Positions 1-64,000 of a stretch of DNA of 64,000 nt are shown piece by piece. Where the stretch lies: positions 124,001 through 188,000 of the forward strand of contig JAKEHY010000038.1 of assembly GCA_022614805.1 (NCBI GenBank). Direction: 5' to 3'. How positions within the stretch are numbered: position 1 is the stretch's first letter; every line of letters starts with the position of its first letter. The stretch comes from Candidatus Zixiibacteriota bacterium (lineage in GTDB: Bacteria; Zixibacteria; MSB-5A5; DSPP01). The position numbers were made by a program, and so were the translations under genes. Below the pieces are notes generated by a model, which worked only from the letters and a program-made list of their open reading frames with translations, was not told where the DNA came from and made no database searches.

Positions 1-1705
1 GCCGTTCGGTTTCGGCCATCGCTTTTTTCATCGAATCGGTTATCGCATCCGCATACATCACCACTTCCCCCGCCCGGTTGCGGGCGGCCCGGCCGGCAAT
101 CTGAACCAACGAGCGCTCGGAGCGCAAAAATCCCTCTTTGTCGGCATCGAGAATGGCGACCAAGGAGACCTCCGGCAGGTCGAGCCCTTCCCGCAGCAGA
201 TTGATGCCGACCAGAACGTCGAATTCCGCCAGACGGAGGTCGCGCAGAATTTCGGTGCGCTCGATGGCGTCGATTTCGGCGTGCAAATAGCGCACCTTGA
301 TGCCCATCTGGGCGATATAGTCGGCCAGGTCTTCGGCCATACGCTTGGTCAGGGTGGTGACGAGAACCCGTTCCCCTTTGGCTATCCGCTTTCGAATCTC
401 CTCCAGCAGGTCATCCACCTGGCGGGCGAGCGGTTTGACCGTGATTTTCGGGTCGATTAAGCCGGTGGGGCGGATAATTTGTTCCACCACCACCCCCTCC
501 GATTTCTCCAGTTCCAAATCCCCCGGCGTGGCGGAAAGGTAAACGAACCGGGGAATCAAGGATTCGAATTCTTCAAAAAAGAGGGGGCGGTTGTCGAGGG
601 CGGAAGGGAGGCGGAAGCCGTATTCCACCAGGACCTCTTTTCTGGCCCGGTCGCCGTTGTACATCCCGCGAATCTGGGGGAGGGTTTGATGGGATTCGTC
701 GATGATGCAGAGAAAATCGTTCGGAAAGAAATCGAGGAGGGTGAAGGGCCTTTGCCCCGGCTTGCGCCCGGCCAGATGACGGGAGTAGTTCTCGATGCCG
801 GTGCAGTAGCCGACCTCCTTCATCATTTCGACGTCGAAGCGGGTGCGGGATTCAAGGCGCTGGGCCTCCAGCAGTTTTCCCTGTGAGCGGAAAAATTCCA
901 GCCGCTGGGCCAGTTCTTCTTCGATAGTCACGATGGCCCGCTCGATTTTGGGCATCGTGGTTACGAAGTGTTTGGCGGGATAGATGGAGGCCTTCTTTTT
1001 TTCCTCCAGCACCTCGCCCTTCAAAATGTCGATGACCGAGATTTTTTCGATTTCGTCGCCGAAGAACTCCACCCGAACGGCGTTCTCCTCGTAAGCCAAA
1101 TGTACCTCCACCACGTCGCCGCGCACGCGGAAACTTCCGCGACCGAATTCGAAGTCGTTGCGGTTGTAGTGGATGTCTATCAGCATTTTCAGAAACTTGT
1201 CCCGTTCGAGCCTTTGACCAACCTCGACGAAGACCATCATATCCCGATAATCCTCCGGCGAGCCCAAGCCGTAAATGCAGGAGACGGAGGCGACGATGAT
1301 GGTATCCTCCCTCTCCAAAAGGGAGCTGGTGGCGCGCAGACGCAGCCGGTCGATATCCTCGTTTATGGAAGTATCCTTTTCGATATAGGTGTCGGACTGG
1401 GGGACGTAGGCCTCCGGCTGGTAGTAGTCGTAGTAGCTGATGAAAAACTCAACGGCGTTTTTGGGGAAAAAGTTTTTCAGTTCGCCGTAAAGCTGGGCCG
1501 CCAAGGTCTTGTTGTGAGAAATGACCAGAGTCGGCTTTTGCACCGCCTCCACCACTTTGGCCATCGTGAAAGTTTTGCCGCTGCCGGTGACTCCGAGAAG
1601 GGTTTGATAGCGGCGGTTTTCCTTGATCCCCTTGGAGAGGGCTTCGATGGCCTGGGGCTGGTCCCCCTTCGGTTCGTAGGAGGAGATTACCTGAAAAAGC
1701 GGCAT
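1..1705 (-). CDS. uvrB: UvrABC excinuclease subunit B (3' end beyond window)
   Basis: UvrB is the damage-verifying, helicase-like subunit of nucleotide excision repair; it is loaded by UvrA and directs UvrC incision. The protein reads [17 protein letters not shown] from the ATG at 1703-1705 and stays open to base 1, so the C-terminus (including any UvrC-binding UVR motif) lies outside the window. Visible signatures are Walker A GVTGSGKT at residues 38-45, the beta-hairpin [12 protein letters not shown], a DESH helicase box and the C-terminal helicase stretch [20 protein letters not shown]. The next upstream ATG (1711-1713) runs straight into a stop, which fixes the start. The TPR gene ends 17 bases upstream on the same strand, so the two may be co-transcribed. 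Confidence 0.97.
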
Positions 1706-1722
1706 TATTTCATTGGTGCGAT

Positions 1723-2445
1723 TTAAAGCCCGACCATCTTTTTGAAATCCGGGTCGCTCCAGAGGGAGTTGAAAGCGCCGTCTTTCTGGGCTTCCATTTT
1801 GTAGAAGTCGCCGCCCCACTGGATGGCTTTTTCCAGGGCCGCGAGCGACTCGGTTTTCTTTCTCAACCGGGCATAGCAGCCGGACTGCCAAAAGAGAGCC
1901 CAGGGGTTGGCCGGGTTTAACTGGAGCGTTTTCTCGAAACTTTTGACCGCTTCGGAGTAGAAGCCGGTCTGGTTCTGGACTTTTCCCAGCCCTTCGTAGT
2001 TTTTGGGATACTTGGGGGCGGCGGCGATCCCTTTTTTGAAAATGTCGGCCGCCTCTTTGAACTGCTGGTGAAAAGCCAGGGTGGTGCCCCAGTTGAAATA
2101 GGCGTCGCCGTAGGCGGAGTCGATTTTTATCGCCTCCTGATATTTGGCAATCTCTTCTTCCGTGCGCCCCAGATTGGCCAGGGCCACGCCCCACTCCGTC
2201 CAAGCCTCGGGGAAGTTATGGCGCAGAGTAACGGTCCGTTTGAACTTCAAGACCGCCATGCGGTAGTTAGCGGAATCGCAGAGGGCCTTGGCCCAAGTGA
2301 AGTAATAGTCGGCGGAATCGGTTTTGGCCGGGGCCTTCGGCTTGGCCGGTTGTGACGCGGTGTTGCCGACCGCCGGTTTTTGCTCCTGCGCCGGGGCGGT
2401 TGAAAACCAGAAAAGAGCCGTCAAGATGAAAGTCGGGATTTTCAT
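1723..2445 (-). CDS. Exported tetratricopeptide-repeat protein
   Basis: A 240-residue protein with an N-terminal signal peptide ([20 protein letters not shown], cleavage likely near residue 20). A low-complexity Pro/Lys/Ala linker follows, then about four TPR units; typical positions are [36 protein letters not shown] and [18 protein letters not shown]. TPRs are protein-protein interaction scaffolds, so the partner cannot be told from sequence. There is no lipobox cysteine, so it is probably periplasmic and soluble. It sits just upstream of uvrB on the same strand, but no functional link is evident. Confidence 0.8.
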
Positions 2446-2546
2446 ATCAGCCTCCTAATATAACTGATTTCCGTGCATAAATCGTGCCCTGTGGATGAGA
2501 CGAAATAGGTTTTGACAAAGAAGCTTTTGGCCCGCTTTTTGGCAGC

Positions 2547-3329
2547 ATGGCCGGGATACTTTTAGCCATTGACATCGGGAACACCACCACCACGGCTGGG
2601 CTTTTTCGGGGTTCCCGGCTGGTGCTGTCCACCCGCTTACCTTCCCGACTGGACCTTGCTGTTGATGAGTGCGTGGAAATGCTTTCCTCGTTTTTTCAAA
2701 AAAGGGCATCGGCTATCCCCTCCCCCGAACAAGCGGTAATCTCTTCGGTGGTGCCGCGCCTGACACCTGTTTATACCAGTGCCATTGGGACAAAGTTCGG
2801 GGTGACTCCCATACTTGTTTCCGCAACTTTGCCGGTGGGACTTAAAATAGGGTACCGGCGGGTGGAGCAACTGGGGGCTGACCGGCTGGCGAACGCGGTG
2901 GCTGGATTTCACCTCTACGGCGGGCCTGTGGTGGTGGTCGATTTGGGGACGGCCACCAAGTTTGAGGTGGTCACCAAAAAAGGAGAGTATTTGGGGGGGG
3001 CCATCGGGCCGGGGGTGGAGACCGCCTCGGTGGATTTGGTCCGCAGGACGGCACTTTTGCCGAAAGTGGTTTTGAAAAGACCTAAAAGAGCCATCGGCCG
3101 GTCAACGGAGGAGGCCCTGCAGGCCGGCATCCTCATCGGGGCGGCGGGGGGGATTGACCGGATGGTGGCGGAAATCGAGACGGAATTGGGTGCCAAGGTC
3201 AAAGTCATCGCCACCGGCGGACTGGCAAAAACCGTGGCGGGATTGTCCAAGCGGATTCGAAGAGTTGACCCCGATTTGACGTTGAAGGGGCTACGGATTA
3301 TCGCCGAGCGGGTCGACCTCACCCCCTAA
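2547..3329 (+). CDS. coaX: Type III pantothenate kinase
   Basis: CoaX phosphorylates pantothenate, the first step of coenzyme A synthesis; the type III enzyme belongs to the ASKHA fold and usually needs a monovalent cation. The 260-residue length is normal. Three family motifs are clear: DIGNTTTTAGLF near residue 8 (phosphate-binding loop), GADRLANAVAGF near 107, and VVDLGTATKFEVV near 127 followed by GGAIGPGV. The ATG at 2547 is the only start compatible with the N-terminal motif. A hairpin repeat begins directly after the TAA stop. The gene is divergent from the TPR/uvrB pair across about 100 bases, which must hold both promoters. Confidence 0.95.
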   Translation: MAGILLAIDIGNTTTTAGLFRGSRLVLSTRLPSRLDLAVDECVEMLSSFFQKRASAIPSPEQAVISSVVPRLTPVYTSAIGTKFGVTPILVSATLPVGLKIGYRRVEQLGADRLANAVAGFHLYGGPVVVVDLGTATKFEVVTKKGEYLGGAIGPGVETASVDLVRRTALLPKVVLKRPKRAIGRSTEEALQAGILIGAAGGIDRMVAEIETELGAKVKVIATGGLAKTVAGLSKRIRRVDPDLTLKGLRIIAERVDLTP

Positions 3330-3411
3330 CCCCCTCTCCGTAAACGGAGAGGGGGAATGGAAACCTGAAGGTTTCCGCTACCAAGAACATAAAGGCGTAT
3401 TGCAATACGCC
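3330..3411. repeat. Cluster of three palindromic intergenic repeats
   Basis: Three hairpins lie back to back after coaX: an 11-bp stem CCCCCTCTCCG/CGGAGAGGGGG at 3330-3355, GGAAACCT-GA-AGGTTTCC at 3359-3376, and the perfect palindrome GGCGTATTGCAATACGCC at 3394-3411 followed by CCTACA. The second has a near copy at 38247-38264. The first could double as a terminator for coaX but lacks a good T-run. Confidence 0.75.
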
Positions 3412-3648
3412 CCTACATTTGTGCGTTTGCTTGCACAGCGAATTTTTGCCCATCCGTCGCCAATTTTCGCCGGTTTGAAACAAGGCAAAAAGTATGGGAA
3501 ATCCCCCATACCGTAATCGGTTTCTCTGCAACCGATTATCAGGAATTTCAAAGGCGATTTTTCAGGCGAATTTTCCTCTCTCATTTCGAGCGCTATGGCA
3601 TACCGGTTGCAAATTGCGAGAAGCGGAGGGTGAAAGGGAAAATGGGGA
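3412..3648. other. Intergenic stretch without a recognisable gene
   Basis: Together with the repeat cluster just before it, this makes a gap of about 320 bases between coaX and the next gene. I see no coding signal; short frames here have no family resemblance. The end of the gap and the first codons of the next gene (about 3690-3735) look like another dispersed repeat (TCTCCGACCCGCGAGCGGGG). Confidence 0.5.
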
Positions 3649-4272
3649 ATGCTTTCAAACGGAATTGCGCCGGGGTTTACGCCGGAAAAAATGCGCCTTC
3701 TCTCCGACCCGCGAGCGGGGAAAGATGAGGGTGGGTACTACATCCTTTCCGTCAACGAGAACGTAAAAGTTCACTTTGCCGACTATTATCGCTTTCTGGA
3801 GCAGGTTGAAATCCGCTGTTTGGAGGAAAAACAGACCTTAAACGCCAAGCTGGCAAGCATTGACCCAAGGATGACCGAGACGGCCGCCTATTACCGGGCC
3901 CGCAAGGTCATCGTGGACGTGGTGTTGAAAACCGTGTACGCTTTTTATCCCGAATCCGGGAACCTGGCGGTGGTGATGACCCCCTGGTGCTTCGGCACGG
4001 TGGTTCTGGAGCGGGTGGAAATTTACAAGGAAAGGCTGGCCAAGGGGGAAACGACCGACCCGAACATTCCCGACTTTCCGTTTTACGTGGTGAAATACGT
4101 GGAGGAGATTTACAAGCGGACGCTCTTGGAGCTTTTTGAGTTCCCGGAAAAGGCCTTTTCGATGCGCTGGCAGTACACGGAGCTTTTGAAGCGCTATTCC
4201 AAGGTGCTTTCCAACGTCACCACGTCCCTGCAGAACATTTTGTCCATCGTCAAAAAGGAGAAAAACCCCTAA
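3649..4272 (+). CDS. Conserved-looking hypothetical protein
   Basis: A 207-residue protein I cannot assign. No signal peptide or membrane segment is visible. The body is mixed helical, rich in Tyr, Glu and Lys, with a distinctive middle (VVMTPWCFGTVVLERVEIY) and a helical C-terminus ending VKKEKNP. The first ATG in frame is 3649, but residues about 8-25 (PEKMRLLSDPRAGKDEGG) overlap repeat-like DNA, so the true start may be the ATG at 3691. A strong terminator follows 40 bases after the stop, which supports a real transcription unit. Function unknown. Confidence 0.6.
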   Translation: MLSNGIAPGFTPEKMRLLSDPRAGKDEGGYYILSVNENVKVHFADYYRFLEQVEIRCLEEKQTLNAKLASIDPRMTETAAYYRARKVIVDVVLKTVYAFYPESGNLAVVMTPWCFGTVVLERVEIYKERLAKGETTDPNIPDFPFYVVKYVEEIYKRTLLELFEFPEKAFSMRWQYTELLKRYSKVLSNVTTSLQNILSIVKKEKNP

Positions 4273-4310
4273 GCTTTTTCCTCCCTTGGCTCTTGCTCGG
4301 AACAATGAGC

Positions 4311-4358
4311 AAAAAGGGCTTTCCGACTCCCCTCCTCCGGAAGGCCCTTTTTTGTTTT
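4311..4358 (+). terminator. Rho-independent terminator
   Basis: AAAAAGGGCTTTCCG pairs with CGGAAGGCCCTTTTTT around a short C/T-rich loop, and the 3' arm ends in a T-run (TTTTTTGTTTT). It lies between the unknown gene and lysS, so it isolates lysS from upstream transcription. Confidence 0.85.
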
Positions 4359-4441
4359 AGTTATGAAAGTCGATTACTGCAATCGTTATTGATAGCGGTT
4401 TTTCTTGACTACCCTTGCAAATCCCCTAATATTCGCCGTCT

Positions 4442-5959
4442 ATGGCGGATTTGCCGGAGCAGTCAAAAGGGCAGGAACACTATGAGCGGCCGTTGGATGA
4501 GCTTTTGGCACACCGGCGGGAAAAGCTGGCGCGGCTGGTCGCAAGGGGAATAAACCCCTATCCCTACAAGTTCGAGCGGACGCATTTTTCGGAGGAGATA
4601 AAATCCAGCTTCGCGGCCCTCGAAGAAAAAGAGGTCAAAGTAGCTGGGCGGATTCGCTCGTTTCGGGAACACGGCAAGTCCACCTTTTTTCACATTCAAG
4701 ACGACCTGGGGCAGATTCAAATCTACGCCAAAGCGGATGTTCTAGGTCAACAGTATGAGTTGTTGAATGATTTGGACATCGGCGATTTTGTCGGCATCAC
4801 TGGGGTGGTTTTCAAAACCCACAAGGGGGAGATTTCCGTCCGGGCGGCTAAATTGGAGATTTTGGCCAAGTCGCTGCGCCCCCTGCCGGAAAAATGGCAC
4901 GGGCTTAAGGATGTGGAGCTGCGCTACCGCCAGCGTTACGTCGATTTAATCGCCACCTCGGGCGTAAAGGAGGTTTTTGTCCAGCGGACGGCCATCTACC
5001 GGGCGATGCGGGAGTATCTGGACGGACAGGGCTTTTTGGAAGTGGAAACGCCGATTCTGCAGCCCCTCTACGGGGGGGCGGCAGCCAGGCCTTTCAAAAC
5101 CTTCCACAATGCGCTCGGCATTCCCCTCTTCTTACGGATTGCGGATGAGCTGTACCTGAAGCGGCTCATCGTCGGCGGATACGAAAAGGTGTACGAAGTC
5201 TGCAAGGATTTCCGCAACGAGGGTTTAAGCCGTTTCCACAACCCGGAGTTTTCGATGATGGAGCTGTACTGGGCCTACCACGACTACCGGGATATAATGA
5301 AGCTGACCAAGAGCCTTATCGTTCATATCGCGCAAAAAGTTTTGGGCAAGCTGGAAGTGCCCCATCAGGGGAAAACCATCAACCTGGCGGGGGAATGGAA
5401 GGAGATTTCACTTTTGGATTCCATCCAGGAAGCGACCGGGCTGGACTGTCTGAAAATGGACGAAAAAGGATTGGCTGCCGCCGTTAGGAAAATGGGATTG
5501 GAGGTGCCGGCCAATCCGACCTGGGGGGTTTTGGTCGATATTCTCTTTTCCGAAAAGGTGCAGCCCGGCCTCTTGGCGCCCACGTTCGTGACCGATTACC
5601 CGGCGGAGATTTCTCCTTTGGCAAAGAAACATCGGAGCAATCCCCGGCTCACCGAGCGGTTTGAGCTTTTTATAATGGGACAGGAGATGGCCAATGCCTT
5701 CTCCGAGCTGAACGACCCCATCGACCAGCGGGAGCGGTTTGCCTCCCAGTTGGCCCAGAAGGAGAAAGGGTACGAAGAAGCGCACGTTTTGGATGAGGAT
5801 TATTTGAACGCGCTCGAGTTCGGGATGCCTCCCACAGGCGGATTAGGGGTGGGGCTGGACCGACTGGTGATGTTTTTGACCGACCAGGGCTCCATCCGGG
5901 ACGTGCTCTTCTTCCCGCAGATGCGCCCCACCGATTCCGAAAGCCCGGAGGGAACATAG
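4442..5959 (+). CDS. lysS: Lysyl-tRNA synthetase, class II
   Basis: Charges tRNA-Lys with lysine in the cytoplasm. At 505 residues it has the standard layout: an N-terminal OB-fold anticodon-binding domain (about 55-165, VKVAGRIRSFREHGKSTFFHIQD) and a class II catalytic core. Motif 2 reads FRNEGLSRFHNPEFSMMELY and motif 3 reads GGLGVGLDRLVMFLTD. The ATG at 4442 gives the expected N-terminal helix with the usual class II entry (LLAHRREKLARLVARGINPYP). The stop TAG overlaps the next gene's GTG by one base, so it is the first gene of a co-directional run into lolC/lolD-like genes. Confidence 0.97.
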   Translation: MADLPEQSKGQEHYERPLDELLAHRREKLARLVARGINPYPYKFERTHFSEEIKSSFAALEEKEVKVAGRIRSFREHGKSTFFHIQDDLGQIQIYAKADVLGQQYELLNDLDIGDFVGITGVVFKTHKGEISVRAAKLEILAKSLRPLPEKWHGLKDVELRYRQRYVDLIATSGVKEVFVQRTAIYRAMREYLDGQGFLEVETPILQPLYGGAAARPFKTFHNALGIPLFLRIADELYLKRLIVGGYEKVYEVCKDFRNEGLSRFHNPEFSMMELYWAYHDYRDIMKLTKSLIVHIAQKVLGKLEVPHQGKTINLAGEWKEISLLDSIQEATGLDCLKMDEKGLAAAVRKMGLEVPANPTWGVLVDILFSEKVQPGLLAPTFVTDYPAEISPLAKKHRSNPRLTERFELFIMGQEMANAFSELNDPIDQRERFASQLAQKEKGYEEAHVLDEDYLNALEFGMPPTGGLGVGLDRLVMFLTDQGSIRDVLFFPQMRPTDSESPEGT

Positions 5960-7191
5960 TGCGGTGGGAGTTTCTGGTGGCGGGGCGCTACTTCCGTTCC
6001 CGCCACCGGGAGCGGTTTGTCTCGGCCACCAGCTTCATTTCCATCGGGGGGATTGCCGTCGGGGTGGCGGCCCTCCTTTTTGTTTTGTCGATGATGAACG
6101 GCTTCGAGGCGGAAGTGAAAGACCGGATATTGGGCACCACCGCCGACGTCGCCATCTTCACCTCCGGCGATGTGGGACTGACCGACTGGCAGAGACTGGA
6201 TTCGCTTTTGCAATCGCTGCCCGGGTTCGTTTCCCGCGCCCCTTTCGTCTATTACAAGGCCGCGGTCTCCTCCCGGCTGGAAAACGACGGCATCATAGTG
6301 CGGGGAATTTTGCCGGAAGAGGAGCCGAAGGCGACCAAAATTGCAGACCGAATTGTCGCGGGAGATTTCAGTTTGGCAGCCAGCCCCGATTCCCTGCCAA
6401 AGATTCTGCTGGGAAAAGGACTGGCCCAAAGGCTGGGGGTGACGCTCGGCGACTCGGTTTTGCTCTTTTCCCTGCGGGGGCAGGTCTTTTTGGGGGGGAG
6501 CGTTTCCCCCAAGGTGAAAAAGTTTCAGATGTCCGGAATTTTCGAGACCGGGATGTACGAATACGACGCCAATTTAGCCTACATCCATTTGACCAAGGCG
6601 CAGGAGTTGTTCGATTTCGAAGGACGGGTGACCGGTTTGCAGATTCGGCTCTCCAACCCGGACGAGGCGGAACGGTATTCGGAAACGTTGAACCAGTTTT
6701 TGCCTTCCCCGGCCTATTCCGTTTCCTGGCAGGAGATGCACAAAAACCTTTTTTCCTGGATGAGCCTGGAAAAATATGCGATGTTCGTGGCCTTGAGCTT
6801 AATCGTCGCCGTGGCGGCCTTCAGCATCGTGTCCTCCTTGGTAATGCTGGTCTTGGAAAAGAAAAAGGAGATTGGGATTTTAGTGGCGATGGGGGCCACG
6901 GCGCAAAACATTCGTTTTGTTTTTATGACTTTGGGGACCGGTCTCGGAATTTTGGGGATTTTCTTCGGCAATTTGTTGGGATACACCCTGGCCTGGCTGC
7001 AGTACAAATACCACATCATCCGGCTGCCGGCGGAAATTTACTTCATCGATTTTCTGCCGGTCGGTTTCAAGCTGGCGGATTTCGCGGCCGTTTCCATCGC
7101 GGCCATTTTACTTTCGTTTCTGGCCACTTTGTACCCGGCCAAAAAAGCGGCGTCGCTCCCCGCCGTGGAGGCGATTCGTGCGGGCGGATAA
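5959..7191 (+). CDS. lolC: LolC/LolE-type lipoprotein-releasing ABC permease
   Basis: Inner-membrane permease of the Lol system, which extracts outer-membrane-destined lipoproteins. The 410-residue protein has the family N-terminus (FLVAGRYFRSRHRERFVSAT) leading into a first membrane helix with GIAVGVAALLFVLSMMNGF. A large periplasmic domain of about 200 residues follows, then three C-terminal helices in the FtsX fold, ending PAKKAASLPAVEAIRAGG. The start is GTG at 5959, overlapping the lysS stop. The neighbouring ATPase at 7306 is its obvious partner. Only one permease is present, so it may work as a homodimer; whether it is LolC, LolE or a merged LolF-like form cannot be settled here. Confidence 0.88.
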   Translation: MRWEFLVAGRYFRSRHRERFVSATSFISIGGIAVGVAALLFVLSMMNGFEAEVKDRILGTTADVAIFTSGDVGLTDWQRLDSLLQSLPGFVSRAPFVYYKAAVSSRLENDGIIVRGILPEEEPKATKIADRIVAGDFSLAASPDSLPKILLGKGLAQRLGVTLGDSVLLFSLRGQVFLGGSVSPKVKKFQMSGIFETGMYEYDANLAYIHLTKAQELFDFEGRVTGLQIRLSNPDEAERYSETLNQFLPSPAYSVSWQEMHKNLFSWMSLEKYAMFVALSLIVAVAAFSIVSSLVMLVLEKKKEIGILVAMGATAQNIRFVFMTLGTGLGILGIFFGNLLGYTLAWLQYKYHIIRLPAEIYFIDFLPVGFKLADFAAVSIAAILLSFLATLYPAKKAASLPAVEAIRAGG

Positions 7192-7305
7192 AGGAAACTC
7201 TTTTTCGGGCGACAATAAAGAAAGAGGCCGGCGGCGGGCAGACGATGCTCGAGCAATGCGGGAGGGCTGGCTTGACGGGGGTTTTTCGGGAGGACATATT
7301 TAAAA

Positions 7306-7977
7306 ATGCCAGTTTTGGAGGCGGTTGGTTTGAAAAAATCGTATGCTGTGGCGACCGGCCGGCTGGTAGTCCTGGAAGGGCTCGACTTTTCGGTCGAACC
7401 GGGGGAGATGGTGGCGGTGGTGGGGGCCTCCGGCGTGGGAAAAACGACTTTGTTGAACCTGTTGGGGCTTATGGATCAATCGGAGGAAGGAGAAATTTTC
7501 TTGGACAACGAATCCATCGGCAAGTTTTCACCCCACAAGCAGGCGGAGACCCGCAACCGGAAATTCGGATTTATCTTCCAATTTCATCATTTGCTGGCCG
7601 ATTTCACGGCCGGCGAAAATGCCGCCTTTCCCCTTTTGATGCGGGGGGAACCGAAGGCTTCGGCGCTCGCCGCCGCCGCCCGCTACCTGGAGCGGCTGGG
7701 GCTCTCGAAAAAAGCGGACGAGCCGGTGTATAATCTTTCGGGAGGAGAGGCCCAGCGGGTGGCGGTGGCAAGGGCTCTGGCCGGAGACCCGCGGGTGGTT
7801 TTTGCCGACGAGCCGACCGGAAATTTGGACGTCGCCACCGCCGGGGAACTGCACGGGCTGTTTTCCGAGTTAAAAAGAGAAGGACAGACCTTCGTGGTCG
7901 CAACCCACAATCCGGGTCTGGCCCGCCGGGCCGACCGGGTTTTGGAATTGAAAGATAGAAAGCTGGTGTTAGTTTAG
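7306..7977 (+). CDS. lolD: LolD-type ABC transporter ATPase
   Basis: ATPase subunit that powers lipoprotein release with the preceding permease. The 223 residues contain Walker A GASGVGKTT (40-48), Q-loop FQFHHLLADF, signature LSGGEAQRVAVARAL and Walker B VVFADEPTGNLD. The LLADFTAGENAAFPL region is typical of the LolD/MacB/FtsE group. The gap to the permease is 114 bases but holds no terminator. A GGGAGGA site precedes the ATG at 7306 by about 11 bases. The stop codon abuts the mcsA ATG, so translation of mcsA is likely coupled. Confidence 0.9.
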   Translation: MPVLEAVGLKKSYAVATGRLVVLEGLDFSVEPGEMVAVVGASGVGKTTLLNLLGLMDQSEEGEIFLDNESIGKFSPHKQAETRNRKFGFIFQFHHLLADFTAGENAAFPLLMRGEPKASALAAAARYLERLGLSKKADEPVYNLSGGEAQRVAVARALAGDPRVVFADEPTGNLDVATAGELHGLFSELKREGQTFVVATHNPGLARRADRVLELKDRKLVLV

Positions 7978-8481
7978 ATGCTCTGTCAGGAATGCGGAAA
8001 GACCGAGGCGGGCGTGCATCTGACCCAAATCGTGAACAACAAAAAGACGGTTTTGAACCTCTGCCGGGAGTGCGCCGAAAGGCGGGGGATGACCGCCAAT
8101 CCGCTGGTGCAGGTCCCCTTCCCCCTGGCGGAGATTTTATCCTCGATGATGGGGGAGGCGCCGGAAAAGAAAAAGGGGCGGGGCGGCGAGACCCGCTGCC
8201 CCGGCTGCGGCTTCACCTTCGCCGAGTTTTCCAAGGTGGGGCGGTTCGGCTGCGGCCAGTGCTACCGGGCCTTCCAGCCGCAGGTTTCCGACCTCTTGCG
8301 GAGAATCCACGGCTCCACCCGCCACATCGGGCGGAAGCCCACGCAGGAGCCGGAAATCGACACCGTTTTGATAGAGGAAAAAAGACTGGAAGATGAGCTG
8401 AAAAAGGCGATTGCGGCCGAGGATTTTGAAAAAGCGGCCCGGCTGCGGGACCGGATAAAAACACTGATGAGGCAAGACTGA
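7978..8481 (+). CDS. mcsA: Protein-arginine kinase activator McsA
   Basis: McsA binds zinc and activates the arginine kinase McsB. The 167-residue protein shows four CxxC pairs (C3/C6, C29/C32, C74/C77, C92/C95), enough for two zinc sites. It ends in a UVR motif (LEDELKKAIAAEDFEKAARLR), the helical hairpin shared with UvrB/UvrC and ClpC. Length and layout match Firmicutes McsA (about 180 residues). The ATG immediately follows the lolD stop, and mcsB starts one base after its stop. The identity of mcsB and clpC just downstream supports the call strongly. Confidence 0.93.
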   Translation: MLCQECGKTEAGVHLTQIVNNKKTVLNLCRECAERRGMTANPLVQVPFPLAEILSSMMGEAPEKKKGRGGETRCPGCGFTFAEFSKVGRFGCGQCYRAFQPQVSDLLRRIHGSTRHIGRKPTQEPEIDTVLIEEKRLEDELKKAIAAEDFEKAARLRDRIKTLMRQD

Positions 8482-8482
8482 T

Positions 8483-9574
8483 ATGTTCGAAGAGCTTTCC
8501 TCCAAACCGGCGGCCTGGCTTTCCGGGGCGGGCCCCCAGGCCGGCATCGTTTTATCCTCGCGGGTGCGGCTGGCGCGCAACCTCCTCCGCTGCAAATTCC
8601 CCCCCGCCGCCGACGTTGAATTACGGCGCAAAGTGGTCGGCGAAGTCCGCTCCGCCATCGAGCGCTCGATTCTCCTAAAGAGCGGGAAGTTTTTCCAGAA
8701 CGGGGACTTGGGGGGGATGGACCGGGATTTTTTGGTGGAGCGGCATGTCATCTCGCCCGAGTTTATGAAGGCGGGGGAGGGACACGGGCTGTATTTGGGG
8801 GAGGATGAATCGCTTTCGGTGATGGTCAACGAAGAGGACCACCTGCGGATTCAGGCTTTGACCTCCGGTCTGGAAGTGGGAAGGGCCCACGAGCTGGCGA
8901 CCCAGGCGGATGCCGAGCTTTCCGCCAATCTGGTCTTTGATTATGACGAGGAATTCGGCTATCTGACCGCCTGCCCCACCAACGTCGGCACGGGGCTGCG
9001 CGCCTCCGTTCTCATCCACCTGCCGGCTTTGGTTTTGACCCGGGAAATCGATTCGGTCATCAACCGGGTGACCAAGGTGGGCTGGGCGGTGCGGGGTTTT
9101 TACGGGGAGGGAACCGACGTTTTGGGGAATCTTTTGCAGCTCTCCAACCAGACCACCCTCGGACGCTCGGAGCAAGAGGTTTTGGAAGGTCTCGAAAAAG
9201 TGACCCGCCAGGTCATCGAGTATGAAGAAAGCGCCCGCTACGTTCTCTTGCGGGATGCCAAGGAGCAAATCGAAGACAAAATCTGGCGGGCTTACGGGAT
9301 TTTGCGCTTCGCCCGGGTTTTGACCTCCGGCGAGGTGATGAATCTGCTTTCGGCCGTGCGGCTGGGGCTGGGGATGGGGGTCTTGAAGGAGATTCCCCTG
9401 GGGCTGGTGAACGAGCTTTTGCTTCTGTGCCAGCCGGCCCATCTGCAGAAGTTCGCCGGGCGGGAAATGGAGCCGGGGGAACGGGACGCCGTGCGGGCGG
9501 AGTTGGCCCGCGCCCGCATCGAAAAAGCCCTGTCGGGGGGCGCTAACGGTCCGGGGAACTCCAAGACGGCTTAA
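8483..9574 (+). CDS. mcsB: Protein-arginine kinase McsB
   Basis: McsB phosphorylates arginine side chains, marking proteins for ClpC/ClpP degradation. The protein (363 residues, normal length) has the guanido-kinase catalytic fold: SSRVRLARNL at 25-34, the catalytic loop NEEDHLRIQ at 116-124, CPTNVGTGLRAS with Cys at 164, and YGEGTDVLGNLLQLSNQTTLG from about 207. The short N-terminus, lacking the creatine-kinase N-domain, separates it from metabolic guanido kinases. The C-terminal region (LTSGEVMNLLSAVRLGLGMG) matches the McsB-specific domain. It is flanked by mcsA and clpC as in Bacillus, but no ctsR repressor gene is present. Confidence 0.95.
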   Translation: MFEELSSKPAAWLSGAGPQAGIVLSSRVRLARNLLRCKFPPAADVELRRKVVGEVRSAIERSILLKSGKFFQNGDLGGMDRDFLVERHVISPEFMKAGEGHGLYLGEDESLSVMVNEEDHLRIQALTSGLEVGRAHELATQADAELSANLVFDYDEEFGYLTACPTNVGTGLRASVLIHLPALVLTREIDSVINRVTKVGWAVRGFYGEGTDVLGNLLQLSNQTTLGRSEQEVLEGLEKVTRQVIEYEESARYVLLRDAKEQIEDKIWRAYGILRFARVLTSGEVMNLLSAVRLGLGMGVLKEIPLGLVNELLLLCQPAHLQKFAGREMEPGERDAVRAELARARIEKALSGGANGPGNSKTA

Positions 9575-9592
9575 GGGGTTTTAGTTTTCAGA

Positions 9593-9631
9593 GAGGAAAA
9601 TGGTTGCATTTTCCTCAAGTGAGCGTATTAT
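9593..9631 (+). promoter_or_regulatory. Hairpin and putative sigma70-like promoter before clpC
   Basis: GAGGAAAAT (9593-9601) pairs perfectly with ATTTTCCTC (9608-9616) around a six-base loop. TTGCAT (9604-9609) and TATTAT (9626-9631) are spaced 16 bases apart and could be a -35/-10 pair, so the hairpin would overlap the -35. A GGAGG ribosome site follows at about 9642. I see no CtsR heptad repeat and no CIRCE element. The promoter call is tentative. Confidence 0.4.
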
Positions 9632-9658
9632 TAGATAGAATGGAGGAAATCAGCTGAT

Positions 9659-12118
9659 ATGAACGAGATGTTCACCGAAAGAGCCCGCCGGGCGATAGAG
9701 TACGCCCGCGACGAGGCGGCCCGCTTAAAACATGACTACATCGGCACCGAGCATCTGCTTTTGGGGATCGTCAAATTAGGCGAGGGGCGGGCCATCGAAA
9801 TTCTGACCAACATCGGGCTGGATTTGAACGAGCTGCGCCAGTCGGTGGAGGACGTGGTGCAGCCCTCCGGCGGGACGATGGTGATGGGGCAGCTGCCGCT
9901 GACGGCGCGGGCCAAAAAGACTTTGGAGCTTTCCGGCCAGGAGGCGCGGGCTTTGAAATCGAAGGATATTGACACCGAGCATATACTTTTGGCCTTGTTG
10001 AAGGAAGAAGAAGGGGTGGCGGCGCAGGTGCTCTCGATGTATGACGTGGACTACAAAGAGGCCTACGAAGAGCTGAAAAACATCATCACCGGCAAGCCCT
10101 CCGCCTTCGGCAAGAAGCGCAAAAAGAGCAAAACGCCGGCTTTAGACCATTTCGGCCGGGATTTGACCGAGCTCGCCCGCCGGGGGAAACTGGACCCCAT
10201 TATCGGCCGGGAGAACGAAATCGAGCGGGTGACCCAGATTCTCTCCCGCCGCAAAAAGAACAACCCGGTTTTAATCGGCGAACCGGGCGTCGGCAAGACC
10301 GCCATCGTGGAAGGGCTGGCCCAGCGCATAGTCGAAAGCAAAGTCCCCCAAACCTTGGAGAACCGGCGGGTAGTCACTTTGGATATGGCCTCGCTGGTGG
10401 CCGGCACCAAATACCGGGGTCAATTTGAAGAACGGCTCAAGGCGGTGATGAACGAAATCATCAATTCCAAAGACGTCATCATCTTCATCGACGAGCTGCA
10501 CACCATCGTTGGCGCCGGCGGGGCGGAAGGTTCTTTGGACGCCTCCAACATCTTCAAACCGGCGCTTTCGCGCGGGGAGCTGCAGTGCATCGGCGCCACG
10601 ACCTTGAACGAATACCGCAAGTACATCGAAAAAGACGGGGCTTTGGAGCGGAGATTTCAAACCGTGATGGTGGAAGCTCCCTCGGCCGAGGACACCCTCA
10701 AAATTCTGGAAGGGCTGCGTTCCAAATACGAAGAGCACCACAAGGTGAAAATTTCGGACGAGGCTTTGGAAGCGGCCGTGAAGCTTTCCGACCGCTACAT
10801 CTCCGGCAAGTTCCAGCCGGACAAATCGATTGACGTTTTGGACGAGGCCGGCAGCCGGGCCCATTTGTCCAGCTTCACCAAGCCGCCGGTTTTCTCCGAA
10901 CTGGAGCAGGATATTCTGACCATCCAGAAGGACAAGGAGCAGGCGGTCAAAAACCAGGAATTCGAGCGGGCGGCTCAACTGCGGGACGAGCTGAAGCTGA
11001 AGAAGGAAGAATCGGACAAGCTGAAAAAGAACTGGGAAGATGAGCGCAGCAAGGAGCTGGTGGAGCTGAAAACCGAGGAAATCGCCAAGGTGGTCTCCGT
11101 GATGACCGGCATTCCGATTTTCCGGCTGGAGGAAAAAGAGTCGCAGAAGCTTCTGCGGATGGAAGAAGAATTGACCGGCCGGGTGGTGGGGCAGAAGGAG
11201 GCGATTGAAATCGTCTCCAAAGCCATCCGCCGCAGCCGGGCCGGGCTTTCCGACCCGCGCCGCCCCATCGGCAGCTTTATCTTTTTGGGCCCCACCGGCG
11301 TCGGCAAAACCGAGCTGGCGCGGGCTCTGGCGGCTTTCCTCTTCGAAGATGAAAACTCCCTGATTCGGATTGATATGTCCGAGTATATGGAAAAATTTGC
11401 CGTCTCCCGCCTCGTGGGCGCCCCCCCGGGGTACGTCGGTTACGAAGAAGGGGGACAATTGACCGAAAAAGTTCGCCGCAAGCCATATTCGGTCGTTTTG
11501 CTGGATGAAATCGAAAAGGCTCATCCGGAAGTCTTCAACATTTTGTTGCAAATGCTGGACGACGGGGTTTTGACCGATTCGTTCGGCCGCCGGGTGGATT
11601 TCAAAAACACCGTGGTGATTATGACCTCCAACATCGGGGCGCGGGAAATCCGCCATTCCAAGTCGCTCGGTTTCGCCAAGGAATCGGAGGAGTCCTCCTA
11701 CGAACAGATGAAGACCAAGGTCACCGACGAGCTGAAGCGGCTCTTCAACCCGGAACTGTTAAACCGGATTGACGAGACGGTGGTTTTCCATTCCCTGGGA
11801 CGCACCGAAATTCTGGCCATCATCGACATTATGCTGGCGGACGTCTCCAAGCGGGTTGCCGAAAAGGGGATTGCCTTTGCCTTGACCGACCGGGCCAAGG
11901 AGTTCCTGTTAGAAAAAGGGTTCGATCCAGTTTTTGGAGCGCGGCCTTTGCGCCGGGCCATACAGAAACAACTCGAAGACCCGCTGGCGGAAGAGCTTTT
12001 GCGCGGGCAGCACGCCGGCGACTGCGACGTTTCCATCGACTGGCCGGAAGGGGCCGAAAAGCTGGTCTTCACCTTCAGCCCCAAGGGCCGGAAGAAGCTG
12101 GAAAAAGCGGCGCGGTAA
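9659..12118 (+). CDS. clpC: AAA+ unfoldase ClpC
   Basis: ClpC unfolds substrates, including McsB-marked proteins, and feeds them to ClpP. The 819 residues hold a double Clp N-domain (1-150, [27 protein letters not shown]), AAA+ module 1 with Walker [10 protein letters not shown] near 207, and a UVR-containing middle domain ([20 protein letters not shown], about 435-455). AAA+ module 2 has Walker [10 protein letters not shown] near 544, and a C-terminal D2-small domain follows. The UVR motif in the M-domain distinguishes ClpC from ClpA and ClpB. No clpP lies in the window. It is the last gene of the lysS-to-clpC run and is followed by a strong terminator. Confidence 0.97.
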
Positions 12119-12132
12119 TTTCCGCAAAACTT

Positions 12133-12161
12133 AAAAAGGCGGCCGCAAGGCCGCCTTTTTT
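12133..12161. terminator. Bidirectional rho-independent terminator
   Basis: A perfect 12-bp stem (AAAAAGGCGGCC / GGCCGCCTTTTT) with loop GCAA and T-runs on both strands. It lies between the ends of clpC (+) and the RRM gene (-) and should stop transcription from both. Confidence 0.93.
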
Positions 12162-12190
12162 GTTGGTTTAGATTTATTTTTGGTCGTGAC

Positions 12191-12559
12191 TTAATACCGG
12201 CCGCGGCGGCCGCCGCCGCCACCCGGACGCCGGGGGCCGCGGTCTCTTCGACCACCCCCGCCGCCGTATCCACCACCACCAAAACCGCCTCCTCCACCGC
12301 CGCCCCGCGAGGCCTGGGGACGGGCCTCGTTGACCACAATCGGCGAACCGGCCAGAACCTGGCCCGACAACTTTTGTATCGCCTCGTCCGCCTCGGCCTT
12401 GCTGGACATTTCCACAAAGCCGAAGCCGCGGGAACGGCCGGAGAATTTGTCGTTGATGATGTTCACCGACTCCACCGTGCCGACCTGGGCGAAGAGGGCT
12501 TGCAGCTCCTCGGTCGTGACTTGAGGGGAAAGCCCGCCTACGTACAACTTCACTGCCAT
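12191..12559 (-). CDS. Glycine-rich RRM RNA-binding protein
   Basis: A 122-residue single-RRM protein of the bacterial/cyanobacterial Rbp type. RNP2 is LYVGGL (5-10) and RNP1 is SRGFGFVEM (about 43-51). The C-terminal third is almost only Gly, Arg and Tyr (GGGGGGGFGGGGYGGGGGRR). Such proteins bind single-stranded RNA and are often cold-induced; that is family knowledge and not shown here. A hairpin (12574-12593) sits just upstream of the start codon and may regulate translation. It shares a terminator with clpC. Confidence 0.93.
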   Translation of the reverse strand: MAVKLYVGGLSPQVTTEELQALFAQVGTVESVNIINDKFSGRSRGFGFVEMSSKAEADEAIQKLSGQVLAGSPIVVNEARPQASRGGGGGGGFGGGGYGGGGGRRDRGPRRPGGGGGRRGRY

Positions 12560-12573
12560 ACCGAAACTCTTTT

Positions 12574-12593
12574 CCGTTTTCTTATGAAAACGG
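12574..12593 (-). promoter_or_regulatory. Hairpin in the leader of the RRM gene
   Basis: CCGTTTTC-TTAT-GAAAACGG, an 8-bp perfect stem 14 bases upstream of the RRM start codon on the transcribed side. No clear Shine-Dalgarno lies between it and the ATG. It could be a thermosensitive or autoregulatory leader; this is inference. Confidence 0.4.
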
Positions 12594-12906
12594 CAATCCC
12601 TTCCGCAATTGGATGGCCTCTTTGAGGCGGAAGAAGCCCAGGGAGGCAGAACTCCGCACAGGCGGAGACGGTAGGGAGTATAGCGGATGGCCGGGACAAT
12701 AACAAGGGATGGTTCCGCAAGCGAGAAGCACCGCAGGGCTGACTTTAGGACAAATTACCACTCATTGACCCCACCCTTCGGCCCCCGCTTGCAGCGGCGG
12801 CCTTAATCCCTCCCCTCAAGGGGAGGGAAAATCAGGTAGCCGGCTGTTGCCAGCAGCAAAATCAAAAGGCTTGACCAAATCCTGCTAAACTTCTTTTTTG
12901 CGGGCT
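12594..12906. other. Intergenic region between RRM gene and mqn cluster
   Basis: No coding signal is seen. The region should contain divergent promoters for the RRM gene and mqnP. It holds one short hairpin, CCCTCCCC/GGGGAGGG at 12808-12827, resembling the dispersed repeat type seen after coaX. Confidence 0.5.
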
Positions 12907-13740
12907 ATGCTGAAATACGCCCGGCTGGTGAAAATCGAGCATACCCTCTTTTCCTTGCCGATGGTGTATGCCGGGGCTTTTCTGGCGAAGGGGTTTTCCG
13001 TAACGCTCAAAGAATACCTGCTCATCTTTCTGGCCGCCGCCGGGGCGCGCTCGACGGCATTTGCTTTGAACCGCATCATCGACGCCCGCATTGACGCTTT
13101 GAACCCCCGCACGGCGACGCGGGAACTGCCCGCCGGTCGGATAAAAGTGGCCGAGGCGTGGGGGTTTGCTCTCGTATCCGCGCTTGTTTACATCGTCGCC
13201 GCCGCAATGCTGAACCCGTGGTGTTTGATTCTTTCGCCGATTCCCTTGGCCATTTTCGTAGTTTATCCGTATATGAAGCGTTTTACGCCTTTGGCCCACT
13301 TTGGCCTTGGGGCGGCTTCTGCCTGCGCCCCTTTAGGCGGATGGATGGCGGTCAGTGGCACTTTTGCCGGTTGCGAGCCGTCGATTTTGCTTGGGTTGTT
13401 TTCCTTTTTCTGGGTTTCAGGGTTTGACATCATTTACGCCGTCGGAGATGAAGAATTTGACCGACAGCAAAATCTGCATTCGCTGGTGGTGTCGCTCGGA
13501 AAGGCGAAAGCGCTTCTGGTTTCCAGTATTTTGCACGTTTTCGGGTTCAGTTCGCTGGCGATTTTGATGGTCTGGCAGTTTCCGAACCTCTGGTCGGGGG
13601 CGATGCTCGCCGCCGTTGGACTCCTGCTGGTTTGGCAGCACCGGGTGGCGGAGAATGTTGAGCTGGCTTTCTTCAAAATCAACGCCGCCGTGGGATTCGT
13701 CGTTCTAGGAGTTGTTGCATTCGGGAGGGGGGGCTTTTGA
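12907..13740 (+). CDS. mqnP: UbiA-family prenyltransferase of the futalosine pathway
   Basis: Predicted to attach the polyprenyl tail to the naphthoate intermediate of menaquinone. The 277-residue membrane protein carries both UbiA aspartate motifs: NRIIDARIDALNPRT near residue 55 and DIIYAVGDEEFDRQ near 175, within about eight or nine membrane helices. Starts at the ATG 12907 or TTG 12898 are both possible; I chose the ATG because the N-terminus MLKYARLVKIEHTLFSLP fits the family. It heads the tight run mqnP-mqnM-mqnL-mqnE-mqnA-mqnC, which is why I assign it to menaquinone and not ubiquinone synthesis. Confidence 0.9.
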   Translation: MLKYARLVKIEHTLFSLPMVYAGAFLAKGFSVTLKEYLLIFLAAAGARSTAFALNRIIDARIDALNPRTATRELPAGRIKVAEAWGFALVSALVYIVAAAMLNPWCLILSPIPLAIFVVYPYMKRFTPLAHFGLGAASACAPLGGWMAVSGTFAGCEPSILLGLFSFFWVSGFDIIYAVGDEEFDRQQNLHSLVVSLGKAKALLVSSILHVFGFSSLAILMVWQFPNLWSGAMLAAVGLLLVWQHRVAENVELAFFKINAAVGFVVLGVVAFGRGGF

Positions 13741-14285
13741 GAACGATTATCGCAATGACCGGCGCCTCCGGCATCATTTACGGGGTCGATTTCCTCCAAC
13801 GCTGTCCAGAGGAGAAATATCTGGTCATATCCGACTGGGGAAAGGCGGTCTTGAAAATGGAGACCGGGCTTGCGCTGGAGGATTTGGCCCCCCATTGCGC
13901 CAAGATGTTTTCCAACAAGGAGTTGGCGGCCCCCTTTTCCTCCGGCTCCAACCCGTTTGACTACTTGGTGGTGCATCCCTGCTCCATTTCGACTCTGGCC
14001 AAAATAGCGACCGGCATCGCCGACACCTTGATTACCCGCGTGGCGGAAGTGGCCCTGAAGGAGCGGCGAAAAATCATTCTGGCCGTGCGGGAAACGCCCC
14101 TTTCCTCGATTGCTTTGGAAAATGCGCTTAAACTTTCGCAAGCCGGAGCGATTGTGATGCCGATTTCGCCCCCTTTTTACACCCAACCGAAAAGCTTGGA
14201 GGACACTTACCGGGATTTTTCCAGCAAAATTCTGCGTTTAATGGGGGTGAAAGTGCCGGGGGGCTGGAGAGAAGGGGAGCTTTGA
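13737..14285 (+). CDS. mqnM: UbiX-type flavin prenyltransferase
   Basis: UbiX makes prenylated FMN, the cofactor of UbiD decarboxylases. The 182-residue protein has the flavoprotein N-terminus IIAMTGASGIIYGVDFL and the family core (VVHPCSISTLAKIATGIADTLITRVAEV, split here across positions about 78-105), ending with the RETPLSSIALENALKLSQAGA region. The start is TTG 13737, overlapping the mqnP stop by three bases. The UbiD homologue immediately downstream is its functional partner, so the pair should handle the decarboxylation step of the late futalosine pathway. Confidence 0.92.
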   Translation: MRTIIAMTGASGIIYGVDFLQRCPEEKYLVISDWGKAVLKMETGLALEDLAPHCAKMFSNKELAAPFSSGSNPFDYLVVHPCSISTLAKIATGIADTLITRVAEVALKERRKIILAVRETPLSSIALENALKLSQAGAIVMPISPPFYTQPKSLEDTYRDFSSKILRLMGVKVPGGWREGEL

Positions 14286-16033
14286 GTTTTTCTTCCCTGC
14301 GAAGCTTTCTCGATTTCTTGGAATCCAAGGGGGATTTGCGGCGGGTCAAAGTGGAAGTGGACCCGCATTTGGAAATTACGGAAATCGCAACCCGGGTGGT
14401 CAAGAGCGAAGGCCCGGCTTTGCTTTTTGAAAACGTCAAGGGGTCGGCTTTTCCTCTGGCCGTCAACATCCTTGGTGCCAAGCGGAGAATCGAATGGGCA
14501 CTGGGGGTTCCGCCGGCGGAACTGGGGGCTTCGCTCGTCAAACTGGCGCAGGACGTGCCGAATTTTTCCTTCAAAAATTTTTTTGGACATCGGCCGCTCG
14601 TCAAACGGTTTTTGAAAAGCGGGACAAAGAAACGCTCACGGGCGCCGGTGCAGGAGGTGGTCGAAGAGCCGAATTTGGACCAACTCCCCTTTCTTTACTG
14701 CTGGCCCAAGGACGGCGGGCGGTTCGGCACCCTCGGTTTGATTTTCACGGAAAGCCCGAAAACGAAGATTCGCAACGTCGGCATCTACCGGATGCACATT
14801 TATTCACCGACCACGACGGGGATGCATTATCAGATTCAGAAGGGGGGCGGGTTTCACTTTTTCGAATGCGAACAGTTGGGGATTCCCCAGGAAGTGGCGG
14901 TGGTTTGCGGCGCCGACCCGGCTTTGATTTTGTCGGCAGTGGCCCCTTTGCCGGAGGGAATAGACGAAGTCCGGCTGGCCGGTTTTTTACGGCAGATGGC
15001 AACGCGAATGGTGAAAGCCAAAACCTTGAACTTGGAAGTGCCAGCCGAAGCGGAACTGGTTATCGAGGGGATTTGTCCTCCCAGTGAGCGGAAAGATGAA
15101 GGGCCGTTCGGCGACCATTTCGGCCATTACTCCCATCCCGCTCCTTTTCCGGTCTTTCAAGCCAAAAAAATCACCCGGCGGAAGGACGCCATCTTTGCCG
15201 CCTCGATAGTCGGCAAACCGCCGCAGGAGGACCGCTGGATGGGGGATGCCGTGCAGGAAGTGCTCGGCCCCCTGATAAAACTGATGCACCCGGAAATCGA
15301 GGAGATGTGGAGCTACTATCAGGCCGGTTTTCACAATCTTTTGGTCGTTTCTGTGACCAACCGCTTTGCCAAGGAGGGGGTCAAAACGGCCCTTTCGCTT
15401 TTGGGGCAGGGACAGCTTGGGTTGACGAAGGTGGCCGTTCTGGTTTCCGCCGGTGTCAACGTCAAAAATTTCCACGCTGTTTTGCGGGAAATTGCAGCGA
15501 ATTTCAATCCGGCGGAGGATTTTCTGCTTTTACCCGGCGTGCCGCTGGATACGCTCGATTTCACCAGCTTCAAGATGAACCTGGGAAGCAAGATGATTTT
15601 GGATGCGACCCGAAAACCGGCTCCGGCTCCCGTTTCCGAAAAACCGAATCTCGCCTGGCTGCAATCGGTACCCGGTGTCGATGAATTTGTTTTGCTGGAG
15701 AATTGCCTGCTTGTCGTCAAAACCAAAAATGAGGGGCGGAAACTCGTTGAAAGCCTGGTGCAAAAGCTGGATGCGCCGGTGAAGCTCGCGGCTGTCGTCA
15801 GCCCGGACGTGAATCTGCGGAACGAGGAGAATTTGCTCTGGGGAATTTTCACCCGTTTCGACTGCGCGCGCGACATCGTTTTCGCTTCGGCCAAACTAAT
15901 CGGTGCATCACCCGTTTACCGGGGCGTATTAGGTATTGACGCCACTTTCAAAAGCGGTTATCCTCTCCCAGTTGAAATGGACGGGGAGATAATCAAAAAA
16001 GTGGATGAGCGATGGAACCAGTACCGGATATAA
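14282..16033 (+). CDS. mqnL: UbiD-family decarboxylase of the futalosine pathway
   Basis: Predicted to use prenyl-FMN to decarboxylate the prenylated dihydroxynaphthoate. It has 583 residues, longer than E. coli UbiD (about 497). The family signature is RKDEGPFGDHFGHYS at about 270-284, and the N-terminal LRSFLDFLESKGDLRRVKVEVDP entry is typical. The start is TTG 14282, overlapping the mqnM stop, so the two are translationally coupled. Its 3' end overlaps mqnE by 22 bases. The assignment to menaquinone rests on the neighbours. Confidence 0.92.
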   Translation: MSFSSLRSFLDFLESKGDLRRVKVEVDPHLEITEIATRVVKSEGPALLFENVKGSAFPLAVNILGAKRRIEWALGVPPAELGASLVKLAQDVPNFSFKNFFGHRPLVKRFLKSGTKKRSRAPVQEVVEEPNLDQLPFLYCWPKDGGRFGTLGLIFTESPKTKIRNVGIYRMHIYSPTTTGMHYQIQKGGGFHFFECEQLGIPQEVAVVCGADPALILSAVAPLPEGIDEVRLAGFLRQMATRMVKAKTLNLEVPAEAELVIEGICPPSERKDEGPFGDHFGHYSHPAPFPVFQAKKITRRKDAIFAASIVGKPPQEDRWMGDAVQEVLGPLIKLMHPEIEEMWSYYQAGFHNLLVVSVTNRFAKEGVKTALSLLGQGQLGLTKVAVLVSAGVNVKNFHAVLREIAANFNPAEDFLLLPGVPLDTLDFTSFKMNLGSKMILDATRKPAPAPVSEKPNLAWLQSVPGVDEFVLLENCLLVVKTKNEGRKLVESLVQKLDAPVKLAAVVSPDVNLRNEENLLWGIFTRFDCARDIVFASAKLIGASPVYRGVLGIDATFKSGYPLPVEMDGEIIKKVDERWNQYRI

Positions 16034-17148
16034 GATTCAAAGACAAAAAATTAGCACTGATTTGGGAAAAAGTAGTCTCCGGCAAGCCGCTTGATATAGC
16101 GGACGGGCTGGCCTGCCTCCAGACCCGCGATTTGATTTCGCTCGGCAAAATGGCTTCCTGGGTCAAGGAAAAAAAATCGGGGGATTACGTTTACTTCGTC
16201 ATCAATGCTCAACTAAACCCCACCAATCTCTGCGTTCTGGACTGCAAGTTCTGCGATTTTGCCGCCAAACCGGGGGATAAACACGCTTACAATATGACAA
16301 CCGAAGAGGCCCTGGCGCGGCTCTCCAACGAGCTGCACGAGGTGCACATCGTTGGCGGGTTGTGGCCGGATTGGGATTTGGACCACAGCCTCGAATTGAT
16401 GGACCAAATTCGGGAGCGTTTTCCCAGCGCCCAGTTGAAAGCGTTCACCGCCGTCGAAATCGATTTTTTTGCCAAGCGGGCCAAGTTGTCGATCGAAGCC
16501 GTTTTGAAAAAGCTGATGGAGCACGGGTTGGTGGCGCTGCCCGGCGGCGGGGCGGAGGTTTTCTCCAAACGGGTCAAAAAGGAGCTCTTCGACAAAAAAA
16601 TCGGCGAGGAGCGCTGGCTGGAGGTTCACGCCACCGCGCACCGTTTGGGATTGAAATCGAACGCCACTTTGCTCTACGGCCATATAGAAACCCTTGAAGA
16701 GCGGGTGGACCACCTGCTCAAGCTGCGGGCCCAGCAGGAGCGCTCCGGCGGGTTTTTGACCTTCATTCCGCTCGCTTTCCAGCCGGGGAACACCGGCATT
16801 ACCGACCGCTTCACGTCCGCCATCGACGATTTGCGCACGCTGGCCACCAGCCGCCTCGTTTTGGACAATTTCCCGCACATCAAATCGTACTGGGTGATGT
16901 TGGGAGAAAACACGGCTTCCATCGGGCTGAACTTTGGCGGGGATGATTTGGACGGCACCATCGGAGAGGAAAAAATCGCCCACCTCGCCCTAGCCGAAAG
17001 CCCGGTGGGGCTGACTCGGAGCCGGCTTTTGGCAATGATTCGGGAAGCGGGCCGGATTCCGGCGGAGCGGGATGCCTGCTACAACATTTTGAACGTGTAT
17101 GAAAATGGAAACATCCCAAGGGAAAACCGGAAACCCCAACTGGTATGA
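16012..17148 (+). CDS. mqnE: Aminofutalosine synthase (radical SAM)
   Basis: MqnE joins 3-enolpyruvylbenzoate with S-adenosylmethionine to give aminofutalosine. The 378-residue protein has the radical SAM cluster motif CVLDCKFC (C-x3-C-x2-C) near residue 71, preceded by INAQLNPTN, and the paralogue-defining LPGGGAEVFSKRV region at about 178. The C-terminal half has PLAFQPGNTGI and the HIKSYWVMLGE stretch. The ATG at 16012 lies inside the end of mqnL and gives a start consistent with family length. MqnE and MqnC below are paralogues of one another. Confidence 0.95.
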   Translation: MEPVPDIRFKDKKLALIWEKVVSGKPLDIADGLACLQTRDLISLGKMASWVKEKKSGDYVYFVINAQLNPTNLCVLDCKFCDFAAKPGDKHAYNMTTEEALARLSNELHEVHIVGGLWPDWDLDHSLELMDQIRERFPSAQLKAFTAVEIDFFAKRAKLSIEAVLKKLMEHGLVALPGGGAEVFSKRVKKELFDKKIGEERWLEVHATAHRLGLKSNATLLYGHIETLEERVDHLLKLRAQQERSGGFLTFIPLAFQPGNTGITDRFTSAIDDLRTLATSRLVLDNFPHIKSYWVMLGENTASIGLNFGGDDLDGTIGEEKIAHLALAESPVGLTRSRLLAMIREAGRIPAERDACYNILNVYENGNIPRENRKPQLV

Positions 17149-17921
17149 AACCGGTCATAGGGAAAATTCCGTATTTGAATTCCTTTCCTTTTTATTTCGG
17201 GTGGGAACATCTGCCGGTTGAGACGGTGGAGCTTTTTCCGAAGCAGTTGGGGGAACTGGCGCGGGAGGGGAAAATCGACGGCGGGCTTTTGTCGCTCTAC
17301 GACTACTTCACGGTTGAAGATGAATTTGCGTCCCTTGATTTGGGAATTGCCGCCCGAGGGGCGGTCAAAAGCATTCTGCTTTTTAGCAACTGCCCCCTGT
17401 GGGATTTAAGCGGCAAGCAAATCGCCGTTTCCGACCAGACCGCCACTTCCTTCCGGCTTATGCGTTTGATTTTGGAAGAGAAGGAAAAGCAAACCGGTCT
17501 TCGCTATACTTCCGATTTTTTGCAGAAGCCAACCGGGATGCTTTTAATTGGCAACCAGGCTTTGGCGGAAAAGAAAAACAAGTTGCGAACGTACCGATAT
17601 CTGTACGATTTGTCCGAATTCTGGTATCACTGGACGGGGCTGCCTTTCGTTTTTGCCGTTTGGGCCTTTCGCAAAACACTGCCGGCGGCCTTTATCGATA
17701 AGGTCAAAATCCGACTGGAAAGCTCGCTGGAAAAAAGCTTGGCGAATCTGGAAAAAGTGGCCGCTTTGGGTTCGGAGGAGTTGGGAACTTTGGAGGAGCG
17801 CACCAATTATTTGCGGGGAATCATTTACCGCCTGGGCCCGGAGGAGAAAAAGGGGCTGGAGCTATTCAAGTCGGCTCTCGTGCGGGCAAAAATGCTGGAG
17901 GAGGCGGGTGCCGTCGTTTGA
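17145..17921 (+). CDS. mqnA: Chorismate dehydratase
   Basis: MqnA dehydrates chorismate to 3-enolpyruvylbenzoate, the entry to the futalosine pathway. The 258 residues have the periplasmic-binding-protein-like fold without a signal peptide; the N-terminus GKIPYLNSFPFYFG is diagnostic and is followed by LFPKQLGELAREGKIDGGLLS. The ATG at 17145 overlaps the mqnE stop by four bases (ATGA). Its own end overlaps mqnC by 14 bases. All of this suggests one polycistronic message. Confidence 0.94.
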   Translation: MKPVIGKIPYLNSFPFYFGWEHLPVETVELFPKQLGELAREGKIDGGLLSLYDYFTVEDEFASLDLGIAARGAVKSILLFSNCPLWDLSGKQIAVSDQTATSFRLMRLILEEKEKQTGLRYTSDFLQKPTGMLLIGNQALAEKKNKLRTYRYLYDLSEFWYHWTGLPFVFAVWAFRKTLPAAFIDKVKIRLESSLEKSLANLEKVAALGSEELGTLEERTNYLRGIIYRLGPEEKKGLELFKSALVRAKMLEEAGAVV

Positions 17922-18987
17922 GAATCTGAAAGCGAAAATCCGGGCCGGGGAACGCTTGTCTTTCGATGAAGGGGTTTTTCTCTACAAAGAAGCTCCGCTT
18001 TTGGATTTGGGGGAGCTGGCTGCGGAAAAGAAAGCGGCCCGGTTGCCGGAGGATGTGATTACCTTCGTGGTGGACTCCAACCCCAACTACACCAATGTCT
18101 GCGACTACGACTGTGTCTTCTGCGCCTTCTACCGGCACGCCGATGCGCCGGACGCCTACACGCTGGAACACGACGAAGTTCTGAAGAAAATCAAATGGTC
18201 GGTGGAGCGGGGCGCCACCACCGTTTTGCTGCAGGGAGGAGTGCATCCCGATTTGCCGATGGAGTACTACACCGGATTGGTTACAAAAACCCGAGCGCTT
18301 TTTCCCCAACTAACGCCCCACTTTTTCTCCGCGCCGGAGATATGGGGGATGGCGGAGGTTTCCGGGCTTTCCACCCGCGAGGTTCTGGCCCGCTTGAAGG
18401 CAGCCGGGCAGTTCACCCTGCCCGGTGGCGGGGCGGAGATGCTCTCCGACCGGGTGCGTCGGAAATTTTCGCGCTTAAAAGGGGTCTCCGCCAAGTGGCT
18501 GGACGTGCACCGGGAGGCGCACGAGCTGGGCTTCCGCTCCACCGCCACGATGATGTACGGGCATATCGAAACGCCGGAGGATGTCATTATTCACCTCGAT
18601 TCCATCCGCTCCCTGCAGGACGACACCGGCGGGTTCACCGCCTTCGTTCCCTGGAGCTTCAAACCGGGGAACACCAAGCTGGAAAAGCATATCCCCTTTT
18701 ATGCCGGAGCCAACGCTTATCTGCGGATGGTTGCCGTCTCCCGGCTTTATCTGGACAACTTCGACCACATTCAGGCCTCCTGGTTTTCGGAGGGGAAAAA
18801 AGCCGGCCAGGCAGCGCTGTACTTTGGCGCGGACGATTTCGGCGGAACGCTTTTCGAAGAGCACGTTCACGAGGCGACTGGCTTTGTCAATCAAGTTACA
18901 GTGGAAGAAGTCGTTACCTTGATAAAAGAAGCCGGCTTCCGCCCCGCCCAGCGTACTACACTGTACGAGATTATTCGGTATTATTAA
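17908..18987 (+). CDS. mqnC: Cyclic dehypoxanthinyl futalosine synthase (radical SAM)
   Basis: MqnC cyclises dehypoxanthinyl futalosine. From the GTG at 17908 it has 359 residues, the expected size; the frame is open further upstream, but that part is the shadow of mqnA. The cluster motif CDYDCVFC (C-x3-C-x2-C) lies near residue 67, after DSNPNYTNV. FTLPGGGAEMLSDRVR, MMYGHIETPEDVIIHLD and SFKPGNTKLEKHIPF match MqnC. The gene ends the plus-strand mqn run and is followed by paired GC-rich hairpins. Confidence 0.95.
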   Translation: MPSFENLKAKIRAGERLSFDEGVFLYKEAPLLDLGELAAEKKAARLPEDVITFVVDSNPNYTNVCDYDCVFCAFYRHADAPDAYTLEHDEVLKKIKWSVERGATTVLLQGGVHPDLPMEYYTGLVTKTRALFPQLTPHFFSAPEIWGMAEVSGLSTREVLARLKAAGQFTLPGGGAEMLSDRVRRKFSRLKGVSAKWLDVHREAHELGFRSTATMMYGHIETPEDVIIHLDSIRSLQDDTGGFTAFVPWSFKPGNTKLEKHIPFYAGANAYLRMVAVSRLYLDNFDHIQASWFSEGKKAGQAALYFGADDFGGTLFEEHVHEATGFVNQVTVEEVVTLIKEAGFRPAQRTTLYEIIRYY

Positions 18988-18994
18988 CATTGGG

Positions 18995-19048
18995 TAGCCC
19001 AGGGGCCTCTGCCCCTGGGATTTTCCTCCGGCGGAGGCCGGAGGGCTA
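18995..19048. repeat. Nested palindromic repeat after mqnC
   Basis: Two 8-bp hairpins, CCCAGGGG/CCCCTGGG (18998-19019) and CCTCCGGC/GCCGGAGG (19025-19044), are enclosed by outer arms TAGCCC (18995) and GGGCTA (19043). The architecture is the same as at 38240-38295. The first hairpin may also terminate mqnC transcription. Confidence 0.7.
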
Positions 19049-19089
19049 AGCAGATAAATGGAGTTAGACCGCACCACGTCGCGAGCGTC

Positions 19090-19638
19090 ATGAAGCCACT
19101 GTTCTCGGTTCACGCTGGCGAGTACTTAGCAGGCTCGCACATCGAGCGCCACTTTCGACATGTGAATGTGTGGGTGCCTGCCAAAGATACTGGAATCGAC
19201 TTACTGGTTTCTGACAGATCCAATCGCCGGTCAGTTTCGCTTCAAGTGAAGTTCTCGAAAGATTGGTTGGTTACAGACTTGGGACCGCAGTTTCAGCGGA
19301 GCCTCAGGGCATGCGGCTGGTGGACGCTCAATCGGGACAAGTTGAAGGGGTCGGTGGCCGACTACTGGGTATTCGTTCTACAAGGCTTCGCCAGTCGAAG
19401 CATCGACTTCGTAGTAGCTCCGCGCCGTGAACTATTGCGGCGTTTGGAACGCATTCATGGCCGGCAGAAGGTAATCCAGACGTATCTGTGGATCACCGAT
19501 AACAACCGTTGCTGGGAGACTCGAGGCTTGAAAAAGACCGACCAGCTTCGCATAGCGAGTGGACTATTCGCTGATGGACCGAGGGACTTCAGCGACTGGC
19601 TCAATGCATGGGCGCCTGTCGCTCGCTTAAACCGGTAG
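19090..19638 (+). CDS. Putative PD-(D/E)XK-like nuclease-fold protein
   Basis: A 182-residue protein with no assignable name. The N-terminal half fits a restriction-endonuclease-like core: E19 in a helix, D37 in TGIDLLVSD and Q52/K54 in SLQVKFSKDW (E...D...QxK), as in DUF4365/Mrr-like proteins. The remainder is Trp- and Arg-rich (RACGWWTLNRDKLKG, DYWVFVLQGF). Codon usage looks unlike the neighbours, with fewer TTG/TTT and Lys-AAA runs and more mixed codons. Together with its position between mqnC and mqnD this suggests an acquired gene. The ATG at 19090 gives a natural start. No methylase or partner is visible, so nuclease activity is inference. Confidence 0.6.
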   Translation: MKPLFSVHAGEYLAGSHIERHFRHVNVWVPAKDTGIDLLVSDRSNRRSVSLQVKFSKDWLVTDLGPQFQRSLRACGWWTLNRDKLKGSVADYWVFVLQGFASRSIDFVVAPRRELLRRLERIHGRQKVIQTYLWITDNNRCWETRGLKKTDQLRIASGLFADGPRDFSDWLNAWAPVARLNR

Positions 19639-19678
19639 CTTAAGTTGGGAGGGAGCTCTGCTCTCGACCCTGTAACCT

Positions 19679-20497
19679 TCAGACCAATTCCACCTTCGGT
19701 TCACCTTTCAAAATCCCCTTTTGGGCCGCTTTTTCAAACAGCAAGTTCAAAGCTTTCTCCCCCAGCAACCCCATATCCAGCGTGTAGTCGTTGACATACA
19801 TCCGCACAAACTTGCGACCAGTATCCCTGCCAATTCCTCTCCCAAATTGCAAGGCATATTCCAGCGCCGCCGGTTCATTAGCAAAGCCGTATTCAATGCT
19901 TCTTTTCAACCCGGTGGAAATTTCCTTCGCCAGTTCTTTTCCCAAATCCTTGCGCACCACGTCCAGCCCCAAGGGCAAAGGCAGGCCGGTTTCGGCAAAC
20001 CAGAGCGGGCCGAAGTCGGCGATCTTGAAAAGGCCGGTTTCCGGATAGGTCAGCTGCCCTTCGTGAATAATCACTCCGGCTTCCGCCTTTCCGTTTTTGA
20101 CTGTTTCAAACACTTTCGCGAAATCGACCGGCGCCGGCTCGAAGGGGGGCAGGAAAATTTGCGCCAGCAAATAAGCGGTGGTCCAAACGCCCGGGATGGC
20201 TACTTTTTTCCCTTTCAGTTCATCCGGTTTTATCGCCTGCCGGGCGACCAAAATCGGGCCGTAGTTCTTCCCCATACTGGCGCCGGTTTTCATTATCCAG
20301 TAGTCGGAAGCCATCTGCGTGAAGGCAAAGGCGGAAACGGCGGTCACCTCCAGTTCCCGCTTGAAGGCCCGCTCGTTCAGGGTCTGGATATCGGCCAAAA
20401 CATGCTCGATTTCAAAATCCCGGATTTTGACCGCCCCTTTGGCAAGGCCGTAAAACATAAAGGCGTCATCCGGGTCGGGGGAATGGCCGATTTTCAA
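19679..20497 (-). CDS. mqnD: 1,4-dihydroxy-6-naphthoate synthase
   Basis: MqnD converts cyclic dehypoxanthinyl futalosine to 1,4-dihydroxy-6-naphthoate. The 272-residue protein begins LKIGHSPDPDDAFMFYGLA, the family entry motif. It also has TAVSAFAFTQMASDYWIM, the GVWTTAYLL loop and the catalytic-region histidine in VIIHEGQLTYPETGLFK. The frame extends to 20677, but that extension has no family similarity. I place the start at TTG 20497, with GGAAAGGA six to thirteen bases ahead; GTG 20512 is the alternative. It lies opposite to the other mqn genes, separated from them by the nuclease-like gene. Confidence 0.92.
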   Translation of the reverse strand: MKIGHSPDPDDAFMFYGLAKGAVKIRDFEIEHVLADIQTLNERAFKRELEVTAVSAFAFTQMASDYWIMKTGASMGKNYGPILVARQAIKPDELKGKKVAIPGVWTTAYLLAQIFLPPFEPAPVDFAKVFETVKNGKAEAGVIIHEGQLTYPETGLFKIADFGPLWFAETGLPLPLGLDVVRKDLGKELAKEISTGLKRSIEYGFANEPAALEYALQFGRGIGRDTGRKFVRMYVNDYTLDMGLLGEKALNLLFEKAAQKGILKGEPKVELV

Positions 20498-20642
20498 GGT
20501 TTTCCTTTCCACGACTGGAAGATAGAAAATCGCGGCCGAAGCGCCATATTGCCATCCGTTCAGGCATACGTATATTCCCGTCTTAAAATTAAAACGGCCG
20601 GGAGGGTAGGGACCGTTGAATTGTTCGTTTAAGGGAGGAGCT

Positions 20643-23240
20643 ATGCGCCGCTTGGCAGCCGCCGCTTTGATAAGCATGGTCTTTTTTACTCTTCTTTCGG
20701 CCCGCGGGCGCTGGGGGGATTCCCACTCCGATTTCCACTACGCCCGCGACCGGGCTTTCGATTTGATTCACGTCCGGTTGGAAATCTCCTTTGATGAGGC
20801 CGAACGCTCCCTTTCCGGCAAGGTCACCCACACTTTCACTCCCATTTTGCCGGAACAAAGATTTTTGTTTCTGGATGCTGTCGGCCTGAAAATTGAAAAA
20901 GTTTCCGACCCGGCCGGAAATTCCTTGGCTTTTGAACAATTGGACGAAAAGCTGAAGATTGACTTGGGCCTGCCGTTTAAGCCATTTGCAGACACTTTTG
21001 TCATAACTATCGAATATGGCGGCCAACCGAAAGCGGGACTTTATTTCGTTCAGCCGGATTCGAAATATCCGCGCAAGCGCCGCCAAATCTGGACGCAGGG
21101 GGAAACCGAAGACACCCGCCTTTGGATTCCGATTTACGACTACCCGAACGATCGGGCCACTTCGGAAGTCATCGTCATCGTACCGGAAAAATATCTGGCG
21201 GTTTCCAACGGGGAACTGGTTTCCGACACCCGCACAGGCGGGAAGCGGGTTTTCCACTGGCGGGAGGGCGTTCCCCACGTCACCTATCTGATTTCACTCG
21301 TCGCCGGGGAATATGAAATGTATTCCGACACGGCCACCTTGAGTGTCGAAGGAAAAATTAAGACCGTTCCGCTTCTTTTCTATCATCCCCCCGGAGAAGA
21401 GGAGAAATCGGTCCGCTCCTTCGGCAAAACCGGCAAGATGATGCGCTTTTTCTCGGAAAAAATAGGGGTTTTCTATCCGTACGAAAAGTATTCCCAGGCC
21501 ACTATAGATGAGTTTATGTGGGGCGGGATGGAGAACATTTCCGCCACCACGCAGACGGAACGGACGCTCCACGACCGGCGGGCACACCAGGATTTCAAAT
21601 CGGAAGGGCTGGTGGCCCACGAACTGGCCCACCAGTGGTGGGGGGATTTGCTCACCTGCCGGGACTGGTCCCACGTCTGGCTGAACGAAGGGTTTGCCAC
21701 CTACTTCGATGCCCTGTTCCAGGAGTACGATTTGGGCTCCGACCAGATGCCGGTCGAGATGCGGGAGGGCCGGGACTATTATATGAGCGAAGACCGGCAC
21801 TACCGCCGCCCCATCGTCACGCAATACTACTCCGACCCCTTGGATGTGTTTGATTCCCATACCTACCCCAAGGGAGGGTGGGTCTTACATATGCTGCGTA
21901 ATTATCTGGGAGAAGAGCTTTGGTGGAAGGGAATCAATCATTACTGCAAAAAGCATTATGCCGGCAGCGTGGTCACCGCCGACTTTGAGAAAGCAATGGA
22001 AGAGGCAACCGGCAAGAATCTGGACTGGTTTTTCCAGCAGTGGGTCTATAAGGCGGGCTACCCGGAATTCAAAATCCGCTCCCGCTGGGATGATTCCGGC
22101 AAAGTGACGAAAATTACGGTCGAGCAGACCCAGGAAACCGATTCGCTGACCCCTCTTTTCCGTGTGAAGCTGCCGGTGGTCATCACAACCCCCAAGGAAA
22201 CCGTTCACGACACCCTCTGGGTTGACCAGAAAGAGGAGGTTTTTTACATCCCCTCCTCCGAACGGCCCAAGATGGTGGAAGTAGACCCCCGGCTGACCGT
22301 TCTAAAGAAGGTCGATTTCGAACGCGCGGAAGGGGCTTTGCGGTACCAGTTAGAGGCAAGCCCAATCGCCGAATCCCGCCGGGAGGCGGCCGAGGCTTTA
22401 GGAAAATTTACTTCGGACGAGACCGTTGAGGTTTTGGCCAAAGTACTGAAGTCCGAGCGTTTTTTCGATGTCCGGCGGGAAGCGGCCCTGTCGCTGGGGA
22501 AAATCCGGGGGGAACGGGCCAAAAAAGCGCTTTTTGCCGGTTTATCGGACGACGATTCCCGTGTCCGACTTAACTGCGTGAAGGCCCTGGCAAGTTTTTC
22601 GGAGGATGCCGAAGTGGTCGGCCGCTTGAAACAAGTTTTTGCCGCCGACACGAGCTACGCCATCGTGGCGGAGATTCTGACCTCCATTTCCGAACTGGGG
22701 CCGCCGGATGCTTTCGAATTTCTGCAAAAGGGGCTTTTGCGCTCCTCCCATAACGAGGTTATCTCCACCGCCGCTTTGAAGGGATTGGCGGAGTTGAAAG
22801 ACTTGAAGGCGGCAGACATTCTTTTCGCCCACACCCTCTACGGCCGTCCCTTTCCGGTCCGCTCCGCCTCCATCGAGGCCTTGGGAAAACTGGGGCATTA
22901 TTTGGGGGAAGACGAAGGGCTTGTCGCTTCCCGGCTGAAGGAGAAAATCAAAAAGTGGCTGGTGGCTCTTTTGGGCGACCCGAAATACAACGCCCGGCTG
23001 GCGGCCATCGAGGCTTTGGGCACCTTCGGTGATGAAGAAACCATAGATGAGTTGAAAAAAGCGGAAGCGAGCGAGACGCACTATCAACTGGTCAAGGCCT
23101 CCCGCCAGGCGATAGAATCGATTCGCACCGGCCAGAAGGGCTTGGTTCCGTTGGACGAGCTGCGCGCCCGGTTGGAAGGGCTGGAGGATGAGAATAAGGG
23201 GCTGCGGCAGCGGATAGAGGCGTTGGAGAAAAAACGGTAA
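20643..23240 (+). CDS. Secreted M1-family aminopeptidase with C-terminal HEAT repeats
   Basis: A zinc metallopeptidase of the aminopeptidase N/LTA4 hydrolase group, exported by an N-terminal signal (MRRLAAAALISMVFFTLLSARG). From the ATG at 20643 it has 865 residues; AAGGGAGGAG at 20631-20640 is a strong ribosome site, which decides against the upstream frame extension. The catalytic motif HELAHQWWGD starts at residue 326, the third zinc ligand is in NEGFATYFD, and the exopeptidase motif GGMENISATT lies near 297. From about residue 570 to the end are HEAT-like repeats (EAAEALGKFTSDETVEVLAKVL and similar) and a short coiled coil. It likely acts outside the inner membrane on peptides. Confidence 0.92.
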   Translation: MRRLAAAALISMVFFTLLSARGRWGDSHSDFHYARDRAFDLIHVRLEISFDEAERSLSGKVTHTFTPILPEQRFLFLDAVGLKIEKVSDPAGNSLAFEQLDEKLKIDLGLPFKPFADTFVITIEYGGQPKAGLYFVQPDSKYPRKRRQIWTQGETEDTRLWIPIYDYPNDRATSEVIVIVPEKYLAVSNGELVSDTRTGGKRVFHWREGVPHVTYLISLVAGEYEMYSDTATLSVEGKIKTVPLLFYHPPGEEEKSVRSFGKTGKMMRFFSEKIGVFYPYEKYSQATIDEFMWGGMENISATTQTERTLHDRRAHQDFKSEGLVAHELAHQWWGDLLTCRDWSHVWLNEGFATYFDALFQEYDLGSDQMPVEMREGRDYYMSEDRHYRRPIVTQYYSDPLDVFDSHTYPKGGWVLHMLRNYLGEELWWKGINHYCKKHYAGSVVTADFEKAMEEATGKNLDWFFQQWVYKAGYPEFKIRSRWDDSGKVTKITVEQTQETDSLTPLFRVKLPVVITTPKETVHDTLWVDQKEEVFYIPSSERPKMVEVDPRLTVLKKVDFERAEGALRYQLEASPIAESRREAAEALGKFTSDETVEVLAKVLKSERFFDVRREAALSLGKIRGERAKKALFAGLSDDDSRVRLNCVKALASFSEDAEVVGRLKQVFAADTSYAIVAEILTSISELGPPDAFEFLQKGLLRSSHNEVISTAALKGLAELKDLKAADILFAHTLYGRPFPVRSASIEALGKLGHYLGEDEGLVASRLKEKIKKWLVALLGDPKYNARLAAIEALGTFGDEETIDELKKAEASETHYQLVKASRQAIESIRTGQKGLVPLDELRARLEGLEDENKGLRQRIEALEKKR

Positions 23241-24196
23241 TGGTTAAAACCCTCCTTTTCGAAGGCGGCGCCGTCCGGGAAGGGAGCCTGTCGGATGTGG
23301 AACGGCCGGGCGTCATCAGTTGGATGGATGTTGAAAACCCTTCCGAAGAGGAGCTGGCAACCATCGCCCGGTTGACGCAGGTTGAAGCAGCGGAACTGGA
23401 AGATTATTTGGGCCGGGGGCAGATGGCGGTGACCCGAAATTATGAGAACTATTCCCTTATGATTTTCCGCTCCGCTTTGCGGGGCCATCCAGAGGCCTTC
23501 ACCCAGCCTTTCGTGATTTTAGTCTCCAAGAAAAACAAGGATTTCATCACCCTCCACCGCCACCCTTCCAGCTCTATGCAGCGGATTTACCGGTATCCAA
23601 CCCAGCGGCTGACGGGGCTTTTTGCCAAGGGGCCGACGATGCTCCTCTACGCCCTTTTGGACGAGTTTATCGAAAGCTACCGGGTGGCCCTGGCGGCCGT
23701 GGAGGACGTGGTGGAAGAAGTGGAGGATGCGGTGATCAGCGGGCATTCGGGGGACACGGTTTTGAAACAAGTGCTGGGGGTTAAAAAGGCTCTGGTTTAC
23801 TATCGCAAGGACCTGGCGGCCAACCGTGAGGTGCTCTCCTCCCTGCAAAAGGAATACGCCGACCAGGTCTCCCGGGCTTTGGTGGCGAAATTCCGGCTGC
23901 ACTACGCCGATATCTCATCCCTGTACGAAAGCGTTTCGATTTACCACGATATTTTATCCACCGCCACCGAGGTGCACTTCTCGATGGTTTCCGCCAGCTT
24001 GAATCTGACGATAAAAAGAGTCACCTCCTGGGGGGCCATCATTCTGGTTCCGACCTTTGTCGCCACCATTTACGGGATGAACTTCGCGCATCTCCCCCTG
24101 GCCGACACCCCCTACGGCTTTTGGATTTTACTGGCCTTAATGTCCCTTTCGGTTTTGGGATTGGTGCGGTATTTCAAAAAGCAAGACTGGTTGTAG
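23240..24196 (+). CDS. corA: CorA-family magnesium/divalent cation channel
   Basis: Pentameric Mg2+ channel of the inner membrane. The 318 residues consist of a soluble N-terminal funnel with a long helix (about 140-260) and two C-terminal membrane helices. The selectivity motif GMN is in TIYGMNFAHLP near residue 279 between the helices. The C-terminal RYFKKQDWL is the positively charged tail expected. Its ATG overlaps the last base of the peptidase stop, so it is probably co-transcribed. A parS palindrome follows 34 bases after its stop. Confidence 0.94.
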   Translation: MVKTLLFEGGAVREGSLSDVERPGVISWMDVENPSEEELATIARLTQVEAAELEDYLGRGQMAVTRNYENYSLMIFRSALRGHPEAFTQPFVILVSKKNKDFITLHRHPSSSMQRIYRYPTQRLTGLFAKGPTMLLYALLDEFIESYRVALAAVEDVVEEVEDAVISGHSGDTVLKQVLGVKKALVYYRKDLAANREVLSSLQKEYADQVSRALVAKFRLHYADISSLYESVSIYHDILSTATEVHFSMVSASLNLTIKRVTSWGAIILVPTFVATIYGMNFAHLPLADTPYGFWILLALMSLSVLGLVRYFKKQDWL

Positions 24197-24230
24197 GCTC
24201 GCCTAAAGGGCGCAACCCTTTCGGACAAAA

Positions 24231-24250
24231 AATGTTTCACGTGAAACATT
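24231..24250. other. parS: parS centromere-like site (ParB-binding palindrome)
   Basis: A perfect 20-bp palindrome whose central 16 bases at 24233-24248, TGTTTCACGTGAAACA, equal the bacterial chromosomal parS consensus. It is intergenic, between the ends of the convergent corA and cyclase-family genes. ParB loads at parS and spreads to organise the origin region and recruit SMC. Chromosomal parS sites cluster near the replication origin, so this window probably lies in the origin-proximal part. parA and parB themselves are not in the window. Confidence 0.9.
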
Positions 24251-24301
24251 TTGGTTAACTTCAGATTTTGCGGATGGTTGCGGGAAAACGAAAAAGATTT
24301 C

Positions 24302-24925
24302 TTAACGCTCTATCAAAACCGCCCGGGCGGGGGCACCGTCGCCATCCTTGATTTTCAATGGCAGGCAGAAGAGTTCGTATTTCCCGGCCTGCACGTAGGA
24401 GAGGTTCAGTCCTTCCAAAATCACCGTGCCGGCCTTGAGGAGGGCCAAATGGGTTTGCGGGGTTTTGACGTCGAACTTTTCAATCGACAAATAATCAATG
24501 CCGACTACCTTCAGCTTGCGGGTGGCCAGGTATTCGGCCGCGGCCGTGGTCAGATAGGTGTAGCTCCTGGAAAATTCCTTCCGTTCCCACAGAAAGGAGT
24601 TTTTGGTCTTGAAAATCACCCGTTCGGCGGTGATTTTATGCTTTTGCAAAACGGGGAGGGTGATTTCATCCTCGATGCCGATGTCAATCACTTCGCACTC
24701 GCCGATCAAAGTCTCCAGCGGAATTTCGTTGGCCTTGGCCCCCTCCGCCAGCATGTGGAAGGGGGGGTCGATGTGGGTGCCGGCGTGAGTGGATAAACAG
24801 AGCCGGGAGATGTTCGGGTCACCGGTGGGGCCGACTCGGGAAAGGGGGACAATCTCCACCGGCGGGTCGCCGGGGTAAACAACCAGTTCCGGGGAGATGC
24901 GCACGGATATATCATGAATTTTCAT
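24302..24925 (-). CDS. Cyclase-family (kynurenine formamidase-like) metal hydrolase
   Basis: A 207-residue member of the Cyclase/KynB fold. The metal-binding signature HAGTHIDPPFHM is present near residue 47, with a downstream ERVIFKTKNS region and the YLTTAAAEYLATRKLKVVGIDY segment typical of the family. Members hydrolyse N-formylkynurenine, cyclic amides or similar substrates; without tryptophan catabolism genes nearby the substrate stays unknown. The ATG at 24925 has no strong ribosome site. The gene is convergent with corA. Confidence 0.88.
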   Translation of the reverse strand: MKIHDISVRISPELVVYPGDPPVEIVPLSRVGPTGDPNISRLCLSTHAGTHIDPPFHMLAEGAKANEIPLETLIGECEVIDIGIEDEITLPVLQKHKITAERVIFKTKNSFLWERKEFSRSYTYLTTAAAEYLATRKLKVVGIDYLSIEKFDVKTPQTHLALLKAGTVILEGLNLSYVQAGKYELFCLPLKIKDGDGAPARAVLIER

Positions 24926-25082
24926 ACTTCGCTCTATTTATCTATTCGGCCAAAAGCGACCATCCATAAGCCGCCCGAAAATAGGGATTTTCAGCGAAAA
25001 TGAAAATAATTTAGGGGGTCGGAAAAGAAAAACCCGCTTGTTGACGGAAACGGGGAAGTATTATCTTCCCCCCTGAACGGCT

Positions 25083-25598
25083 ATGCCTAAAAATTCGGCG
25101 AACCATCCCCTTCCGGCCATCTGGGCCCCTTGGCGGGAGGGGTTTATACTGGGGAGCAAGGAAAAGGGGTGCATCTTTTGCCGCCGTCTCCGGCGGAAAA
25201 GGGACAAAACCGATTTAATCCTTTTTCGGGGGCGAACCAGCTTCGTCATACTGAACCTCTATCCTTACACCAGCGGGCATTTGATGATTCTCCCCAACCG
25301 GCACATCGCCGCGCTTTCGGAACTGACCGCCGAAGAATCGGCGGAGATGATGGAGCTGGCGGCCCGGGCGGCGGAGGGGATGAAGCGGGCCCTGCATCCG
25401 GAAGGGTTTAATCTCGGCATGAACCTGGGGCGGGCGGCGGGGGCGGGGGTGGAGGGGCATTTGCACCTGCACGTGGTGCCCCGCTGGACGGGGGACGCCA
25501 ATTTTATGCCGGTGGTCGGAAAGACCAAAGTTTTCTCGGTGGGGTTGCGAAAAACCTATGATTTGTTATATCCGTATCTGAACGGCAGGGGAAAATGA
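25083..25598 (+). CDS. HIT-domain nucleotide hydrolase/phosphorylase
   Basis: A 171-residue histidine-triad protein. The catalytic triad is H126-L-H128-L-H130 in HLHLHVVPRW. The N-terminal CIFCRRL supplies two cysteines of the Ap4A-phosphorylase-like zinc site, and NLYPYTSGHLMILPNRH is the conserved core strand. Family members cleave dinucleoside polyphosphates or AMP conjugates; the exact substrate is not determinable. The stop overlaps the start of the HTH/aconitase-like gene by four bases (ATGA), so the two are translationally coupled, which may imply a shared role. Confidence 0.92.
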   Translation: MPKNSANHPLPAIWAPWREGFILGSKEKGCIFCRRLRRKRDKTDLILFRGRTSFVILNLYPYTSGHLMILPNRHIAALSELTAEESAEMMELAARAAEGMKRALHPEGFNLGMNLGRAAGAGVEGHLHLHVVPRWTGDANFMPVVGKTKVFSVGLRKTYDLLYPYLNGRGK

Positions 25599-27079
25599 GC
25601 AGAATTCCCAACAAAACCCAACTGGTCGAGTTGCAGAAAAAGTACAAAACCCACGAACGCATCGGCGAGGCTTTGGGGGGAGTGCCGGCCTATCTGGTTT
25701 CCTACTGGATGCGGAAAAAAAGCGTCCCCAAAATCTCCGAGCCGAAGTTTTCCCGCTACCAGATTCAATCCCTATGGGAAGAGACCGGCTCGGATGCCAA
25801 GGCGGGGGGGGGGTTGGGGATTTCCAAAGCCGCCTTTTACCGCTGGCGGCGGGTGTACGGGCTTACCGAACGGCCGAAGGTTCTAAAGCTGCACCAGCTC
25901 GATTTGGGAATCGGGTCGCCGCGGCGGGAGGCGTACCGGAAATCGACCGTTCTGGAACAGGTGCTGACGGAAAAATTGAAAGGAAAAGAGCTTCAGGTCG
26001 GGGAAAAAGTGGAGATTTTTCCCGACCGGGGGGCTGTCTGGTTTTCGCCGGAGGAGCTGCCGGACTGGCCGGAGGTGGAAAGGCCCTATCCGGTGAACCT
26101 GTTCGAGTTTTTCAATCCGCTGACCCGCTCCGGCTCCGGCACCGTCCGGGGGGAGGAGAAGATCGACGGGCGGGTTCTTTCCGCCGGCGACGGGGTTTTT
26201 CATCAGCTCCTCTTTGAGCAGCGCCTCCCCCGGCCGTTTGAACTGGTCGGCATCGCCGGCCACCATCATACCGCCCTATCCGGTTTTGGCGCTTTGGTTT
26301 TTCCGACGGAACGGGAGCGGCTGGCGGAGGGATACCCCCTTTCCCTGACGATTCCGAAGGTTTATCAGGTCGTTTTGACCGGCGAGCTTCCCTTTGGCAC
26401 AACGGTCGCCGATTTGGTTCTTTTGCTGCAAAATCGGATTCCCCCCCACTGGAACTCCCACAGTGTGGTGGAATTTCTGGGGGAGGGGGTCGATTGCCTT
26501 TCCCCCGAAGAGCGCTTCGGCCTGGCCAATCTGGCCGGGGAGCTTCATTTGCAAACCGTCCTTGTGGCCGCGCAAATGCCTGTGGAAAAAGAGGCGCGTA
26601 TCGGGGATTGGAAGGTGGAACGGCTGGAATTCGACCTGTCGAATGTTGACCCCGGCGTTTGTCATTACCCGCAGGGGCTCGTCGGCGAGCCGTTGTCCGG
26701 CCGCTTGGGCTGGCCGGTGGAGCGGGTTTTCATCGGCGGCTGCCAGAGCGGAAATTTAGAAGATTTGGAGACGGTGGCCCGGCTTTTGGAAAACCGAATG
26801 ATTGACGACGGGGTGGAGCTTTCCATCTTTCCCGCCTCCCGGACGGTTTATCGCAAGGCCTTGCGCAAAGGGGTGCTGGATACGCTGGTGGGGGCCGGCG
26901 CCTACATTTTTCCGCCGGGCAGCTCTCCGGTTTCCTGGTCGGGGAAAATCTTTGCCACGACAGACCGAGCCTGCCTGGAACATCTACACCCGCAAGACGT
27001 CTGGACCGGGTCTTTTTTGACCGGTTTGGCGGCTGCCTTGACGGGGAAGCTCACCGACCCGAGAAGTTTGTTTAGATAA
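25595..27079 (+). CDS. HTH-like domain fused to a degenerate aconitase/IPMD large-subunit domain
   Basis: A 494-residue protein. Residues 1-105 look like two helix-turn-helix units (LVELQKKYKTHERIGEALGG with LVSYWMRKK; GISKAAFYRWRRVYGLTERP). From about 110 it follows 3-isopropylmalate dehydratase/aconitase large subunits: ILTEK-like entry (VLTEKLKGKELQVGEKVEI), GHHHTALSGFGALVFP where LeuC has GDSHT..GAFGALAF, the VVLTGELPFGTTVADLVL strand, and FIGGCQSGNLEDLE where LeuC has GSCTNxRIEDL. Of the three Fe-S cysteines only C383 remains; the CxxC pair aligns with S443 and V446 (PPGSSPVS), and the GDSH aspartate is H223. A [4Fe-4S] cluster and hydro-lyase activity are therefore unlikely. A ligand-sensing DNA- or RNA-binding regulator is my inference. 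Confidence 0.75.
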   Translation: MSRIPNKTQLVELQKKYKTHERIGEALGGVPAYLVSYWMRKKSVPKISEPKFSRYQIQSLWEETGSDAKAGGGLGISKAAFYRWRRVYGLTERPKVLKLHQLDLGIGSPRREAYRKSTVLEQVLTEKLKGKELQVGEKVEIFPDRGAVWFSPEELPDWPEVERPYPVNLFEFFNPLTRSGSGTVRGEEKIDGRVLSAGDGVFHQLLFEQRLPRPFELVGIAGHHHTALSGFGALVFPTERERLAEGYPLSLTIPKVYQVVLTGELPFGTTVADLVLLLQNRIPPHWNSHSVVEFLGEGVDCLSPEERFGLANLAGELHLQTVLVAAQMPVEKEARIGDWKVERLEFDLSNVDPGVCHYPQGLVGEPLSGRLGWPVERVFIGGCQSGNLEDLETVARLLENRMIDDGVELSIFPASRTVYRKALRKGVLDTLVGAGAYIFPPGSSPVSWSGKIFATTDRACLEHLHPQDVWTGSFLTGLAAALTGKLTDPRSLFR

Positions 27080-27122
27080 CGACAATATGTATGACCCTCT
27101 GAAGAATAATGGATGTGATACA

Positions 27123-27385
27123 TCATACTTCGGAAGACACCGGTTGTCCAGATGTCAGTTTCTCTTTAAGTACTGCATAAGGAGCTTTCCCGGCCAAGGA
27201 ACTATGCGGCCGGTTGAAGCTGTGGAGCCCTCCCAGACCCGTAGTTTTTGATTTAAATCTACGTCATCGGTGTAGGTCAAGAGTTGATAGAATTCGAAGC
27301 CGTCCGTCCGGTGAGAGGGTGCGACTTCGCCGTTAAGCCGGAGCGTTCGTGTTTGGATGCATCCCACTTCTATTTTAAGCCCTGT
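27123..27385 (-). pseudogene. Frameshifted C-terminal remnant of an IS481/IS3-type transposase
   Basis: On the minus strand one frame reads RLNGEVAPSHRTDGFEFYQL and then LTYTDDVDLNQKLRVWE, the characteristic end of a DDE integrase-core transposase (usual form KVERSHRTD..EFYQLLTY). After VWE the reading shifts frame and continues LHSFNRPHSSLAGKAPYAVL then KEKLTSG, the family C-terminus (YNxxRPHxxLxGKTPYE). About 85 residues remain; the catalytic D, D and most of the core are gone. No terminal inverted repeats are seen. It fills most of the 388-base gap between the HTH/aconitase and patatin genes; the rest of the gap shows no other feature. Confidence 0.8.
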
Positions 27386-27467
27386 CCCAAATCCCGCTTT
27401 TTCCGATAACTATTAAGGGGGCAACTCTGTACCCAAAACGGAGGTTATAAATAATAGAGGCGCGAAA

Positions 27468-28472
27468 ATGAAAATTCTGCCGGGAAAACAGGAGATGAAA
27501 ATAGCCCTCCTTTTGGGCGGGGGGGGGGCGCGGGGGCTGGCCCATATCGGGGTTTTGCGGGCTTTGGAAAATGCCGCCGTGCCGATTGCCGCCATCGCCG
27601 GCACCTCCCTGGGGGCCATCGTCGCCGCCGAATACAGCCGGATGCAGAATGCCGCCTGGTGCCAGAAGCTCTTCGAGCGCTTCGCCCGCTCGGAGGCCTT
27701 CAAAGCGCTGGGACTGGACCGGGTCGGCAAGGATATGCAAAGGGGGCAGGGTTTCTGGAATACCATTTTAAGCGGCATCCGTGAAAACGTTCTGATTGCC
27801 ATAGCCCTGCGGCGTCAGAGCATCGTCCCGCGCGAAAAAATAGACGCCGTTTTGTCCGAATTCGTCGCCGATGGCGAGCTCTCCGAGCTTCCCATCCCCG
27901 TCCGCATTGCGGCTTCGGACTTAAAGACCTCCCGCACGGTCTGCTTCCGTTCCGGCTCAATTCTCGGAGCCGCCCGAGCCTCCACCTCGCTGGCCGGCTA
28001 TTTCCCCCCCATCCGGGAAGACGGACACCTGCTGGTGGATGGGGAAGCCACCAGCATCCTTCCCATCGACTGCCTGGCCGGTCTGGGAATCACCCACACG
28101 CTGGCGATTGACGTTTCCGGCACCGTCTGGCCGGACTGGGAAGTCACCACCGCCCTGCAAGCCCTTCTGCGCCAGCAGGAGTTGGAGCGCTCCTATTTCC
28201 GCAGCTATTTGCACCGGCTCTGCGATCTGGTGGTGCATCCGGAGCTTCCCGGCGGTTTCTGGACCGATTTCGACCGGGTGGAGGAATTCGTGGAGGCCGG
28301 TTATAATGCGATGATAGCGGCTTTGCCCAAGCTGAAAAACTTCCGTCCCCGCCAACCCCTGGCGCATCTCGAAAACCCCCAACCACCGCCGCTCTATCTG
28401 GAATTTCCGTTTTCCAAGACAGGGGCGCTGCGGGAATCGGCTTCCCGCAAACAAGGAGAAAAAGCGGCATGA
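27468..28472 (+). CDS. Patatin-like phospholipase
   Basis: A 334-residue serine acyl hydrolase. The oxyanion loop is GGGGARGLAHIGVLRALE (17-34), the nucleophile elbow GTSLG has Ser47, and the dyad Asp is in VDGEATSILP. There is no signal peptide, so this is the cytoplasmic RssA/NTE-like type acting on membrane lipids or lysophospholipids. I start it at ATG 27468, which has a GAGG about eight bases ahead; the ATG at 27483 or 27495 would have poor spacing. It overlaps the acyl-CoA ligase by four bases, so the fatty acids released may be activated by the next enzyme. Confidence 0.92.
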   Translation: MKILPGKQEMKIALLLGGGGARGLAHIGVLRALENAAVPIAAIAGTSLGAIVAAEYSRMQNAAWCQKLFERFARSEAFKALGLDRVGKDMQRGQGFWNTILSGIRENVLIAIALRRQSIVPREKIDAVLSEFVADGELSELPIPVRIAASDLKTSRTVCFRSGSILGAARASTSLAGYFPPIREDGHLLVDGEATSILPIDCLAGLGITHTLAIDVSGTVWPDWEVTTALQALLRQQELERSYFRSYLHRLCDLVVHPELPGGFWTDFDRVEEFVEAGYNAMIAALPKLKNFRPRQPLAHLENPQPPPLYLEFPFSKTGALRESASRKQGEKAA

Positions 28473-30307
28473 GCGACAGGCCTAGAAGTTTGCCGGCGCT
28501 TTTTTCCCAGGTCTTTGTCCGTTTCTACCATCCCCGTCACCTGATGCGCAAGTATCTGGGCCGCTGGGAGGCCGCCAGCACCACCGAACTGGCCGGAAAC
28601 ATCCGGCGCATCGCCTACGGGCTGGCCGATTGGGGCCTTCAAAAAGGGGACAAGGTGGCGATTTTGTCCGCCAGCCGCCCGGAATGGGTGATGGCGGATT
28701 TGGCCATTCAGTCGCTGGGGGCTTCCTCGGTGCCGGTTTACCCGACCCAAACGCCGGAGATTGCCAGATACATCGTTGAACATAGCGAATCGCGGGCGAT
28801 TTTTGTAGAAAACGCCGAGCTCTGGAAAAAATTCGGCCCGGGTTTGGCCGATTTGAAACCCCTCGGGATTGTGGTCTTCTTTTCCAACGTGGTGCGCGAA
28901 CCGAAAGTTTTAGCCCTGCCGAGCTTGATGGAGATGGGGGATGAGTTGGCCGAGCGCCATCCCACCCTGTTTGCCGAAAAGCGGGATAGCTTGACGCCGG
29001 AAGATTTGGCCACCATCGTCTACACCAGCGGCACCACCGGCAACCCCAAGGGGGTGGAGTTGACCCACGCCAATCTCCTTTCCAATCTTTTTGCGGTCGG
29101 CCAGCGCATTCCGTTAGACCCCGGCGAGGATATCGCCTTGAGCTACCTCCCCCTCTCCCACGCCTTCGAACGGCTGGTGATTTATTACTACCTGACCAGC
29201 GGCATCCGGGTCGCCTTCGCCGGCGGAATTGAAACCTTGATGCAGGATTTGCGCGAAGTCCGGCCGACCATAGTGACCACCGTGCCGCGGCTTTTGGAAA
29301 AAGTGTACGCCGTGACGGTGGCGAAAGGAAATTCCGCCCCCTTTTTGAAACGCTTTCTGTTCCAGCAGGCGATGAGCGTCGCCGGCAAATGGAAACCGGA
29401 GATGGAGGAAAGCCGCATCTCCCGCATGCGCCTCGGGCTGGCCCGCAGTCTGGTCTTCCGCAAATGGCACGAGGCCTTTGGCGGCCGCCTGCGCTACCTT
29501 TTCACCGGCGGCGCCGCTCTGGATGCCGAGCTCGCCCGTCTTTTTATGGGCGCGGGTATCCGCGTCTTTCAGGGGTACGGTTTGACCGAGGCCTCCCCGG
29601 CCGTCGCCACCAATTGTCCCGGGATGAACAAAATCGGCACGGTGGGCAAACCGTTGGATGGAATCGAGGTGCGTATCTCCGATGACGGCGAGCTTTTCGT
29701 CCGCGGCGAAAACGTGATGCAGGGGTATCACAAGGAGCCCGCCGCCACCGCCGAAATCAAAACACCGGACGGCTGGCTCGCCACCGGCGACCTGGCCGAA
29801 CTGGACGAGGAAAGGTATTTAATCATCAAGGGGCGAAAAAAGGAGAGCTTCAAAACCAACACCGGCGATTTTGTGAATCCCTCCAAGCTCGAGCAGGCCC
29901 TGAAACAAAGCCCCTTTATCGAGGAAGCGGTGGTCACCGGCTCCGCCCGACCCGCGCCAGCGGCTTTGATTGTGCCGGACAAAAACTTTCTCAAGCAGTA
30001 TCTCGATTTCAAAGGGAATGGGCAGGTGGGCATCGACCAATTCATCCAGTCGCCGGAGTTCAAAACCCGTTTGGCCCGTAGCATTCAGAAAATCAACCAA
30101 ATCTTTGCCCGCTGGGAAAAAGTGCGCTATTTTGCCCTCGTGCCAGAGTCGTTTTCGATTGAGGGGGGGCAGCTGACCCCGACTTTGAAAGTCCGCCGCT
30201 CCATCGTGGAGGCGCGCTACCGGGATTTAATCGAGGCCGCCTACCGCGAAAAACCCCTGGAAATAGAAACCGACGTAACCGCCCCGGGCGAAAAAGTGGC
30301 TCAATGA
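28469..30307 (+). CDS. fadD: Long-chain acyl-CoA synthetase (AMP-forming)
   Basis: Activates fatty acids to acyl-CoA via acyl-AMP. The 612-residue ANL-superfamily protein has the P-loop YTSGTTGNPKGVELTH near residue 185, QGYGLTEASPAV near 370, ATGDLAELDEERYL near 436 and the hinge/lysine region GRKKESFKTNTGDFVNP. The latter resembles the long-chain FAA/FadD15-like subgroup more than E. coli FadD. It is translationally coupled to the patatin gene before it and to fadN after it by ATGA overlaps, placing it at the head of the beta-oxidation genes. Confidence 0.93.
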   Translation: MSDRPRSLPALFSQVFVRFYHPRHLMRKYLGRWEAASTTELAGNIRRIAYGLADWGLQKGDKVAILSASRPEWVMADLAIQSLGASSVPVYPTQTPEIARYIVEHSESRAIFVENAELWKKFGPGLADLKPLGIVVFFSNVVREPKVLALPSLMEMGDELAERHPTLFAEKRDSLTPEDLATIVYTSGTTGNPKGVELTHANLLSNLFAVGQRIPLDPGEDIALSYLPLSHAFERLVIYYYLTSGIRVAFAGGIETLMQDLREVRPTIVTTVPRLLEKVYAVTVAKGNSAPFLKRFLFQQAMSVAGKWKPEMEESRISRMRLGLARSLVFRKWHEAFGGRLRYLFTGGAALDAELARLFMGAGIRVFQGYGLTEASPAVATNCPGMNKIGTVGKPLDGIEVRISDDGELFVRGENVMQGYHKEPAATAEIKTPDGWLATGDLAELDEERYLIIKGRKKESFKTNTGDFVNPSKLEQALKQSPFIEEAVVTGSARPAPAALIVPDKNFLKQYLDFKGNGQVGIDQFIQSPEFKTRLARSIQKINQIFARWEKVRYFALVPESFSIEGGQLTPTLKVRRSIVEARYRDLIEAAYREKPLEIETDVTAPGEKVAQ

Positions 30308-32559
30308 AAACCCCCCGCCGGGCCGCCGTTCTGGGGGCGGGGGTGATGGGTTCGCAGCTGGCGGCCCTTCTGGCCGGCAGCGGCCTCAAAGTTGAGCTTT
30401 TTGACATTCCCGGCCCCGACCCCAAAGAGCCGGAAAAGATAACCAAGGAAGCCTTAAAAAAACTGAAGGCCCAAAAGCCCTCCCCCTTCTTTCACTCGTT
30501 CCAGTTGGAAAACATCCGCCCGGGCAGCCTGGGGCATCATCTCGAACGGCTGAAGGAGGTCGATTGGGTCTTGGAAGCGGCTCCGGAAAACCTGAAAACC
30601 AAGCAGGAACTTTTTGCCAAAATTTCCGGCTATCTGGTGGAGGACGCCATCTTCTCCTCCAACACCAGCAGCCTCTCGGTGGCCAAACTGGGGGAAGTGC
30701 TGCCGGAAAAACTTCGCCGGCGCTTTTTCATCACCCATTTCTTCAACCCCCCCCGCTACCTGCGTCTGCTGGAGCTGCTGCCCCACCCGGAGACGGATGT
30801 CAAAGCCAGCACCCCTTTTCTATGGTTTCTCGACCGGCATCTGGGGAAAAGCATCGTGCCGGTGAAGGACACCCCCGCCTTCGTGGCCAACCGGATTGGC
30901 ATCTTCGCCCTCCTAGATGCGCTGGCACTGGCGGCCGAATACAAGTTTTCTCCGTCGCAAGTTGACCATCTAACCGGCCCTTTAATCGGTCGCCCCAAAA
31001 GCGCCACCTTCCGCACAGCCGATTTGGTCGGACTGGACACGGTGATGGCGGTGGTTAAAATCGTCCGCGAAGGGGCTGCCGACGACCCACGCATCGACCG
31101 CTTCACCCCGCCGCCGATTTTGCAGGCGCTTTTCTCCTCCGGAAAGCTGGGAGAAAAAACCGGCGCCGGTTTCTACCGCAAGCAAGGGGACAAAATTGAA
31201 GAAGCGGATGAGAATCTGAATTATGCCGAAAGAAAAAGGCTGCAAACATCCCTTCTGGCCCAGGCCGGCGCCGAAGAGGACTTGGTTAAACGGGTGCGAA
31301 TGCTTTTCGCCGCGCTGGACGACCCGGGGGGAGCTTTCGTTTCGCGCCATCTAATATCCGTGGCCGGCTATGCCGCCGCGCTGGAGGGAAAAATCTGCGA
31401 CCGGCCGGGGCAAATCGACGATGCCTTGCGCTGGGGCTTCGGCTGGCAGATGGGGCCTTTGGAGCTGGCCAAAGCGGTCAACTGCGACCTTTTAAGCAAG
31501 GCCGCTTCAAAATTCTCCCTGCCGGCTCCAACCCTTCCCGAAAAAATCGAATCGGGTGAGCCCGGGCCTATTCTGCTTCCCGCAAAACCGGAAAAAGTGG
31601 TGGCCGAAAACAAGGAAGCTGCGCTTTTGGACGCCGGCAACGGAGTCGCCGTTCTGGTTTTTCATTCCAAGCTGAACGTCATCGGCGCCGGAATCCTAAG
31701 TCTTGCCCAGCAGGCGCTTGAGAAAGTCAAAAGCGATTTCGATGCTTTGGTAATAGCCAACGACCCGCAGGTGGAGGCTTTTTCCGCTGGCGCCAATCTG
31801 GCCTGGCTTTTGATGGCCGCCTCGGAAGGGGATTTCGACGAAATTGCCCTCATGATAAAAAAATTCCAATCCGTAACCGAGGGGATGAGCAACGCCGCCT
31901 TCCCGGTCGTCGCCGCTCCCTTTGGCCTGACCCTGGGCGGCGGCTGTGAAATCTGTTTGGCGGCGACCCGAAGGGTGGCCCATCGTGAGCTTTATATCGG
32001 CCTGGTCGAAACCGGGGTGGGCCTGCTTCCGGCCGGAGGGGGAACGACGCGGATGGCCGAACAAATTGCCCGCTGGGCCAAGGGCGGAATGCTTCTGCCC
32101 CATTTGAAAACCGTTTTCGAAAACGTCGGCCTGGCCAAAGTCAGCACGAGTGCGGATGAAGCTTTGGCAATGGGTTATCTGCAGCCGGAGGATTTGGTGG
32201 TTCCCAACCGCGGCCGCCTCGTCGCCGCGGCCCTCTCCCAAGCCCGGCTTCTGGCCGATGCAGGAACCCCTGCAATAGCTTCCGAAAAAATCCGGGTGGC
32301 CGGCAAAAACGGCCTGGCTGCCATCGAAACGTTTTTGTACTTGATGCGTGAAAGCAAAATGATAACTGAACACGATGTCACCGTCGGCCGCTCGCTGGCA
32401 AAGGTTTTATGCGGCGGCGAAGTGCCGGGTGAACCGGAAGTCCCCCGCCGGCACCTGCTCGATTCGGAGGCGGAAGAATTTTTGCGCCTGGTCGGAATGC
32501 GCCAAACGCAGGAGCGGATGGCGCATTTGTTGAAAACCGGAAAACCGTTGAGAAATTAA
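30304..32559 (+). CDS. fadN: 3-hydroxyacyl-CoA dehydrogenase / enoyl-CoA hydratase fusion
   Basis: Bifunctional beta-oxidation enzyme of 751 residues. The dehydrogenase comes first: the NAD motif GAGVMGSQLAALLAGSGLKV is at about 10-29, the catalytic His is in FITHFFNPPRYL, and the C-terminal dehydrogenase domains follow. A crotonase domain closes the protein, with an oxyanion region SAGANLAWLL, GGGCEICLAATRR and ETGVGLLPAGGGTTRM. This order (dehydrogenase then hydratase) is that of Bacillus FadN and opposite to E. coli FadB/FadJ. The fadN-fadA-fadE gene order also matches Bacillus. Confidence 0.94.
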   Translation: MKTPRRAAVLGAGVMGSQLAALLAGSGLKVELFDIPGPDPKEPEKITKEALKKLKAQKPSPFFHSFQLENIRPGSLGHHLERLKEVDWVLEAAPENLKTKQELFAKISGYLVEDAIFSSNTSSLSVAKLGEVLPEKLRRRFFITHFFNPPRYLRLLELLPHPETDVKASTPFLWFLDRHLGKSIVPVKDTPAFVANRIGIFALLDALALAAEYKFSPSQVDHLTGPLIGRPKSATFRTADLVGLDTVMAVVKIVREGAADDPRIDRFTPPPILQALFSSGKLGEKTGAGFYRKQGDKIEEADENLNYAERKRLQTSLLAQAGAEEDLVKRVRMLFAALDDPGGAFVSRHLISVAGYAAALEGKICDRPGQIDDALRWGFGWQMGPLELAKAVNCDLLSKAASKFSLPAPTLPEKIESGEPGPILLPAKPEKVVAENKEAALLDAGNGVAVLVFHSKLNVIGAGILSLAQQALEKVKSDFDALVIANDPQVEAFSAGANLAWLLMAASEGDFDEIALMIKKFQSVTEGMSNAAFPVVAAPFGLTLGGGCEICLAATRRVAHRELYIGLVETGVGLLPAGGGTTRMAEQIARWAKGGMLLPHLKTVFENVGLAKVSTSADEALAMGYLQPEDLVVPNRGRLVAAALSQARLLADAGTPAIASEKIRVAGKNGLAAIETFLYLMRESKMITEHDVTVGRSLAKVLCGGEVPGEPEVPRRHLLDSEAEEFLRLVGMRQTQERMAHLLKTGKPLRN

Positions 32560-32574
32560 AATCGTCAAAAAAAA

Positions 32575-33756
32575 ATGAAGGAAGCCGTCATCGTTGCCGC
32601 CAAAAGAACCCCGGTAGGAAAGGGTTTTACCGGCTCTTTGGCCCAGGTGCATCCCGTCCACCTCGGCACCGTTCCGATTAAAGCGGTTGCCGGCGCCCTT
32701 CCGGGGTTCGACCCAAGGCTGGTGGACGAATTAATCGTCGGCTGTGCGATGCCGGAAGGGGAACAGGGGTTGAACGTAGCCCGGCTCATCGGTTTCGCTG
32801 CAGAACTGCCGGATGGCGTTCCGGCTATGACCGTGAACCGGTTCTGCGCCTCCGGGCTGGAGGTAATCAGCCTGGCGGCCAACCGAATTCACCTTGGGGA
32901 GGCAAATCTAATCATAGCCGCCGGGGTGGAATCGATGAGCGCCGTGCCGATGGGGGGGAACAAAATTGCGCCGGAGCTCACTTTGGTGCGTGCCCGTCCG
33001 GAATCCTACATCTCGATGGGGTTGACGGCGGAGAACCTGGCCGAAAAGTACAAGGTGAGCCGCCAGGAGCAGGACCAGTTTTCCCTCGAAAGTCACCGCA
33101 AGGCGGTTGCCGCAATTGACAACGGGGCCTTCGCCGACCAGATTGCCCCGGTGGAAATCCTCCGGCAAAATCCCGGTGAAAAAGGGAAGATTGAAACCTC
33201 GAAGTCGACTTTTTCCACCGACGAAGGCCCCCGGCGGGATACCAGCTTGGAAGCTTTGGCCAAACTGGTGCCGTCATTTAAAAAGGAGGGCACTGTAACG
33301 GCCGGCAATTCCAGCCAGATTTCGGACGCCGCCGCCGCGGTGGTTTTGGCGGAAGCGGAATTCGCCCGGAAACAGAGCTGGAAGCCGCTAGCCCGTTTCG
33401 TGGGCTACGCCACCGCCGGGGTGGCGCCGGAGCTTATGGGCATCGGTCCGGTCGAGGCCGTTCCAAAGCTGTTGAAGCGAACCGGCCTTTCTCTTTCGAC
33501 CCTCGACATCATTTTGCTGAACGAGGCTTTCGCCGCCCAGACCCTGGCGGTCATCCGCCAGCTCGGTCTGGATATAAAAAAGGTCAACCCGAACGGCGGC
33601 GCCATCGCCCTGGGGCATCCCTTGGGTGCGACCGGAGCCAAGCTGACGGTCGAGTTAACGTATAAACTTTTGCGGTCGAACAAAAGATATGGAATGGTGA
33701 CGATGTGCGTGGGGGGTGGAATGGGGGCCGCCGGAATTTTTGAAAGGATTTCGTAA
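32575..33756 (+). CDS. fadA: Acetyl-CoA C-acyltransferase (3-ketoacyl-CoA thiolase)
   Basis: Final thiolytic step of beta-oxidation. The 393-residue thiolase has the nucleophile Cys91 in [13 protein letters not shown], the His in [17 protein letters not shown] and the second Cys in [17 protein letters not shown]. Length and the absence of extra loops fit the tetrameric/dimeric thiolase group. The ATG at 32575 is 15 bases after fadN, with only a weak ribosome site in an A-rich spacer. It probably supplies acetyl-CoA together with the neighbouring FadN and FadE. Confidence 0.95.
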
Positions 33757-33794
33757 GGGGGAGACGGGTCTCGTTTTTTATCAGATGAACGAAA

Positions 33795-35573
33795 ATGTCA
33801 GATAAGGAAAATAAAACCATCCCTTCCGGCGGCGGCTTTTTGCTCGGGCCTTCAAGTCCGGAATGCCTCACTACGCCGGAACGTTTTTCGGATGAGGTCA
33901 GAACCATCGTCGAGACCGCCCGCGACTTTATGCTGAAAAAAGTAGTATCCAAATCGGAGGCGATAGAAAAGAAGGAAGAAGGGTTGATGGTGGCCCTCTT
34001 CAAAGAGTGTGGACAGCTCGGACTTTTGGGTATCGAAATACCGGAGGAATACGGCGGGCTGGGAATGGGAAAAGTCGCCTCCGCCGCCGCTTCCGAAGAA
34101 ATCGGCCGCCAGGCCTCCTTTGCCGTCACCTTCGGCGGCCACACCGGAATCGGCGCGCTCCCGATCGTGTACTTCGGAACACCGGCGCAAAGGGATAAAT
34201 ATCTGCCCAAACTGGCCACCGGCGAGTGGATGGCCGCCTACGCCTTGACCGAGCCGGGCAGCGGCTCGGATGCCTTGGCGGCGCGAACGAGAGCCGACTT
34301 GACGCCGGATGGCAAGTTCTACAAGCTCTCCGGCGGCAAGGTTTGGATTTCCAATGCCGGCTGGGCCGACCTGTTCGTGGTCTTTGCCCAAGTGGACGGG
34401 GAGAAGTTCACCGGCTTTGTAATCGAGCGCACCGTCCCCGGTTTTTCAGTCGGAACAGAGGAGAAGAAAATGGGGCTGCACGGTTCTTCCACCTGTGCGC
34501 TTTCTTTTTCAGATGCGATGGTGCCGGCCGAAAACGTTTTAGGGGAAATCGGCCAGGGGCACAAAATTGCTTTCAACGTCTTGAATGTCGGCCGCTTCAA
34601 GTTAGGGGCCGCCACTGTCGGGGCTCTGAAATACGTTCTGCAAATCGCCGCCGGCTATGCCGGCGGACGCAAGCAGTTCGGCAAAACCATCGACAGCTTC
34701 CCGCTCGTTCAAGCGATGTTGGCCCGAATGGCCGTTCGCGCCGCCGCGGCCGAAAGCATTGTCTATCGCACCGCCGGGCTTATCGATGCCGCCGCCAAGC
34801 AGCGCGCCGAAGGAAAGGAAAAAATCGCCGCTGAACTTTCCGCCGTGGAGGAGTACGCCGTCGAATCCTCCATTTTGAAAGTCGCTTGTTCGGAAATGCT
34901 GGACCAAAGCGTGGATGACTGCGTGCAGATTCACGGCGGCTACGGCTACTCGGCCGAATATCCGGCCGAGCGCTTTTACCGGGACAGCCGCATCAACCGG
35001 ATTTTCGAGGGGACCAACGAAATCAACCGGATGCTGGTCACCGGGATGCTTTTGAAGCGGGCGATGGGCGGCCGTGTGCCGCTTTTGGCCGCCGCCCAGA
35101 AGGCCCAGCAAGCGTTGATGGATTTGCCGTCCGGTGAAGAAGCGCAAGGTCCACTAGGAGCCGAGTTAGCTTTAGCCGAAGGCATCAAAAAAGCCGCTCT
35201 GCTTTTGGCCGGCGCCGCCGCCCAAAAATTCGGGACAAAGATGGATGAACGGCAGCAGGTTTTGGCTGGCGTGGCCGACTTGATAATCGCCGCTTACTGC
35301 TGTGAAAGCTTGACCATGCGCGCTCTGGCCGCCGGTGAGACACCGACCGGCAAATTTCTTTCCTCCGCCTCCCGGTATTACGCCTCCGGCCTGCCGGATA
35401 ATCTTCTCTCCATCGGCCGTTCGGTGGCCGCCGCCGCAGCCGAAGGGGACAACGCAATGCTTCTGGCTTCCGGTGTGAAACGCTTCCTGCGCTACCCGCT
35501 TTTCGACCGTTTTGCCTTGGAACGGGAATTGGCGGAAATGGTCAAGTCCAGAACTGGATATCCAATCTCTTGA
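33795..35573 (+). CDS. fadE: Acyl-CoA dehydrogenase
   Basis: FAD-dependent first oxidation of acyl-CoA. The 592 residues hold a standard acyl-CoA dehydrogenase fold: the N-terminal helical domain, [20 protein letters not shown] in the middle beta-domain, the [21 protein letters not shown] motif and [11 protein letters not shown] at about 407. An extra C-terminal domain of roughly 180 residues makes it the long Bacillus-type FadE, which acts with FadN and FadA. It is the last gene of the lipid-degradation run and is convergent with the UbiA-like gene one base beyond its stop. Confidence 0.95.
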
Positions 35574-35574
35574 T

Positions 35575-36450
35575 TTATTTGTAAATCAATAAAAATACCG
35601 CCCCGGCCCATAGGATGATGCCCAGGACGAGGGGTAAATCCGAAAAAATCGTTTTGGTCGGGTCCCCCCCTTCGGTTTTCTGGTGCACCAGATACAAATA
35701 GCGGAAAATTCCGAAAAGGACGAACGGGACGGTGAGATAAAGGTGGGTGGAACCCAACTTTTCCTTCACTTCCGGTGACAAAGTATAGAACGTGTAGGCC
35801 ACCACGGTTGAAGCCGTCACCACGCCGATAAGCTGGTCCAAAAGATAAGGGGAATAATGCTCCAGGCTGGCGCGGTGGCTTTTGGCTTCACCTTCAAGCA
35901 GTACCATCTCCGCCCGCCGCTTGGAAAATCCGAGAAACAGGGATAAAAGCAGGGTGCAGATGATGAGCCAGTCGGAAATCGGCGCCCCGATGAGCCAGCC
36001 GCCGGCAACGGCCCGCAAAACAAAGCCAACAGCCAAAAGCATCGCATCCAGAATCACAAAACGCTTGAAGAAAAAAGAATAGGCGAAATTGGTGGCGATA
36101 AAAAGCGCCAGTCCCAAGGCGAATTTTTGCTCCAGCTCAAAAGACCAGACCAGGGATATGCCAAGCCCGACTAAGGAAACGCCAAAAGCGGCCGAACGGG
36201 GGAGTTGCCCAGAGGCGACCGGCCGTTTCGACTTCAGCGGGTGTTTGACGTCCGAAGCGTAGTCGATGGCGTCGTTCAAAAGGTAGAGGGAAGAGGAGGC
36301 CAGGCAGAAAACCAGAAACCCCCAGAAATTTTTGACCAACAACTCGACATCGAACAGATGTTTGGAAAAAATCAAAGCCGCAAACAAAAGGAGATTTTTC
36401 GGCCACTGGTAGGGGCGGGCCGATTTCCACAAGGCGGCTAAAAGCTTCAT
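35575..36450 (-). CDS. UbiA-family prenyltransferase, decaprenyl-phosphate phosphoribosyltransferase-like
   Basis: A 291-residue membrane protein with about nine helices. The N-terminus ARPYQWPKNLLLFAALIFS and NDAIDYASDVKHPLKSKRPV are characteristic of the subgroup that transfers phosphoribose to polyprenyl phosphate (mycobacterial DPPR synthase, Rv3806c). In actinobacteria this leads to decaprenyl-phospho-arabinose. In other phyla the product is uncertain. The downstream nucleotidyltransferase and epimerase on the same strand hint at a surface-glycan or glycolipid role. It differs clearly from the mqnP UbiA protein. Confidence 0.82.
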   Translation of the reverse strand: MKLLAALWKSARPYQWPKNLLLFAALIFSKHLFDVELLVKNFWGFLVFCLASSSLYLLNDAIDYASDVKHPLKSKRPVASGQLPRSAAFGVSLVGLGISLVWSFELEQKFALGLALFIATNFAYSFFFKRFVILDAMLLAVGFVLRAVAGGWLIGAPISDWLIICTLLLSLFLGFSKRRAEMVLLEGEAKSHRASLEHYSPYLLDQLIGVVTASTVVAYTFYTLSPEVKEKLGSTHLYLTVPFVLFGIFRYLYLVHQKTEGGDPTKTIFSDLPLVLGIILWAGAVFLLIYK

Positions 36451-36480
36451 TAGCTGATTAGCGTGCCCTAAACCGGTTTC

Positions 36481-37200
36481 TCATTTCGGCAGAAAGCGGG
36501 AGGAATGGGCGGAGAAAAATTCGGCCGCCCTGGCGTAATCCTCCCCCCGCCCGATGTCCAGCCAAAAGCCGGTGAAAGGAAAGCTGGCCACCTTCCGCTT
36601 GGCCTTGAGAAGGGTCAAAACCAGCTGGGGAAAATCGAAACGCCGGTTTTTGGGGATGAAACGCAACACTTCCGGCGAAAAGATATACACCCCCATCGAA
36701 ACCTGGTAGGGAAGGGAGGGCTTTTCTATGTAGTTGGAAATTTGATGGTTGTGGTTGGTCACCACCACGCCGAAATCGACCCGCACCTCCCGGTGGTGGG
36801 TGGCCACTGTCGCCACGGCGCCGTTTTTCTCGTGGAAGTGCCAGAGCCGGCGGTAGTCCAAATCGGTCAAAACGTCTCCGTTCATCACCAAAAACGGGTC
36901 GGTCAAATCCGTAAGCAAAGCCAGAGGCCCGGCCGTCCCCAAAGCCTTGGTTTCTACCAGGTAGTCGATGTACAGCCCGAACTGCCGCCCGTCGCCAAAA
37001 AAGGTACGAATAAGGTGGGATAAATGCCCGGTGGCAATGGTCACCCGCCGGGTGCCGGCTTTCCTTAACTGGCGCAAAACGACCTCTAAAATCGGCATAT
37101 CCCCCACCGGCATAAGCGGTTTGGGGATGACCGCCGTATAAGGGGCAAGCCGGGTCCCCTTGCCTCCGGCCAAAATGATGGCCCGTTCGGGAAAGTTCAT
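36481..37200 (-). CDS. Sugar-1-phosphate nucleotidyltransferase
   Basis: A 239-residue NTP-transferase. The nucleotide loop is ILAGGKGTRLAPYTAVIPKP, with the metal-site MNGDVLTDLDY and the sugar-binding YIEKPSLPYQVSMGVYIF. The length is short, without a left-handed beta-helix, as in mannose-1-phosphate guanylyltransferase-like and MurU/HddC-like enzymes. The sugar is undetermined. Its ATG overlaps the epimerase stop by four bases, so the two form a pair, probably making an activated sugar for surface glycans. Confidence 0.88.
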   Translation of the reverse strand: MNFPERAIILAGGKGTRLAPYTAVIPKPLMPVGDMPILEVVLRQLRKAGTRRVTIATGHLSHLIRTFFGDGRQFGLYIDYLVETKALGTAGPLALLTDLTDPFLVMNGDVLTDLDYRRLWHFHEKNGAVATVATHHREVRVDFGVVVTNHNHQISNYIEKPSLPYQVSMGVYIFSPEVLRFIPKNRRFDFPQLVLTLLKAKRKVASFPFTGFWLDIGRGEDYARAAEFFSAHSSRFLPK

Positions 37201-38183
37201 ACTACATATTCCTTCGGAAAAAGTAGCCGGTTTCTTTTGTACCAGTCGATGGTTTTTTTGAGTCCCGTTGTGAAGTCCACTTTCGGTTTCCAGTCCAAAA
37301 CCTCCTGCGCCAGGCGGGTATCGGCCAAAAGCCGGTCGACCTCCGATTCGGCCGGCCGCACCCGCTCCCTTTCTTTCTCGACGACCAGTTTCTTTTTCAA
37401 AATCGAGCCAATCTCCTCCACGAGTTCCCCCACCGAAATTTCGGCCCCCGCCCCGACGTTTATGACTTTCCCCAAGACCCCCCTGGCTTGGGCCATCCGG
37501 ACGAACCCTTCCACCGTGCTTTCGACGAAAGATAAATCCCGGGTGGGATAAAGCGAGCCTAATTTGATTTTTTTTCCCGCCAAAGCCTGGATGATAATGG
37601 TCGGAATGATGGCCCGCACCGACTGGCGCGGGCCAAAGGTGTTGAAGGGGCGCAAAACGGTCACCGGCAGGCCGAAGGAGCGGTAATAGCTTAGGGCCAG
37701 TTGGTCGGCGCCGATTTTGGAGGCGGCGTAGGGGGACTGTCCGACCAAGGGATGGGATTCATCGATGGGGACGTATTGGGCCGTGCCGTACACTTCCGAG
37801 GTGGAGGTATGCACGATTCGTTCGGTTTTGTATTCAAGAGCGGCGTTCAAAACGTTGGCCGTGCCGACCACATTGGTGTCCACAAACTCTCGGGGATTGA
37901 TGTAGGAGTAGGGGATGGCAATCAAGGCTCCCAGGTGAAAAACGATGCTTTGCCCCTTTACCGCCTTGCGCACCGCTTCCGGGTCGCGCAAATCCCCCAA
38001 AAAGATTTTCAAACGGGAAAGCTGTCCGTTTTTGAACGTGTCAATCCACCCCTTATGCCCCAGCGCGTTGTAGCGCAGGAAAACCGAAACCACGGCCCCT
38101 TCCTGCAAAAGCCGTTCAACCAAATGGCTGCCGATGAAACCGCCCGCTCCGGTGACTAAGACTTTGACGCCTCTTAGGCTCAT
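37197..38183 (-). CDS. NAD-dependent nucleotide-sugar epimerase/dehydratase (extended SDR)
   Basis: A 328-residue extended SDR protein. The Rossmann motif is TGAGGFIGSH near residue 11, the catalytic triad includes Ser in HTSTSEVYGTAQ and YxxxK in SPYAASKIGADQ, and VLRPFNTFGPRQS is the typical substrate-side strand. The family includes GDP-mannose 4,6-dehydratases and UDP-glucose 4-epimerases; substrate not resolved. The frame is open to 38225, but I prefer the ATG at 38183, which places the Rossmann loop at the usual distance. A nested palindromic repeat lies about 55 bases upstream. Confidence 0.9.
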   Translation of the reverse strand: MSLRGVKVLVTGAGGFIGSHLVERLLQEGAVVSVFLRYNALGHKGWIDTFKNGQLSRLKIFLGDLRDPEAVRKAVKGQSIVFHLGALIAIPYSYINPREFVDTNVVGTANVLNAALEYKTERIVHTSTSEVYGTAQYVPIDESHPLVGQSPYAASKIGADQLALSYYRSFGLPVTVLRPFNTFGPRQSVRAIIPTIIIQALAGKKIKLGSLYPTRDLSFVESTVEGFVRMAQARGVLGKVINVGAGAEISVGELVEEIGSILKKKLVVEKERERVRPAESEVDRLLADTRLAQEVLDWKPKVDFTTGLKKTIDWYKRNRLLFPKEYVV

Positions 38184-38239
38184 TTTAAGCTGGAAAAGTA
38201 GCGAATAGGGAAAAAATCGCAACACCCAATTTAATTCTT

Positions 38240-38295
38240 GCGTAGCGGAAACCTTTAGGTTTCCACAAATGGAGGGCTAAAGCTCTCCGCTACGC
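38240..38295. repeat. Nested palindromic repeat
   Basis: Outer 10-bp arms GCGTAGCGGA and TCCGCTACGC enclose two hairpins: GGAAACCT-TT-AGGTTTCC (38247-38264) and the slightly imperfect GGAGGGCTAAAGCTCTCC (38271-38288). The first hairpin nearly matches the one at 3359-3376. It lies between the promoter side of the epimerase gene and the 3' end of the antiporter gene. Confidence 0.8.
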
Positions 38296-38313
38296 TTTGA
38301 TTGCGGGAGCGAC

Positions 38314-39789
38314 TCACTCGCCGACGGGGGCTTCGGGAGCCAGTAGGGTCTCTACTTGGGGAAGGTTTTTCTGTTCGGTCAGCAGGTACAACAGGTCCCC
38401 TTCTTCCAGCACTGTCCGGCCGGAAGGGGCATTCATTTTTCCGTTGCGGGAAAGCAACACCACCAGAGTCCCTTCCGGAAATCCGGCATCCACGATGCTG
38501 CGCCCGGCAATCCTGGAGCTATAGGGAACCAAAAGTTCGATGACAGAAAGTTCCTGATTCGCTTCGGTGGCCAGCTCCAGAGCCGTCGCCGCAGGGGGCA
38601 AAATCGAACGGGATAAACCCAAAAATCGCGCCGCCAGCCCCACCGTGGAGCCCTGCAAGAGGGCCGAAGTCAAAACCACGAAGAAAATCAGGTTGAAAAT
38701 CGGTTTGGCCCCGGAAAGCCCGGCCAAAAGCGGGTAGGTGGCCAGAACAATCGGCACGGCGCCCCGCAGCCCCACCCAGGAAACGAAAATTTTTTCCTTC
38801 CAACCGAGGTTTGAAAAGAAAAGGGAGGCAAAAACGGCCAACGGCCGGGCGATTATCAAAAGAAAAGCGGCCAGCAAAAACCCCTTCGGCGCCACCGGCA
38901 GAAGCTGGGAGGGAAAGACCAGAAGCCCCAAGGCGACGAACATTCCGATTTGGGCCAGCCAGGCCAAGCCATCGTGGAAGCGCAACAGCGTCTTCTTGAC
39001 CGCCATCGGCTGGGAGGCCATCACCAGCCCGGCGATGTAAACGGACAGAAAGCCGCTTCCGCCGAAAAGCTGGGTGGTTGAATAGCAGAAAAAAACCGCA
39101 GCCATCGAGAGGACCGGGTACAGTCCTTCATGGTCGAGCGAAAGCCGGTTCACCACCCACACAAGGGCGCGACCGAGCAGGTAGCCGACAGCCGCCCCCA
39201 CCGCCATCTGCCGGACGAAAAGAACGGCAAAATTCCCGAGCGTAAACTCCGGATGCAAAGCCCGTTCTACCAGCCCGATGACCAGAAAGACCGCCATCGG
39301 GTCGTTGGAGCCGGACTCCAGCTCCAAAAGCGGCTTCAACTCCCCTTTCAACCCCAGCTTTTTCGAGCGCAGAACCGAAAAGACCGCGGCCGCATCGGTG
39401 GAGGAGATAATCGCCCCCAAAAGTATCGCTTCGAGACTGGAAAATCCCAGAACCCAGCGGGCAAAAAAGCCGACCGCAAAGGCGGTCAAAAGCACTCCCA
39501 AGCTGGAGAGCGATAGCGCCTTTTTGAAACTCGGTTTGACCTCGCTCCAGCGGGTATCCAGCCCGCCGGAAAAAAGGATTAAAGCCAGAGCCAAATTTCC
39601 GATGGCCCGCGCCATCCGGTAATCCTCGAAGGGAATCCCTCCCGGCCCTTCCGAGCCGGCCAGCATCCCGACGGCCAGAAAAAGGACGAGATAGGGAACG
39701 CCCAGATTGGAAGAAAGCTTGGTTGCCAGAACCCCGGCCCCGAGCAGCAAAGCCGCGGCCAGAAGCAAATATTCGAGGGGCAAATACAT
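38314..39789 (-). CDS. CPA1-type potassium(sodium)/proton antiporter with TrkA-C domain
   Basis: A 491-residue integral membrane antiporter. The first about 390 residues form some 12-13 helices of the Na+/H+ exchanger fold, with conserved SSTDAAAVFSVLRSKKLGLKG and LELESGSNDPMAVFLVIGL carrying the transport aspartates. The rest is a regulatory RCK_C/TrkA-C domain (LSVIELLVPYSSRIAGRSI). This layout is that of NhaP2/CvrA, a K+/H+ antiporter. Ion preference is inferred only. The gene lies between the epimerase and recA on the same strand, with the recA terminator on its upstream side. Confidence 0.9.
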   Translation of the reverse strand: MYLPLEYLLLAAALLLGAGVLATKLSSNLGVPYLVLFLAVGMLAGSEGPGGIPFEDYRMARAIGNLALALILFSGGLDTRWSEVKPSFKKALSLSSLGVLLTAFAVGFFARWVLGFSSLEAILLGAIISSTDAAAVFSVLRSKKLGLKGELKPLLELESGSNDPMAVFLVIGLVERALHPEFTLGNFAVLFVRQMAVGAAVGYLLGRALVWVVNRLSLDHEGLYPVLSMAAVFFCYSTTQLFGGSGFLSVYIAGLVMASQPMAVKKTLLRFHDGLAWLAQIGMFVALGLLVFPSQLLPVAPKGFLLAAFLLIIARPLAVFASLFFSNLGWKEKIFVSWVGLRGAVPIVLATYPLLAGLSGAKPIFNLIFFVVLTSALLQGSTVGLAARFLGLSRSILPPAATALELATEANQELSVIELLVPYSSRIAGRSIVDAGFPEGTLVVLLSRNGKMNAPSGRTVLEEGDLLYLLTEQKNLPQVETLLAPEAPVGE

Positions 39790-39843
39790 AGTTACAAAAA
39801 AATCAAACCGAAGGCCAAAGTAAATGATTTATTGAGGTAAAAC

Positions 39844-39871
39844 AAAAGGCAGGCCAAAAGGCCTGCCTTTT
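39844..39871 (-). terminator. Rho-independent terminator after recA
   Basis: A perfect 12-bp stem AAAAGGCAGGCC / GGCCTGCCTTTT with a four-base loop, 17 bases beyond the recA stop, with T-runs on both strands. It closes the pgsA-cinA-thpR-recA run. Confidence 0.92.
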
Positions 39872-39888
39872 CTAATTGAAACTGAGGC

Positions 39889-40995
39889 TTAACGCCTGGC
39901 GCGAACCGGTTCGCGGGTCTCTCTCTCTCTTTCCTTTTTCTCCGGCGCTTTGGTAATTTCCCGAATCGCTTCGGCTTTCACCAAACCGAGCTGCTCCCGG
40001 ACTTTGAGGCGGATGTCCTCGGCCAGGACCGGATTGTCCCGCAAAAACTGACGGGCCTGTTCCCGCCCCTGCCCCACCCGCTCACCCCGGTAGGTGTACC
40101 AGGCGCCCGATTTTTCGATAACGGGCGCAGTTCCTTCTTTCAGCGGCGTGGAACCAATGTCCAAAAGCTCTCCCTCGCGGGAAATGCCGACCCCATAAAT
40201 GATGTCGAACTCCGCCTCGCGGAAGGGGGGGGCCACTTTGTTTTTCACCACCCGCACCCGGGTGCGGGAGCCGATGACGGTATCCCCTTCCTTGATGGAG
40301 GCGATGCGGCGGATGTCCAGCCGGACGGAGGAGTAAAATTTGAGCGCGTTCCCGCCCGTGGTGGTTTCCGGGTTGCCGAACATTATGCCGATTTTCATCC
40401 GAATCTGGTTGATGAATACCACGCAGCATTTCGACTTGCTGATGGTGCCGGTCAGCTTACGCAACGCCTGCGACATCAAGCGGGCTTGCAGCCCCATCTG
40501 CGGGTCCCCCATTTCCCCTTCAATTTCCGCTTTCGGCACCAGCGCCGCCACCGAGTCGATGACCACCGCGTCCACTGCGCCGGAACGGACCAAAGTATCA
40601 GTGATTTCCAGCGCCTGCTCGCCGGTATCCGGCTGGGAGAGAAGCAGACTGTCCAAATCGACCCCCAATTTGCGGGCGTACTCGGCGTCCAAGGCATGCT
40701 CGGCATCGATGAAGGCGACCGTGCCGCCCAATCGTTGCGCTTCGGCGATGATTTGCAGGGCCAGGGTGGTTTTGCCGGAGGCTTCCGGGCCGAAGATTTC
40801 AATCACCCGGCCGCGTGGCACTCCGCCGATTCCGAGAGCGTAATCGAGGGCAATCGAGCCGGTGGAGATGGCTGGCACCCGCTCCTGGGGGGTTTCCCCC
40901 AGGCGCATAATCGCCCCCTTGCCGTACTGTTTTTCAATCTGCAAAACCGCCTGTTCCAGCGCTTTTTTCTTCTCCCCAATCCCGTCGGTAGCCAT
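39889..40995 (-). CDS. recA: Recombinase RecA
   Basis: RecA forms filaments on single-stranded DNA for homologous recombination and SOS signalling. The 368-residue protein shows [12 protein letters not shown] at the N-terminus, Walker [10 protein letters not shown] near 68, and the MAW motif and L2 loop [22 protein letters not shown]. The C-terminus is charged ([17 protein letters not shown]). The ATG at 40995 has AGGAGGAG-type sequence just ahead. Only 30 bases separate it from thpR, and I see no LexA-like box in that gap, so it probably depends on upstream promoters. Confidence 0.98.
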
Positions 40996-41025
40996 TACTC
41001 CTCCTTTACGAATATCCTCAAACGC

Positions 41026-41583
41026 TCACTTCGCCAACTCGAAACGGGCCAGCGGGGTATAAATGGAGCCCCCCGGCGCCAGCTCGCTTTGAAACAAAAC
41101 CACTTCCGATACGATAATACCTTTGGCCTCAAAAATGCAAGCCCTAACTTTGGCCAAAAGCCTGGGGGAAAGCCGGGCTTCCTTGACCCGTCCCACAGTC
41201 AAATGGGCCGAGAAGCCCCGCTCGTCCGGCGGAAAGCCGAGCGGTATTGTCGCTGCTTCGACTTTTTCCGTCATTTGCGCCAGTTTTTCCTTCCCTTCCG
41301 AAATACCGACCCAAAGCACCCGGGGCCGGTTGAGATTGGGAAAAGCGCCGGCTCCGGAAAGCGCCAAGGGGAAAGCCGTCAGTCCGTTCAGGCGGGAGGA
41401 CAAATTGGCCTTCAGCGCCTCCAGCCTTTCAACCGGCGTTTCTCCTAAAAATTTGAGCGTAAGATGTAAATTTTCTTTTTTGACCCAAGCAACCTTATCC
41501 CCTTCCCACCGCCAGTCGTCAATAAGTTTCCCGAGTTCGTTTTTGACCTCTACAGGGAACGGAACCGCCACAAAAAGGCGCAT
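41026..41583 (-). CDS. thpR: RNA 2',3'-cyclic phosphodiesterase
   Basis: A 2H-phosphoesterase of the LigT/ThpR group. The 185 residues include the two HxTx catalytic motifs, LHLTLKFLGE near residue 45 and SAHLTVGRV near 125. Enzymes of this group open 2',3'-cyclic phosphates on RNA. The ATG overlaps the cinA stop by one base. It sits within the common pgsA-cinA-thpR-recA gene order, whose shared purpose is not clear. Confidence 0.93.
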   Translation of the reverse strand: MRLFVAVPFPVEVKNELGKLIDDWRWEGDKVAWVKKENLHLTLKFLGETPVERLEALKANLSSRLNGLTAFPLALSGAGAFPNLNRPRVLWVGISEGKEKLAQMTEKVEAATIPLGFPPDERGFSAHLTVGRVKEARLSPRLLAKVRACIFEAKGIIVSEVVLFQSELAPGGSIYTPLARFELAK

Positions 41584-42830
41584 TATTTCAGTTTTCCAAG
41601 CAGGTAGAGGCGGACCATATTCAAAGCCGCCTGCGAGCCGCGCAAACGATTTATCTCCCGGTCGCCGGAGAAAATAAACTTTTCCACCCAGACTTTCTTC
41701 CGGTCGGACAGGGCAATAAAGGTCAAACCGACCGGTTTTCCCGCCGAACCGCCTCCCGGCCCGGCGATGCCGGTTACGCCGATACCGATATCCACTTTCG
41801 CCAACCGCCTGACTCCTTTCGCCATCCTCTCTACTACTTCCGGACTCACCGCCCCGACGGTCTTAAACAGCTTCTGCGGCACGCCCAAAAGTTGGTGCTT
41901 GGCCTCGTTCGCGTAGGTAACCACCCCACGCTCGAAGTAGTCCGAACTGCCGGGGACGTCGGTTATTCGTTTGGCCACCAGCCCCCCCGTGCAGGATTCC
42001 GCCGCCGCCAGCTTTTTTTGAGCCGCCAGCAGCAACCGGCCGACCACTTGCTCCATCGAGACTTCCCCTTCGGCGTACAAAAAATCGCCTAAAAGCGGCC
42101 GGATTTTAGACAACTTTTCTTCCAAAAGCTTCTCCGCCTCTTCTTTTTCCCGTCCCGAGACCTCCAGCCGCAAATCAACGCCGTAGTAAGAAGGCAAAAA
42201 GGCGAAATGCAACCCCCCCCCTTCCGGAATCACCCGCCGGATTTTCTCATACAGGGCCGATTCGGCAAGGCCGGTGGTGCGCAGTTTGCGGCGGATTACG
42301 GGGGGCGCAGCGCCAAATACATCGCGCAAATAAGGAATCACCCCCTCCTCGAAAATTCCCTTCATTTCCCTGGGAACGCCGGGCAGGGCAATCAACCGCT
42401 TGTTTCCATCCTCGATCAAAATCCCCGGCGCCGTGCCGTAATTATTGACGAACCATTTCGCCCCAGAGGGCAAAAGCGCCTGATTTTGATTCACCAGCGG
42501 CATCTTTTCCCCCCGCCGGCGGAAGCGCTCCTCCACTTTTTTCAAAATCTCCTCGTGCAAAACGAGCGGTTTCCCCAAGGCCCGCGCCAAGGCTTTCTTG
42601 GTAACATCATCGGAAGTCGGCCCCAGCCCGCCGGTGGTCAAAATGAGGGCGACCCTCCGCCAGGCCTCTTCAACCGCTTCGGCAATCGGCTCCACGCCGT
42701 CCGGCACGCTGGTGCGGCGGCTCACGAGGATTCCGAATTCGGAAAGCTTTTCCGCCAGGTAGGCGGAGTTGGTGTCCAGGGTGGCCCCGGAGAGCAGTTC
42801 GTTGCCGACCGTGATTATCTCCGATTTCAT
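41583..42830 (-). CDS. cinA: CinA-family NMN amidohydrolase / ADP-ribose pyrophosphatase
   Basis: A full-length 415-residue CinA. The N-terminal MoaB/COG1058 domain is marked by VGNELLSGATLDTNSAYLAE and LILTTGGLGPTSDDVTKKAL. The C-terminal nicotinamide-mononucleotide deamidase domain carries AESCTGGLVAKRITDVPGSS and GVTGIAGPGGGSAGKPVGL. The protein recycles pyridine nucleotides; the competence association is historical. The start overlaps the pgsA stop by one base and recA lies two genes downstream, as in many bacteria. Confidence 0.96.
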   Translation of the reverse strand: MKSEIITVGNELLSGATLDTNSAYLAEKLSEFGILVSRRTSVPDGVEPIAEAVEEAWRRVALILTTGGLGPTSDDVTKKALARALGKPLVLHEEILKKVEERFRRRGEKMPLVNQNQALLPSGAKWFVNNYGTAPGILIEDGNKRLIALPGVPREMKGIFEEGVIPYLRDVFGAAPPVIRRKLRTTGLAESALYEKIRRVIPEGGGLHFAFLPSYYGVDLRLEVSGREKEEAEKLLEEKLSKIRPLLGDFLYAEGEVSMEQVVGRLLLAAQKKLAAAESCTGGLVAKRITDVPGSSDYFERGVVTYANEAKHQLLGVPQKLFKTVGAVSPEVVERMAKGVRRLAKVDIGIGVTGIAGPGGGSAGKPVGLTFIALSDRKKVWVEKFIFSGDREINRLRGSQAALNMVRLYLLGKLK

Positions 42831-43417
42831 TATTTAAGCACGCCACGCAGGAGAGGGGCATTTTTGACCAGATAATCGATGCCGGTGGCGACCGACAAAA
42901 GCATAGCGGCAAAAACCAGCCCGTTGAAGCTTTTGAAAGTCCATTCGGAAGAGAAAATCCCCCAGTTGTGGCCGTTCGGCACCAGCCAGACTTTGAGCGT
43001 CGTGAAAATCAAAATCAATGCAATCGTGGTCATCTCCAGAACCGTTTTAACCTGCGCCCAGAAGGAGGGGGTAATCACGATTCCCTTATAGGCGGCCAGC
43101 AACCTAAGCCCGGTGACCATAAACTCCCGGAAGATGATGACCACGACCATCCAGGCCTTGATGTAGTCCAAAGCGACAAAGGAAATTAAAGCCGAGGTGA
43201 CCAGAACCTTGTCCGCCAGCGGGTCCATGAACTTGCCGAATCCTGTAACCACCCCGGTTCGGCGGGCCAAATACCCGTCGTACAGGTCGGTGAGGGCGGC
43301 CGCCAGAAACACGGCCAAAGCAACCGCTTTGGCCCAAGGGGAATCGATTAAAAAAAAACCGACGAAAACGAAGGCCAAAACGATGCGGGCCAGGGTCAAT
43401 TGATTGGGAAGGTTCAT
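42830..43417 (-). CDS. pgsA: CDP-diacylglycerol-glycerol-3-phosphate 3-phosphatidyltransferase
   Basis: Makes phosphatidylglycerophosphate, the precursor of phosphatidylglycerol and cardiolipin. The 195-residue membrane protein has the CDP-alcohol phosphotransferase motif D-x2-D-G-x2-A-R...G-x3-D-x3-D in DLYDGYLARRTG and GFGKFMDPLADKV (about 62-90). Four to five membrane helices are visible. The ATG at 43417 begins MNLPNQLTLARIVL, the usual N-terminus. It is the first gene of the minus-strand pgsA-cinA-thpR-recA run. Confidence 0.95.
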   Translation of the reverse strand: MNLPNQLTLARIVLAFVFVGFFLIDSPWAKAVALAVFLAAALTDLYDGYLARRTGVVTGFGKFMDPLADKVLVTSALISFVALDYIKAWMVVVIIFREFMVTGLRLLAAYKGIVITPSFWAQVKTVLEMTTIALILIFTTLKVWLVPNGHNWGIFSSEWTFKSFNGLVFAAMLLSVATGIDYLVKNAPLLRGVLK

Positions 43418-43584
43418 ACTTCACAGGGAATCTATCCTTTTCGTCGGAAAGTGTCAACGCGGGGCCACGATGTCTTCCGGCAAAGAAACATATCTGCCGT
43501 TGCCCCGCTGCCGGCAAGACAACCCGCTATTTGCTTTTTTCCCTCTGCTTTTTTACTTTCACGAACTTGGGTGCGCTGTAAAAA

Positions 43585-45429
43585 ATGAAGGGTTTGAGAC
43601 CGGAAGAGATTAAAGTCATCGTTGCCACCGACTGCGGCTCCACCACCACCAAAGCGATTTTAATCGAAAAGGAAGCGGATGGGTCGTACCGTCTGAAAGT
43701 GCGCGGGGAGGCCCCCACCACGGTGGAAGCGCCGTTTGAGGACGTGACGATGGGGGTTTTGAACGCCATCGCCGAAGTGGAGGAGCTTTCCGGCCGGAAA
43801 ATATTGGACGAGAACGGAAAGATTATTTCCCCTGCCAAGGGAAATGTCGGAACCGACATTTACGTTTCCACCTCCTCCGCTGGCGGCGGGTTGCAGATGA
43901 TGGTGGCGGGGGTGGTGCGTTCGATGACAGCGGAATCGGCCGAGCGGGCGGCTTTGGGCGCGGGGGCCATCGTGATGGACGTGATTGCCGCCAACGACCG
44001 GCGATTGCCCCACCAGCAAATCGAAAGAATCCGGCATCTCCGCCCGGATATGATTCTGCTTTCCGGCGGAGTGGATGGCGGCACCACCACCCACGTAGTG
44101 GAATTGGCGGAACTTATCTCGGCGGCCGACCCCCGCCCCCGGCTCGGCACAGGATACAAGCTGCCGGTGATTTTCGCCGGAAATCGGGAGGCCAGCAGCC
44201 CGGTCAAGGATGCCTTGGCGGAAAAAACCGACTTGGTCATCGTGGATAACATCCGCCCCGTTTTGGAGCGGGAAAATCTTTTGCCGGCCCGAGAAAAAAT
44301 CCACGACCTGTTCATGGAACACGTGATGGCCCAGGCCCCCGGCTACCGGAAGCTGATGGAATGGACGGACGCCCCGATTATGCCCACTCCCGGTGCGGTC
44401 GGGCTGATTATGAAAAAAATCGCCGACCTGGAGCATATCGAAGTGGTGGGGGTGGATATCGGCGGCGCCACCACCGACATTTTCTCCGTTTTTCAGGGGG
44501 TCTTCAACCGCACGGTCTCGGCCAATCTGGGGATGAGTTATTCGATTTCCAACGTCTTTGCCGAAGCCAAGCTGGAAAACGTGATGCGCTGGGTGCCGTT
44601 TCCGATGGACGAGCGGGATTTGCGCAACCGGGTGAAAAACAAAATGATTCGCCCCACCACCATTCCCCAGGAGATGGAGGAACTGATTTTCGAGCAGGCG
44701 ATTGCCAAGGAGGCCTTGCGGCTGGCCTTCATCCAGCACAAATCGTTTGCCACAACCCTGAAGGGGGTGCAGCAGCAGCGCACCATTGCCGAGGCGTTCG
44801 AGCAAACCGCCTCCGGCCAGACCATCGTCAATATGATGGATTTGGATATGCTGATCGGCTCCGGCGGGGTGCTTTCGCACGCCCCGCGCCGCCATCAATC
44901 GGCGATGATGCTGATTGACGCTTTTATGCCGGAGGGAATAACCCGGCTGGCGGTCGATTCGATTTTTATGATGCCCCAGTTGGGGGTTTTGACCGAAGTA
45001 CATCCGCAGGCGGCGTTGGAAGTCTTCAACAAAGACTGCCTGATTCATTTGGGCACCGCCATAGTCCCGGTCGGGCAGGAAAAGGAGGGGAAAAAGATTC
45101 TGGACTTTAGTTTTACGCTGCCGGACGGCAAAGTCGAAGCGGGTGAACTGAAATTCGGCGAAATGAAACTGATCTCCCTCGGGCTCGGGCCGGATGAGCT
45201 GCCGCTTAAAGCAAAGGCATCCTTGAACCCGGTGCGCCACTTTGACGTTGAAGCTGGGTCTGGGAAAAAATGGGAGGGAGAAATCTCCGGCGGCGTGGTC
45301 GGAATTATTTTGGACGGCCGCGGCCGGCCCTTTAATTTGCCCGTCGACTCCAAAGTCCGCGTTCCGAAGTTGAAGGAGTGGATGCTGGCTTTGGGGTGCT
45401 ACCCGAAAGAGATTTTGGAAAGAAAATAA
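43585..45429 (+). CDS. GlmL/MutL-family ASKHA protein
   Basis: A 614-residue protein of the family found beside B12-dependent glutamate mutases (GlmL/MutL, a presumed repair or chaperone factor). The nucleotide loop is TDCGSTTTKAILIE near residue 12; DIYVSTSSAGGGLQMMVAG, ILLSGGVDGGTTTHVVELA and GVDIGGATTDIFSVFQG (about 290) are strongly conserved. No mutase subunit gene is nearby, and neighbours are unrelated. The role is therefore open: a stand-alone ATPase acting on a corrinoid enzyme elsewhere is possible. The start ATG follows an A-rich stretch without a clear ribosome site. Confidence 0.88.
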   Translation: MKGLRPEEIKVIVATDCGSTTTKAILIEKEADGSYRLKVRGEAPTTVEAPFEDVTMGVLNAIAEVEELSGRKILDENGKIISPAKGNVGTDIYVSTSSAGGGLQMMVAGVVRSMTAESAERAALGAGAIVMDVIAANDRRLPHQQIERIRHLRPDMILLSGGVDGGTTTHVVELAELISAADPRPRLGTGYKLPVIFAGNREASSPVKDALAEKTDLVIVDNIRPVLERENLLPAREKIHDLFMEHVMAQAPGYRKLMEWTDAPIMPTPGAVGLIMKKIADLEHIEVVGVDIGGATTDIFSVFQGVFNRTVSANLGMSYSISNVFAEAKLENVMRWVPFPMDERDLRNRVKNKMIRPTTIPQEMEELIFEQAIAKEALRLAFIQHKSFATTLKGVQQQRTIAEAFEQTASGQTIVNMMDLDMLIGSGGVLSHAPRRHQSAMMLIDAFMPEGITRLAVDSIFMMPQLGVLTEVHPQAALEVFNKDCLIHLGTAIVPVGQEKEGKKILDFSFTLPDGKVEAGELKFGEMKLISLGLGPDELPLKAKASLNPVRHFDVEAGSGKKWEGEISGGVVGIILDGRGRPFNLPVDSKVRVPKLKEWMLALGCYPKEILERK

Positions 45430-45498
45430 ATCATGCGGGGATTCGCAGGGGCGTACGACCTACGCCATTTTTGTTTCAAAATCAAAAAGGAGGGAACG

Positions 45499-47157
45499 AT
45501 GAAATCATTCAGGTTGAGGGCCGCTTTGGCAATGGTTTTTCTTTCCGCTTTTCAACTCGCTTATACCCAGCCCGACACGTCTCGAATCACCCGCAGAAAG
45601 GTGGCTGCCGCCCAGGATTTGGTTGGACTAGACTTCACGAAGACCGAAGAAGATAGTATGCTGGGGGTGCTGAAGGAATATTTGACCAACTACGACTCCC
45701 TGCGCAAGTTTTCCATCCCAAACAACCTGGCTCCGGCTTTGATTTTTGACCCCATTCCGACCAATTTTCGTTCCAAAGCCCGTGCAAGACGAATGCAGCT
45801 TGGCTCAATGGGTCAGGTAAAAATACCCGCCCATATGGAAGATTTGGCTTTCTATTCCGTACGCGAATTGGGGGAACTTGTCCGCACCCGGCAGATAAGT
45901 TCGACCGCCCTGACCCGCTTCTTCATCGCGCGGTTGAAAAAATACAACTCGATGCTTCTCAACATGGTCAACTTGGCCGTGGAGCGGGCCTTAGATGAAG
46001 CGGCCCGCGCCGATGCGGAAATGGCGGCCGGGAAGTATCGCGGCCCCCTGCACGGCATTCCCTATGGGGCCAAGGATATTCTGGCGGCCAAAGGATATCC
46101 CACCACTTGGGGCTCGGCCATTTTCAAAGACCAAATGATTGACGAGGACGCCGCCGTGGTGAAAAAACTATCCGAGGCGGGGGCCGTTCTGGTGGCCAAG
46201 ATGACCGTCGGGGAATTTGCCTGGGGGGACGTTTGGTTTGGCGGGATGACGCGCAATCCCTGGGATGCCGCCCAGGGGTCGAGCGGCTCTTCGGCCGGTT
46301 CCGCCTCGGCCGTGGCCGCCGGCTGCCTGCCGTTTGCCATCGGGACGGAGACCTGGGGCTCCATCGTTTCCCCCTCCACCCGCTGCGGCACCACCGGCTT
46401 GCGCCCGACTTTTGGGCGGGTCAGCCGCACCGGAGCGATGGCTTTAAGCTGGTCGATGGACAAAATCGGCCCGATTGGCCGGACGGTGGAAGACTGCGCC
46501 ATTGTATTTGACGCCATCCGCGGCCCGGATGGTCAGGACCGGGCCGTGCGGGACTACCCGTTTGGCTATTCGGCCAATATCGACCTGAAAAAACTGCGCA
46601 TCGGCTATTTGAAAAAGGATATGGAAAAAGACACCTCGAACGCCTCATTCAATACCTCTGTTTTGGAGACATTCGCGAAAATGGGGGTCTCCCTCCACGA
46701 AATCGAACTCCCCAAGCTGGCGATTTTTCCGATGTCTTTTATCCTGACCGCCGAAGCGGCCGCCGCCTTTGACGAGCTCACCCGCACGAATCAGGACGAC
46801 CGAATGGTGCGCCAGATTAAGGATGCCTGGCCCAATTATTTCCGTGCCTCCCGTTTCATTCCGGCGGTGGAATACATTCAGGCCAACCGAGTTCGCCGGA
46901 TGGTCATCGATGAAATGGAGAAGTTGATGGACTCTATCGACGTTTATATCGCTCCGCCGTTTGAGGGAGATAATCTCTTGCTGACCAACCTGACCGGCCA
47001 CCCCTGCGTGGTCTTGCCGAACGGGTTTGACAAGGAGGGCCATCCGACCAGCGTCACTTTCATCGGGCGGCTATATGACGAAGCCACCCTTCTCGCGGTG
47101 GCCAAGACGTATCAGGACGCAACGGATTTTCATAAAAGGCATCCGAAAGGGTTTTGA
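45499..47157 (+). CDS. Exported amidase-signature hydrolase
   Basis: A 552-residue amidase with a signal peptide (MKSFRLRAALAMVFLSAFQL, cut near AYTQ), so it acts outside the inner membrane. AAAAAGGAGGGAACG directly before the ATG at 45499 decides the start over the upstream open frame. The Ser-cisSer-Lys triad is visible: Lys in YGAKDILAAKG, cis-Ser in QGSSGSSAGSASAVAAG, and nucleophile Ser in GTETWGSIVSPS, where most amidases have GTDTGGSIR. Substrate unknown; peptide amides or acyl amides are possible. Confidence 0.9.
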   Translation: MKSFRLRAALAMVFLSAFQLAYTQPDTSRITRRKVAAAQDLVGLDFTKTEEDSMLGVLKEYLTNYDSLRKFSIPNNLAPALIFDPIPTNFRSKARARRMQLGSMGQVKIPAHMEDLAFYSVRELGELVRTRQISSTALTRFFIARLKKYNSMLLNMVNLAVERALDEAARADAEMAAGKYRGPLHGIPYGAKDILAAKGYPTTWGSAIFKDQMIDEDAAVVKKLSEAGAVLVAKMTVGEFAWGDVWFGGMTRNPWDAAQGSSGSSAGSASAVAAGCLPFAIGTETWGSIVSPSTRCGTTGLRPTFGRVSRTGAMALSWSMDKIGPIGRTVEDCAIVFDAIRGPDGQDRAVRDYPFGYSANIDLKKLRIGYLKKDMEKDTSNASFNTSVLETFAKMGVSLHEIELPKLAIFPMSFILTAEAAAAFDELTRTNQDDRMVRQIKDAWPNYFRASRFIPAVEYIQANRVRRMVIDEMEKLMDSIDVYIAPPFEGDNLLLTNLTGHPCVVLPNGFDKEGHPTSVTFIGRLYDEATLLAVAKTYQDATDFHKRHPKGF

Positions 47158-47179
47158 GGGACGGTTTTGTTGAAAACGG

Positions 47180-47276
47180 AGGGGTTTGATTAATCAAACC
47201 CCTACAAAAAAACCTTCGTAGGCCGGGTTTTCCCTGGCCGGGCAGGCAACCCAGCGGCGGCATTTTTAATGCCGCC
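47180..47276. repeat. Palindromic repeats between amidase and rarA
   Basis: AGGGGTTTGATTAATCAAACCCCT is a perfect 24-bp palindrome at 47180-47203 (given here in its halves AGGGGTTTGATT and AATCAAACCCCT). A 9-bp hairpin GGCGGCATT/AATGCCGCC lies at 47256-47276 and is followed by TAC. The first has an exact second copy at 48966-48989. The remaining bases up to rarA show no gene. Confidence 0.85.
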
Positions 47277-47365
47277 TACGATGACTGCCTGCGAAGGCCG
47301 TTCGCTCGTACCGCCCGATTGCTTTTCCCCTCTTATTCCGCTATGTTTTCTTCATAGAATTTGCT

Positions 47366-48721
47366 ATGGCCGACCTGTTTGAAAAGCCGAAGGAAAAATA
47401 CAAGGTTTCCGAACACGCCCCGCTGGCTGACCGGATGCGCCCGCAGAAACTGGAAGAATTCGTAGGCCAAAAGCAGCTTTTATCCCCCGGCCAGCCGCTC
47501 TACGAGGCGATAGTAAAAGACAAAATGAGTTCCGCCATCTTTTGGGGGCCTCCCGGAAGCGGAAAAACCACGCTGGCGTATCTCATCGCCGCCAACAGCA
47601 AAGCGGAATTTTTGCGCTTCTCGGCCGTCACCGCCGGGATCAAGGAAATAAAAGAGGTGATTGCCGACGTGGAAAAGCGGCAGGTGATGTACGGACAGAA
47701 AACGATTATGTTCATCGATGAAATTCACCGCTTCAACAAGGCCCAGCAGGATGCCTTTTTGCCCTTTGTGGAGAGGGGGGTCATCATCCTGCTCGGCGCC
47801 ACCACCGAAAACCCGAGTTTCGAGGTCAACTCGGCGCTTCTTTCCCGCTGCCGGGTCTTTGTTCTGAAGGAATTGACGAACGAAGATGTAAAGACCATTG
47901 CCCGGGGCGCCCTTGGCGACAAAGAGCGCGGGCTTGGGCAATTCAATCTCAAAATTAACGATGAAGCGCTGGAGCGGATTGCCATTTTCTCCGACGGCGA
48001 CGCCCGCATTGCCTTGTCGCTTCTGGAATTCTCCCTGAACATCGTCGGTAAAAACGGAGAAATTACCCCGGAAGTCATCGAAAACGCGGCGCAAAAGAAA
48101 GCCCTGCGCTACGACAAGGCGGGGGAAGAGCATTACAATCTCATTTCCGCTTTGCACAAATCGGTGCGGGATTCCGACCCGGATGGTGCGCTCTATTGGC
48201 TGGCGCGAATGCTGGCTTCCGGCGAAGACCCCCTCTACTGTGCCCGGCGCCTGGTGCGGATGGCTTCCGAGGATATCGGCAACGCCGACCCGCAGGCGCT
48301 TTCGGTCACGTTGGCCGCAAAGGATGCCTATCACTTTTTGGGCACTCCGGAAGGAGAACTGGCCTTGGCCCAGGCGGCCATCTATTTAGCCACGGCTCCC
48401 AAATCGAACGCCGTTTACGCCGCTTTTGGCCAGGTGGCCGAGGACGTGGAAAAAACCAAGGCGGAGCCGGTGCCCCTGCACATCCGCAATGCGCCGACGG
48501 GATTGATGAAAGCTTTGGGCTACGGAGCGGGATACAAGTACGCCCACGATTACGATGAGCATTTTGTAGCACAGGATCACCTGCCCGATTCGCTGAAGGG
48601 GAGAACATACTATCATCCAACTGAATTTGGATTTGAAAAGGAAATCCAAAATCGAATCGCCCGCTGGGAGGAATTGAAGAAGAAGGCCCTGGAAGACGGC
48701 AAGAAAAGAAAAAAAACATAG
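47366..48721 (+). CDS. rarA: Replication-associated recombination protein A (AAA+ ATPase)
   Basis: RarA (MgsA) acts at stalled replication forks. The 451-residue protein begins with the family LADRMRPQKLEEFVGQKQLL, Walker A GPPGSGKTT at about 61-69, Walker B MFIDEIHRFNKAQQDAFLP and sensor 1 LLGATTENPSFEVN, then the C-terminal MgsA tetramer domain (AARRLVRMASEDIGNADPQA-like region at about 290). Length is normal. The ATG at 47366 has no strong ribosome site. It runs into a small rubredoxin-like gene 57 bases later. Confidence 0.96.
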   Translation: MADLFEKPKEKYKVSEHAPLADRMRPQKLEEFVGQKQLLSPGQPLYEAIVKDKMSSAIFWGPPGSGKTTLAYLIAANSKAEFLRFSAVTAGIKEIKEVIADVEKRQVMYGQKTIMFIDEIHRFNKAQQDAFLPFVERGVIILLGATTENPSFEVNSALLSRCRVFVLKELTNEDVKTIARGALGDKERGLGQFNLKINDEALERIAIFSDGDARIALSLLEFSLNIVGKNGEITPEVIENAAQKKALRYDKAGEEHYNLISALHKSVRDSDPDGALYWLARMLASGEDPLYCARRLVRMASEDIGNADPQALSVTLAAKDAYHFLGTPEGELALAQAAIYLATAPKSNAVYAAFGQVAEDVEKTKAEPVPLHIRNAPTGLMKALGYGAGYKYAHDYDEHFVAQDHLPDSLKGRTYYHPTEFGFEKEIQNRIARWEELKKKALEDGKKRKKT

Positions 48722-48778
48722 GGGTTGGAAACTAACCCCCGGGCAACCACAGAGGGTCGCCCCTACAATTTTATAAAT

Positions 48779-48952
48779 ATGACCGACTACACCAATCCCA
48801 CCGAAGAGCTGGCCGAATGGGCCGGGGAATTGTTGTGGAAATGCACCCGCTGCGGGCACCAGTGGCACCGCAAGGAAACGGACGGGCTACCGGAAGTCTG
48901 CCCTTCCTGCGGCGCCCCCAAGACCGAATTTGTGCGGGTAGCGGAGGATTAG
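48779..48952 (+). CDS. Rubredoxin-like small zinc/iron-ribbon protein
   Basis: A 57-residue peptide with CTRCGHQW and CPSCGAPK, the two CxxC-type knuckles of a rubredoxin-like domain (as at the C-terminus of rubrerythrins), preceded by an acidic helix (NPTEELAEWAGELLWK). I use the ATG at 48779; an upstream ATG at 48725 would add residues from repeat DNA. It may carry electrons via one Fe, or bind zinc. The ferritin-like gene at 53007 is not adjacent, so a partnership is speculative. Confidence 0.8.
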   Translation: MTDYTNPTEELAEWAGELLWKCTRCGHQWHRKETDGLPEVCPSCGAPKTEFVRVAED

Positions 48953-48963
48953 GTTTTGGGTTG

Positions 48964-48991
48964 GTAGGGGTTTGATTAATCAAACCCCTAC
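48964..48991. repeat. Perfect 28-bp palindrome GTAGGGGTTTGATT...
   Basis: GTAGGGGTTTGATT followed by its exact reverse complement. Its central 24 bp equal the palindrome at 47180-47203. The TAG within the minus-strand GTAGGGG end is the stop codon of the gene at 48988-49473. Confidence 0.92.
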
Positions 48992-49473
48992 GTTTTTTGC
49001 AGCATAATTTTCAAAAAGGGTTCTTTTTTACCATCCGGGCCGAGGATAAAGTTTTCGATGAAAAGGTGGTCGGAAGAGAGGAGATTCCAAATCTCCACTG
49101 TTTGGCCGCCCGGTTTGCCGCTTGGGTCTTTTTGCAAGAATTCCAATTTTCCATCGGAGAATTTCCCCTGTCCATGTACGTTGGTTTGGGTATAAATCAA
49201 AGACCAGATATCCTTTTCCAATTTCAGTTGAACGGGCGTATCGAGAATAGTTCCGGATTCAAAATAGGAAATCATCTTGCCGGATATTTGTAGGGGCGAG
49301 GCATGCCTCGCCCCTACGTTCTCTGCTGCAAGGGTTAACTCCACTCGATAATTCTGAACCCCGGCGGGTGTATAAACCTTTCCCGGGCCGGCCCAAGAGC
49401 CGGGCAGGCGGGCCAAAATGTCGGAGGCGTAAATTTTTTTTTCGGCCTTAAACCAGCGCGAAAAAAGCCCCAT
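48988..49473 (-). CDS. Hypothetical protein containing an in-frame palindromic repeat
   Basis: A 161-residue soluble protein of unknown function. It starts MGLFSRWFKAEKKIYASDIL and has strand-rich sequence resembling a lipocalin/DUF-type barrel (SWAGPGKVYTPAGVQNYRVE, MISYFESGTILDTPVQLKLE, SLIYTQTNVHGQGKFSDGK). Residues about 53-62 (VGARHASPLQ) are encoded by a 28-bp palindrome (49290-49317) of the dispersed repeat family, an apparent in-frame insertion. Its stop codon comes from a second palindrome at 48964-48991. The DUF1801 gene lies five bases upstream on the same strand. Confidence 0.65.
   Translation of the reverse strand: MGLFSRWFKAEKKIYASDILARLPGSWAGPGKVYTPAGVQNYRVELTLAAENVGARHASPLQISGKMISYFESGTILDTPVQLKLEKDIWSLIYTQTNVHGQGKFSDGKLEFLQKDPSGKPGGQTVEIWNLLSSDHLFIENFILGPDGKKEPFLKIMLQKT
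49290..49317. repeat. Perfect 28-bp palindrome inside a coding sequence
   Basis: GTAGGGGCGAGGCA followed by its exact reverse complement TGCCTCGCCCCTAC. It lies within the gene at 48988-49473 and is translated as VGARHASPL without breaking the frame. Its ends (GTAGGGG/CCCCTAC) match the palindrome at 48964-48991. Confidence 0.92.
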
Positions 49474-49478
49474 TCCCT

Positions 49479-49823
49479 CTACGTATCGCGCCCCCAGGCC
49501 TTTTTGGCCATGTCGGTGACGTAGCTGTCCACCTGCTCCAGCTTGGAAAATTGAAAGTGGCGGCTGTGTTTGCCGGAGCCCTGCAGCCGTTTTTTCGGGT
49601 CGGTCATTTTGCTGCCGGTGTGAAAACCGAAGTTGACCCCTTCATTGTAGGGCCAGATGTAGGCAAAAAGTTCTTTGCGGCGGTAATCGAACGAAAGCCG
49701 GCCGACCGTTTCCACAATCCCTTTGTCGATTTTAGCCATCTCCTCCCGCAGGCGCTGGACAATATCGGTTACTTCCTTATTCCACCCAACCAGAAGCGTT
49801 TTTGGGTCCCCAATGGTTTGCAT
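49479..49823 (-). CDS. DUF1801 (YdhG-like) domain protein
   Basis: A 114-residue single-domain protein. RRKELFAYIWPYNEGVNFGF and GSKMTDPKKRLQGSGKHSRHFQF are the conserved halves of the DUF1801/YdhG-like fold, related to frataxin-like iron chaperones and often of unknown role. No signal peptide or membrane segment. It lies upstream of the repeat-containing hypothetical gene on the same strand, five bases apart, so the two are likely expressed together. Confidence 0.82.
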   Translation of the reverse strand: MQTIGDPKTLLVGWNKEVTDIVQRLREEMAKIDKGIVETVGRLSFDYRRKELFAYIWPYNEGVNFGFHTGSKMTDPKKRLQGSGKHSRHFQFSKLEQVDSYVTDMAKKAWGRDT

Positions 49824-49894
49824 TCGATGCTCCTTTCACTTCAATATACCACATCGGCGGGAAAAAATGGGGAAATATCCGCCGGAAGGAAGCT

Positions 49895-51331
49895 TCAACC
49901 GACGAGCGTGCCGGGAGTTTTCTTGAATTGCCGGGCCACACCGGTGCGGATGGCGGCATCCCGAACGGCGTCCGCCACGGCTTCAGACACTTTTGGATGG
50001 AAAATGGAGGGAATAATGTCCTCTTCATCCAGGGCCTGCTCCGGTACCAGCGAGGCGATGGCATCCGCCGCCGAGAGTTTCATCGCCTCGTTGATTTCCC
50101 GCGCCTTGCAGGAAAGGGCCCCCTTGAAAATTCCGGGGAAGCAGAGGGCGTTGTTTATCTGGTTGGGATAATCGGAGCGGCCGGTGGCCATAATCCGGAC
50201 GAACGGCCCGGCTTCCTCCGGCTGGATTTCCGGCACCGGGTTGGCTAAAGCGAAAACGATGGCATTTTTGGCCATCTTTTTGACTGCCTCGAGCGGAATC
50301 ACCCCCGGCCCCGAAACGCCCAAGAGAAAATCCGCCCCGGCGGCGACGTCCAGAATCGAACCTTTCAAATTCTCCGGATTGGTGGCTGCGGCCAGGGCTT
50401 CCTTGGCCGAATCCATATGCTCTTTGCGGCCGCGGCAGAGCGCCCCCACCCGGTCGCAGAGCACCACGTTTTTCAACCCTTTGGCCTGCAAAATCCTGAC
50501 GCAGGCCACCCCGGCCGCGCCCGCGCCGATGACCACGGTTTTCAAATTCTCCAGCTTTTTCCCTACCAATTTGAGCGCATTTTGCAAGGCGGCCAGAACC
50601 ACCACTGCCGTGCCGTGCTGGTCGTCGTGAAAAACCGGGATATCCAATTCCTGTTTAAGCCGGGATTCTATATCAAAACAGCGGGGGGCGGAAATATCCT
50701 CCAGATTGATGCCCCCGAAGGCGGGGGAGATGGCTTTGACGATTTTGACAATCAAATCCGGGTCTTTGGTGGCCAGACAGATGGGAAAGGCGTTGACTTC
50801 GGCGAAGCGTTTGAAAAGCTGGGCTTTTCCCTCCATCACCGGCAGGGCCGCTTCCGGGCCGATGTCCCCCAGTCCCAAAACCGCCGTGCCGTCGGTGACG
50901 ATGGCCACGCAGTTCCCTTTAATCGTGTAGTGCCAGACCAGCTCCGGCGTTTTGGCAATCGCCGCCGAAACCCGGCCGACTCCGGGGGTGTAGGCGATGG
51001 ACAAATCGCTCCGCTTGGAAATCGGGATTTTGCTGGTAATTTCGATTTTTCCCTTGAGGTGCGCCAGAAAGGTCTGGTCGCTGGCGGCAATCAGCCAGGC
51101 CCCGGGGATGGTGGCTATGGCGGCTAAAATCTCTTTTTGATGGGCGGCATCGCGGGCTTCGACGGCGATATCCCGGATGGTGGTGTGGTTGGTGGTTTCG
51201 ACGGTGTCCACCGCGCCGATGACCCCGCCCGCTTTGGCCACAGCGGAAAGCAGCGAGGCCAGCCGCCCGGCTTTGTGCTCCAGCTCCACCCGCACGGTCA
51301 GACCAAAGCTGGGGGAAGAGGTAAGTTCCAT
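49895..51331 (-). CDS. NAD(P)-dependent malic enzyme with N-terminal ACT domain
   Basis: Oxidative decarboxylation of malate to pyruvate. Residues 1-85 form an ACT domain (LTVRVELEHKAGRLASLLSA), a likely amino-acid or metabolite sensor. The malic core follows: SIAYTPGVGRVSAAIAKTPE, TDGTAVLGLGDIGPEAALPVMEG, metal site PVFHDDQHGTA and the Rossmann VVIGAGAAGVACVRIL, ending IFALANPVPEIQPEEA-like region. The 478-residue length fits the short bacterial type plus ACT. The ATG at 51331 has a GGAA-like site. It may link beta-oxidation-fed malate to pyruvate supply. Confidence 0.94.
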   Translation of the reverse strand: MELTSSPSFGLTVRVELEHKAGRLASLLSAVAKAGGVIGAVDTVETTNHTTIRDIAVEARDAAHQKEILAAIATIPGAWLIAASDQTFLAHLKGKIEITSKIPISKRSDLSIAYTPGVGRVSAAIAKTPELVWHYTIKGNCVAIVTDGTAVLGLGDIGPEAALPVMEGKAQLFKRFAEVNAFPICLATKDPDLIVKIVKAISPAFGGINLEDISAPRCFDIESRLKQELDIPVFHDDQHGTAVVVLAALQNALKLVGKKLENLKTVVIGAGAAGVACVRILQAKGLKNVVLCDRVGALCRGRKEHMDSAKEALAAATNPENLKGSILDVAAGADFLLGVSGPGVIPLEAVKKMAKNAIVFALANPVPEIQPEEAGPFVRIMATGRSDYPNQINNALCFPGIFKGALSCKAREINEAMKLSAADAIASLVPEQALDEEDIIPSIFHPKVSEAVADAVRDAAIRTGVARQFKKTPGTLVG

Positions 51332-51390
51332 ATCGCTACGGAATATTAAGCAGTTGCGAGGTTAAATCCAGAGGGAATTTGGAAAAGCGC

Positions 51391-52944
51391 TTACTTATAA
51401 ATAAAGTCGAAGAGCCGGTCGGCCAGTTCTTTGTTAAGATTCTGGAGAATCTTGTATTCGTCCAGCGCGGCACTTTTATTGCCGGTAACGGAAAAGGCCA
51501 CGCCGAGATTGTAGTGGGCTTCAACCATATCAGAGTTAAGACGGACAGCCTCTTTGTATTCTGCAATTGCTTCCGGCCAGCGGTGCTGGCGCGCGAAGGT
51601 CAAGCCGAGATTGGAGTGCGCCTCTGCATAGCTTGGTTTCAGGCGAATCGCCTCTTGATAAGCCTTTGCCTCGTCTTCCATACGGCCCAGACCGCCGTAA
51701 GCGTTGCCCAAAGTGAGGTAGGCTTCGGCATAATCTGGTTTGAAGTTAAGAGCTCTTTTACTGTACACGACCGCCTCCTTGAACCGGTCCATTTTGAAAT
51801 AGACCCCGGCTAACTTGTAGTAGGCCTCGGCTGATTTTGGGTTTATGCGGACCGCCTTTCGACAGGCATCCATTGCCTCCTGCCAGCGATAAAGGTTGCT
51901 ATACGCCCATCCCAAAGAAAAAAGAGCTTCGGCATCGTCAGGTTTGACGCGAACGGCCTCTTCGTAAGCCTTTGTTGCTTCAATCCAGTTGCCAGAGTTT
52001 CCGTAAATCGCACCCAAGTTCACGTGGGGCTCGAGCAGGTCCGGTTTAACCCGGATGGCTCGCTTGTACGCCTCTATCGCTTCTTCCCGGTGACCCAGAT
52101 GAAGTTTGCAGTTGCCAAGGTTTACCCAGGCTTCCGCTATGTTTGGATCCCGGGTAACAATTTTTTCAAAACAGGGAAGGGCCTTTTCATATTCTCCGCT
52201 TTCCAAAAATCTCATGCCATTGGCTATAAGCCCCTGAAATGGGGACTGTTCCCCTTCAACGATAAAATCTTCTTTTTTTGTCCCGGCCGACCACTCTGCC
52301 AAAGGGCGGAGTTTTCCGGGCAGTAGAGTCAAAATACGAGTGGCTGGAACGGCGAAATTCAGATTCTGGCCCTCCAAAAGTTGGCGAGTGGCGACCCCCA
52401 CGACCTTCCCTTTCAGATTGACTACCGGGCTGCCACTGCTGCCGGGTGAAAAGGGCGCCGTAATCTGAATGACTTTGCCAACCGGTGAGACTTCTCGAAG
52501 GGCGGAGACAATTCCATCGGAAACGGTCTGTTCAAAACCAAACGGACTGCCCACTACAACCACTTTTTCCCCTTCCGTTGGGAATTCCTTGGTTACTTGT
52601 AGGGTTTTCACGGTTTCCGCAACATCAACTGCTATTTCAATCAAGTCCCCATCTTGGTCTTCTGCGACCACCCCTTGAATGGGATAGAATTTACCATCCA
52701 CTGTTTTTATTTCTCCTCGCGAGGCTGTTTGTAGCACGTGCCAGTTGGTAATGACCCGCATTTGCTCAATAAAAAAGCCGCTTCCCATATCAACGATTTG
52801 GTCTTTGTCATCATAGGCGATGATGGTTACAACGGCAGGCTTTATCTGCTTTACTAAAACTGTGAGAGGCTCTTGAGCTTTCGTAGAAAAAGCGGAAAGA
52901 GCGAAAACCGAAAGAAGCCATTTAGAAGTTCTTTGCGATCTCAT
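51391..52944 (-). CDS. Exported trypsin-like protease fused to TPR repeats
   Basis: A 517-residue protein with a signal peptide (RTSKWLLSVFALSAFSTKAQ). Residues 28-215 form a Do/HtrA-type serine protease with catalytic His69 (ITNWHVL), Asp100 (DGDLIEIAVD) and Ser170 (PGSSGSPVV). No PDZ domain follows. Instead there are about seven to eight TPR units from about 235 to 505 (AWVNLGNCKLHLGHREEAIE, PHVNLGAIYGNSGNWIEATK and so on). It is likely a periplasmic protease whose TPR array selects partners or substrates. The TPRs are highly regular, suggesting recent expansion. Confidence 0.9.
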   Translation of the reverse strand: MRSQRTSKWLLSVFALSAFSTKAQEPLTVLVKQIKPAVVTIIAYDDKDQIVDMGSGFFIEQMRVITNWHVLQTASRGEIKTVDGKFYPIQGVVAEDQDGDLIEIAVDVAETVKTLQVTKEFPTEGEKVVVVGSPFGFEQTVSDGIVSALREVSPVGKVIQITAPFSPGSSGSPVVNLKGKVVGVATRQLLEGQNLNFAVPATRILTLLPGKLRPLAEWSAGTKKEDFIVEGEQSPFQGLIANGMRFLESGEYEKALPCFEKIVTRDPNIAEAWVNLGNCKLHLGHREEAIEAYKRAIRVKPDLLEPHVNLGAIYGNSGNWIEATKAYEEAVRVKPDDAEALFSLGWAYSNLYRWQEAMDACRKAVRINPKSAEAYYKLAGVYFKMDRFKEAVVYSKRALNFKPDYAEAYLTLGNAYGGLGRMEDEAKAYQEAIRLKPSYAEAHSNLGLTFARQHRWPEAIAEYKEAVRLNSDMVEAHYNLGVAFSVTGNKSAALDEYKILQNLNKELADRLFDFIYK

Positions 52945-53006
52945 ATAAGAAAAGAAAACCCGCCCCGATTATGCTGTCAAGGCAGGCTTTTGATTAAATC
53001 TTGCCC

Positions 53007-53420
53007 TTACCCCAACAGCCGCTCAATCTCCTCCGCGTGGCCGGTTTCGTCGGCGATGAGCTCTTCCAATTTCACCTTCAACCCGATTTCCCCAAGCTCG
53101 TCCGCTTCCTTCACCCGTTCCTTGTAGTTTTTGACCGCCTCCCACTCCATTTTCAGCTCCCGCTGGAGTGCTTTCTTGGCGTCGTGAATCGGGGTGGGAT
53201 AGGCGGGCTTCATTTCAGGCTTGCCGCCCAAGGCCACGATTTTTTCGGCCAAAAGCTTGGCGTGGCCCAATTCGTCGGTCACTTCCGCTTCAAAAACCTC
53301 GCGCGCTTCGTGCCCGCCAAAGCCGGTCATTATGGCGGCCTCCAGCATATAGCGCATCACCGCTTCCAGTTCGCGGTTCATATCCTCGTTCAATCCTGCA
53401 ATCAGTTTTTTCTTGTCCAT
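53007..53420 (-). CDS. Ferritin-like di-iron protein
   Basis: A 137-residue four-helix-bundle protein. The di-iron ligands appear as E in NRELEAVMRYM, ExxH-type DELGHAKLL, E in MEWEAVKNY and DETGHAEEIERLL. It lacks a rubredoxin tail, so it resembles bacterioferritin/DPS-like or rubrerythrin-core proteins. The likely role is iron storage or peroxide detoxification (family knowledge). The ATG at 53420 is preceded by AAGGAGG, a strong ribosome site. A repeat-rich region separates it from the GNAT genes. Confidence 0.88.
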   Translation of the reverse strand: MDKKKLIAGLNEDMNRELEAVMRYMLEAAIMTGFGGHEAREVFEAEVTDELGHAKLLAEKIVALGGKPEMKPAYPTPIHDAKKALQRELKMEWEAVKNYKERVKEADELGEIGLKVKLEELIADETGHAEEIERLLG

Positions 53421-53487
53421 TTTCGTCCTCCTTATTAAACCTCACCCTTGTATTCCCTGGCCGAGTCCCGAGCTCGGCTCGGGCAGG

Positions 53488-53606
53488 CCCTCTCCATAAG
53501 ATGGAGAGGGAAACGGGCACAATATATTGTGCCCCTACGGGAATATAGAAAGGGAAGGGCGTATGGCAACCCTGTCCCGAGCGGAGTCGAGGGATACGCC
53601 CCTACA
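53488..53606. repeat. Cluster of palindromic repeats
   Basis: Three elements in a row: CCCTCTCCAT-AAG-ATGGAGAGGG (53488-53510), the palindrome GGGCACAATATATTGTGCCC (53515-53534) followed by CTAC, and an element with outer arms GGGCGTAT (53557-53564) and ATACGCCC (53594-53601) ending in CTAC. The last CTA (minus-strand TAG) is the stop codon of the GNAT gene at 53602. Confidence 0.85.
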
Positions 53607-54174
53607 GTTCTTTGCGAACTAATGGCCGGGAATAGGACTGCCGCTGGACGATTTTGAAGCCGGCCTCTTCGAAAACCTTCAATGGCCCTGTCCACGACCA
53701 CGCCGCCGGAAGTTTCTTCCCGGCCTTGGTCAAAGGCACCGGATACCCTTCCAGAATTTTGGCCTTGTGTTTTTTGGCCGCTTTAATCACCGCCGCCAAA
53801 AGCCCGCGGGCGATTCCCTTGTTGCGAAAACCGGACGGAATGAAAAAACAGGGGAGTGACCAGACCGTATCAAAATCCTCTACGGCATACGCCTTGGCCG
53901 TTTCCAGCCGCGGAAAATCGGTGCGGGGGCCGAAGGTGGCCCAGCCGACCGGTACTCCGTCGGCATACGCCAGAATGCCCTGTGCCTTGCCTTTCTTTAT
54001 CAAACCTTGAAACATCTTTTTGGCCTTCGTACCGCGCGTTTCCTGCCACAGTTTGCCCCCCTTGGGCAGCCGCCACCAGATGCACCAGCACCCCGCGCAG
54101 CCGCCGCTGGGGCCGAAAACTTTTTCCACGTCCTTCCACAGCACAGGCTTTAGTTCTTTGTATTCGATTTTCAC
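53602..54174 (-). CDS. GNAT-family N-acetyltransferase
   Basis: A 190-residue acetyltransferase. The acetyl-CoA loop is FRNKGIARGLLAAVIKAAKK near residue 115, preceded by SLPCFFIPSG. A Cys/Trp motif GGCAGCWCIWWRL lies at about 24-36, and VPVGWATFGPR forms the central strands. Its relative at 54171 has the same Cys-rich motif and the same layout, so they are tandem paralogues. The stop codon comes from a palindromic repeat. The start overlaps the upstream paralogue by four bases. Substrate unknown. Confidence 0.85.
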   Translation of the reverse strand: MKIEYKELKPVLWKDVEKVFGPSGGCAGCWCIWWRLPKGGKLWQETRGTKAKKMFQGLIKKGKAQGILAYADGVPVGWATFGPRTDFPRLETAKAYAVEDFDTVWSLPCFFIPSGFRNKGIARGLLAAVIKAAKKHKAKILEGYPVPLTKAGKKLPAAWSWTGPLKVFEEAGFKIVQRQSYSRPLVRKEL

Positions 54175-54737
54175 GATTTTTCGTCCAAGTACTTGCGCAT
54201 TATCAAATAGCGCGGCGTTTCGAAATAGACGGCAAACCCCAAACTTTCGAACACCCGCCGCGGGCCCATCCAGACCTCTTCGTCCGGCAGTTTTTTATCC
54301 CGGCGCGGGTAGGCCTCCACCGTCTTGCCGCCTTGTTTGGCTACCAGTTTCAAAATCTCTTCGACCATTTGCTTCGATAATCCCTTTTTGCGCGCCTCTT
54401 TGGTTACTGCCATACAGCCAATCGACCAGATGTTGTCAGCAGCGGTGGAAACAAAGGAGGGGTTGGCGTTCATCTTCTTGAAAAACGACCGGTGGGCGAA
54501 CTGGCACCAGCCAATTGGTTTTCCATCCAGATAAAAAAGCGCCCCACGGGTCTGACCGGAGGTAATTTCCGATTCTTTGGCTGTCCGGTTTCCTTCCGGA
54601 GTGGTTTTCCCCCAAGCATTATTGTCCCCTTCAAACTGCCAAAAACGGCAAAAACAGCCGCCGAACTCCGGCCGGGCGTGCAATTGGCAAAAGTCGGCCG
54701 CCAGTGCCGGTGAAATTTCGCGGACTTCAAGCTTCAT
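54171..54737 (-). CDS. GNAT-family N-acetyltransferase (paralogue of the neighbour)
   Basis: A 188-residue acetyltransferase from the ATG at 54737; the frame extends to 54758, but the ATG start MKLEVREISPAL is more natural. The acetyl-CoA region is GCMAVTKEARKKGLSKQMVE. The Cys motif GGCFCRFW at about 30 corresponds to GGCAGCWCIWW in the downstream gene, and KPIGWCQFAHRSFF matches VPVGWATFGPRTDF. The two genes overlap by four bases and probably arose by duplication. Substrate unknown. Confidence 0.85.
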   Translation of the reverse strand: MKLEVREISPALAADFCQLHARPEFGGCFCRFWQFEGDNNAWGKTTPEGNRTAKESEITSGQTRGALFYLDGKPIGWCQFAHRSFFKKMNANPSFVSTAADNIWSIGCMAVTKEARKKGLSKQMVEEILKLVAKQGGKTVEAYPRRDKKLPDEEVWMGPRRVFESLGFAVYFETPRYLIMRKYLDEKS

Positions 54738-54825
54738 AAATAGCGTGAAATTAAGCAAAGCCAGAACGGTTGTCCATCCGATCCCCGGGACAGCAGATTC
54801 TGGGCTACTTCAATGGTGTGTGATT

Positions 54826-57834
<3,009 letters not shown>

Positions 57835-57856
57835 CCGTTTTTATACGCTCCAAGGA

Positions 57857-57875
57857 TTAAGAAACGATTTCTTAA
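57857..57875. promoter_or_regulatory. Inverted repeat upstream of secA
   Basis: TTAAGAAA-CGA-TTTCTTAA, 8-bp perfect arms, between secA and the upstream GNAT gene. It could be an operator or a leader hairpin for secA; no further evidence. Confidence 0.35.
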
Positions 57876-57960
57876 GAGGAAAAACAAGGGGAGAGGGGAA
57901 AAGGTTCCTAAGGTTCCTTTCGTGCGCTTGGCTCTTTCAGCCGGAGCGCAGCCGTCCGTT

Positions 57961-58461
57961 TCAAGCGGAAGTTGAGGCGTGCGCTCCGCTGCAACGAAGA
58001 TGCTTCACCATTATCAGACAGGGGTTGACCTCCCCCCACAGGTTGTTTTCCTCCAACGGCTGGAAGCCGAGGCGCCGGTAGAAACCGCGGGTGCGCTCAT
58101 AGTTGTCATCCAGTCGGGAGGGGCCGAGCGTTTTCACCTGAAGGTACTCGATGGAGCGTCCGATTAGGAGCTTTTCCACGTGTTCCACAAGGCCGCGCCC
58201 GACCCCCCGGCCGTGATATTCCCGGCGGACGGCCATTGCGTGAATTTCGGCGGCAACCGGGCTGCGCTGGTTCATGGTCACAAACCCGATGGGATTGCCA
58301 GCGGCCTCGGCAATGTAAGTTTCCATCTTTTCGGCCGCCCGCGCATACGCAATAATCGCTTCTTCAATTCCGAACCACTCCGGCAGCGACCGCATAATCC
58401 GCTCGCAGGCGGAGGCTTCTCCCGTGGCCAGGGGGCGAATCAAATGAGGTTTTGAAGCCAC
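57961..58461 (-). CDS. GNAT-family N-acetyltransferase
   Basis: A 166-residue acetyltransferase with a canonical acetyl-CoA motif (AVRREYHGRGVGRGLVEHVE near 77-96), the preceding IHAMAV strand and the terminal RGFYRRLGFQPLEE. It is not similar in detail to the paired GNATs at 53.6-54.7 kb (no Cys/Trp motif). The substrate is unknown. It is separated from secA by 126 bases containing an inverted repeat, so co-transcription is uncertain. Confidence 0.88.
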   Translation of the reverse strand: MASKPHLIRPLATGEASACERIMRSLPEWFGIEEAIIAYARAAEKMETYIAEAAGNPIGFVTMNQRSPVAAEIHAMAVRREYHGRGVGRGLVEHVEKLLIGRSIEYLQVKTLGPSRLDDNYERTRGFYRRLGFQPLEENNLWGEVNPCLIMVKHLRCSGAHASTSA

Positions 58462-58587
58462 AAATAAAGAATAAAAATTTCAGAAGGAAAAACAAGGGGA
58501 GGAGCTAAAAGGCTCCAATGAAACGGCCCGAGCGCCTTCGGAATCGTATTCGCGCGGGCCGCCAGAAAAGGTTGCGCCGTGCCGGTC

Positions 58588-59112
58588 TTACCGGGTCAGC
58601 TTCGCCAGCTCTTCTGCCGAAATCCGGCGGAACGAAAACCGATAACCGGCATAGACGGCAAGTCCGTAGAACAAAACGTCCATCGGATTGAAGGTCACCT
58701 TCATAAGATTGACCGCAACCTCCGGGGTAAGGCCGGAAAGTATCTCTGAAAAGGGAATTTGCTGCTGCTGGGAAATCATAATACAGACGGCCAGTAAATT
58801 CCCCGCCATACATCCCAGAACCGAAATTCCGGCGCCGGCAATTCCAAAGGACTTGTCGATGCCTTTCCCGAACGTTCGCACGGCCATCCCCACCAAAAAC
58901 CCGACCCCGATGGCCATCCAGCCGATTTGATACTTGGTCACCGCCGTGATAACCCCCCAAAGGCCGGCCCCCAAGAGCGCGGCAGCGACGCCGGCCAGGG
59001 TTCCGGACAACAGGTTCTGGTTGTCTTTTATCTCCTGAATCAACCGATTCAGCTTTACCGGGTCGATTTCGGGCGCCGTATTTTGTGTTTTCGTTTCGGT
59101 CTCTGTATTCAT
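58588..59112 (-). CDS. Four-helix membrane protein of unknown function
   Basis: A 174-residue protein with a polar N-terminus (MNTETETKTQNTAPEIDPVK) and four predicted membrane helices: LLSGTLAGVAAALLGAGLWG, IGWMAIGVGFLVGMAVRTFG, FGIAGAGISVLGCMAGNLLA and VLFYGLAVYAGYRFSF. The layout, with a long polar head and paired Gly-rich helices, is common among uncharacterised bacterial proteins. I cannot name a family. The start codon at 59112 follows a GGGGGAG-type site. Confidence 0.7.
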   Translation of the reverse strand: MNTETETKTQNTAPEIDPVKLNRLIQEIKDNQNLLSGTLAGVAAALLGAGLWGVITAVTKYQIGWMAIGVGFLVGMAVRTFGKGIDKSFGIAGAGISVLGCMAGNLLAVCIMISQQQQIPFSEILSGLTPEVAVNLMKVTFNPMDVLFYGLAVYAGYRFSFRRISAEELAKLTR

Positions 59113-59407
59113 TGTCTCCCCCCTCGTTAAAATAAGGCCGTTTTCACAAATAATATCGGCAAATACCGCCGCTTGTTTAGCTTTTTAACCCCGGCGGAAC
59201 GCCGCCTATTTTAGAGATTTGAAAACACTCGATACACAACCTGATTGTGCGGCAGGGAGGCGATGCGCACCCAAATCATCACGTATATTTGCCACCCATT
59301 GACCGCAAAATGATTTGCCGTTCAAAAAAATAAACAATAACTTATCGCAATCGAACAGTCGCCCAGGCCGTGTTCGATTGAAAGCCCCGTAATTTGTCCA
59401 AAATCGC
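59113..59407. other. Intergenic region without recognisable features
   Basis: About 295 bases between the membrane protein and the lipoprotein gene. Frames here lack family resemblance; the 59206-59712 frame is the shadow of the lipoprotein gene. AT-rich patches at 59140-59165 and 59320-59340 may contain a promoter. Confidence 0.4.
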
Positions 59408-59791
59408 TTAGGGCTCTTCTTCCCGGACGAACCTTCCAGTTGCCGCCGCGTATATGCGCACCGCCACGACCGCGCGGGGGCGGCTTTTGTGGCAGACGGA
59501 GACCCGTACGTGCTCGTCCTCGAACCGCTCAACGAGCCAGGCGCCGGCCGGCAGCTCCCGGGCCAGCTTGCCGCAGCGGCCCGGAGGCGGCTGGTGTCCG
59601 GGCGGGCGGCCGGGATACCAAATGCGGCATTCGCCGGGCGGAGGCAGATGCCCCGGCGGAATCCCCAAATTGGCGACCCGCCCGCGCGGCGAACTCTTTT
59701 TTTCGACTTCAACCGTCTCCACCCCCCCCACCTGGGCGCAACCCAAAGAGAACAAAGCGAGAAGAACCGATAACAACCCTGCTTTAGTCAT
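59408..59791 (-). CDS. Small proline/cysteine-containing lipoprotein
   Basis: A 127-residue protein with a lipoprotein signal: MTKAGLLSVLLALFSLGC ends in the lipobox (LFSLGC), so Cys18 should be acylated. The distinctive core is GIPPGHLPPPGECRIWYPG and RPPGHQPPPGRC, a pattern I have seen in small hypothetical lipoproteins of several diderm groups. The remainder is a beta-rich tail (VRVSVCHKSRPRAVVAVRIY). Function unknown. A TATAAT hexamer on its strand lies at 59843-59848. It is presumably outer-membrane bound via the Lol system. Confidence 0.8.
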   Translation of the reverse strand: MTKAGLLSVLLALFSLGCAQVGGVETVEVEKKSSPRGRVANLGIPPGHLPPPGECRIWYPGRPPGHQPPPGRCGKLARELPAGAWLVERFEDEHVRVSVCHKSRPRAVVAVRIYAAATGRFVREEEP

Positions 59792-60004
59792 ACGCCATCC
59801 TCCTTTCGCGAAAAAAACTGAAAATCAACCGCCTGCATACCTATTATACTATCGTCAAGGCCTCCAAAAACCTCCACCAAGGCGCGGGGACGGAAGCGAG
59901 TCAAGCGAACTTTTGCCTTGCCGATTGGAGATTTGGACGATGGGCGGCGCCTGTGAAAAGAAGTTTTTAATCTCTAATCTCCGGTCACCAATCTCTGTTT
60001 TTTG

Positions 60005-60077
60005 TGGAGCCGAGGGGAGTCGAACCCCTGACCTGTACGTTGCGAACGTACCGCTCTCCCAGCTGAGCTACGGCCCC
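60005..60077 (-). tRNA. tRNA-Ala (anticodon CGC)
   Basis: A complete cloverleaf of 73 bases without an encoded CCA. The acceptor GGGGCCG pairs with CGGCTCC; position 3-70 is the G-U pair that identifies alanine tRNAs. The anticodon stem GTACG/CGTAC encloses the loop TTCGCAA, so the anticodon is CGC (reads GCG). The T-loop GGTTCGACTCC is standard. The discriminator is A. Confidence 0.97.
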
Positions 60078-60165
60078 GTTTACTCTCGAAATATACGCGC
60101 ACCCCAAACTTAGTCAATCACGCTTGCCGATTGACGCTGGCTGCCCCGCTAACTATCCTTCCAGT

Positions 60166-61557
60166 ATGATTCGAATAATTCTGTTGCTGATGGCAGCGGT
60201 TCTGCTTTTTCGTTTGGCCTTTCCACAAGCTCCTTATCCGGCCGACAGTACGCTTCCCCTGCCGGAAGTTGAGGCCTTGGTTAATCCCAGAGTCGTAGTG
60301 GCGGAAGCCATAAAGGTCGCCCCGCTTGATGAAAAAGAAAAGGAACTGGCAAAGCTTTTGGACGGCAAAAAGGAAGAAATGATTGCCCTGTTGAAGGAAA
60401 TCGTCGAAATCAACTCCGGCAGCCGGAATGCGCGCGGTATCGACAGCGTCGGCAAAATTCTGTCTTCCCGCCTAATCAAGCTCGGCTTCAAGGAGGAATT
60501 CATCCCCGCCAAAGCGGAAACGTTTGACGTTGCCGGGGAGAAAAAAATTCAAACCTCGGGCCCGCACCGGATTTTGCGAAAGGCTGGCACGGGGAAAAAA
60601 GTGCTTTTGATGGGACATTTGGACACCGTTTTCGAGCCGGAAAGCGGGTTTCTTAAGTTTATTCGATTTCCCGGTACGGCCGGAGACTCCACCGTTGGTC
60701 CCGGAACGGCCGATATGAAAGGCGGATTGGTTGTAATCGTTTTCGCTCTCGAAGTGCTCGACAAAGCCGGGTTTTTGAAAGATAAGGACGTAACTGTTTT
60801 TTTCAACGGCGACGAGGAAACCGGCTCAAAATTTTCCAAGGAGAGAATCTTTGCCGAGGCCAAGCGGGCGGATTTTTGCCTGAACTTCGAGGAAGGCCGC
60901 GACGTGCCGTATGGGGGCATCGTGGTAGCTCGGAAGGGTACTGCTGGCGCAACTATCACCTGTCGCGGCCACGCCGCCCACGCCGGGAACCAGCATTATC
61001 TGGGTATCAATGCCGCTGTCGAACTTTCCCAAAAACTTTTAGAGTTGAGTAAGTTATCCGACTACAAACGAGGAATTACCGTTAGCCCCGGAGTAATCGA
61101 TTTAGGCCCTTTTGCCAAGTCCAACCGGGTGCCCGATTTTGCCCGGGCCGAAGTCGATTTCCGCTATTTAGACCCGGCAGATACGAGCTATCTGCGCGCC
61201 AAAGTTGAGGAAATCCGCCACCGAGTTTATCTGCGCAATCCGTGGACGAAAGAGGAAGCCAAAACCGAACTCGACTTCGAATTCAATTTCCCGCCAATGC
61301 GTCCGGACACTGCCCGTTATCGTTGGGCGGGAGAGGTTCTCGCCTTGGCTCGACTGCTTGAAGTTCCCGCCGGCGTGAAAGGTTCTGCCGGCGGCTCGGA
61401 CGCTTCCATTGCGGCTTTAGCTGGGTGTATGACGATTGACGCGTTAGGTCCCGTCGGCGGCGCCACGCACACGACCGACGAGTGGGTAAATCTAATCACT
61501 CTCCCCGAACGCGCCAAGCTTACGGCTCTAATTTTGAGCCGAATCTGGAAGAACTGA
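60166..61557 (+). CDS. Exported M20-family metallopeptidase (glutamate carboxypeptidase-like)
   Basis: A 463-residue di-zinc hydrolase with a signal peptide (MIRIILLLMAAVLLFRLAFP from the ATG at 60166; the frame opens earlier but the upstream part is not signal-like). Zinc ligands and catalytic residues: MGHLDTVFEP, GPGTADMKGGLVV, NGDEETGSKFS, the dimerisation domain VARKGTAGATITCRGHAAHA, and GSAGGSDAS with the final His in GGATHTTDEWVN. This resembles CPG2-like carboxypeptidases. It probably trims peptides or folates in the periplasm. Its 3' end overlaps the convergent thioredoxin gene by 30 bases. Confidence 0.93.
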   Translation: MIRIILLLMAAVLLFRLAFPQAPYPADSTLPLPEVEALVNPRVVVAEAIKVAPLDEKEKELAKLLDGKKEEMIALLKEIVEINSGSRNARGIDSVGKILSSRLIKLGFKEEFIPAKAETFDVAGEKKIQTSGPHRILRKAGTGKKVLLMGHLDTVFEPESGFLKFIRFPGTAGDSTVGPGTADMKGGLVVIVFALEVLDKAGFLKDKDVTVFFNGDEETGSKFSKERIFAEAKRADFCLNFEEGRDVPYGGIVVARKGTAGATITCRGHAAHAGNQHYLGINAAVELSQKLLELSKLSDYKRGITVSPGVIDLGPFAKSNRVPDFARAEVDFRYLDPADTSYLRAKVEEIRHRVYLRNPWTKEEAKTELDFEFNFPPMRPDTARYRWAGEVLALARLLEVPAGVKGSAGGSDASIAALAGCMTIDALGPVGGATHTTDEWVNLITLPERAKLTALILSRIWKN

Positions 61558-62094
61558 AAGTTTTTCGGGGACGGCCTCCTGCAAAAGTTCCCGGATTTTT
61601 GCTTCGGTCTTTCCGTAAGCCCCTTCGCCGATGTGGTCGTAGCGGATGACTCCCTCCCTGTCGATTAGAAAAATCCGCGGCCACCAGTTGTTGCCGTAGG
61701 CGTTCCAAATGACGTAGTCGTTGTCCAGCACCACGGGATATTTTATCTGCAGTTCGCGAACCGTTTTTTCGACGTTTGCCCGCTTTTTGCTGCTTTCAAA
61801 TTCCGGGGTGTGTACCCCGATGACCATCAGCCCTTGCGAAGCATACTTTCCGTGCCAGGCCTTGACATGTGGCAGGGTGCGCAGGCAGTTGATGCAAGTG
61901 TATTCCCAAAATTCTATCGCCACCACCTTTCCCCGCAGTTGGGTCAGGGTCAAAGGATGGCTGTTTATCCATTCCTTTTCGGATATTTCCGGGGCTTTGC
62001 GGTTTAAGGCCTGACCGGTTGCCTTCTCCACTTCCTGGTTGCAGGCAAAAAGACCGGTTGAGAACAAAACCATCAGGAACGACATTTTGCTCAT
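61528..62094 (-). CDS. TlpA/redoxin-like thioredoxin-fold lipoprotein
   Basis: A 188-residue thiol-disulfide protein. The N-terminus MSKMSFLMVLFSTGLFACN is a lipoprotein signal with Cys18. The active site is YTCINC (CxxC, Cys-Ile-Asn-Cys), in FWEYTCINCLRTLPHVKAWH, followed by GVHTPEFES and the cis-Pro region NNWWPRIFLIDREG. This matches the DipZ/TlpA-like C-terminal type that reduces periplasmic disulfides or serves cytochrome maturation. It overlaps the M20 gene 3' to 3'. The cell location is periplasmic, lipid anchored. Confidence 0.88.
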   Translation of the reverse strand: MSKMSFLMVLFSTGLFACNQEVEKATGQALNRKAPEISEKEWINSHPLTLTQLRGKVVAIEFWEYTCINCLRTLPHVKAWHGKYASQGLMVIGVHTPEFESSKKRANVEKTVRELQIKYPVVLDNDYVIWNAYGNNWWPRIFLIDREGVIRYDHIGEGAYGKTEAKIRELLQEAVPEKLSVLPDSAQN

Positions 62095-62095
62095 C

Positions 62096-62482
62096 CTACG
62101 AGGGGGAACTTTTTTTGCGTTTGAACCATCTCAAAAGCCGACTTTCCTTTCTGGTTGCCTTTTCTTTTTCCAGCGCCTCCCCGTCGAAACGCTCGATTCG
62201 CGTCAAAAGTTCCTCCACATTACGCCGGTCTTCCATAATGATGCGAAAGTCGTCGTATTCGGCAAAGCTGAAAACCGCCTTCACCATCGGCTCAAAGAAA
62301 ACCATCGTCTGGCTGCCGATGTAGGAAAGTGGTTTGACCGTTTCCAGAAACATAATCGCCGGCACGGTCATTTTGTAGCCGACCACCTTTTGCGCCAGCT
62401 TGTCCAAAAGCTCCGACTGCTTTTCGGTCAGTTTCGGCTTGTCCCCTTCGGGATGCAGGGCAAAAGCGTCCTTAAACGACAT
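62096..62482 (-). CDS. Hypothetical protein
   Basis: A 128-residue mostly helical protein without signal peptide: MSFKDAFALHPEGDKPKL, a hydrophobic core (AQKVVGYKMTVPAIMFLETV, YIGSQTMVFFEPMVKAVFSF) and a basic C-terminus (LLRWFKRKKSSPS). VPAIMFLETVKPLS suggests a peripheral or short membrane-associated segment. I do not recognise a family. It lies one base from the TlpA-like gene and overlaps the next gene by 11 bases, so the three form a transcription unit. Confidence 0.65.
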   Translation of the reverse strand: MSFKDAFALHPEGDKPKLTEKQSELLDKLAQKVVGYKMTVPAIMFLETVKPLSYIGSQTMVFFEPMVKAVFSFAEYDDFRIIMEDRRNVEELLTRIERFDGEALEKEKATRKESRLLRWFKRKKSSPS

Positions 62483-62885
62483 TGGTTTCCTTTTTGGCCA
62501 GAGCGTTCAAAACGAACCGGTCAACTTCCCCTTTGTTTCCATCATAGCGTACGAAAACCCCTCGGTAGTGCTCCAGAAAGCTCTTACGGGCAAACGGCGA
62601 AAGAAAAATGCCGTTTTTTTCCGGCTCCGCGCGGACAAAACCACTCCATTTTTTAACCTGTTTGGTGCCCAGAAATTCAACTGTAATCTCGTCCTCCGCA
62701 AGTGTGTAGCGGGTGGGGAAAAAGAATACACCGAGTGAAGCAGTTAAAATCAAACCAGCGAGGAAAGCAAAGATGGCCGACTGCGAATACCACCAAACAA
62801 AAACCCCAAAGGCCAAAATTACAGCACAAGCTAAGGCAGTTTTGGCTTTGGTTTTAGCCGCCGGATGGTAACGCCAGGAAAGCAT
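62472..62885 (-). CDS. Two-helix membrane protein with PH-like cytoplasmic domain
   Basis: A 137-residue protein: a short N-terminus (WRYHPAAKTKAKTALAC), two membrane helices (VILAFGVFVWWYSQSAIFAF and FLAGLILTASLGVFFFP) and a soluble beta-rich part (YTLAEDEITVEFLGTKQVKK, WSGFVRAEPEKNGIFLSP) resembling the bacterial PH/YdbT-like domain. Function unknown. It overlaps the downstream hypothetical gene by 11 bases and is probably co-transcribed with it and the TlpA-like gene. Confidence 0.7.
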   Translation of the reverse strand: MLSWRYHPAAKTKAKTALACAVILAFGVFVWWYSQSAIFAFLAGLILTASLGVFFFPTRYTLAEDEITVEFLGTKQVKKWSGFVRAEPEKNGIFLSPFARKSFLEHYRGVFVRYDGNKGEVDRFVLNALAKKETNVV

Positions 62886-62910
62886 AAAATTAATGAAAGA
62901 TGTTAAACGG

Positions 62911-63114
62911 TTATTCGGTGCGGTAGCGCTCTTTTTTCACTTCCCGCAAAGCCTTCAAAAATTCTTCCGGAGAGATAATCTTCTTTTCAATCAATACCTT
63001 CACCAGGGCTTCCTGGGACATATGCACGGAGAGGGCCAACTCCTCGTAGCTGATTTCACGCACCTGGTCGCCGGTGACCAGCTTGATGGCGGGCTTTTTT
63101 GGCTCATCCGCCAT
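62911..63114 (-). CDS. Small hypothetical protein
   Basis: A 67-residue charged peptide: MADEPKKPAIKLVTGDQVRE, then a helical part EELALSVHMSQEALVKVLIE and KKIISPEEFLKALREVKKER. The C-terminal half, with a VLIEKKIISPEEFLKA run, looks like short helical tails found at the ends of many proteins. It overlaps larE by 11 bases on the same strand. No function can be assigned. Confidence 0.6.
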   Translation of the reverse strand: MADEPKKPAIKLVTGDQVREISYEELALSVHMSQEALVKVLIEKKIISPEEFLKALREVKKERYRTE

Positions 63115-63940
63115 TCCCGCCCCCTTTTCGCAAGGCCTCGTTCAAACTGCCGGTGCGGTAGCCGACCAAATCGAGGGTGACGTAAAGAAATCCAAGCTCA
63201 CGCAATTTTTGTTGGACTTGCGCGCGCAGGTCAAAATCGGAAAAGCGGCTCCATTCCTCCGGCTCCACTTCGATTCTGGCGATTTTTTCGTGATGCCGCA
63301 CCCGCACCTGCCGGAAACCGAACTGGTGCAAAAGCTTTTCCGCTTGCGCCACTTGGGAAAGTTTTTCGACGGTCACCTCCTGCCCGTAGGGAATGCGAGA
63401 CGACAAGCAGGCCATTTGCGGTTTGTCCCAAAAGCTCAAATTATGCGCCCGGGCAATCTCCCGTATTTCCGGTTTGGTCAACCCGGCTTCCAGAAGCGGG
63501 CTTTTTATCCGCCATTTCTCCCCCGCCTTTCGCCCGGGGCGAAAATCCCCGACATCGGAAGCATTGAAACCGTCCAGAACGTGCACTATGGAGTGTAGTT
63601 CAGCCAACTTCGTCAACTTGGAATAAAGTTCGTCTTTGCAGAAAAAACAGCGGGAGGATTGATTGGCACGGTAGCCTTCAATCTCTAATTCATTGGTTTC
63701 GATAAGCCAGTGATTCTTGGCGATTCCAAAGCTTTGTGCCAGTTCCTTCGCCTCTCCCAACTCCTCGGGCGCCAAGCTGGGAGAAACAGCCGTTACGGCA
63801 AACACGTTCTTCTTCGGCAAAACCTGTGCCGCCGCCCAGAGCACAAAGGAGGAATCCACTCCGCCGGAAAAAGCAACCAAAACTCGCTCGTAACAGTGAA
63901 GATTGGTTTTTAAGGTTTCAAATTTTCCCTGCACTTCCAT
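63104..63940 (-). CDS. larE: LarE-like ATP-dependent sulfur transferase
   Basis: PP-loop enzyme that adds sulfur to the nickel-pincer cofactor precursor of lactate racemase. The 278-residue protein has the pyrophosphatase loop AFSGGVDSSF (23-32), a CxxC in SSRCFFCKDEL (C98, C101) and the family Cys178 in KPQMACLSSRIPYGQEVT. Three such cysteines suggest the [4Fe-4S]-dependent LarE subtype and not the sacrificial one, but this is inference. The start is ATG 63940 (TTG 63946 is the frame limit). No larA, larB or larC is present in the window. Confidence 0.9.
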   Translation of the reverse strand: MEVQGKFETLKTNLHCYERVLVAFSGGVDSSFVLWAAAQVLPKKNVFAVTAVSPSLAPEELGEAKELAQSFGIAKNHWLIETNELEIEGYRANQSSRCFFCKDELYSKLTKLAELHSIVHVLDGFNASDVGDFRPGRKAGEKWRIKSPLLEAGLTKPEIREIARAHNLSFWDKPQMACLSSRIPYGQEVTVEKLSQVAQAEKLLHQFGFRQVRVRHHEKIARIEVEPEEWSRFSDFDLRAQVQQKLRELGFLYVTLDLVGYRTGSLNEALRKGGGNGG

Positions 63941-64000
63941 TGTCAAAAAGATAATAAATCCCTATTAGAAAAGACAGGCCTTAGGTTACAGCTAATCTTT

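Follow-up and report, generated by a model that had tools for sequence, protein, structure and literature searches.

Introduction

Common among bacteria, the parS site serves as a "centromere" through which the origin side of the chromosome is marked out for segregation. The closest described relatives of the locus reported here are the chromosomal ParABS systems of Bacillus subtilis, Caulobacter, and Pseudomonas, with which it shares the same 16-bp sequence and a low number of copies; the parS zone is reported to cover ~500 kb in Caulobacter and ~650 kb in Pseudomonas (excerpts of PMC5815017). Work on ParABS raises, as an open question, the means by which parS sites multiply and spread (excerpts of PMC5815017 and PMC7333895). 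Noc, the nucleoid occlusion protein, belongs to the same protein superfamily and recognizes a similar palindrome (NBS), with bases A1 and C6 in each half where parS has G1 and A6 (excerpts of PMC7383237). The same excerpts assign residue 201 of ParB to base 6 of parS and describe Ser as tolerated there for parS binding.

We examined a window of 64 kb (C1:124001–188000) from a Zixibacteria metagenome bin (G000; 2,555,240 bases, 38 contigs, 93% completeness). Comparisons were made with a congener (G001), with the one-contig genome of an order relative, Zixibacteria bacterium RBG-1 (G002; AUYT01000001.1, 2,122,767 bases), and with further genomes of the class. The window site is ordinary in itself; the notable parts are the dispersed, extended sites of its lineage and a parS duplicated at a rearrangement.

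Results

An exact parS within a 24-bp palindrome

At up to 3 mismatches, the window holds a single match to the 16-base chromosomal parS consensus, and this match is exact (0 mismatches; Table 1). An earlier note on this DNA had placed the full consensus inside a perfect 20-bp palindrome (24231–24250) between two convergent genes. We confirmed both the consensus and the convergent neighbors, corA and a Cyclase-family gene, and the 20 bp are perfect as described, but the perfect arms continue to 24 bp. The end of corA lies 36 bp from the 16-bp core, and 53 bp separate the core from the end of the Cyclase-family gene, a 90% identical orthologue of which adjoins one parS copy of the congener. Tandem repeat and Rfam searches returned nothing relevant to the site.

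Table 1. Exact parS copies of the assembly and features surrounding the window site (window positions unless a contig is named)
Feature	Coordinates	Strand	Remarks
16-bp parS core	24233–24248		TGTTTCACGTGAAACA; exact consensus
Perfect 24-bp palindrome	24229–24252		AAAATGTTTCACGTGAAACATTTT; putative extended parS of the genus, A at positions 10–12 from the center in each half
corA-like Mg2+ transporter gene	23240–24196	+	Left convergent neighbor; Pfam PF01544, E 4e-46
Cyclase-family gene	24302–24925	-	Right convergent neighbor; PF04199
Left breakpoint relative to congener G001	24190–24228 (C1:148190–148228)		Left flank corresponds to G001 C75, right flank to G001 C26
Block of parS, intergenic DNA, and last ~6 cyclase codons	24223–24321		Present at both G001 breakpoint junctions
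parS copy	C1:120134		Co-directional neighbors: lpxC-fabZ, PepSY-domain gene
parS copy (window site)	C1:148233		Convergent neighbors: corA, Cyclase-family gene
parS copy	C23:7494		Divergent neighbors: M20 peptidase, a further gene
parS copy	C23:59507		Divergent neighbors: carbamoyltransferase, lepA

Copies in the genome and across the class

The exact sequence occurs four times in the assembly (56% G+C), against 0.0003 copies expected by chance. Two additional matches carrying two mismatches are at chance level, the reversed control giving 2 forward and 2 reverse matches at ≤2 mismatches. Copies are few, and the evenly scattered generic repeat that the earlier note had considered was not seen. 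In the three order genomes, none of the 14 sites lies inside a recognized gene, two being within small ORFs that lack support.

Across 132 genomes of the class, at least one exact parS was found in 93, and the reversed pattern in 0 of 132. This genome and its congener have four exact copies each, G002, G073, and G114 have three, and the other 127 have 0–2. Allowing ≤1 mismatch, sites were present in 26 of a 29-genome sample (none in G008, G019, or G020), the reversed control at this threshold matching in G018, G019, and G022. Outside the order, all 23 sampled class genomes with sites have them on a single contig and within 2.1 kb, a rule that holds for the 29-genome sample, as the wider search of 132 includes a few fragmented genomes (e.g., G029, G030, G048, G073, and G086) with sites on two contigs. 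ParB lies on the same contig within ≤5 kb of this cluster in 16 of the 23 and on another contig in 5; it was not found in 2 (G013 and G028). In the three order genomes, by contrast, parS is dispersed over many intergenic loci.

ParABS genes and the missing parB

The site had been taken to imply a ParABS system, and in the congener parA and parB are indeed present: its dnaA contig (C78) reads dnaA ... mnmG, parS, parS, rsmG, parA, parB, these two sites being among 4 exact and 3 one-mismatch parS copies in that genome. Such a placement of parA-parB by mnmG-rsmG resembles the ParABS systems of Bacillus subtilis, Caulobacter, and Pseudomonas, as do the origin-side sites of G002 (see below). The congener's ParB has ParB_N, HTH_ParB, and ParB_C domains, passes the parB_part cut-off (175 bits against 58), and has ParB/Spo0J proteins as its closest solved relatives. 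All three order genomes, this one included, encode SMC.

In our assembly, on the other hand, no ParB was matched with TIGR00180 or PF02195, and rsmG/parA/parB DNA was not found by similarity to the congener; a search with the congener stretch that runs from the end of mnmG as far as parB recovered only the last 118 bases of contig C24 and short matches at parS sites. A ParB_N match was obtained in 25 of the 29 sampled genomes, a set that includes this one, the misses being G000, G008, G013, and G028. The earlier note had regarded a genome without parB as counting against a parS, and taken literally this is what the assembly contains. However, C24, the dnaA contig of this genome, is collinear with C78 and ends inside mnmG, just ahead of the position at which parS, rsmG, parA, and parB are expected. 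Because C24 stops where the congener has parS-parS-rsmG-parA-parB, the absent parB most likely reflects an assembly gap, into which the two parAB-side sites of the congener also fall, and we infer that the organism itself has parB.

Had the species instead lost ParB, leaving its sites as remnants, a bin of this completeness would indeed yield no ParB; the contig end inside mnmG together with four intact sites makes such a loss appear unlikely, SMC is still present, and we consider a relic very improbable. The palindrome is very probably a chromosomal parS, one among several, that serves a canonical ParABS/SMC segregation system in this Zixibacteria bacterium, given its exact consensus, the four copies where chance predicts practically none, the parAB genes and ParB of the congener, neighborhoods kept between the two genomes (see below), the presence of SMC, and the class-wide count against its reversed control. 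From sequence, ParB would be expected to bind and load at this site and to act there in segregation. A ParB-CTP dimer would be loaded at the palindrome, close as a clamp, and slide off onto neighboring DNA; loaded ParB would stimulate ParA, the origin region being pulled to the daughter cell, and ParB at parS would recruit SMC.

Termination and Noc binding as alternative functions

A palindrome between convergent genes could also be a bidirectional transcription terminator for corA and the cyclase gene, with its likeness to parS secondary, and RNA from either strand would form a 10-bp stem followed by a U-rich stretch (-10.4 kcal/mol, z -2.4 for the plus strand). Yet the remaining three exact copies are not convergent (two divergent, one co-directional), the folding of two of them hardly exceeds that of shuffled sequences (z -0.66 and -0.97; the third z -2.52), and the window site is absent from the list produced by a terminator scan. 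Termination would moreover not require the same 16 bases, yet these recur unchanged in all four copies. We rejected termination as the main function, an extremely improbable one given the non-convergent copies, the weak folding of two, and the result of the scan; a side role in termination is possible. A Noc-binding site is scarcely credible, for although ParB and Noc are related, and residue 201 (Caulobacter numbering) is Ser in the congener's ParB and Arg in Noc, the site carries G1 and A6 and not the Noc bases, this ParB keeps Arg173 and falls short of the Noc cut-off (225 bits against 315), all of the ParB/parS type, and Ser at 201 is among the parS-specific variants in excerpts of PMC7383237.

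Among 25 sampled ParBs, Ser at the 201 equivalent is found in the congener alone (L076:9775–10632), the other 24 having Gly; positions 173, 179, and 201 were numbered by matching the GK-R, AN, and GHAR motifs to residues named in PMC7383237, several of the 25 proteins being read by eye. In the congener, three of seven parS sites depart from the consensus in one half, at precisely base 6. Covariation of residue 201 with base 6 gave no clean correlation, since G005 and G023 vary at base 6 despite Gly201, and we keep it as a hypothesis only.

The extended site of the genus

Positions 10, 11, and 12 from the center are occupied by A in 26, 25, and 25 of the 28 halves (14 sites) in the three order genomes, compared with 24, 18, and 21 of 64 halves (32 sites) in 23 other class genomes. 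At seven genus loci that are not orthologous to each other, A fills 39 of 42 flank positions, against 63 of 192 elsewhere in the class (Fisher p 2e-13, a value that is too small because neighboring positions are non-independent). Taken alone, G002 has weaker shoulders, with A in 6, 3, and 4 of 6 halves at positions 10, 11, and 12. Sequence surrounding the sites has an A+T content of 59%, which alone does not explain A over T. On these counts, and unlike the usual chromosomal parS, the parS of this genus is effectively a longer, 24-bp AAAW-flanked palindrome. Dispersed, A-shouldered sites of this kind mark a lineage in which a reach of ParB specificity past 16 bp could be measured.

Turnover and duplication relative to the congener

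Two copies keep their neighborhoods between this genome and the congener: C23:59507 corresponds to G001 C75:53900, and C23:7494 to G001 C60:36397, which has one mismatch. No congener counterpart site was found for C1:120134 at ≤1 mismatch, and G001 C62:19365 has no counterpart parS here. On the same congener contig (L073, 5388–9881), a tRNA-Glu gene is flanked on either side by DNA that has hardly any counterpart in this genome or none; the C62 parS sits at the far edge of this insert, by a dehydrogenase gene, and this genome has neither the insert nor a parS there. A search for orthologous parS in G002 gave none that was convincing: the site at 571,470 follows the end of a shared dehydrogenase-like gene at a distance of 70 bp, and the C62 site precedes the start of that gene by 103 bp, on its opposite side.

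The window site lies at a rearrangement junction, its corA side corresponding to G001 C75 and its cyclase side to G001 C26. The other halves of both congener junctions are adjacent in this genome at C23:32164–32380, where no parS-like site was found at up to 3 mismatches. Both congener junctions carry the same block, made up of a parS altered at one position (TGTTTCACGCGAAACA), intergenic DNA, and the final ~6 codons of the cyclase gene, and including ~80 bp beside parS. The two block copies are identical at 96 of 110 positions, whereas the C75 copy and the window agree at 74% over 104 columns; because the congener copies are closer to each other, the block has been duplicated, or kept alike, in the congener lineage. 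In the congener, the corA copy still has a piece of the cyclase end attached, which points to the window arrangement as the older one. Either the block would have been duplicated by staggered breaks, or it would have been copied first and then used as a crossover site. The junctions would fit an inversion if C1 and C23 are oppositely oriented on the chromosome.

The 387 kb of C1 and C23 that were compared show some 5–7 breakpoints against the congener, a density biased by the choice of congener contigs that carry parS. By rough arithmetic, the chance that one of four sites falls within 100 bp of a breakpoint is ~1%, or ~10% if breakpoints are intergenic only; it is therefore the duplicated block, and not this coincidence, that carries the claim. 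On the reading that we favor, sites of the lineage lie dispersed over the origin-side chromosome, bear conserved A-rich shoulders (24 bp in total), and can be copied by rearrangement. We suggest tentatively, and regard as rather doubtful, that parS in this lineage multiplies and spreads by rearrangement, a breakpoint with duplicated ends leaving a parS on each side, and that ParB has come to recognize all 24 bp of the extended site while tolerating changes at base 6, where residue 201 lies. If true, this would offer a natural path by which the one parS cluster typical of the class could become a dispersed centromere. For the question of how parS sites spread, the genome pair provides one concrete instance, with one parS here and a duplicated parS block at both rearrangement ends in the congener. 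Among titles and the starts of abstracts, a literature search gave no match for Zixibacteria parS and nothing describing such a parS breakpoint, duplication, or extended flank.

Distance to the origin and placement of the contig

In G002, exact parS sites are found at 88,462, 257,158, and 571,470, with dnaA at 271,834 and parB at 200,747. The three sites are 183, 15, and 300 kb from dnaA, respectively, and span 483 kb (23% of the contig), as opposed to one cluster in the other sampled class genomes. They flank dnaA and the sampled GC-skew switch: skew changes sign, negative to positive, between the samples that start at 247 and 262 kb, and reverts between those that start at 1,272 and 1,378 kb (26 samples, of which some are noisy, with +0.03 at 191 kb and a value of +0.002 at 1,908 kb). 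A reach of ~300 kb from dnaA is comparable with the Caulobacter and Pseudomonas zones given above from excerpts of PMC5815017. Judged coarsely from G002, parS in this order would mark the origin side only within ~300 kb.

The gene orders of G002 and this genome are heavily shuffled relative to each other. Among 28 listed C1 genes (at least 38% identity, reciprocal best in sampled G002), 23 map to 96–643 kb and 5 to 1.80–1.82 Mb, with dnaA at 272 kb and samples denser on the origin side. GC skew on C1 does not switch at the site, the window having +0.061 to its left and -0.016 to its right. The origin-proximal location proposed in the earlier note finds only coarse support, as an origin-side position, in the sites of G002; no GC-skew origin switch is seen at the site itself. 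Its suggested use for orienting the contig fails, because a perfect palindrome reads alike on both strands; the site could at most place the contig.

Other genes of the window

Elsewhere in the window, 20616–23240 encodes an M1 peptidase that continues into a fused series of HEAT repeats, and 25595–27079 encodes a 494-aa protein whose Pfam match covers part of the aconitase family profile. Genes of the futalosine menaquinone pathway are found at 16012–18987, an MqnE-like product scoring just below the MqnE cut-off and MqnC above its own. At 43585–45429, adjoining an amidase gene, a 614-aa GlmL/MutL-like protein (PF13941, 434 bits) falls below the curated GlmL cut-offs and is unusually conserved, with 73–82% identity in the best 80 loci kept, mostly from Zixibacteria.

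Follow-up and report, generated by a model that had tools for sequence, protein, structure and literature searches.

The locus analysed here raises the question of what a protein does when a helix-turn-helix (HTH) head is joined to an aconitase fold with a lost active site. It lies in the window, a stretch of 64,000 nucleotides from a Candidatus Zixiibacteriota genome. We propose that the product is a regulatory pseudoenzyme, with a probability of roughly two in three. More precisely, it would be a DNA-binding regulator with a former enzyme as its sensor or oligomerisation body. This proposal comes from the basic tandem HTH head, its strict conservation, and the body derived from an enzyme. 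Table 1 presents the features of the locus.

Table 1. Coordinates of the fusion gene, its parts and the adjoining elements in the window.
Feature	Position	Strand	Evidence or remark
HTH-aconitase fusion protein, 494 aa, ATG start (P0001)	25595..27079	+	ORF, Pfam, NCBIfam, AlphaFold2
HTH unit 1, residues 5-47, helices 7-17, 20-26, 32-41	25607..25735	+	AlphaFold2; superposition on NtrC4/GcrA/Mos1 HTH; phylum-wide conservation
HTH unit 2, residues 51-91, helices 54-64, 67-74, 78-88	25745..25867	+	AlphaFold2; superposition on Fis HTH
Linker, residues 92-115, conserved P94, L97, Q101	25868..25939	+	Low pLDDT at 99-111
LeuC/aconitase-fold domain, residues 116-494, catalytically dead by sequence	25940..27076	+	Z 40.7 to 4kp1
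GHHH, residues 222-225; TDSH in intact relatives	26258..26269	+	Alignment
C383, sole retained cluster cysteine; GGCQSG for GSCTNG	26741..26743	+	Alignment
S443 to V446, in place of the GCGPC Cys-x-x-Cys	26921..26932	+	Alignment
HIT-family nucleotide hydrolase/transferase, 171 aa	25083..25598	+	Pfam; closest solved relatives 6af2, 3ano
GAAAATAGGGATTTTC inverted repeat, candidate operator (weak)	24977..24992		About 91 bp upstream of the HIT start

A preliminary description had proposed a fusion of paired HTH units with a LeuC/aconitase large subunit, and both halves were recovered. Profile searches against the aconitase and LeuC families matched Pfam PF00330 (E 1.6e-27) and NF001614 (PRK00402; E 5e-34, residues 197-447). 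By sequence, the protein also matched the PDB entries 4kp2 (E 2e-21) and 4kp1 (E 2e-17). The full-length AlphaFold2 model (mean pLDDT 87) consists of two three-helix units, followed by an aconitase fold over residues 116-494. The best solved structural match is 4kp1, the large subunit of the M. jannaschii isopropylmalate isomerase, with 371 residues superposed at 2.8 Å. This architecture is not a product of chance, because 120 of the phylum's 132 genomes share it, and in 109 of 110 loci it adjoins a HIT gene.

The helices of the head span residues 7-41 and 54-88, and modelling the head alone with AlphaFold2 gave the same fold. Each unit superposes on the HTH of Fis, NtrC4, GcrA or Mos1 over 42-44 residues, at 1.4-2.7 Å and with Z values of 4.7-5.7. 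For unit 2 and Fis, the fit covers 44 residues at 1.8 Å. These Z values are low (5.7 at best), as expected at about 45 residues, and the top rows are DNA-binding HTH units. The head expected of an enzyme-derived regulator is present by fold only, and the Pfam HTH families gave weak matches below their cut-offs. Compared with the PDB by sequence, it showed chance matches only. Likewise, Foldseek with the head alone gave no match under E 0.3. The net charge of the head is +12 (family median +11), and that of the aconitase half of the window protein is -13.

HTH units can also bind RNA or protein, and aconitases are the textbook enzymes that moonlight as RNA regulators. The head might then bind RNA, or a ribosomal or protein target. 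The protein would act post-transcriptionally or as a structural factor, in the manner of IRP1 and AcnB. We consider this unlikely. It is true that aconitases became RNA-binding repeatedly, that IRP1 structures match the model at Z 17-25, and that the head is basic. Nevertheless, the head resembles an HTH, and the structures nearest to it are DNA-binding units. IRP1 and AcnB, for their part, bind RNA with their aconitase domains and not with an added head.

The aconitase half presents substitutions at the residues that define the enzyme. C383, S443 and V446 all stand where they had been numbered before, and the GDSH motif does read GHHH, at G222-H223-H224-H225. Alignment with intact relatives upholds that the window protein has lost residues of catalysis and of cluster binding. 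Instead of three cysteines for a [4Fe-4S] cluster, it has C383, S443 and V446. TDSH and NRNFKGRMG read AGHHH and DRACL--EH. The NF001614 score is 117.6 bits, under the curated cut-off of 385. The protein carries an enzyme-fold domain without catalytic residues, as is expected of a regulator derived from an enzyme.

Some of these substitutions could be tolerated, or other cysteines could bind a cluster. The fusion would then still be a hydro-lyase or an Fe-S protein here, and the HTH merely a stabilising or interaction domain. Intact fused members with an adjacent LeuD exist, and the aconitase half is under purifying selection, which would agree with an enzyme. However, two of the three ligands, TDSH and the substrate loop are lost, and only 26% of the active-site columns are kept in family f1. 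Of the cysteines in the window protein (301, 356, 383 and 460), only 383 and 460 are also present in the translation of the sister species. The genome also encodes a separate LeuC, a separate LeuD and two one-chain aconitases, so a fused enzyme would be redundant, and no LeuD adjoins the gene. For these reasons, a persisting enzyme seems quite improbable.

The distribution of the family was obtained with an N-terminal-domain profile search. The gene is present in 76 of 78 high-quality genomes, essentially as one copy per genome. The member set comprises 110 distinct loci, of which 105 are complete. All named records of the family belong to Ca. Zixiibacteriota, Zixibacteria or GN15, or carry titles that are unspecific or probably wrong ('bacterium', 'Calditrichota', 'FCB group'). 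The head was not found outside Zixibacteria in plasmids, phages or genome contigs, the contig scan consisting of two peptide patterns that distant relatives could escape. Within the searched data, the family is confined to Zixibacteria. Among the genomes where the fusion gene was not detected, G087 and G088 show solo LeuC genes only. In G006, an intact LeuC is cut at the contig start, and its N-terminus is not visible.

A decaying gene, that is, an enzyme becoming a pseudogene and retained by chance, would explain the erosion of the active site in many lineages. This explanation is hardly credible. It is contradicted by the frames free of stops in all 105 complete members, by the presence of the gene in nearly every high-quality genome, by dN/dS values of 0.05-0.19 in pairs of decayed members, and by an HTH that is almost unchanged.

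Whether the loss of cysteines is conserved had been put forward as a check, and homologues with all three had been named as evidence against a regulator. The loss holds for most members, but it is not family-wide. The three cluster cysteines are conserved in 20 of the 105 members, and the remainder show widely varied substitutions. The complete active site (TDSH, SCTNG, GCGPC and TTNRNFKGRMG) is present in 10 of the 105, from families f4, f10, f13 and f16. The objection is thus valid in part, and the idea of a regulator survives it. The members with three cysteines indicate that the fusion was probably an enzyme at first and lost this function in several lineages.

Two groups of these relatives deserve mention in their own right. 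L073, L074, L077, L082, L136, L137, L158 and L165 have an HTH-LeuC with a complete active site, and an adjacent LeuD where the flank allows. From their sequences, they are probable bifunctional enzyme/DNA-binding proteins. L084, L096, L160, L094, L095 and L068 are intermediates with three cluster cysteines and without TDSH. They are possibly Fe-S sensors without catalysis.

The small subunit tells of the same decay. LeuD lies directly downstream in all nine intact members with enough flank, and it conserves FGCGSSRE. Its scores are 318-332 bits in eight full frames, and a ninth, truncated frame scores less. Seven members with partial or full decay still have a LeuD relic in the same place, with 70-125 bits and the motif lost. 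The exception is L017, with an intact-looking LeuD. No LeuD was found downstream of the window locus, and it is likewise absent in the remaining loci. An eroded or missing LeuD accompanies the loss of the active site, which means that both subunits decayed together. By gene order, the ancestral unit is HIT - [HTH::LeuC] - LeuD. The former hydro-lyase of the preliminary description is thereby supported, as the relatives present an intact ancestor with its LeuD partner.

In a tree of the intact and three-cysteine members, the aconitase domains of the fusions group in a single clade with support 1.0. Its sister is an unfused LeuC clade of f5, f7 and f12. In a phylum-wide search, unfused LeuC of the sister type turned up in 7 genomes and intact fused genes in 10, and no genome had both. 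This pattern is consistent with an enzyme role held by either the fused or the free gene.

We counted losses under the Dollo criterion. For the intact state, the HTH+HIT tree requires at least 4 losses, but the long-branched aconitase tree may need just one. The three-cysteine set requires 11-19 losses. The alignment clearly shows repeated cysteine loss within f11, f14, f19 and f9. These counts suggest that the HTH-fused hydro-lyase became a pseudoenzyme many times, with an uncertain minimum number of full active-site losses, as the topologies have weak nodes.

Two roles for the intact fused enzyme were rejected. It is not the only aconitase of the intact genomes: several have another LeuC/LeuD pair whose neighbours, identified by eye, are genes for citrate synthase and/or isocitrate dehydrogenase. 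Nor is leucine synthesis supported. LeuA_dimer is absent in 29 of 30 genomes, with one sub-threshold match, and no leuA or leuB stands beside the intact fused genes.

Clusters of LeuA-like, LeuC, LeuD and LeuB genes exist (L249-L251), although none of the 30 Zixibacteria genomes passes the curated cut-off of LeuA_dimer. By their gene content, the clusters would form an unusual leucine- or homocitrate-type pathway. In L232, L236 and L239, unfused LeuC/LeuD pairs lie beside citrate synthase-like and/or isocitrate dehydrogenase-like genes (by eye). These genomes have no one-chain aconitase above the NF005558 cut-off, so the pair is probably a two-subunit aconitase.

We compared the selection on the two halves of the protein. 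Among intact members, the mean pairwise identity is 67% in the HTH and 75% in the aconitase half. Among decayed members, it is 69% and 33%. It means that the loss of the enzyme freed the aconitase half, and not the head. The columns invariant in intact members point the same way: decayed members keep 87% of them in the HTH, 47% in the rest of the aconitase half and 24% in the active site. An alignment of 86 sequences has 20 invariant positions, and all but three of them (17) are in the HTH and linker. This conservation of the HTH over the aconitase half indicates that the HTH is the function kept by selection.

Against the sister species (80% identical), dN/dS is 0.086 in the HTH and 0.165 in the aconitase half, and neither is relaxed. 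Other decayed pairs show values of 0.007-0.08 and 0.05-0.19, respectively. All these ratios are rough, with dS saturated or near saturation in many pairs. Judged by these ratios, both halves are under purifying selection. The aconitase half is looser than an enzyme would be, but it is not free.

The aconitase half might be a passive scaffold or dimerisation body without a ligand. Regulation would then come from the HIT partner or from the expression level. The active-site positions are the fastest to go, as the percentages above show, and the pocket varies among lineages. Decayed members do not conserve the old active-site positions in any special way, so a shared ligand of the old pocket is not supported. 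On the other side are the purifying selection and the well-kept core, and the ligands sensed could differ by lineage. We regard a body without any ligand as doubtful, although a serious alternative to a body that would sense an effector.

The other part of the proposed regulator system is the HIT gene, always directly upstream and on the same strand where it is adjacent. The one exception, L159, has an aberrant N-terminus, perhaps from a frameshifted assembly. In the window, the HIT stop overlaps the start of the fusion gene by 4 bases (ATGA at 25595-25598), and exactly this overlap recurs in 52 of 109 loci. The H-x-H-x-H triad is intact in all 109 partners. The HIT protein of the window has the HIT domain (PF01230, E 3e-17) and this triad. 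Its residues 37-162 match 6af2 and the Ap4A phosphorylase 3ano with E of about 1e-35. It resembles the Ap4A phosphorylase-like HIT proteins (PDB 3ano, 3wo5 and 6af2) in sequence and in the conserved triad. However, it differs from them in its score of 158.8 bits for NF052622 (HIT Ap4A phosphorylase / ATP adenylyltransferase), under the cut-off of 290. The functional pair suggested earlier from the overlap alone fared well in the co-occurrence survey, with a linkage that is nearly absolute. On the evidence of gene order, HIT and the fusion gene are a true conserved pair across the phylum.

A regulator of its own operon might have an operator upstream of the HIT gene. GAAAATAGGGATTTTC is a perfect inverted repeat of 16 bp, identical in the sister species and so conserved in two f1 species. 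The form GAAAATN4ATTTTC has 2 sites in the whole genome, and 0.06 are expected per window. A loose version, AAAATn2-6ATTTT, chosen after looking, occurs in 9 of 94 loci (2.2 expected; 0 of 300 shuffles). GAAAATAGGGATTTTC is itself loosely conserved in three of the four f16 loci. No phylum-wide operator was found: 8-mers and 4+4 dyads upstream of the 94 loci gave only A+T-rich words. GAAAATAGGGATTTTC is thus a weak candidate for an operator. It lies between a divergent cyclase-like gene (24302-24925, minus strand) and the HIT gene, and it could regulate either.

On the other side of the fusion gene, a 70-aa frame (27155-27367, minus strand) resembles, by eye, the C-terminal remnant of an integrase-core transposase. 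Behind a patatin-like gene at 27468, a fatty acid oxidation cluster extends over 28469-33756. By eye, it comprises an acyl-CoA ligase, a 3-hydroxyacyl-CoA dehydrogenase and a thiolase.

The protein shares parts with three known systems. With the archaeal-type large subunit of isopropylmalate isomerase or homoaconitase (MJ0499 and MJ1003; 4kp1, 4nqy and 4kp2), it shares the fold over residues 116-494. It differs in the 105-residue tandem HTH, in its score (118 bits vs 385), and in lacking the ligands, the catalytic residues and LeuD. The intact fused relatives score about 580-600 bits, as NF001614-type enzymes, and have LeuD.

With IRP1 and AcnB, it would share an aconitase fold in gene regulation; these keep enzyme activity or alternate with it, in contrast to the separate HTH head and dead enzyme found here. 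E. coli AcnB binds its own mRNA (PMC4150767).

The third comparison is with the MocR/GabR regulators, such as EnuR, with a winged HTH and an aminotransferase-fold domain (PMC8739950). In both, an HTH head is joined to the fold of a metabolic enzyme without enzymatic activity. This fold is the effector or oligomerisation domain in MocR/GabR and would be so in our case, where DNA binding is predicted. Nevertheless, the fold is that of aconitase and not PLP fold type I. The head is a tandem of small HTH units and not a GntR winged HTH, the ancestry is Fe-S and not PLP, and a HIT partner gene is present. The protein is not a member of MocR/GabR proper, as Pfam gives aconitase and no aminotransferase or GntR domain. 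No description of an HTH-aconitase regulator was found in the open-access literature, which is not proof of absence.

We infer the following history and mechanism. In the ancestor of Zixibacteria, a tandem-HTH head would have joined the large subunit of a LeuC/LeuD-type hydro-lyase with two subunits. By sequence, the enzyme is still intact in the few families with a complete active site. Most lineages, including that of the window genome, lost the Fe-S ligands and substrate-binding residues, and LeuD eroded and then went, while the HTH stayed strongly constrained. The HTH pair would bind DNA, perhaps in the control region of its own operon. The former aconitase domain would be a dimerisation and/or effector-binding body that alters DNA binding. 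The translationally coupled HIT enzyme, a relative of Ap4A phosphorylase, may make or remove a nucleotide signal, or act in the same response.

A wider proposal is tentative, and we hold it at clearly less than even odds. The family would be phylum-wide, single-copy transcription factors of aconitase fold, derived from a bifunctional HTH-hydro-lyase in a series of stages between enzyme and regulator that recurs in parallel. Intact members would be enzyme and regulator at once, with the Fe-S state or the substrate controlling DNA binding. Intermediates that have three cysteines and lack the catalytic residues would be cluster sensors. Decayed members would be cluster-free regulators coupled to HIT and a dinucleotide signal.

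One phylum holds all the stages, from the intact fused enzyme with its small subunit, through intermediates with three cysteines, to dead enzymes whose HTH is unchanged. The transition from enzyme to regulator can thus be tested directly with extant proteins. For an almost uncultured phylum, this near-universal gene would offer, through its HIT partner, a first lead to its signalling.
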